In this document: piece by piece, positions 1 through 33,011 of the stretch
Layout: every line of letters begins with the position of its first letter
Numbering within the stretch: position 1 is the stretch's first letter
Assembly (NCBI GenBank): GCA_018671575.1
Contig: JABHHM010000496.1
Span: forward strand, 1-33,011
Direction: 5' to 3'
Length of the DNA: 33,011 nt
From: Methylococcales bacterium
Lineage (GTDB): Bacteria > Pseudomonadota > Gammaproteobacteria > JABHGC01
Made by a program: the position numbers and the translations under genes
The notes under the pieces: generated by a model
Database searches by the model: none
What the model saw: only the letters and a program-made list of their open reading frames with translations
What the model was told of the DNA's origin: nothing

Positions 1-56
1 AGAGCAGTGGACTTTTAATCCATTGGTCGAGCGTTCGAGTCGCTCACGGCCCACCA
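1..56 (+). tRNA. tRNA-Lys(TTT), 3' part only (5' end outside the window), CCA encoded
   Basis: Anticodon arm GTGGA-CTTTTAA-TCCAT, T arm GAGCG-TTCGAGT-CGCTC, acceptor 3' strand ACGGCCC-A-CCA ending at 56. Confidence 0.93.
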
Positions 57-148
57 TTCTTTTCAATGACATGTCATTAGAATAATCTAAAAATCATAGT
101 AGCCACTTGAGTTTATCTGACATCAAATAGAGATAGTCTATTTCAGGT

Positions 149-487
149 GTGTATTGTGGCAAAAAATCTAAAATTTTCGTTATGGTAAAAACATTTATTG
201 GCTTGTTTTCACTGGTAATATCTGTGGCCTCAATATTTATTCCATTATTCAGTGAATATGGAATATTCTGTGCGTTAATTTTTGCTTTGATTCATAGTGG
301 TCTGGGAGGAATTATTCTTTCTATTTTTACTGTCGTGACTTGCGTGTTTAATATTTTATTTTTCAGTCCTGTTGGTTCAATGGGGGGATTATCAATAGTG
401 ATGATTTCTATACTATTTATTGCTGTTAGTTTGAGTATTAAGCATGCAATTAATCTCAAAATAGATAATATTTTGCCTACTGATTAA
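149..487 (+). CDS. small hydrophobic membrane protein, unknown function (GTG start; inner ATG at 182 possible)
   Basis: 112 aa ORF with at least three hydrophobic stretches; weak RBS. Confidence 0.5.
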   Translation: MYCGKKSKIFVMVKTFIGLFSLVISVASIFIPLFSEYGIFCALIFALIHSGLGGIILSIFTVVTCVFNILFFSPVGSMGGLSIVMISILFIAVSLSIKHAINLKIDNILPTD

Positions 488-739
488 CCCTCTTTACTTG
501 AAGTGCGGTTTTGTCGCTGTATTGAGTTTTGTTGTTATGGGGCGACTGGTTGCTAAGATAAGAGGCAATAAATAAACTGCCCATATTGCATGGTTTAATT
601 ATTGATCTTCTAAACATTGCCCCTTTATTACCTATCAACTAGAATTAATTCAAAACCTGCAATTTCCATCCGTCATTTCGTAGGCAGGATGGAAATATAA
701 ATCACCAAATACATCCAAAAAATAATAAAAGCAATTATC

Positions 740-3679
740 ATGAATTTGACATTAAAATTATTCTATCTAATATCCTTGTTTTATTTTTTCAGCCTCTTGG
801 TTTTTTTTCAAACTTCATCGGTCCATGCGTCAGCGAATTCATTGCAGCGTGATTGGATTTTGCAAATGAAGCAGCAGCCCAGAGGTCCGTTTCAAAGAAT
901 TAGATGGTTTTGTAAAGATGGTGTTGTGTTGCCACCTAAGCCATATGCTTGTCGATCTCATGGTGGTGGTGTGCAGCATGGAGAATGGACTAAAAAAGTA
1001 AAGGTTTTACGCAAAAATAACTATTTAATTGCCAATGTATTGGCCGACTTAAAAACCAATTCTTTTGATAAAACAACAAGAAATCTTGATATTTTGAAAT
1101 CAATTGTGTTGGAAAATTATTTAATTTCAGTTGATGATGGCTGGATTTTTCATAAGGCTCGTTTTTATCGAGGGGCGTTACAAGTTGAAAATGAAATGAA
1201 GCAAGCAAAAAAAATGCTTCAAGTATTATGGGGTAATTCTAGCTGGTGGAAGCATCGTTTTTTATTGTTGAGAGAAGCGGGAAAAATTATACCTCACGGA
1301 CAGGCTGAAGGTTTAATCGATGATGTTCGTGCGCAAGCCACCAAATTATCAAAAGCAGATCCTGATTTTTTGTTTTTAAGAAATAAAATACATGGTCGTC
1401 CTGAGGCTTCTGATGCGAGGCGTGTAAGGAGTTATGCAGCATCAAAAGGTAAGGAGAGGCTGATTAGGAAGTATGAATATTTAGCCAGTAGTATAGATAA
1501 AATATATAAACGGAAATTATTGTTAAAAACATTGGAAACATTGTCTCATCAAGTTAGAAGCAATAAGCGATTATCTAAATGGTTAAAAAGTGTTGCAGGT
1601 TATCTTAAAAGTAAGCCAGACCCTAGTATTCGAATGTTGATCAGCTCAGAAGTAATTGCTAAATTTCGTCAAGAAATGAAATATTTTGGTTCGGGTAAAA
1701 ATTTACTTTCGGTAGTTGATGCAACCACAGTATTGGAAGAAGATGTTTTTACTGCCGCTACTTCCTTGTTGGAAAAATTACCAAATACCAGTCGAGAAAC
1801 TCGTTTAACATGGCTTTACAATTCGAGTAATGCACTTTACGGCGTTGGTTTTATTTCTTATCGACAATTGAATGCTGTGAGAAATACCTTGAAACAACTG
1901 CAAAAACCCAATCAAAAGTTATCTTCTTATAAAGCTAAGCTGGATTATTTGTCTCGTGTATCGCAATGGGCTGATCAGCGACTAAGGTTTCATTTGAATG
2001 AATTAACCAATCATTGGGGGAGTATTGAGCCTTTGGTTCAGCGTTATTATGACGATAGATTGCGAGGTAGTCCGTTATTGTTTTATTCGACGGTACTGGA
2101 TAGTTTGGTTAAGGATGCTTATCAGATTGCAGGTATACAACAAGAGTTTTTTGGTAAAAAAATGGGGGCTGGTTTGCGGGCGTTAAACCCTGGACTGGCA
2201 AGAGGAACTTTGCATATTCTGAAAACTTCTCATCCTAAAAGTAGTGATTTTTCTAAAGATGGAATTTATGTATTGCCAACCACGATTCCTGAGTTACCTC
2301 CAGTGGCAGGCATTATTACTGCTGGAGAGGGTAGTTCATTGTCGCATGTTCAATTGTTGGCTAGAAACTTAGGTATTCCAAATGTGGTGATTAATGAAAA
2401 AACACTAAAAAGAATCAGGGCTTATGATGGAAAGCGCGTGTTTATGGCTGTCAGTCCAGGAGGGGTTGTAAAGCTGGCGTTAGATAGTTCGTTGTATAAT
2501 GATGTCTTCGGTAAAAAAAGTCAGGTGCAAGAGTTTTTGATTAAGCCAGATTTGAATAAACTGGATTTATCTATCAAACAGCCTATTTCAATTAGAAAAT
2601 TGAGCAAAAATGATTCGGGAAGAATTTCTGGTCCCAAGGGCGCAAATTTAGCTGAGCTAAAGTCAATTTTTCCAAAAACAGTCACGGAAGGTATTGTGAT
2701 TCCATTTGGGGTATTTCGTTCGATATTGGATCAGCCTATGCCTAATGAGGGAAAATCAGTTTTTGAATGGATGAAAGCTCAATATAGTATTATTCAGTCA
2801 ATGCCCAGTGATTCAGATATGCAGAAAAGGTTTGTTAGGATATTTTTATTGCGATTACAGCGTTGGATTGAAAAGGCTGTACCCGATTTAAAATTTATTC
2901 AATCACTTCGTCAAAAAATGAGGCAGGTCTTTGGTGAAGACAAAAGTTTTGGTGTGTTTGTTAGAAGTGATACCAATGTAGAGGATTTGCCAGGATTTAC
3001 GGGGGCAGGGCTTAATAAAACTGTTCCTCATGTTGTTGGTTTTGATAATATAATTAAAGCCATTGGTAAAGTTTGGGCGTCTCCATTTAGTGAGAGAGCC
3101 TATTCTTGGCGACAAGCACATATGAAAAATCCTGAGCATGTTTATACTTCAGTGTTGTTATTAAAAAGTGTTCCTGTTACAAAGTCAGGTGTTATGGTGA
3201 CTCAAAATATTTCAAATGGCAGTCATCGATGGTTGTCTGTAGCTATTAATGAAGGCGTTGGTGGTGCTGTTGATGGTCAAAGTGCTGAGCAGCTTTTAAT
3301 TGCTCGTAGAAGTAATGCGGTTAGGGTTTTATCTCATGCATCTGCTCCTTATCGAAGAATACTTTTATCAGGCGGTGGAATCAAAAAGATTTTAGCGACA
3401 GGAGCGCAGGCTATTCTTAAGCAAAATGAAATTAATCAGCTGAAACAAATAGTTAATGTTCAAGAAAAAAAGTTTCCTATGCCTAAGAATGATCGCGGAA
3501 GAGTGAATGCGGCAGACATCGAATTTGGTTTTTTAAAGGGAAAATTGGCACTTTTTCAAATTAGACCTTTTGTACAAAGTAAAAAGGCACAAAAAAGTTA
3601 TTACCTGAGAAAGTTAGACAAGGAGTTGAGAGCTAGAATGAAAACTCGTGTAAATCTAAAAAAAATACCTAGTTTGTAA
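740..3679 (+). CDS. exported PEP-utilising / glucan-water-dikinase-like protein: signal peptide, phosphohistidine (mobile) domain, then C-terminal PPDK-type ATP-grasp domain
   Basis: N-terminal MNLTLKLFYLISLFYFFSLLVFFQTSSVHA; GEGSSLSHVQLLARNLGIPNVV (phosphohistidine motif); GPKGANLAEL, FVRSDTNVEDLPGFTGAGL, VWASPFSERAYSWR and DIEFGFLKGKLALFQIRP (ATP-grasp). Confidence 0.8.
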   Translation: MNLTLKLFYLISLFYFFSLLVFFQTSSVHASANSLQRDWILQMKQQPRGPFQRIRWFCKDGVVLPPKPYACRSHGGGVQHGEWTKKVKVLRKNNYLIANVLADLKTNSFDKTTRNLDILKSIVLENYLISVDDGWIFHKARFYRGALQVENEMKQAKKMLQVLWGNSSWWKHRFLLLREAGKIIPHGQAEGLIDDVRAQATKLSKADPDFLFLRNKIHGRPEASDARRVRSYAASKGKERLIRKYEYLASSIDKIYKRKLLLKTLETLSHQVRSNKRLSKWLKSVAGYLKSKPDPSIRMLISSEVIAKFRQEMKYFGSGKNLLSVVDATTVLEEDVFTAATSLLEKLPNTSRETRLTWLYNSSNALYGVGFISYRQLNAVRNTLKQLQKPNQKLSSYKAKLDYLSRVSQWADQRLRFHLNELTNHWGSIEPLVQRYYDDRLRGSPLLFYSTVLDSLVKDAYQIAGIQQEFFGKKMGAGLRALNPGLARGTLHILKTSHPKSSDFSKDGIYVLPTTIPELPPVAGIITAGEGSSLSHVQLLARNLGIPNVVINEKTLKRIRAYDGKRVFMAVSPGGVVKLALDSSLYNDVFGKKSQVQEFLIKPDLNKLDLSIKQPISIRKLSKNDSGRISGPKGANLAELKSIFPKTVTEGIVIPFGVFRSILDQPMPNEGKSVFEWMKAQYSIIQSMPSDSDMQKRFVRIFLLRLQRWIEKAVPDLKFIQSLRQKMRQVFGEDKSFGVFVRSDTNVEDLPGFTGAGLNKTVPHVVGFDNIIKAIGKVWASPFSERAYSWRQAHMKNPEHVYTSVLLLKSVPVTKSGVMVTQNISNGSHRWLSVAINEGVGGAVDGQSAEQLLIARRSNAVRVLSHASAPYRRILLSGGGIKKILATGAQAILKQNEINQLKQIVNVQEKKFPMPKNDRGRVNAADIEFGFLKGKLALFQIRPFVQSKKAQKSYYLRKLDKELRARMKTRVNLKKIPSL

Positions 3680-3742
3680 TATTATTATCTGGGAGATATT
3701 TGAAAAATAAAGAGGTAAGGAAGAATATCTTGTCTTTAAAGA

Positions 3743-3804
3743 GAAAGAAGTTGTCCGAGTTTTGCCTTGTTCTGACAAAATATGTGCTCTCGGACAGTCT
3801 TTTA
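3743..3804. repeat. internally deleted MITE-like element of the same family as 8729-9015
   Basis: GAAGTTGTCCGAG ... CTCGGACAGTCTTTTAG ends; GCCTTGTTCTGACAAAAT...TGTGCTCTCGGACA aligns with the right halves of the 8729-8874 and 8871-9015 copies. Confidence 0.65.
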
Positions 3805-3813
3805 GTTGTTCGT

Positions 3814-4206
3814 TTAACGTTTCGAATATTGAGGTCTTTTTCTAGATTTGTGTAGACCCACTTTTTTACGTTCAACAGATCTTGCATCTCGAGTAACATA
3901 GCCAGCACTTCTTAATGACTCTCGCAATGTTTCGTCATATTCCATTAAAGCTCTAGTGATGCCGAGGCGAATTGCACCTGCTTGTCCAGTTGTGCCGCCA
4001 CCGGTGACAGTTATGTTAATGTCAAACTTGTCAGTAACCTCTGCACATTCCAAAGGTTGTCTTACGACCATTCTGGCGGTCTCTCTTCCAAAATATTCGT
4101 CTAGAGGCTGCTTATTGACAGTGATAGCCCCTGTTCCTGATTTAATAAAAACTCTAGCAGCAGAGCTTTTACGTCTGCCAGTGCCATAATATTGTGTGTC
4201 TGCCAT
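3814..4206 (-). CDS. rpsI: 30S ribosomal protein S9
   Basis: [17 protein letters not shown]... ending [16 protein letters not shown]. Confidence 0.98.
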
Positions 4207-4220
4207 AATGTTGCCTATTT

Positions 4221-4649
4221 CTAAATGTCTAATACTTGTGGTTGTTGTGCTTCATGCTGATGATTTGGACCAGCATAAACTTTTAGTTTTTGGAACATTG
4301 CTCTGCCCAATGGGTTTTTTGGTAACATACCTTTCACGGCATGTTGAATAATTCTTTCGGGAGATTTGGCCAATAACTTATCGAATGGTATTTCCTTCAT
4401 GTTGCCAATGTAACCTGTGTGATGATAATAAATTTTATCAGTTCTTTTGCGACCTGTTACATGAATCTTTTCAGCATTGACTACTATAATATAGTCACCT
4501 GTATCCATATGAGGTGTATATTGAGCTTTATGTTTTCCTCGTAATCGATGAGCTATTTCAGTTGCTAAACGTCCTAATGTTTTGCCGTCAGCATCAACTA
4601 ATAGCCAGCTTCTTTTGATGTCTGAGGGTTTTGCGGTATAGGTTTTCAT
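4221..4649 (-). CDS. rplM: 50S ribosomal protein L13 (start at [18 protein letters not shown] just upstream)
   Basis: [33 protein letters not shown]...; directly upstream of rpsI. Confidence 0.97.
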
Positions 4650-4922
4650 CCTATATTTCTCCAAATAAATCCAGATTTATGTTCAGTCAAGAATTGCATT
4701 GTTTGTGGGGCAACTCTAAATATATGTTACCTTATAAATATTCTTCATTTATAAAGAAAGGAATGCTACATAACTATTGGAAAATACTCAAGAATTACTT
4801 GTGTTTTTTACAAAAAAAATAAAAATGTAAAAAAATATAGACTTTTTCGGATAATCACCATCAAAATTAGGTTTTTCCCTAATAGTATTTAATTTGTAAT
4901 TGATTTATCTTACGTTTCAAGA

Positions 4923-4955
4923 AGTAAAAAAAAGGCGTAACTAAGAAGTTACGCC
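4923..4955 (-). terminator. intrinsic terminator
   Basis: 9-bp stem GGCGTAACT/AGTTACGCC, tetraloop, then a T-run on the minus strand. Confidence 0.85.
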
Positions 4956-5016
4956 AAAACCACCAAAGGAGGATGGAGGTATTCATCCTGATTCACACTA
5001 CCATGTGAATCGCAAT
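4924..5016 (-). ncRNA. candidate small RNA with anti-Shine-Dalgarno motifs
   Basis: Minus-strand promoter TTGACA-N17-GATAAT (5051..5023); hairpin GAUUCACA-UGGUAG-UGUGAAUC; hairpin GGAUG-AAUACCUC-CAUCC; linker UCCUCCUUUGGUGG; terminator GGCGUAACU-UCUU-AGUUACGCC followed by 8 U. Confidence 0.72.
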
Positions 5017-5022
5017 ATCGTT

Positions 5023-5051
5023 ATTATCTAATATTAATAAAAAACTGTCAA
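5023..5051 (-). promoter_or_regulatory. sigma70-type promoter for the sRNA candidate
   Basis: RC contains TTGACA (5051-5046), 17-nt spacer, GATAAT (5028-5023). Confidence 0.75.
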
Positions 5052-5222
5052 ATGATTTTTGCCGACATAATAATAAAAAACAGGTAATCAGTAAGGCAAA
5101 GAACGTCGCTCCTCCGCGACATCTCAAAAGTAGGAGTGGTGCAATAGCGCCCTTCTACTATTTTCTTTTATCTGCCTATCCCATTGAAATTATTCATATT
5201 AACGTTGTTCACTGAAAAGTGA

Positions 5223-7898
5223 TTAGATTCGAGTCTTAATTGTCATAGACTGCATCTTTTTGGCGTAATAAGTCATCAAATTAATTTTTCTGTCTTTATT
5301 TAAAAAACTATTAAGATTGTATTTGAGTTCACTGGATAGTGATTCTTTAAATAGTGTATAAAAAAGTTGATTAAGTGATACTAAATCTTCTGGAATATTC
5401 TCAAAAAATGCTTCTAGCTGAGTCCGTAACGCATGTTTTTTAGTGTGGGATAAAATTTCAAGTGCATTGCCCAAGTCTTTTTTGTTGCTTGATAACAGGC
5501 CTCTTTGGAGTCTTTTCCAAAATTCCTGATTTTTATTGGATATTTGACTAATCATGATTAAGGTAATCGTGATATTTTCTTTTTGATTTTCTAGTAAACA
5601 AGTATTTATTTGTTGTTTTTCATCAATAGTTATTGCGTCACAGTCTTTCAGTACCAAATATAGACTATAAAGTTGCATCCATTGTTTCATGCATTGGATG
5701 GTGAAATATTGTAATTGCTGTTTTTCAGAAGAGTTTAAGTGCGAATATAATAAACGTGTTAATTCGTGTCGGATAATCTCGTTAATTTGGTTTGTTATTA
5801 ATAATTGAAATAATTTGTCGCGATAAAAAGCTAGGTGTATTCTTATTAAATCAATTGTGGCATGCATTACATCGCTTGAGTTATCGTTCAGCAGGAGAGT
5901 TATTTTTTCAAAATCTTCGGTGGGGCGACAATTTGACAGTGCTTGAGTTGCTAACAGTCGTTCATTTTCTATTGCGCTTCCTGACATTGTTATTAGTTCA
6001 TTGATAAAGAAGTCCAGATTATTTTCATGTATTTTTAGGTAAACTTTAGTTGATTCAAGTCTTAAATGAATATTGTCACTGTTCATATGGTCTTTGATAA
6101 ATTGAATATTAGACTGGCAATTAAGTGGAATAAAAATACTTAGCAATAGTTTCTGTTGAGCGGGTGTGGACTGTTTTAACCTATTTAAATAGAGCTGCTG
6201 AATTTTTTCTTTATTTTCAAAAAAATCATTTCGGTATAAGCACAGGCAGGCCTGTGAAAAAACACCTGCCCATGGGTGCAATAAGAAACGTTCAATTGAA
6301 CTGCCTAATTTTTCTTGATGAAATGAAGACAGTGTTTTTAAAATCATCTCAATGACATCAGGTTTTTGTTCGAATTTTAACGCTTTAATTAAATAGGTTA
6401 AGGCGGCATTGGATTGTTTTATTAGTGACAGTGTTTTTGCTGCTTGTTTTTTAACTTCAAAATGATCTGACTGGATGAGCAGTATGCCTGTATCATGTAA
6501 ATACTGTTGTTTGGGGTTGGTTTGAATCATTTTTAAAGCAATGATTTGTTGTGTAGGATTATTGCTTTTAATATATCGTTTAATGGTTTTTTCAGGTGAT
6601 TCAGATTCGTTATCGTTATGCTGTTTTAACTGGTTGAAAACGCCTATTCTATAGGCTTTTCCCTGATAATGTGAGCATAAAATACCCGTCATCGAGGTGA
6701 TTAAAATAAAAATGGGTAAAATAGTGCTTAGTTCATCAATTTTAAAATGTTCTTGTAATACGATAATCAAGGTTGCTGCAATCATGGTTGATAAAGGGTA
6801 TACCAATCCATTTAACCAGGACTTACTGATTGCCCAGTGTTTTTCTGGAATGGCGCTGAATAATAAATTATGAGAGGGGGTTCGGATGATGTTGCGCATT
6901 TCCTGGTTAATAAAGTGTGCCAATATACCTGAAATAAAGCCGAATCCTATACACAAAATGCCTGAAATCAGAGTTGTCAAACCAGGGTATATGGAATTAC
7001 TGGTAGCAACACCTAATTTAGATAGGATTTTGCCAGTGAATGCCAGTTGTAATACCAGTGCCAGTAAATTAGCAACTAATTCGTACTGACCTAAAAATAT
7101 GGCCCTATCTCTTGAATCAGTAAAGTGTTCAGGATAAATGATGCCTTGATATAAGTATTCTAAAATACGACTGGTAATGACAAATAAGATGAGGCTAATT
7201 GTCATCCAAATAATGATTTTGCTTTTTGATAATATTTTTAATTGTTGTAATGTTCTTTCGATCATTGATTGTTGTGATGAGTGTTGATTTAATTCTTCAG
7301 GCATTGGGCTGATTTGTTGGTTGAGATGGATCAGCAGTAAGCTCATTAAAATGCCAAAAAAGGGAATGATTAAAATAATTAATTCAGCTTTAATGAAGTT
7401 ACCCGCCAGAACTACGATTGCACCTCCCAATGCGCCACCAATGGGTACGCTGGCATAAATAACAGAAATTAGTCGTTTTAGTTGGCTGGTATGAAAGTAA
7501 GTTGCAACAAAACTGCTCAAATGAATAAAGATTAAAATGTAGAAAAAATGAAAGCAACAAAAAAATAGGGCGGATAAATTGTCAATAATGCCATTCATTA
7601 AAATACCGATAATGGCTATTACTAAAATATTTCCAGTCAATAAAACTTTTAACAATTGTAATGAGAATATTCGAGACGATAGCGTGGCGTAGATGAATGT
7701 TCCAAACATTACGCAAATATCAACAGCAACAAACATCTTTGGCAACAATTTTTCACCATAGTTATCAATTAGCAAGGTCATTGCCGTGCTTCTACCTATG
7801 GCACCGCTAATGGCAAAAAATAAAATCAATAAAAATAATAAGACTACGGTTTGCCATTCACTTTTATTAATGCCAAAAATTCGTTGTATTAAGTGCAT
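5223..7898 (-). CDS. polytopic MFS / NTT (ATP:ADP antiporter)-like membrane protein with long C-terminal HEAT-like helical repeat region
   Basis: About 12 hydrophobic segments in the first ~410 aa (MHLIQRIFGINKSEWQTVVLLFLLILFF...), then repetitive helical soluble region (QQIIALKMIQTNPKQQYLHDTGILLIQSDHFEVKKQAAKTL...). Confidence 0.65.
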   Translation of the reverse strand: MHLIQRIFGINKSEWQTVVLLFLLILFFAISGAIGRSTAMTLLIDNYGEKLLPKMFVAVDICVMFGTFIYATLSSRIFSLQLLKVLLTGNILVIAIIGILMNGIIDNLSALFFCCFHFFYILIFIHLSSFVATYFHTSQLKRLISVIYASVPIGGALGGAIVVLAGNFIKAELIILIIPFFGILMSLLLIHLNQQISPMPEELNQHSSQQSMIERTLQQLKILSKSKIIIWMTISLILFVITSRILEYLYQGIIYPEHFTDSRDRAIFLGQYELVANLLALVLQLAFTGKILSKLGVATSNSIYPGLTTLISGILCIGFGFISGILAHFINQEMRNIIRTPSHNLLFSAIPEKHWAISKSWLNGLVYPLSTMIAATLIIVLQEHFKIDELSTILPIFILITSMTGILCSHYQGKAYRIGVFNQLKQHNDNESESPEKTIKRYIKSNNPTQQIIALKMIQTNPKQQYLHDTGILLIQSDHFEVKKQAAKTLSLIKQSNAALTYLIKALKFEQKPDVIEMILKTLSSFHQEKLGSSIERFLLHPWAGVFSQACLCLYRNDFFENKEKIQQLYLNRLKQSTPAQQKLLLSIFIPLNCQSNIQFIKDHMNSDNIHLRLESTKVYLKIHENNLDFFINELITMSGSAIENERLLATQALSNCRPTEDFEKITLLLNDNSSDVMHATIDLIRIHLAFYRDKLFQLLITNQINEIIRHELTRLLYSHLNSSEKQQLQYFTIQCMKQWMQLYSLYLVLKDCDAITIDEKQQINTCLLENQKENITITLIMISQISNKNQEFWKRLQRGLLSSNKKDLGNALEILSHTKKHALRTQLEAFFENIPEDLVSLNQLFYTLFKESLSSELKYNLNSFLNKDRKINLMTYYAKKMQSMTIKTRI

Positions 7899-7935
7899 GT
7901 GATTTATTTTTAGGAGGTAAAAATTAAGTGAGTTA

Positions 7936-8111
7936 GGGATGAAAATTAAATAACCTGGACATATTGGTTTCAGCTTTATGTTAGTTTCGATTGATCTGAG
8001 TGAGCAAAACCATAGTACTAGTTGTTCTAATGCGAGGTTTTGTGATTAAAGATCAATCGAAAATGACGTGAAGATGGAAGAAATATGTCCAGGTTATTTA
8101 ATTTTCATTCC
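7936..8111. repeat. MITE-like palindromic element with 30-nt terminal inverted repeats and TTA flanking direct repeat
   Basis: 7936-7965 is the reverse complement of 8082-8111 with one mismatch; inner arms 7985-7997 / 8050-8062; TTA at 7933-7935 and 8112-8114. Confidence 0.85.
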
Positions 8112-8528
8112 TTACCTACTTAGTAAAGACTTTATTTGCTCAATTGCAATGGGGAATTGTAAAACTGCATGTAGGGGAAAAATTGATTTTAAATGGTCGA
8201 CATGTTTGGCTTGTGTTTTATCAACCAGAATAATGATTTTTGTGTTGGGGGAATATTTTTGTAGGCTAACCAGTAAAACGTCTAAGTTACTGATGTGTAC
8301 ACCACTGTAATTGTTGCCAAAGGCATAGAAAAACTCAGCAATAATAAAATCTGGTTGTTGTTTTTTTAGCCAATTATTGGCTTTTCTAATTGATGTCAGT
8401 TGAGTTTCTTGAAAACCCAGTTGTTGGTACAAGTCGGTAAAGTTTGGGTGAGAAGGGGACTCTATGATTGATAGTAGTGTTTTATTTGTCATGCTAAAAA
8501 TATTAATAATGAGGGGGTCTTTCGTCAA
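8112..8528 (-). CDS. response-regulator-receiver-like protein, unknown function (start may be the inner ATG near 8492)
   Basis: 138 aa; INIFSMTNKTLLSIIES..., QPDFIIAEFFYAFGNN, KIIILVDKTQAKHVDHL suggests a CheY-like fold; overlaps slyX end. Confidence 0.5.
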   Translation of the reverse strand: MTKDPLIINIFSMTNKTLLSIIESPSHPNFTDLYQQLGFQETQLTSIRKANNWLKKQQPDFIIAEFFYAFGNNYSGVHISNLDVLLVSLQKYSPNTKIIILVDKTQAKHVDHLKSIFPLHAVLQFPIAIEQIKSLLSR

Positions 8529-8712
8529 TACCTTCAGCGGACTTTGATTGATCGACTAATTTTTGAACATGACTAACTAAAAATTCATTATTTCTAATTA
8601 GAAAATCAATTTTCTTTTGTTGTTGATAGATAATATCGCTCATTTCATTGACTGTTTGTTCCTGAAATGCCAGCTTTGTCTCAATATTAATTAAGCGTTC
8701 TTCGGTTGTCAT
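8503..8712 (-). CDS. slyX: SlyX family protein
   Basis: 69 aa, ERLINIETKLAFQEQTVNEMSDIIYQQQKKID..., characteristic C-terminal PPHY. Confidence 0.9.
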   Translation of the reverse strand: MTTEERLINIETKLAFQEQTVNEMSDIIYQQQKKIDFLIRNNEFLVSHVQKLVDQSKSAEGIDERPPHY

Positions 8713-8728
8713 GATGTTGTTCTTTAAT

Positions 8729-8874
8729 CTAGGAGGCTGTCCGAAAACTCATCTTTCCGCCAGCTCTGCGTTAAAAATGATCTCAAAATGCTCATTTACA
8801 CACGTAAACTGCGTTTTTTCGACAATTTTATGCCTTGATTTGACGAAAACCTGAGCTCTCGGACAACCTCCTAG
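8729..8874. repeat. MITE-like element copy A
   Basis: Ends CTAGGAGGCTGTCCGA ... TCTCGGACAACCTCCTAG are inverted repeats; aligns over its length with copy B. Confidence 0.85.
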
Positions 8875-9015
8875 GGAGTTGTCCGAGAATACATCTTTTC
8901 GCCAAGCCTGCGTTAAAGTCTGACTCAAAATGCTCATTTACACCAGTAAGCTGCACTTTTTCATCAAATATTTTCTTGTTCTGATGAAAATCTGCGTTCT
9001 CGGGCAACTTTCTAG
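8871..9015. repeat. MITE-like element copy B, tandem with copy A and sharing one CTAG
   Basis: CTAGGGAGTTGTCCGAGA ... TCTCGGGCAACTTTCTAG; shares CTCAAAATGCTCATTTACAC with copy A. Confidence 0.85.
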
Positions 9016-9037
9016 GTTTAATTTGTAATTGGAGTAC

Positions 9038-9076
9038 AAAAAAATACCTGCTGTATTTCTACATCAGGTATTTTTA
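9038..9076 (-). terminator. pnp intrinsic terminator
   Basis: AAAAATACCTGCTGTA-TTTC-TACATCAGGTATTTTT, 16-bp stem with one mismatch, A/T flanks. Confidence 0.85.
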
Positions 9077-9111
9077 TTGCTATTTTCTTAAGAGCTCAGC
9101 ATGTTTTGCAA

Positions 9112-11205
9112 CTATTGTTCTTCAGCGGTAACAGCTTTCATACTCAGTCTAATGCGACCTTGTTTATCAATTTCCAATACTTTAACTTTGATGATGTCGC
9201 CTTCAGAAAGTTTGTCGCTGACTTTTTCAACTCGTTCTTCACAAATTTGTGATATATGAACTAAGCCGTCTTTACCTGGAAGAATGGTTACAAATGCTCC
9301 AAAATCCATTAATCGAGCTACTTTTCCATCATAAATTGTACCGACTTCAACATCTGTTGTGATGAGTTCGATACGTTTTTTAGCTTCATCACTGGCTGAT
9401 TTCTCAACAGAGCTAATTTTGACAATGCCGTCATCAGAAATATCGACATCAACACCTGTGTCTTCAGTAATGGCACGAATTGTTGAGCCACCTTTACCAA
9501 TAACATCACGAATTTTATCAGGGTCAATTTTGAATGAAATGATTCTTGGAGCAAATTGAGACATTTCAACACGGGGTTGATCAATGGTTTTGTTCATTTC
9601 AGCTAATATATGTAATCTGCCGTCTTTGGCCTGATCCAATGCGGCACTCATGATTTCTTTTGTGATGCCGTCAATTTTAATGTCCATTTGTAATGCATTG
9701 ATGCCTTTTTCGGTACCTGCAACTTTAAAATCCATATCGCCAAGATGATCTTCATCTCCCATGATATCGGTTAGTACAGAAAATTTATCGCCTTCTTTAA
9801 TAAGTCCCATGGCAACTCCAGCAACAGGTGCTTTTAGCGGTACGCCAGCATCCATCATGGATAAGCTGCTTCCGCAAACAGATGCCATTGAGCTAGAGCC
9901 ATTAGACTCAGTGATTTCAGAAACGACTCTAATGGCATAAGGGAAATCATCAAAAGAAGGTAAAACTGCTTGTACGCCACGACGAGCTAGGCGGCCGTGA
10001 CCGATTTCGCGACGTTTAGGGCTACCAACCATGCCTGTTTCACCAACACAATATGGAGGGAAGTTGTAATGTAGCATGAAGTGTTCTCTTCTTTCGCCTT
10101 CTAGAGCATCGATCAGTTGAGAGTCTCTGTTTGTTCCTAAAGTTGTCACAACAATGGCTTGTGTTTCTCCGCGGGTAAATAATGCTGAGCCATGAGTTCT
10201 GGGTAATACACCAGTTCTTACAGATATTGCTCGGACAGTTTTGGTATCTCTGCCATCAATGCGTTTTTCACCTGCAATAATTTGGTTTCTTACGGTTGAT
10301 TTTTCTAATGCTTCAATACTATTTTTAACATCTGCCTCAGAAAAACTGTCTTCTGCGCCAGTTGCTAACTGGTTTACCGCTTTGTTTCGGGTTTCTGCCA
10401 AAGTGTCTTGTCTTTTTAATTTATCCGCAATGTTGTAGCCAGAAGCTATTTCTTCGCCGATTAGGTCTTTTACTGCATTATTGACTGCATCATTGGCTTC
10501 AGGTTTTTGCCAGTCCCATGCGTCTTTACCTGCTTCTTCTTTAAATTCTTTGATTGCATTAATTGCTGTTTGCATTTGTTCGTGACCATAGACAACAGCA
10601 CCTAGCATGATTTCTTCTGATAATTGGTCTGCTTCAGATTCAACCATCAATACAGCCTGGTCTGTACCTGCAACGACTAGATCAAGGTCTGATTCTTCTA
10701 ATACGCTTAAAGTAGGGTTGAGTACATATTCACCGTTAATGTAGCCAACTCTGGCTGCACCAATCGGACCGCTAAATGGCATTCCAGAAAGTGAAACAGC
10801 GGCTGATGCGCCTAGTAGGGCAGGGATGTCTGGGTCAATGTCTGGGTTAAGTGACATAACAGTAGCAACAACTTGTACTTCGTTGGTGAAGCCCTCTGGG
10901 AAAAGAGGTCTCAACGGTCTATCTATTAAACGTGATGTCAGTGTTTCTTTTTCGTTGGGACGTCCTTCTCTTTTGAAAAATCCACCAGGAATTTTCCCAG
11001 CCGCATAGGTTTTTTCCATGTAATTGACTGTTAATGGAAAAAAGTCTCTACCTTCGATGGCTTCTTTTTTTCCAACTGCAGTGACCATTACCGATGTGCC
11101 GTCAATGTCAACAATAACCGCAGCGCTACTTTGTCGAGCAATTTCTCCCGTTTCAAAAGTGACTGTTTGATTACCAAATTGAAATTGTTTTTTAATTGAA
11201 TTCAC
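9112..11205 (-). CDS. pnp: polyribonucleotide nucleotidyltransferase
   Basis: 697 aa; [58 protein letters not shown]-terminal KH ([15 protein letters not shown]) and S1 ([18 protein letters not shown]). Confidence 0.99.
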
Positions 11206-11303
11206 GTTTATTTGTTTCCTTGAAAAATAAATATTCTGTTTGATGAGGTTTAGTGGTAGATAATACGATAGACATATTTGAGGTTCTGTCTGAGAGTATA
11301 TTA

Positions 11304-11347
11304 TTACTGTTAATTTATGGAATATAAATATTTTTTCATAACAGTAA
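11304..11347 (-). promoter_or_regulatory. hairpin in the pnp leader
   Basis: TTACTGTT (11304-11311) / AACAGTAA (11340-11347). Confidence 0.4.
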
Positions 11348-11447
11348 GCTGAGGTTTTTTGTGATTTCAGGCAAAATTGGTTAACAGCGTTGGCTGATAC
11401 TCAAAATTATTTCGATAAAATTGAGTTTAAAGCGAAATAAAATTACC

Positions 11448-11610
11448 TGTCTAATTTAAGTGGTGATCATAATTATTTTGATATGTTTTTCCTTCTTCGC
11501 ACTATAGTTCTGACCGAATAGATCTCTATGTGATCAGTGTTGTAGTACCAGAAGGCAAAAACCTATCTCGAAATTTTTGTTAAAAAAATTATGGTCACCT
11601 ACTTTAGATA
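11448..11610. repeat. long imperfect palindrome in the rpsO-pnp spacer
   Basis: TCTAATTTAAGTGGTGATCATAATT pairs with AATTATGGTCACCTACTTTAGA; GTTTTTCCTTCT with AGAAGGCAAAAAC; centre ATAGATCTCTAT. Confidence 0.75.
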
Positions 11611-11617
11611 AAGTTTT

Positions 11618-11887
11618 TTAACGACGTAATCCTAATCTTGAGATCAAAGTTTTATAACGGTCAGCATCTTTTCTCTTTAGGTAATCTAATAAGCTTCTGC
11701 GTTGGTTGACCATTTTAAGTAAACCACGTCTGGAATGGTTGTCTTTTTTATGGAATTTAAAATGACCAGTAAGATGATTTATTCTTGCTGAAATCAAAGC
11801 AACTTGTACTTCTGGAGAACCAGTGTCACTCGATGAAATTTTGTATTCTGAAACGATGTTGCTTTTTATGTCTGCGCTTAATGGCAT
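11618..11887 (-). CDS. rpsO: 30S ribosomal protein S15
   Basis: [61 protein letters not shown]. Confidence 0.98.
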
Positions 11888-12243
11888 TAATTAAACTCCT
11901 AACCAAATATTTAACTTTTGTAATTTGCCGTATTCTAACTTTCGATTGTCTTTTGGACAAGTAAAATATTAAAAAAATGAAAAGTATTCATTGGTTACAT
12001 AGTGAAAATGGATGTTTTGACGGTGTATTGATTTGTTCATACATTGTTTATACATGGAAAAATATTAATTGTTTCTATGATTTAATGTCATTTATGATAG
12101 AATCTGGCAAATTTTTTTTGTTTTTGTACTCAATTTTTATGGAACACAGTATATCTAACTTTGAAAGTTTCGACGCTGGTGTTTTTTGTAAAATACCACT
12201 GTAATACTAAAATTTATCCGTTATTTTATTTAAGGAGACGTTT

Positions 12244-13431
12244 ATGATAAAACCACATGGTTCTGATGAATTGACCCCGTTATTTGTCTACGATCAGAGC
12301 AAACACCACGAATTACAAAAAGAAGCTGAAGGTTTGCCTTCTATCATTATAAATTCAGCAGCAGCAGGTAATGCTGTCATGTTAGGTGGCGGTTATTATA
12401 CCCCGTTGACTGGTTTTATGAATGTTGCAGATACCATGGGCGTTGCTGAAAAAATGCAAATGACCAATGGTTTATTTTGGCCGACACCAGTTATCAATTT
12501 AAATAAAAATGTTGATGCCATTAAAGATGCTAAACGTATTGCATTGCGTGATCCCAATGTGGATGGTAACCCTGTATTAGCGATTCAAGATGTTGAAGCC
12601 ATAGAAACACTGACTGATGCACAAATTGATGTCATTACTGAGAAAGTTTATGGAACGTTGGATCCTGAGCATCCTGGCGTAGCCACTTTCAGAGATTCTG
12701 GCAATATTGTGGTTTCTGGTCCTATTCAAGTGCTTAGTTTTAGTTATTTTCAAACAGAATTCCCCGATACGTTCAGAACTGCTGTTGAAATTCGTAACGA
12801 AATTAAAGAGCATGGCTGGAATAAAATAGTTGCATTCCAAACCAGAAACCCAATGCATAGAGCGCATGAAGAATTATGTCGAATGGCTTCAGAGCAAATT
12901 GGTACAGATGGTATTTTAATTCACATGTTATTGGGAAAACTGAAGCCAGGAGATATCCCTGCTCCAGTTCGTGATGCCTCTATTAGAAAAATGGTTGAGG
13001 TTTATTTTCCAGCCAATACTGTTATGGTAACGGGTTATGGTTTTGATATGTTGTATGCAGGCCCAAGAGAAGCGGTATTGCATGCTGTTTTTCGTCAAAA
13101 CTGTGGTTGTACTCATTTTATTATCGGCCGTGATCATGCTGGAGTCGGTGATTATTATGGTGCATTTGAAGCACAAACAATTTTTGATGATGAAGTGCCA
13201 GAAGGTGCTTTGGATATAGAAATTTTTCGAGCTGACCACACTGCTTATTCAAAAATATTAAACAAAGTTGTGATGATGAAAGATGTTCCTGATCATACCA
13301 AAGAAGACTTTGTTTTATTGTCAGGTACTAAGGTTAGAGAAATGTTGGCTGAAGGCAAAGCGCCTCCTCCAGAATTTTCAAGACCTGAAGTTGCCGAGAT
13401 TTTGATGGCTCATTATCAGAATCAAGGTTAG
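12244..13431 (+). CDS. sat: sulfate adenylyltransferase (ATP sulfurylase), dissimilatory Sat type
   Basis: FQTRNPMHRAHEEL motif, HxxH-type active site, GRDHAGVGDYY; RBS AAGGAGA. Confidence 0.97.
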   Translation: MIKPHGSDELTPLFVYDQSKHHELQKEAEGLPSIIINSAAAGNAVMLGGGYYTPLTGFMNVADTMGVAEKMQMTNGLFWPTPVINLNKNVDAIKDAKRIALRDPNVDGNPVLAIQDVEAIETLTDAQIDVITEKVYGTLDPEHPGVATFRDSGNIVVSGPIQVLSFSYFQTEFPDTFRTAVEIRNEIKEHGWNKIVAFQTRNPMHRAHEELCRMASEQIGTDGILIHMLLGKLKPGDIPAPVRDASIRKMVEVYFPANTVMVTGYGFDMLYAGPREAVLHAVFRQNCGCTHFIIGRDHAGVGDYYGAFEAQTIFDDEVPEGALDIEIFRADHTAYSKILNKVVMMKDVPDHTKEDFVLLSGTKVREMLAEGKAPPPEFSRPEVAEILMAHYQNQG

Positions 13432-13544
13432 GGGATGCGCAATAAATAAACATCCAACTTGCTTGTTTTTTTGTCCACCTTTTTTCGCCTCAAAGGTGAA
13501 CAAAAATCCTGCGCAATTTGGACATTTATTTATTTCGCCTCCCC
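13431..13544. repeat. palindromic MITE-like element starting at the sat stop codon, flanked by TTA(G)
   Basis: GGGGATGCGCAATAAATAAACATCCAA vs reverse-complemented right end GGGGAGGCGAAATAAATAAATGTCCAA; inner CACCTTT/AAAGGTG; TTAG at 13428-13431 and 13545-13548. Confidence 0.75.
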
Positions 13545-13596
13545 TTAGTTATAGCTGTTTTAATGGTTAAAACTAAAAAAACTAAAAAAACTAAAA

Positions 13597-13630
13597 GCGC
13601 TCAGTGTTTAACATTGGGCGTTTTTTTTAT
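13597..13630 (+). terminator. intrinsic terminator downstream of sat
   Basis: CGCTCAGTG-TTTAA-CATTGGGCG followed by a T-run. Confidence 0.8.
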
Positions 13631-13653
13631 GTCAAAAATATTTAAGGGATGAG

Positions 13654-13845
13654 CACGAAATAACTTCTCGTTCTTGACTCCATCTTCACTTCGTCTTCAA
13701 ATGAATGGAGCATAAGTTTTGATAAACCTCATCTAAATCTTCAATCATAAATGCTTGAAAAGAATAACTATTTCTGCACTTTTATTCAATCAGGCCATTT
13801 AAATCCAAAATAAATATGAAACCAAGAACGGGAAGTTGTTTGGTG
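13654..13845. repeat. element with 23-nt imperfect terminal inverted repeats, just downstream of tilS
   Basis: CACGAAATAACTTCTCGTTCTTG (13654-13676) vs reverse complement of 13823-13845, CACCAAACAACTTCCCGTTCTTG. Confidence 0.65.
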
Positions 13846-13852
13846 TCCGTTT

Positions 13853-15178
13853 CTAATTGTTGGGTTCTAAAATAATATTCATACCCATTTCATCTTTGTT
13901 GATAACGTTATAGGGTTGACATATCCATAATCCAACCACTGCGGCCAATTCTCCATTAATAAATAATAATGGAATGCGATCTCGTTGCCAGGGTTTGATT
14001 TTATGTTCTTGAAATAATTTCTTTAAAGACTGATGGTGTTTTTTATTGGGTAGTAGGCAATGTTCTCCGCCTTGTCTAAATTTTACTGTTATTTGCTTTG
14101 CCGTGGATTTTATACCTCGTCCTTTGATTGGGTTGCAAACTAAATTACCTATATTGGCAGGTAGTGCCAGCACTTCGTTGATTGGTAATTTTGCTTGCCA
14201 GTTGGTATTAAATTTTTTCAAAGGGGGCATGATGAATAATTGTTTGTTGTATCTTCTAATTTCTCCATACTGCCATGTGAGCACTGGCATTTTATCAGAG
14301 TTGGCAATTATTACATTATTGATTACTTCTCTAAGCTGAGTGTCGCTGGGGACGCGATAGCCTGACTGTCTGATCCAAAAACGGATTAGGTTTTTTTGCC
14401 TGATATGGCTTAAATTTTCGAGTTGTTCCGTGTTTAATGTATTGTTGTGAGATAGCTCGTCAAGGTCTGTTTGAGCAACATCATCTAAAATTGTTTGAGC
14501 TTCAGCCATATGATGTGAGCTTCTTAAAACTGTTTGGTTTAATGCTGGCCAGCGTTTGTTTAAATTAGGTAGTATTTGATGGCGTAAAAAATTTCGGTCA
14601 AAGTTAGTATTTGTATTGCTGGGGTCTTCAATCCAGGTGAGTTGATATTGCTTTGCGTAGTCGATAATGTTCGCTCGTGATTGCTCTAATAGAGGTCTGA
14701 GCAATTTTCCATGGCCAAAAGTAAGTATTTTTGGCATAGCTGATAAACCTTTAACGCCACTTCCTCTAAAAAGTTGCAGTAAAAATGTTTCAGTCTGGTC
14801 ATTGATGTGATGTGCCGTTAATAAGTAATCATTGGTTGATATAATTTCTCTAAAAGCCTGATAGCGTGCTTCCCTAGCCATTGCTTCAAGGCTTTCTCCA
14901 TTCGATAAATTAACCTTAACGTTGATGGTTTTAAAATCAATGTTTAATTGGGTGCATAATTGAGCACATCGATTGCTCCATGATGCTGATTCTGTGTGTA
15001 GGTTGTGGTTAATATGAATGGCAATAATGGTTTGGGTGAGTTGCTGGCGAACAGTGTGTAATAAATGTAATAGTACAACTGAGTCAATGCCACCACTCAA
15101 AGCAATAACCAATCGACTGGTATTCGCTGATTTAAATGATTTTAATTGTTGTAAAATATAAAATTTATCGAGTTTCAT
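13853..15178 (-). CDS. tilS: tRNA(Ile)-lysidine synthase
   Basis: VIALSGGIDSVVLLHLL PP-loop, HHINDQTETFLLQLFRGSGVKGLSAMP. Confidence 0.97.
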   Translation of the reverse strand: MKLDKFYILQQLKSFKSANTSRLVIALSGGIDSVVLLHLLHTVRQQLTQTIIAIHINHNLHTESASWSNRCAQLCTQLNIDFKTINVKVNLSNGESLEAMAREARYQAFREIISTNDYLLTAHHINDQTETFLLQLFRGSGVKGLSAMPKILTFGHGKLLRPLLEQSRANIIDYAKQYQLTWIEDPSNTNTNFDRNFLRHQILPNLNKRWPALNQTVLRSSHHMAEAQTILDDVAQTDLDELSHNNTLNTEQLENLSHIRQKNLIRFWIRQSGYRVPSDTQLREVINNVIIANSDKMPVLTWQYGEIRRYNKQLFIMPPLKKFNTNWQAKLPINEVLALPANIGNLVCNPIKGRGIKSTAKQITVKFRQGGEHCLLPNKKHHQSLKKLFQEHKIKPWQRDRIPLLFINGELAAVVGLWICQPYNVINKDEMGMNIILEPNN

Positions 15179-15274
15179 GGTGTTAATTCTAAAAAATCAG
15201 CTAGATCTCTAGGCGATTAAAAATAATTATCTTATTCTTAATTATGTCTAATAACAATTAAAACAGGCTAACTC

Positions 15275-16897
15275 ATGGCAAAAACTAAAAAGAATAAAAA
15301 ACCAAGAAAAAATACCAGTAGTACAACCAATACACTGAAAAATTTGCGTGCAAAACGAGGTGGTAAGAAACATATTGTTAAGTTGTTGCAATTGGGAATG
15401 GATCAGCATCAATCGGGTAACTTTGTTGGTGCGGAATCATCTTATATGAAAATTTTAGAAATACAGGAAGATCATTCTGATGCGCTCTATTTTTTAAGTG
15501 TTATTTATTTTGACAGGAATGAAGTCGATAAGTCTGAATTTTATATTCGCAAAGCCATTGCCTCAAATTCTAAAATTGCTGATTATCATATGGATCTTGG
15601 TAATGTTTTGCGGGAGAAAAATAAACTAGAAGAGGCTATTAGTTCCTATAAGAAAACAGTTGAATTAAAGCCATCTTATGCTGAAGCTTATTTTAATTTG
15701 GGATATGTTTTTAAAGAATTAAATGATAATTTGTCTGCTATCGATAATTACCAGCAGGCATTACGTCATAACCCTGAAATGGTTGAAGCGCATGTGCAGT
15801 TAGGGCATCTATTTTTAGATATGCGCGATGCAGTGTCTGCGGAAGATCACTTTCGTAAGGTGTTGGTTATTAATGGTACACACAGTGATGCTTATAATAA
15901 GCTTGGACAGGCATTGGCTATGCAAAATAATTGGGAGTCATCGCAACAGGCTTACACTGAATCGTTGAAGTTAAACCCAATGGAGCCAGAAACACATTAC
16001 CATTTGTCTCTTAGTTATTTGTCGGCAGGTCATTATGCAGAAGGTTGGACAGAGTATGAGTGGCGTTTGAAAAGAAAAGAGTATGAAGATAAAAGAACCT
16101 ATATTAAGCCTAGATGGGATGGCAGTCCTTTAAATGGTAAGACATTATTAATAACGACGGATGGAAGTTTGCAGGAGAGTATCCTTTTTTCTCGATTTTT
16201 AACTCAAATAAACACATTAAATGGTCAAATAATTTTTGAATGTCAAAAAGAATTATCAACATTATTTGTAGCCAATCAATTTGCAGATAAAGTGTTGACT
16301 AAAATTGTAGAAGAGCAACCAGCCACATCTTTTGATGTTTATATTCCTTTGTCCAGTGTGCCAAATTGTCTCAATATTACAGCTGATTCCATCAATTTTT
16401 CAAATCCAGTTTTTGAGATTCCATTTGCCACCAGAAATTATTGGGATTCACAAAAAACTCCAGGTAAGCTGCGAATTGGTGTTTCCAAAACAACTCAATT
16501 ATGTGATGGTTTTTTTGATAAATTAAAAGAGTTTAAACATGAAAATATTGAATTTGTTAATTTAGACAGTGAAATCAGTTTGCTTAAAAATGACGGCTGG
16601 CTAACCCAAATAAAATTTCCAGCGGTGGAAACTCCGTTGGTGAATTTAAGTGGACTCATACAATCATTGGATTTAATCATTGCTGAGGATAGTTTAGCTG
16701 CTTATGTTGCTGGAGCTCTTGAAAAGCCGACGTGGGTTGTTTTGCCAAGGCATTATTCATGGGTTTGGATTGCTGATGGGGTAGATTCGAGTTGGTATCC
16801 ATCTCATCAATTATTAAAAGCAGATCAACAAAATCAGTGGGATGGTGTGTTTTCTAAGATTATGGAACAGCTTGTTAGTTTGGCAGTTGAAGAGTGA
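15275..16897 (+). CDS. TPR-repeat protein with C-terminal GT9/OGT-like domain
   Basis: Tandem TPRs (YHMDLGNVLREKNKLEEAISSYKKTVELKPSYAEAYFNLGYVF...), then YAEGWTEYEWRLKRKEYE... and AEDSLAAYVAGALEKPTWVVLPRHYSWVWI. Confidence 0.85.
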   Translation: MAKTKKNKKPRKNTSSTTNTLKNLRAKRGGKKHIVKLLQLGMDQHQSGNFVGAESSYMKILEIQEDHSDALYFLSVIYFDRNEVDKSEFYIRKAIASNSKIADYHMDLGNVLREKNKLEEAISSYKKTVELKPSYAEAYFNLGYVFKELNDNLSAIDNYQQALRHNPEMVEAHVQLGHLFLDMRDAVSAEDHFRKVLVINGTHSDAYNKLGQALAMQNNWESSQQAYTESLKLNPMEPETHYHLSLSYLSAGHYAEGWTEYEWRLKRKEYEDKRTYIKPRWDGSPLNGKTLLITTDGSLQESILFSRFLTQINTLNGQIIFECQKELSTLFVANQFADKVLTKIVEEQPATSFDVYIPLSSVPNCLNITADSINFSNPVFEIPFATRNYWDSQKTPGKLRIGVSKTTQLCDGFFDKLKEFKHENIEFVNLDSEISLLKNDGWLTQIKFPAVETPLVNLSGLIQSLDLIIAEDSLAAYVAGALEKPTWVVLPRHYSWVWIADGVDSSWYPSHQLLKADQQNQWDGVFSKIMEQLVSLAVEE

Positions 16898-17045
16898 TTA
16901 GGGGTGATTCAAAATTAACCTTTAAATTTGATCGTCCCTTGGTTGTTGATCCGACAATACTAACAGTATGTCTTAAAATCTTTGATTTTACTTTGTTAAA
17001 TAGTTTTAATATGGAGGAGCTTCCAACTATTAACAGGTAAAAGCA

Positions 17046-18785
17046 ATGAAAAAATATCTATTACTATTGATTCCCTTTTTTATCTTTTCTCCTGTGGTCA
17101 TGGGGGAATTTATTGAACTTTCTCCTGCATTTTCATCAGGCTTATATAAAAAAGCCAGCCAAGTAGGGGAGCAGCAATCTGGTGTGTATAACAAAGAATT
17201 TATTGTAAATTCGGGTAACAGTGGAAAAGTCATTTTTGTTATACCTCCAGGAGTGGATCGGTTTTATGTTTCAAACATGGGGGTTAATTCCTGGAATTGT
17301 TTTGCCAGTTTTAATTGTTACTATGGTCATTCGCTGAATAATTACAGTAATTCTTCTAGTTACAATCTAAAAACTTCTACGGGTTATACCACAACTTTTA
17401 TTTTCAATGCAAATGATCCTTCCGTATTACGAAAAGAGCCTTCTGCTGTTGAAATGTCTGGGTATTTTCTGATTAATAATACCAGTCCTAGTCAGTGGAA
17501 ATTGATGTCACTTTCCGTGACATTAAGAGTTAGTGATTTAAATGCATATAATGCATGGGTGGACAAGATTAATGGAAATACGCCAAAACCATTACCAGAA
17601 ACACCACCAAAATTAATTTTTCCTGCCAATGATTCAATATTTCCTGGTTCAACTAAAACTTTGAGCTTGAAATGGCAAGCCAGTAATGTAAAAAACTATA
17701 GCATTAGAGTGGAAGATATGACTGGAGCTGTTTTTAATGATGCCCGAAATAATTGTGCAGGTGATCCTCATTATATTTGTATTGATGGGTTTCAGAAAAA
17801 TGAAATTGATATTTCTGTGATTGCTGGACATAAATACCGTTGGTGGGTACATGCTGATGGTGTCAGCAGTGCTAACTTATCTACTTTTAGTGTCGAACAG
17901 GAAAAAGTGGTTAATGGTTGTGTTTCGGAGCAACTAACACAGCATTTAAATCAGTCGAATGAAATACAAAATAACCTACGTTTTTTTCGTGATCAGACAT
18001 TGCAAGAGTCAGAAAAAGGGCAGCATCTTATTCGGCTTTATTATAAGCATTCGGCTGAAATGAAGTCTTTGGTTACTAAAAAATGGGCATTGAAAATATT
18101 AGGTTTTCGTTTATTGTTAAGAATGAATTATGCTGTGCTAATGGATAAAAAAGGAATTGATGTTATCCCATTTAATGATGGATACAGTAAAATTGCACAT
18201 CAATTTATTGATATTGCACAGCGTTATGGCAGTGATGAGTTGAATGAGGATTTTGAAGAGTTGCATGAGTTGATTGATGTATTGCACGGCTTGACTGCTG
18301 AGGAAATTAAAGATGAATTATTTGTTGTAGAATTGCCCACTCCCACTCCCACTCCTTCTCCTTCTCCTTCTCCAATGGTTCCAACGGTGCAACTTGATTA
18401 TGATGATCAAAAACATGCTGAAACAGTAGTGCGAAGAATGACAAATGGTGATAGTTATAGCGTGCGCTTCGTTACACGTAATGATGTGGCCAATGGGAGG
18501 GTCTCATTGGCTGAGTATGCGGGTGAAATTCCTGTTCGAACGGTGGTTATTTCACGTACAATGGGTGATTTGAATATTTATAATAAAGACAATCTTGTGA
18601 GTATTTCAATTCAAAACTCACTGGTTTTTAGTATCGGTGTAAATCAGCGAGGATTTAGGCGTTTGGAACCAAATACAGAATATTTTATTAATTTTGTAAA
18701 TCGAGATTTACTTAAAAGTCCAGCAGTTGATAATTGTTTCGTAGGTCAGCAATGTGGTTTTCATTTGGTTTTTGGACAGCAATAG
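17046..18785 (+). CDS. secreted protein of unknown function with Pro-Thr/Pro-Ser hinge
   Basis: Signal peptide MKKYLLLLIPFFIFSPVVMG; PTPTPTPSPSPSP linker encoded at ~18337-18373. Confidence 0.75.
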   Translation: MKKYLLLLIPFFIFSPVVMGEFIELSPAFSSGLYKKASQVGEQQSGVYNKEFIVNSGNSGKVIFVIPPGVDRFYVSNMGVNSWNCFASFNCYYGHSLNNYSNSSSYNLKTSTGYTTTFIFNANDPSVLRKEPSAVEMSGYFLINNTSPSQWKLMSLSVTLRVSDLNAYNAWVDKINGNTPKPLPETPPKLIFPANDSIFPGSTKTLSLKWQASNVKNYSIRVEDMTGAVFNDARNNCAGDPHYICIDGFQKNEIDISVIAGHKYRWWVHADGVSSANLSTFSVEQEKVVNGCVSEQLTQHLNQSNEIQNNLRFFRDQTLQESEKGQHLIRLYYKHSAEMKSLVTKKWALKILGFRLLLRMNYAVLMDKKGIDVIPFNDGYSKIAHQFIDIAQRYGSDELNEDFEELHELIDVLHGLTAEEIKDELFVVELPTPTPTPSPSPSPMVPTVQLDYDDQKHAETVVRRMTNGDSYSVRFVTRNDVANGRVSLAEYAGEIPVRTVVISRTMGDLNIYNKDNLVSISIQNSLVFSIGVNQRGFRRLEPNTEYFINFVNRDLLKSPAVDNCFVGQQCGFHLVFGQQ

Positions 18786-18805
18786 TCAGGTTGTTTAGTG
18801 TCGCC

Positions 18806-19507
18806 CTAACCATCGTATTTATACGTGATGACTAAATGTTCCGCTTTACCTCTTTTATTGGATACGTTGGTTAATCCGTCAAATTTCATGAGTCGACGTT
18901 TTTTAGTGTCATATTGAACTGATAGTGCGTCAGCAAATAATTTAAGAATCCAACTTTTTATATCTAGTCGATAATTTGTCAGAGTTGGGTTTTTTTCATC
19001 ACTACCCAAATAGTTGAAAGTGAAATTAAAATAATCCAGTCGACTCTCTAAAACAAATTTTAATTCCCTTGTTTCACCTGTTTTGAAGTTATTTAAGTGG
19101 TAAAGAATGTAATTGTGGAATCCTTGTCCCATGACCATATTGGGGGTGATGTCTAATGTTTTTGTTTTGATGTTTGCATCTTTATCAGTGACTTCTAAAA
19201 ATAGCTTGTTTCCTTGAACTCGGGTAACAACTTTTTCATTAATTCTTACGTCAATATAAGTCGAGTCAGGAATAAATCGATGTTTGGTATAATCGCTTTC
19301 AATGGATGAAATGAGTTTGTTATTTTCATCATAATATTTTGATTTTATACTGTCAGCTAATCCTTTTTTATTCAGTTCAATTTGATATTTTTCTGTATAC
19401 TTGAAATTACCATTTAAATCTCGTGCCGTGCCAGTGAATGTTTGAATTCCAGCGAGTACAGGATTTGCAAGAAAAAAAAGTGCCAGTAAGAGATAGTTAT
19501 TTTTCAT
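18806..19507 (-). CDS. exported protein of unknown function
   Basis: 233 aa with signal peptide MKNNYLLLALFFLANPVLA. Confidence 0.75.
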   Translation of the reverse strand: MKNNYLLLALFFLANPVLAGIQTFTGTARDLNGNFKYTEKYQIELNKKGLADSIKSKYYDENNKLISSIESDYTKHRFIPDSTYIDVRINEKVVTRVQGNKLFLEVTDKDANIKTKTLDITPNMVMGQGFHNYILYHLNNFKTGETRELKFVLESRLDYFNFTFNYLGSDEKNPTLTNYRLDIKSWILKLFADALSVQYDTKKRRLMKFDGLTNVSNKRGKAEHLVITYKYDG

Positions 19508-19623
19508 TATTTTGAATTCTCAGTGATTGCTATGTGTTGACTTTAATGGACTACACTAAACCTGTCAAATGCTGATTATTTAGATATAATTGATGAGAAT
19601 TTATATATGGAGTCATCAAGAAA

Positions 19624-20061
19624 ATGTTGGTTAAAATATTAGAGTCAGAACTAAATCCTTGGGCTGAACTTGAAAGCTATAATGCTCATAAGTCATACGG
19701 AGGTAAAACGGGGGCTATTGTGACATTCCTTGGTTTTATGAGGGATTTTAATGAAGGTGATGATGTGGTTTCAATGAGTTTAGAACATTATCCTGGGATG
19801 ACAGAAAAAACCTTGGAAAAACTTCTTAGTGATACAAGATTACAGTGGGATCTATTAGATGCTTTGATCATTCATCGTGTGGGAAATTTAAAACCAGAGG
19901 ATGCAATTGTGCTGGTTGCAACTTGGTCATCACACCGTAAGGAAGCCTATGAGTCAAATAGATATATTATGGAAACACTGAAAACCACAGCACCTTTTTG
20001 GAAAAAAGAAAATTTGCTGGATGGTTCAAGTCGCTGGGTAGGTAAAAATACGCCTGGGTAA
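19624..20061 (+). CDS. moaE: molybdopterin synthase catalytic subunit
   Basis: GAIVTFLGFMRDFNEGDDVVSMSLEHYPGMTEKTL, RVGNLKPEDAIVLVATWSSHRKEA, PFWKKE. Confidence 0.96.
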   Translation: MLVKILESELNPWAELESYNAHKSYGGKTGAIVTFLGFMRDFNEGDDVVSMSLEHYPGMTEKTLEKLLSDTRLQWDLLDALIIHRVGNLKPEDAIVLVATWSSHRKEAYESNRYIMETLKTTAPFWKKENLLDGSSRWVGKNTPG

Positions 20062-20079
20062 TTGAGTTGATGTAATGTT

Positions 20080-20105
20080 CATTCCCACGTACAGGTGTGG
20101 GAATG
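20080..20105. terminator. hairpin between convergent moaE and hdrB
   Basis: CATTCCCAC / GTGGGAATG, 9-bp perfect stem. Confidence 0.6.
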
Positions 20106-20120
20106 AAAAAGCAGAATGGG

Positions 20121-21020
20121 CTATTTTTTAGCAATTATAGATAATTTCTCAGGAGTGATGACTTGGCCATTTAATCCTGATTCTTTATAGTTTTTGCCAT
20201 AAGCAACACTCATTAACTGACTGTAGTAAACTACGGGCATTTTAAATTTGGTGTTGTATTTTTTGTTGATATGGTTTTGATAAACTTCAACATTCATTTG
20301 GCAAACAGGGCATGGTGTAGCAATCATATCTGCACCACCATCATAGGCTGCTTCAATGATGTCTTTAATCATGGCTTGGCTTTTTTCAGGTTCTGAGAAT
20401 GCCAATGCGCCGCCGCAACATTGTACTTTTTTCTCATACTTTTCAATGGGTTCTGCTCCCATTGTTTCAACCAGTTTGTCCAAATATTTTGGGTTTTCAA
20501 AAGATTCACCGTCAATACCAAAAGGTCGATTAGTTTGGCAGCCAACATAACCCGCTATTTTAATACCATCTAATGGTTTTTTGACATGTTTGCCGAGTTC
20601 ATCATAACCAAAGTCTTCAATCAAGACCTCAACCATGTGACGTACTTTTTGATCTGCCTTAACATTGAGACCCGCAGCAGAAAGAGCCTGGTTGGTTTCT
20701 TCCATTAAGCCATCATCTTCATGTAGGCGTTCTTTAGTCTCTTTGGTTGCTAACCAACAAGCAGCACAAGTTGCAACGACATCTTGACCTGGGTTTGCTT
20801 GTTCAGAGAGGGCAAGATTTCTAGCGCTCAAAGCTATTCTGGGTAATTCTCCACCGCCAGCATAGCCAATAGAAGCGCTACAGCAATTCCAGTCTGGAAT
20901 GGTATTGAGTTGGATATCAAGTTCATTACACATTGAATCAACAGATACTTGATAATTAGAAGAAGATGCAGCTTTTTGTGAAGAGCATCCTGGATAAAAT
21001 GAGTATTCTTTTTTTGCCAT
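20121..21020 (-). CDS. hdrB: HdrB-like CCG-domain subunit of Qmo/Hdr complex
   Basis: YPGCSSQKAA...WNCCSA and GYVGCQTNRP...VQCCGGAL (two CCG domains). Confidence 0.93.
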   Translation of the reverse strand: MAKKEYSFYPGCSSQKAASSSNYQVSVDSMCNELDIQLNTIPDWNCCSASIGYAGGGELPRIALSARNLALSEQANPGQDVVATCAACWLATKETKERLHEDDGLMEETNQALSAAGLNVKADQKVRHMVEVLIEDFGYDELGKHVKKPLDGIKIAGYVGCQTNRPFGIDGESFENPKYLDKLVETMGAEPIEKYEKKVQCCGGALAFSEPEKSQAMIKDIIEAAYDGGADMIATPCPVCQMNVEVYQNHINKKYNTKFKMPVVYYSQLMSVAYGKNYKESGLNGQVITPEKLSIIAKK

Positions 21021-21031
21021 CTTAAGTTACC

Positions 21032-21658
21032 TTATGCTCCGTGTTTAGCAATCTTTGCATCTTCGAGTTCTTTGGCTTTTTGCAACATAGCGTGAAAACC
21101 AGTTTTGTCTTTAATGCTGTGTCCGCCTAGTAGTTCAAATGGGCTCATTCGGCCAGTTTTAAGCATGTTCAAACCAACATCCTGCATTTTTAGAGACATT
21201 TTTATGCCTTCACCAAAACCGTTCATAAAATACAGTTTTAGACCAAGTTTGAGTTCATTAACGCGTCCTGTATTGGTTAAATTATCCCAAAATAATTGAG
21301 CAAATTTTTCTGTTTGCTGGTTTTCAGGGACTAAACCCAATCGTTTTGCATAATGAGCTAATCCATGCATGATATGTGTGATTGGTAATTCCCTTGGGCA
21401 TCTAACAATACAGTTATAACAGGAAGTACACATCCACATAGAGCTTGAGGTTAAAACTTCTTCGCGTTTGCCTGCTCGAATCATCATGAAAAGTTCTTGC
21501 GGAGGATGATCCCAGTGAGGGCCAAGAGGACATGATCCTGAGCATACGCCACATTGCATACACATTTTAACCCATTCACCTTCTTCTACATTAGCTTCTA
21601 CTTCATGTAAAAAGCTATTTCTATATTTTTCAATCATTGTAGTATTTAAGTTACCCAT
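21032..21658 (-). CDS. hdrC: HdrC-like 4Fe-4S subunit
   Basis: CMQCGVCSGSCPLGPHW and CTSCYNCIVRCPRELP. Confidence 0.93.
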   Translation of the reverse strand: MGNLNTTMIEKYRNSFLHEVEANVEEGEWVKMCMQCGVCSGSCPLGPHWDHPPQELFMMIRAGKREEVLTSSSMWMCTSCYNCIVRCPRELPITHIMHGLAHYAKRLGLVPENQQTEKFAQLFWDNLTNTGRVNELKLGLKLYFMNGFGEGIKMSLKMQDVGLNMLKTGRMSPFELLGGHSIKDKTGFHAMLQKAKELEDAKIAKHGA

Positions 21659-21666
21659 GACTGCTC

Positions 21667-23898
21667 CTAAAATTTTAATGGGCTAGTACCAATATCTTCG
21701 ATAGTCTTTGCCATGTCATCAATTAATTGAGGAATACGTTGAATATCTGTGATTGCTACTTCATAAGTTGCAACACGTTCTTTTTCAAGATTTAGTGTCG
21801 TCAGCGTATCATTGACTTTGCTCATTCTGTAATGTGCAATTTCCGATCCTTTAACAAAATGGCATTGGTAGTTTTCACCTTTTTGGCAACCTAAGAGTAC
21901 GACGCCGTCATAACCGCTGTTGAGTGCGTCTGTTACCCATATGGTATTAACAGAACCTAGGCATCGAACAGGAATAATGCGGACATATGCGCTGTGTTGT
22001 ATTCGATTCATGCCAGCCATGTCTAATGCGGGATAAGCATCATTTTCACAAGCCAGTGTCAATATTCTTGGCTTAGCGACTGCATTTTCGTCATCTTCAT
22101 CAGGTATGGGAACATTGACAGCTTTTATTTGTTGTCCAACGGAATCTACTGAATAATTTTCAAAGGATATGACTCGAACAGGGCAAGCACCCATACATGT
22201 TCCGCATCTTCTGCAACGACTTTCATTGTATGATGGATAGCCTTTTTCGTCTTCATTGATTGCACCAAAAGGACATTCCACCGTGCAACGTTTGCATTGT
22301 GTGCAACCTTCCATTCTGAATGATGGGAAACTTAAGTCTCCAGATCTTGGATGAGCTGCTTTGCCTAAGGCTGAGTTTTCAATGGCTTGAATGGCTTTCA
22401 TTGCGGCGCCAGTTGCATCATCAATAGCTTGATTAATGTCCATTGGGCGACGAACGGGTCCAGCAGTATATATGCCTGTTCTTCTGGTTTCATAAGGAAA
22501 ACAGATGAAGTGTGAATCGGTAAAGCCATGAACCAGTTGAGGCATGTCTTTGCCTTGTCTGTAGTCCAAGTTTAAAATAGATTCGACTGGAATTTCGACG
22601 GATCCTTCTTCAGCAGGTGGTGCATCAATATTAACACCTGAATTGGGTAACATTCCAGTTGCAAGAACCACCATGTCTACAGCAAGATCAACTTCATCAT
22701 TTAAGATTAGGTCAGTAAATTTAATGGTGTGTTGGTTGTCGCCAGCAACAACTTCTTTTGCAATGCCTTTAGTAAATGTAACACCTTTTCTTTGTGCACT
22801 TCGGTAAAAGTCTTCACCGCCAGCACCAGGCGTTCTAAGGTCGGTATACAGTACAGCTGCATCACAATTAGGATTGCTTTCTTTAAAATACATGGCTTGT
22901 TTAATGCTGGTGGAGCAACAATGTCCTGAACAATATGATAGGTGATCTTCTTTGTCACTTCTTTGTCCAGCACACTGAATAAACATTACATTTTCAACCA
23001 CTTTGCCGTCTGATGGTCGTTTAATGGGCGTTCCATTGGCTTCTTGAGCTAATTTTTCTAAGCCTAATTGATCGACAACATCAGGTGTTTTCCCATAAGC
23101 AAATTCAGGTAGTTTGTTAGCGTCATATGGAGTGAAGCCACTGGCTTGAATAATGGCACCAAAATTTTCAGTGGTTGTCGAGCCACTTTCTGTTGTAATG
23201 TCTACAGAAAATCGACCAGGTGCACCTGATGTTTTGGTTGTTGTAGAATTGAGATAAACCGTGATATTTGAGTTAGCACTGATTTGATTGTTTAAGTCAT
23301 CAATGCCATTGTCCTGAGGTGAGGCGTAAGGCATTCTGCTAGGTACTTTACGATGTAGTTGACCCGCAACACCGCCTAGTTGACTTGTTTTCTCAATAAT
23401 AGAAACTTGATAGCCTGCTTTAGAGGCTTCTATGGCAGATGTCATGCCTGTGATACCACCACCAACAACCAGTAAGTGTTTATTGACAGATTGTTCCTGA
23501 CTGGCAGAAGGGGGTGACATAAATTTTACTTCAGTACAGCCCATTCTTATGTAGTCTTCAGCCATTTCTTGGGTTGCTTCTTTGGCTTCTTCTGTATCAG
23601 GTCTAACCCAAATAACACCTTCTCTAAGGTTGACTCTCGAAACACAAGTAGACTCAAAATTAAAAGCCTCAAATTTAGCTCGTCTTGAGCAAGCTCCGAT
23701 GACAACTCGATTAATACCCTCGTTATCAATATCAGCTTGTATTTTGTCTACAGTACTTTGCTGACATAAGAATTCTTCTTGTCTACAAATGGCTGCTTTG
23801 CCTTCTCCTGATGCGATACTTTCAAGTTTATCTGTATCTAATCTTTCACCAAGACCACAACCTTTACAGATATACGCGCCTATTTTTGTATCTGCCAT
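21667..23898 (-). CDS. qmoB: QmoB: HdrA-like flavoprotein with ferredoxin and MvhD-like domains
   Basis: LLVVGGGITGMTSAIEASKAG; CTQCKRCTVECPFGAI; CRRCGTCMGACPVRVI; C-terminal VVLLGCQKGENYQCHFVKG. Confidence 0.94.
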   Translation of the reverse strand: MADTKIGAYICKGCGLGERLDTDKLESIASGEGKAAICRQEEFLCQQSTVDKIQADIDNEGINRVVIGACSRRAKFEAFNFESTCVSRVNLREGVIWVRPDTEEAKEATQEMAEDYIRMGCTEVKFMSPPSASQEQSVNKHLLVVGGGITGMTSAIEASKAGYQVSIIEKTSQLGGVAGQLHRKVPSRMPYASPQDNGIDDLNNQISANSNITVYLNSTTTKTSGAPGRFSVDITTESGSTTTENFGAIIQASGFTPYDANKLPEFAYGKTPDVVDQLGLEKLAQEANGTPIKRPSDGKVVENVMFIQCAGQRSDKEDHLSYCSGHCCSTSIKQAMYFKESNPNCDAAVLYTDLRTPGAGGEDFYRSAQRKGVTFTKGIAKEVVAGDNQHTIKFTDLILNDEVDLAVDMVVLATGMLPNSGVNIDAPPAEEGSVEIPVESILNLDYRQGKDMPQLVHGFTDSHFICFPYETRRTGIYTAGPVRRPMDINQAIDDATGAAMKAIQAIENSALGKAAHPRSGDLSFPSFRMEGCTQCKRCTVECPFGAINEDEKGYPSYNESRCRRCGTCMGACPVRVISFENYSVDSVGQQIKAVNVPIPDEDDENAVAKPRILTLACENDAYPALDMAGMNRIQHSAYVRIIPVRCLGSVNTIWVTDALNSGYDGVVLLGCQKGENYQCHFVKGSEIAHYRMSKVNDTLTTLNLEKERVATYEVAITDIQRIPQLIDDMAKTIEDIGTSPLKF

Positions 23899-23901
23899 GG
23901 T

Positions 23902-25188
23902 TTAAACCTCCGTTTTAGAAAAGCGATTAACAACTTGAATCGCTCTTAAAGCACTGGCTGTTGCGTTTTGTACAGCTCTGTTAACATCTAATGCATCTGA
24001 AGCACAACCAGCAGCAAACATTCCTGTAGAACCTTCTGGTCTTTCAATGAAGCCATGTTCATTGGTAATAACTTCCACTGGGAATTTTTCACGATCAACA
24101 CTGGGTTGCATGCCGACAGCTAAGACAACTAAGTCATGAGCATTGTCATAGCGATCATAACCTTCTGTATTAACACCGTGAAGGACTGGATTGCCTGTAC
24201 CTCGTTCTTCAGTAATGCTGGCTACTTTTGATTTGATGAAAGAAACATTTGTATCCGCTTGAACTTTGGCATAAAAATCTTCAAAACGATCAATAGCTCT
24301 AATATCAATGTAGTAGATTGTCGCTTTACCATCATCTGCATATTGTTCTCTAACGTAGGTGGTTTGTTTGAGAGAGGCCATGCAACAAATACGAGAGCAG
24401 TGTTTTAGATAATTTCTATCACGAGAACCTGCGCATTGTATGAAAGCAATGTTTTTGGCTTCTTTGTTATCAGATGGTCGTAGTATTTTTCCACCTGTTG
24501 GACCAAAATCATCCATCATTCTTTCAAATTCTACGCTGGTAATAACATTGTCATAACGGTCGTAACCATAAGGCTGGATATTTGCTGCATCAAATGGTTG
24601 CCATCCTGTTGCCCAGATAACTGCACCAACATTAAGTTGTACAGTCTCTTTTTGCATGTCTAAATCAACAGCGTCATAGCGGCAAGCGGCTTTTGCTTTG
24701 TCGGCATCATCAGTTCCGATAATGCCAGAGTCCAGTACATAGCGTTGAGGATAGGCCATATTAAAAGGCAGGTATGCGCCTTTACGCTTATCCATATTGT
24801 AGTTATGTTCATTGTCGAATTTGGCTTCAACGGCATTGGCACATTCACCACAAGCTGTGCAGTTGTCATTGATATAACGGGGTTGCTTTGTGATGCTGAC
24901 GTTATAGTTGCCTGCATTGCCAGTGATTTCATCAACTTCTGCCATGGTGATGACGCGCAAGTTTTTATTGGCTTTAATTCTTCTGGAGTTTATTTCCATG
25001 CCACAGGTTGGATGGCATAGTTTTGGAAAGTATTTATAAAGTTGACTGACTCTTCCACCCAAAGATGGGGTTTTTTCAACTAAAATTACTTGTTTGCCAC
25101 ATTCAGCTGCTTCAAGTGCTGCAGTCATGCCACTAATGCCACCACCGATGACCAGAATGCTTTCATTTGTTGCAATGGTATCCGTCAT
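23902..25188 (-). CDS. qmoA: QmoA: HdrA-like flavoprotein
   Basis: ILVIGGGISGMTAALEAAECGKQVILVEKTPSLGGRVSQLYKYFPKLCHPTCGMEIN; RBS GGAGGAAAGCAATG. Confidence 0.94.
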   Translation of the reverse strand: MTDTIATNESILVIGGGISGMTAALEAAECGKQVILVEKTPSLGGRVSQLYKYFPKLCHPTCGMEINSRRIKANKNLRVITMAEVDEITGNAGNYNVSITKQPRYINDNCTACGECANAVEAKFDNEHNYNMDKRKGAYLPFNMAYPQRYVLDSGIIGTDDADKAKAACRYDAVDLDMQKETVQLNVGAVIWATGWQPFDAANIQPYGYDRYDNVITSVEFERMMDDFGPTGGKILRPSDNKEAKNIAFIQCAGSRDRNYLKHCSRICCMASLKQTTYVREQYADDGKATIYYIDIRAIDRFEDFYAKVQADTNVSFIKSKVASITEERGTGNPVLHGVNTEGYDRYDNAHDLVVLAVGMQPSVDREKFPVEVITNEHGFIERPEGSTGMFAAGCASDALDVNRAVQNATASALRAIQVVNRFSKTEV

Positions 25189-25601
25189 TGCTTTCCTCCG
25201 TTACGGACAAATGTTGGGGTAAAATACCCATATATAAAATAGATAACAGGAGTTGTATCCTTGAGAAAATTAATAAGTATTTTTTCAATCATCTATTTAC
25301 TGTTCTTTATCATATTAAAATATAATCTTTCTTGACTAGACGAACCATACTAGCTATTGATCTAATACACTACAATAATTCGTAATTTTTGGCATTGAAA
25401 TTATATATGCCAAGATAAAAATAATGGATGCCATGGATTTTATAGTGGCAGTGTGTTTTTAAGTTCATGATAATTAATGGTATTTATATTTTTTTAAAAA
25501 TCATATAATTGCTTTTTTATGAGTGCAATTGATAATGATTGCTATTTTTGTTAATGTTTTGTTGTTTTTTAATCTAAATATCTTTGGAGATACTTTATCT
25601 G

Positions 25602-26417
25602 ATGATTTCAGCCAATGTTTTAAAGCCTGAAGAAAATTTTATCGAAAAAGAACCTTATTATGAAGCTATTTCCAATGAAATTGAAATATTTGAGGCTGCT
25701 TACAATAATCAGCTTCCTGTTTTACTGAAAGGGCCAACAGGTTGTGGAAAAACTCGTTTTATGGAATATATGGCGTGGCGCTTAAAAAAGCCATTGATTA
25801 CTGTTTCATGTCATGATGACTTGACTGCTTCTGATTTGGTTGGTCGTTTTTTGGTCACTAAAGGTGAAACTGTTTGGGTTGATGGTCCTCTGGCTAGGGC
25901 TGTTAGAACGGGAAGTATTTGTTATTTGGATGAAATTGTTGAGGCGCGCAAAGATACGACCGTCGTTATTCATCCACTGGCGGATGATCGGCGTGTATTG
26001 CCGATGGAAAAGATTGGAGAGTTATTGACTGCGACAGATGATTTTTGTTTAACGCTTTCTTTTAATCCTGGTTATCAAAGTGTCTTGAAAGATTTAAAAC
26101 AAAGCACACGACAACGATTTATTGCACTTGAGTTCAATTATCCTACCGTTAGTTTGGAGCAGCTAATCATTGAAAAAGAAACAGGAATTGACGCGAACTC
26201 AGCTAAATCTCTGGTAAAATTTTCTCACATGACTCGAAATTTAAAAGGCAATGGTTTAGATGAAGGGGCTAGTACGCGTTTGTTGGTGCATGCAGCAAAA
26301 TTAATGGTAACGGGGATTTCTCCTGTTGATGCTTGCCATAGTGCAATATCTCAAGCACTGACAGATGATGATGAAATGTTGGCTACCATCAGTGAATTAA
26401 TTACCTCATTATTTTAG
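25602..26417 (+). CDS. cbbQ: CbbQ/NirQ/NorQ-family MoxR AAA+ ATPase (ATG at 25602 preferred over TTG at 25584)
   Basis: KGPTGCGKTRFMEYMAWRL Walker A, SICYLDEIVEARKDTTVVIHPLADDRR, SFNPGYQSVLKDLKQSTRQRF. Confidence 0.88.
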   Translation: MISANVLKPEENFIEKEPYYEAISNEIEIFEAAYNNQLPVLLKGPTGCGKTRFMEYMAWRLKKPLITVSCHDDLTASDLVGRFLVTKGETVWVDGPLARAVRTGSICYLDEIVEARKDTTVVIHPLADDRRVLPMEKIGELLTATDDFCLTLSFNPGYQSVLKDLKQSTRQRFIALEFNYPTVSLEQLIIEKETGIDANSAKSLVKFSHMTRNLKGNGLDEGASTRLLVHAAKLMVTGISPVDACHSAISQALTDDDEMLATISELITSLF

Positions 26418-26425
26418 GAAAAGGC

Positions 26426-27268
26426 ATGCCATTTTCTTCGTTGTTACAAATTAAATTTGCAATCGTGATTACTACATTAACGAGTATTACTTTTTTAAGT
26501 TATGTATTGGCAAATGTGAGCTGGGTTTTTGATCAAAAGCTGGAAATGATCTCAGTTGTTCCTAATATTATTTCAGCTCAGTATCAAAGCGTATCAGCAA
26601 AACAAGCTTTAACTGGTCAGGCTAACTTGATCGCTAGTTCACATTTGTTTGGGCTGTCTACGGCTAAAGTGGCTACTCAATACCCATTGAAAGCACCTAA
26701 AACAAAGTTGCGTCTTATATTGAAAGGTGTTTTTTCTTCAGATTCTCCAAGTCAGTCGTGGGCAATTATTGCAAAAAAACATGGCGATGATAAGTTTTAT
26801 CATATCAATGAAAAAATTCAGGCTAACACAACGCTGGCAGGGATATTTCCAAGCTATGTTTTACTGAAAAGAAACAGCAAATTTGAGGCGCTTTATATTA
26901 AAATAGACAAACATACGGATTCAACAATTGTCCAAAAATCATCTCATATTTCCTCTGGTCGGCAACAAACTATAGATAATATACGTCAGCAATTTATGAA
27001 TAACCCAAATAACATTAATAAAATGGGACGAATAGAATATGCTTCGGTTAATGGGAAATTTACGGGTATTAGAGTTTATCCTAGTCGGTCTTTTAAAAAT
27101 TTGGGTATTCAATCAGGAGATATTGTTAAAGAAATTAATGGTGTTTCATTGAATAGTCCGTTGCAGGCGCTTAAAGCTTCTCAAATATTGCTTAAAGCAA
27201 GCTCAATTAATGCTGTTATCTTAAGAAATGGTCAGGAAGTATCTTTTAGTCATACTTTTATGAAATAA
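26426..27268 (+). CDS. type II secretion GspC-like protein with PDZ domain
   Basis: N-terminal TM, SHLFGLS...LRLILKGVFSSDSPSQSWAII, C-terminal PDZ (FKNLGIQSGDIVKEINGVSLNSPLQAL). Confidence 0.82.
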   Translation: MPFSSLLQIKFAIVITTLTSITFLSYVLANVSWVFDQKLEMISVVPNIISAQYQSVSAKQALTGQANLIASSHLFGLSTAKVATQYPLKAPKTKLRLILKGVFSSDSPSQSWAIIAKKHGDDKFYHINEKIQANTTLAGIFPSYVLLKRNSKFEALYIKIDKHTDSTIVQKSSHISSGRQQTIDNIRQQFMNNPNNINKMGRIEYASVNGKFTGIRVYPSRSFKNLGIQSGDIVKEINGVSLNSPLQALKASQILLKASSINAVILRNGQEVSFSHTFMK

Positions 27269-27277
27269 AAGGTATTT

Positions 27278-27556
27278 TTATAGCGCATAAATAACATCAG
27301 GGCATAGGGTTAAATCTTGGTAAATGTTATCAAGTTGCTGTTTGCTTTGTGCGGTGATGGTGATACTAATTGACTGGTATTTTCCATTTTTACTGGGGCG
27401 ATTTTTTACAGCGGCTTCACCAAAATCGGCAGCGTGTTTTCTGACAATGCAAACGATGGTGTTTTCAAATTGTTCGGAAGTTAACCCCATCGCTTTGACT
27501 GAGAATTCACATGGAAACTCTAATAAGGTTTCATCGTCTGAATTTGAGTTATTCAT
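27278..27556 (-). CDS. YbeD/DUF493 family protein
   Basis: LLEFPCEFSVKAMGLTSEQFENTIVCIVRKHA...SKNGKYQSISITITAQSKQQLDNIYQDLTLCPDVIYAL. Confidence 0.88.
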   Translation of the reverse strand: MNNSNSDDETLLEFPCEFSVKAMGLTSEQFENTIVCIVRKHAADFGEAAVKNRPSKNGKYQSISITITAQSKQQLDNIYQDLTLCPDVIYAL

Positions 27557-27576
27557 TCGTTTTGTCCAATGTCGCT

Positions 27577-28482
27577 TTATTCCACAAGGGGATAAGTTTG
27601 TATTGAAGCGGATAAACCGCCTAATTTAGCTTTATATTCTTGATAATGTTTGATCATTTTATACCATAGTTCCCCCGTTTTTCCTTGTCCTACGGGAGTT
27701 TTATTGATACTGATAATGGGTCTGATTTCTTTGGTGGAGCTGGATAGCCAGATTTCATCTGCTTGAAATAATTGGTCTTCTTTTATATTTTCTTCAATAC
27801 TTGTAATATGATGTTGTTTTGCCAGTTCTATAATAAGATCTCTGGTAATGCCTGGTAGTAGCATTGAGCTTTTAGGTGGGGTAATTAGTGTATCATTTTG
27901 GACGATAAATAAATTACTGGCAGCGCCTTCTGTCGCTAATCCATTTCTGATTAAAATGGCTTCATTGGCGCCATCATCATGGGCTTGCATTTTCATTAAA
28001 ATGTTGGGCAGTAATGTGATGGCTTTAATGTCACATCGATGCCAGCGAATATCTGTTACTGTCGTAACGGATATGCCTTTTTCCATGTCTGCAAAAGATG
28101 GTTGTTTTATGGAGTTAGACATAATAAAAACGGTGGGTTCAATTGTTTCGGAGCACAGGTGTTCTCTGATGGTGTCGCTACCTCGGGTGATTTGTAAATA
28201 AATCGATTGGTTTGAACCTTCATTGTTTTGAATTAATTTGTCTATAATTTCTTGCCATTGTTGATCAGTATATGGGTTTTTGATGCGAACGGCTTTCAAG
28301 CTGTGATTGAGTCTTTCGATGTGTTCTTTTAAGCGAAATAATCGTTGTGAATAAGCAGGGATGACTTCATAAACACCATCTCCAAATAAAAATCCTCGAT
28401 CCATTACCGAAATAACGGCTTTGTCACGAGTGATAAATTGACCATTTAAATAGATGAGTTGTGCTGGAGCTGTATGGGGCAT
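27577..28482 (-). CDS. dat: D-amino-acid aminotransferase (class IV PLP)
   Basis: YLNGQFITRDKAVISVMDRGFLFGDGVYEVIP; GLATEGAASNLFIV; TPPKSSMLLPGITRDLIIELA. Confidence 0.9.
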   Translation of the reverse strand: MPHTAPAQLIYLNGQFITRDKAVISVMDRGFLFGDGVYEVIPAYSQRLFRLKEHIERLNHSLKAVRIKNPYTDQQWQEIIDKLIQNNEGSNQSIYLQITRGSDTIREHLCSETIEPTVFIMSNSIKQPSFADMEKGISVTTVTDIRWHRCDIKAITLLPNILMKMQAHDDGANEAILIRNGLATEGAASNLFIVQNDTLITPPKSSMLLPGITRDLIIELAKQHHITSIEENIKEDQLFQADEIWLSSSTKEIRPIISINKTPVGQGKTGELWYKMIKHYQEYKAKLGGLSASIQTYPLVE

Positions 28483-28487
28483 ATCGT

Positions 28488-29630
28488 TTACTGTAATTTC
28501 ATTTTAATTTCATCAAGCAATTGATCCCATAGGTCTCCTTTGGAAATTTCTTGTAGAGATAATAGTGGGATTTCTGCAATTTTTTCATTACTTAATTCAA
28601 TGACAACACTTCCTACTTTTGTATTAATCGCTACAGGGGCAATGATATTTTTATCAATTTCCATCCATGCTTTCAGGTTTTTGTATTGTTTTTTAGGAAT
28701 GGTTAAAAATAATGTTTGTTGAATGCCTAAATTTAATTGTTGCTGTTTGCCTTTCCAGACTCGGATTTGATGCAGTGTTTGATTTGCATCATATAGTTTA
28801 TGGGTTTGAAAATAGCGAAATCCATAATTAATTAATGTCTGACTCTCTTTGGTTCGAGCTTTTTTGCTTTTTGTGCCCATGACTACTGAAATTAATCTCA
28901 TGCCATCTCTTTTGGCTGATGTGACTAAGCAGTAGCCAGCGGAAGAGGTGTAACCTGTTTTTAAGCCATCAACTGAGTCGTCTTTCCATAACAACTTGTT
29001 GCGGTTGAATTGAGTAATTTTATTGAATGTGAATTTTCTGGTTGAATACCAAGCATAATACTCTGGAAAATCTTTTATCAATAATTTGCTTACTTTGGCA
29101 ATATCACGTGCAGTTGTATAATGATTGTCTGATGGTAGTCCAGTGCTGTTTGAAAAGTGACTGGAATTCATTCCAATTTTTTTTGCATGGCGGTTCATTA
29201 ATTGTGAAAAAGCGGCTTCATTGCCAGCAATGTGTTCTGCAAGCGCAACACTGGCGTCATTACCAGATTGTATGATCATGCCTTTGAGCAGATTTTCAAC
29301 GGACACAAATTTATCCACTTCAATGAACATTTTTGAGCCTTTGGTTTTCCAGGCTTTTTTACTGACTTGTACTTTGTCTGATAATTGTATGTTGCCTGCT
29401 TTGATTTCCATGAAAACAACATAGGCAGTCATTAGTTTGGTGATGCTTGCGGGTTCAATTTTTTCATCGGCTTTTCTGGCAACCAAAATTTTGCCACTGT
29501 TGAAGTCTTCCAGGATGTAGCTGGTTGCCGCAATGCCAGGAGGGGCAGGTACGGGAACGCTTGCCAGTATTAGTGAGCTGTAAAATAGGGATAAAAAAAT
29601 GATCATTGGTTTCATGGTGTGGTTGCTCAA
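28488..29630 (-). CDS. D-alanyl-D-alanine carboxypeptidase (PBP5/6 family)
   Basis: SITKLMTAYVV (SxxK), SGNDASVALAEHIAG (SxN), DGLKTGYTSSAGYCLVTSAKRDGMRLISVVMG (KTG). Confidence 0.95.
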   Translation of the reverse strand: MSNHTMKPMIIFLSLFYSSLILASVPVPAPPGIAATSYILEDFNSGKILVARKADEKIEPASITKLMTAYVVFMEIKAGNIQLSDKVQVSKKAWKTKGSKMFIEVDKFVSVENLLKGMIIQSGNDASVALAEHIAGNEAAFSQLMNRHAKKIGMNSSHFSNSTGLPSDNHYTTARDIAKVSKLLIKDFPEYYAWYSTRKFTFNKITQFNRNKLLWKDDSVDGLKTGYTSSAGYCLVTSAKRDGMRLISVVMGTKSKKARTKESQTLINYGFRYFQTHKLYDANQTLHQIRVWKGKQQQLNLGIQQTLFLTIPKKQYKNLKAWMEIDKNIIAPVAINTKVGSVVIELSNEKIAEIPLLSLQEISKGDLWDQLLDEIKMKLQ

Positions 29631-29734
29631 CTCATGGTTTTTTGAAAAGCGAAATTATTTCTGGACTAGCATACATTAAAAAATGAAGTTTTTTAATGTA
29701 AAACTCATAATTCATGTTTTGTTTTTTCAAAATA

Positions 29735-29763
29735 AAAAAGCCTCACATAAATGTGAGGCTTTT
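29735..29763. terminator. groEL terminator (bidirectional)
   Basis: AAAAAGCCTCACATAAATGTGAGGCTTTT. Confidence 0.9.
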
Positions 29764-29798
29764 AACACTGTATTAGTGTATTGAGTGGTTGCTATGAA

Positions 29799-31469
<1,671 letters not shown>

Positions 31470-31573
31470 TTAAAAATTAAATCTTAAAATTACCTGAGAT
31501 TTATGAGTGCTTATATGTCTTCTCAGGTTTTTAGGGTTTTGATTGTGTTTTATAAATTTAATAAAATATTAAA

Positions 31574-31861
31574 TTAAGCTTCAATCACGCCCATAATATC
31601 TTCTTCTCTCATCACTAATACTTCTTCACCATTAACTTTTACTTCGGTGCCAGAGTATTTGCCGAATAGAACGGTGTCACCAATTTTCACGTCAAGTGGT
31701 TGTACGCCGCTATCATTTAATTTGCCTTTACCAACAGCTAGGATTTCGCCACGGATTGGTTTTTCTGTTGCTGAGTCTGGAAGTACGATGCCACCTGGGC
31801 TTTTACGTTCTTCTTCCATTCGTTTTACAATTACTCGGTCATGTAAAGGACGAATATTCAT
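31574..31861 (-). CDS. groS: 10 kDa co-chaperonin GroES
   Basis: [56 protein letters not shown]. Confidence 0.99.
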
Positions 31862-31917
31862 TAATTGTTTCTCCTAAAAATACTATATTGATAAAAACAT
31901 AAATACGGTAAGTGTTA

Positions 31918-31972
31918 ATTTTGCATTATTATTAGCACTCACATCAAGCGAGTGCTAATAATAATGCAAAAT
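31918..31972. promoter_or_regulatory. CIRCE operator (HrcA site) inside a longer palindrome
   Basis: TTAGCACTC-N9-GAGTGCTAA at 31932-31958, exact CIRCE consensus; symmetry extends to 23 bp per arm. Confidence 0.95.
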
Positions 31973-32040
31973 AAAATTCTGTCAATAAATAATTTTTTGA
32001 TACTGTGCTAAGCTGATGTTGTCATTTAAAAAAATTTGGA

Positions 32041-32679
32041 GTGAATATGAAGAATAATAATGGGATGGTTTTGGTGTTTGTTACGACTTTTTTTGTTTCT
32101 GCAAATGTTTCAGCGTGGTGGGGCGGTGGTAATAACTGGAATCCCATGAATATGATGGGTGATATGGGAGGAATGAATTCAAATAATAGTAATAATTCTT
32201 TTGGTATGAGTTTTAGTGGCAAAGAGCGGCAAAATTGGAATAATGGATGGAAAAATGGTTACAATAGTTTTTACAATCAAATGCCCATGACGCAAGGAAT
32301 GCCAATGTCGCAAGGGATGCCTATGCCTCAGGGAATGCCTATGCCACAAGGAATGCAAATGCCTCAAGGTAATTTTCCTACGCCTTGGAAGTCAAATTCT
32401 AATCAGGCGTCACAAAATCCTGCTTATGGTTATCAAAATGCTTATCCCCAGCAGAGCTATCCTAATCAACAGTCAAGTTATCCTGCTCCAAGCTCAGTTG
32501 CACCTCAAGTAAATACTAATTCAGTGAGTCATTACCCTCAAGCGAGTTCTACTCATTTGACGAGTGGGAAAAACCAAATGAATGGTCATAATACTGGTAC
32601 TTCTCAAGTCGGTCAGTCAACAACCTATCAGAAATCAACAAGCTATCCTCCTGTGACAGCGACCTCAACAACAAAATAA
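32041..32679 (+). CDS. secreted low-complexity protein (Gly/Asn/Met/Trp/Gln-rich), sulfur-globule-protein-like
   Basis: Signal peptide MKNNNGMVLVFVTTFFVSANVSA then WWGGGNNWNPMNMMGDMGGMN..., MPMxQG repeats and Q/P/Y/S-rich tail. Confidence 0.6.
   Translation: MNMKNNNGMVLVFVTTFFVSANVSAWWGGGNNWNPMNMMGDMGGMNSNNSNNSFGMSFSGKERQNWNNGWKNGYNSFYNQMPMTQGMPMSQGMPMPQGMPMPQGMQMPQGNFPTPWKSNSNQASQNPAYGYQNAYPQQSYPNQQSSYPAPSSVAPQVNTNSVSHYPQASSTHLTSGKNQMNGHNTGTSQVGQSTTYQKSTSYPPVTATSTTK
32281..32370 (+). repeat. five tandem 18-bp units encoding M(P/Q)M(T/S/P)QG
   Basis: MPMTQG MPMSQG MPMPQG MPMPQG MQMPQG. Confidence 0.95.
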
Positions 32680-32686
32680 ATCTGGG

Positions 32687-32718
32687 AAAATTCACAAGCT
32701 TTATGGTTTGTGAATTTT
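32687..32718 (+). terminator. terminator-like hairpin downstream of the low-complexity gene
   Basis: AAAATTCACAA / TTGTGAATTTT, 11-bp stem. Confidence 0.7.
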
Positions 32719-33011
32719 AATCCGAAAATTTTGCACGTCACCTGTAAAAGTTATTTAATTACCGTTCCTTAGTGTTTTTTCTATTATATTACAAAAATAG
32801 TATGCTACAATGCAATTAACAGCAGTTTTGAATGTTTTCAATAGGAATTTATATAATTGAATCATGCTGTTAGAGATATTTTCCAAGGCTTACTTGTATT
32901 GCTTAAGCTATGTAGTCTTGGAATAATAAGAAAATTTTGTAAGTTGAATAATAGAATTATCATTTTACCAAGTTTTAGTTTAAAGTCGATTTTAGTAGGC
33001 AACGTATTACC

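Follow-up and report, generated by a model that had tools for sequence, protein, structure and literature searches.

The window, i.e., the whole analysed stretch of 33,011 nt from a Methylococcales bacterium, carries on its minus strand a complete non-coding transcription unit that runs from position 5051 to position 4926 (Table 1). The earlier note on this DNA described an autonomous unit with TTGACA, a 17-nt spacer and GATAAT, and all of these elements are present. The promoter has 11 of 12 consensus matches and ranks first among 16 promoter-like sites within 3 kb. The ribosomal protein gene rplM had been named as a flanking gene. It is indeed adjacent, and it is more than a neighbour: it lies downstream of the small RNA (sRNA) on the same strand. 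The MFS/HEAT gene is outside the sRNA unit.

Table 1. Features of the sRNA locus (positions refer to the window)
Feature	Position	Strand	Basis
-35 element TTGACA	5046..5051	-	perfect hexamer common in the family
-10 element GATAAT, within family motif ATATTAGATAAT	5023..5028	-	sequence and family consensus
Predicted sRNA transcript, ~91 nt	4926..5016	-	start predicted 7 nt past the -10 element
5' hairpin 1, GAUUCACA-UGGUAG-UGUGAAUC (DNA GATTCACA-TGGTAG-TGTGAATC)	4990..5011	-	sequence and fold
Conserved core UACCUCCAUCCUCCUUUGGUGG, two anti-SD sites (ACCUCC and UCCUCCUUU)	4960..4981	-	near-invariant in 52- and 57-sequence alignments
Weak hairpin with loop UCCUCCUU (4973-4966)	4979-4960	-	matches the family consensus
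Terminator hairpin GGCGUAACU-UCUU-AGUUACGCC, 9 bp, loop of 4	4934..4955	-	sequence and family covariation
Terminator U-run, 8 T/U	4926..4933	-	sequence
rplM (L13), directly downstream of the sRNA	4221..4652	-	Pfam PF00572, E 5.9e-49
rpsI (S9), second gene downstream	3814..4206	-	Pfam PF00380, E 1.4e-48
Upstream gene (891 aa) with an MFS-like membrane portion and HEAT repeats	5223..7898	-	Pfam MFS_1 E 5.4e-5, HEAT_2 E 2.4e-4, both under curated cut-offs

The first hairpin is present as previously drawn, and across the family its structure is kept while its sequence varies. The strong terminator with eight U was also described correctly. The second hairpin fared differently. The sequence GGATG-AATACCTC-CATCC is present at 4988-4971 of the minus strand, yet only two of 133 family loci offer CAUCC a 5-nt partner upstream, and we rejected this hairpin as a family feature. 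Nor is UCCUCCUUU a free linker, as had been suggested: it overlaps the 3' arm of that same hairpin (TCCTCCTTT occupies 4973-4965 of the minus strand). In the family consensus CC-U-CCA pairs with UGG-U-GG around the loop UCCUCCUU, with CCAUC/GGUGG as an alternative register. The loop is nearly invariant and other stems drift. The core is an almost perfect anti-Shine-Dalgarno (anti-SD) sequence. Its pairing is near-invariant in the gammaproteobacterial (gamma) branch, so covariation has no power there. In the betaproteobacterial (beta) branch the equivalent UCCACC/GGUGGA stem varies with the pairing kept (CUACCC/GGGUGG, UCCAAC-/-GUUUGGA).

The conservation in relatives that the earlier note proposed to look for was found. 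A BLAST comparison of 131 bases of the window covered 93 genomes, almost all of them single representatives of their families. In more than 20 of them the core recurs as CTCCATCCTCCTTTGGTGG or in a closely similar form, with a GC-rich terminator behind it and unrelated sequence around. A pattern scan of genome contigs located the segment TACCUCCAUCCUCCUUUGGUGG with a terminator in at least 118 other DNA stretches. In 134 distinct loci a TATATTAGAAAAT-like box is conserved, and a perfect TTGACA is correctly placed in 87 of them, compared with 1.0 in shuffled upstream sequence; the consensus is TTGACA-N17-hexamer preceded by TATATTA (n = 78). The part between the start and the core is divergent in sequence yet folds stably as a hairpin, with a mean z of -4.3 against mononucleotide shuffles over 94 loci (97% below -1). 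Compensatory changes are seen in all eight pairs of the terminator stem in family alignment A1. A covariance model built from the core and the terminator, R1, matches the window at 4929-4983 with 68.1 bits (E 5.3e-14) and finds a single copy of the sRNA in the window's genome assembly.

The simplest alternative is a chance arrangement of a terminator and a CU-rich sequence beside a promoter-like match. In its favour, the AT-rich window contains many promoter-like matches (16 vs 12.3 expected). The whole RNA, however, folds with -33.5 kcal/mol, whereas dinucleotide shuffles give -16.8 (z -5.75), and not one of 200 shuffles reached its stability; its terminator covaries, and the whole unit is conserved in more than 100 loci. 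Because of this conservation we regard the chance explanation as refuted, and the RNA unit as established. The claim of an autonomous sRNA with anti-SD sites is strongly supported by the class-wide conservation of the promoter, the 5' hairpin, the CU-rich core and the terminator.

A palindrome, TTAGGGTTTTCCCTAA, precedes the sRNA -35 element by about 20 nt in five loci from Thiodiazotropha-type and Ctena-symbiont genomes (L057, L088, L108, L126, L133), compared with 0.09 expected. By its sequence it looks like a transcription-factor operator. An imperfect palindrome resembling it, ATTAGGGAAAAACCTAAT on the minus strand, lies at 4860-4885 of the window between the sRNA terminator and rplM.

The position next to rplM raises the question of a cis-acting leader or attenuator of the rplM-rpsI operon, in which conditional readthrough of the terminator would set the synthesis of ribosomal proteins. 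Among the 134 loci, 62 are directly upstream of rplM, all on its strand and mostly with 135-600 nt between the core and the rplM start. Besides, the top promoter-like site between the terminator and rplM in the window has only 9 of 12 matches and a -10 element without the final T. A leader should always precede rplM, and the other loci do not fit this: 32 occupy the queA-tgt interval in opposite orientation to the two genes (e.g., L118, L123, L108), 31 have the same core in different surroundings, seven have no downstream sequence, and two have rplM farther off. The spacing to rplM is not conserved either, and consensus folds contain no alternative antiterminator pairing. Three genomes carry one rplM copy plus one queA-tgt copy, and such second copies within one genome argue for action in trans. 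Tandem copies at a single locus (L103) and the trans activity of family relatives (PMC11722255) also speak against a leader. We therefore consider a leader unlikely. An antisense effect of the queA-tgt copies on that operon is possible. The tandem array at L103, which belongs to a Thiotrichaceae genome, comprises three copies of the sRNA core at 5785-6024, and in genome G283 three R1 matches lie within about 280 nt.

The Rfam search proposed in the earlier note gave no family for the sRNA: at gathering threshold only a tRNA is reported in the window. The top-scoring model below threshold is that of Listeria SbrA (RF01489; 36.2 bits, cut-off 45), an RNA from another phylum whose score stems from the CU-rich stretch and the terminator. 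SbrA, SorY, RprA and NmsRb were all rejected as the identity of the sRNA, as their scores are under the cut-off and indicate resemblance only. Neisseria NmsRA/NmsRB are alike in being short sRNAs with a pair of anti-SD motifs separated by about 11 nt (PMC5362039), but they are tandem siblings with TCA-cycle targets and RelA control, and the NmsRb model RF02877 scores the window weakly (23.3 bits). CU-rich anti-SD loops are also shared by alphaproteobacterial SmelA075/SmelA099 (CCUCCUCCC loops, PMC3927594) and SorY (24.8 bits for its covariance model against the window). These RNAs differ in architecture and copy pattern, and the likeness may not reflect homology. A SorY-like RNA with UCUCCAUCCUCCCUGUUGGA and a terminator is present at L159 1500-1553, in a genome of the same phylum outside the class (G406; R1 E 1.3e-4); by its sequence it points to a possible wider superfamily.

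The closest relationship is with RF02278, the family of Burkholderia ncS03/ncS05/ncS27/ncS62 and bdhR1. Its model scores the window at 29.2 bits, under the gathering cut-off of 50, which none of 18 tested gamma loci reached. Nevertheless, the anatomy is shared: a single-stranded CUCCUCC site (ACCUCC in the window), a second CU-rich site in a loop closed by CCACC/GGUGG-type pairing, and a terminator immediately 3'. The gamma branch differs by its shorter loop (UCCUCCUU), its near-invariant core and its sub-cut-off score, and nearly all of the 94 gamma loci have an extra stable 5' hairpin, unlike a double-hairpin RNA of two hairpins only. R1 recovers sequences whose RF02278 score exceeds the cut-off of that model (L157), and an RF02278 search in relatives of genome G108 found loci with a core almost identical to that of the window (CUCCUCCACCCUCCUCCUUUGGUGG).

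The position is shared as well. Three beta-type loci (L161, L162, L163) and a sub-cut-off one (L182), attributed to Betaproteobacteria by inference from the RF02278 matches, precede rplM-rpsI by 84-188 nt in the same orientation, just as the 62 gamma loci lie upstream of rplM. Many other loci from the RF02278 search sit downstream of coq7, which is a neighbour in loci of both branches and adjoins S17 in Bordetella pertussis (PMC11722255). Burkholderia ncS27 lies within the BCAL3348a/BCAL3349 interval (PMC4603805), and BCAL3348 is given as a gene for a ribosomal protein (PMC5688073). S17 also resembles the gamma RNA: its processed form has a conserved 5' part with two anti-SD sites, followed by a terminator. 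RNase E releases S17S from a 190-nt precursor (PMC11722255), whereas the predicted start of the gamma RNA is mostly about 30-50 nt before the core, so processing would not be needed. Because of the shared position and anatomy, we regard the two branches as orthologous. We assign a probability of about 0.8 to the reading that the window sRNA is the gammaproteobacterial ortholog of the RF02278/double-hairpin/S17 family and acts in trans by blocking ribosome-binding sites (RBS).

The trans-acting, RBS-masking role suggested earlier gains support from this orthology, as such action was tested in trans for RF02278/S17 (PMC11722255, PMC5688073). S17 depends on Hfq; its loss raises 92 genes, of which 70 match its Sites 1/2 at or near the RBS, and one target was shown directly by a translational fusion (PMC11722255). 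Overexpression of ncS27 attenuates growth and respiration, and silencing has the opposite effect (PMC5688073). NmsR represses TCA enzymes directly (PMC5362039). S17S is non-toxic in exponential growth (PMC11722255), which makes growth inhibition in E. coli unreliable as a criterion for RF02278. By analogy with the Bordetella and Burkholderia experiments, the window sRNA is most likely an Hfq-assisted trans-acting RNA that represses many mRNAs via SD pairing. We infer that a sigma-70 type housekeeping promoter yields a transcript of about 90 nt ending at its own terminator. The 5' hairpin, probably for stability, would precede the two adjacent CU-rich sites, which in trans, and probably with Hfq, would pair with GGAGG-type RBS of many mRNAs. 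Such pairing would block translation initiation and lead to a broad, growth-linked tuning of metabolism and transport. The window's genome encodes hfq, and the terminator end of the sRNA is U-rich.

The window contains qmoA/qmoB-like genes (FAD and FlpD domains, 20121-25188) with strong SD sequences, adjoining further operon genes. The four qmo-cluster genes are the top four of the 22 window genes by core-RBS duplex energy. The proposal of qmoA as a special target was nevertheless rejected, since duplex energies of the window genes do not stand out from those of random sequence (mean -9.3, 5% point -15.3). Sulfur genes are not enriched as targets among 177 genes from stretches of the same genome (p = 0.15). 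In that set dsrC, with ACCAAAGAGG in its 5' region, ranks 7th; we rejected it because complementarity beyond the SD was found in none of the relatives with a placeable start. Thus, no conserved specific target was found among window genes, the 177 own-genome genes and dsrC relatives, as expected of an RNA that reads general SD sequences. The same result would suit a sponge or decoy whose CU-rich core mainly titrates a protein or pairs with G-rich RNA and masks no RBS, as would the 22 nt of near-invariant core, more than an anti-SD needs. We consider a sponge very unlikely, given that the anti-SD is the most constrained part and that action at the RBS was shown for an ortholog (PMC11722255).

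The sRNA is concentrated in sulfur-oxidizing bacteria. The named organisms among the matches listed for the at least 118 stretches are nearly all sulfur-oxidizing Gammaproteobacteria: Thiocapsa, Chromatium, Allochromatium, Thiohalocapsa, Halochromatium, Thioalkalivibrio, Thiothrix, Beggiatoa, Thiomargarita, Sedimenticola, Thiodiazotropha, and symbionts of Lucinoma, Ctena and Escarpia. R1 matches occur in 124 of 320 sampled genomes of the class (~39%; 29% at E < 1e-7), some weak ones being beta-type RNAs, and in five of 200 genomes of a phylum-wide sample. R1 is present in 107 of 143 genomes with dsrA or soxB vs 17 of 177 without either (81 and 13, respectively, at E < 1e-7 only). Per taxonomic family, with the total of 173 families taken from genome label numbers, 66 have both the RNA and a marker, seven the RNA only, 13 a marker only and 87 neither. 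The p-values of this phyletic link are tiny, but the statistics ignore kinship; sulfur oxidizers cluster in related lineages, and common ancestry may account for a large part of the association.

Toxic sRNAs (RF02278) were described as exclusive to Betaproteobacteria (PMC7011215), and we found no description of the family in Gammaproteobacteria in the open-access literature, a search with the core sequence included. New here are the extended membership of RF02278, the old rplM locus, the wide occurrence in Gammaproteobacteria and the link to sulfur oxidizers. As a tentative and somewhat doubtful extension, the class-wide anti-SD sRNA of gammaproteobacterial sulfur oxidizers might be a global translation brake tied to chemolithotrophic or energy-limited growth, ancestral to both branches at coq7/rplM and duplicated into queA-tgt.

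A family supposed to be betaproteobacterial is thus old and widely distributed, and it has a conserved position in front of a ribosomal protein operon. The gamma branch has no Rfam entry and is therefore missed by annotation pipelines. Sulfur oxidizers, symbionts and giant filaments included, gain a likely global post-transcriptional regulator that is unnamed there in the searched open-access literature, and its conserved core eases tests of targets and phenotypes in culturable Allochromatium, Thiocapsa and Thioalkalivibrio.
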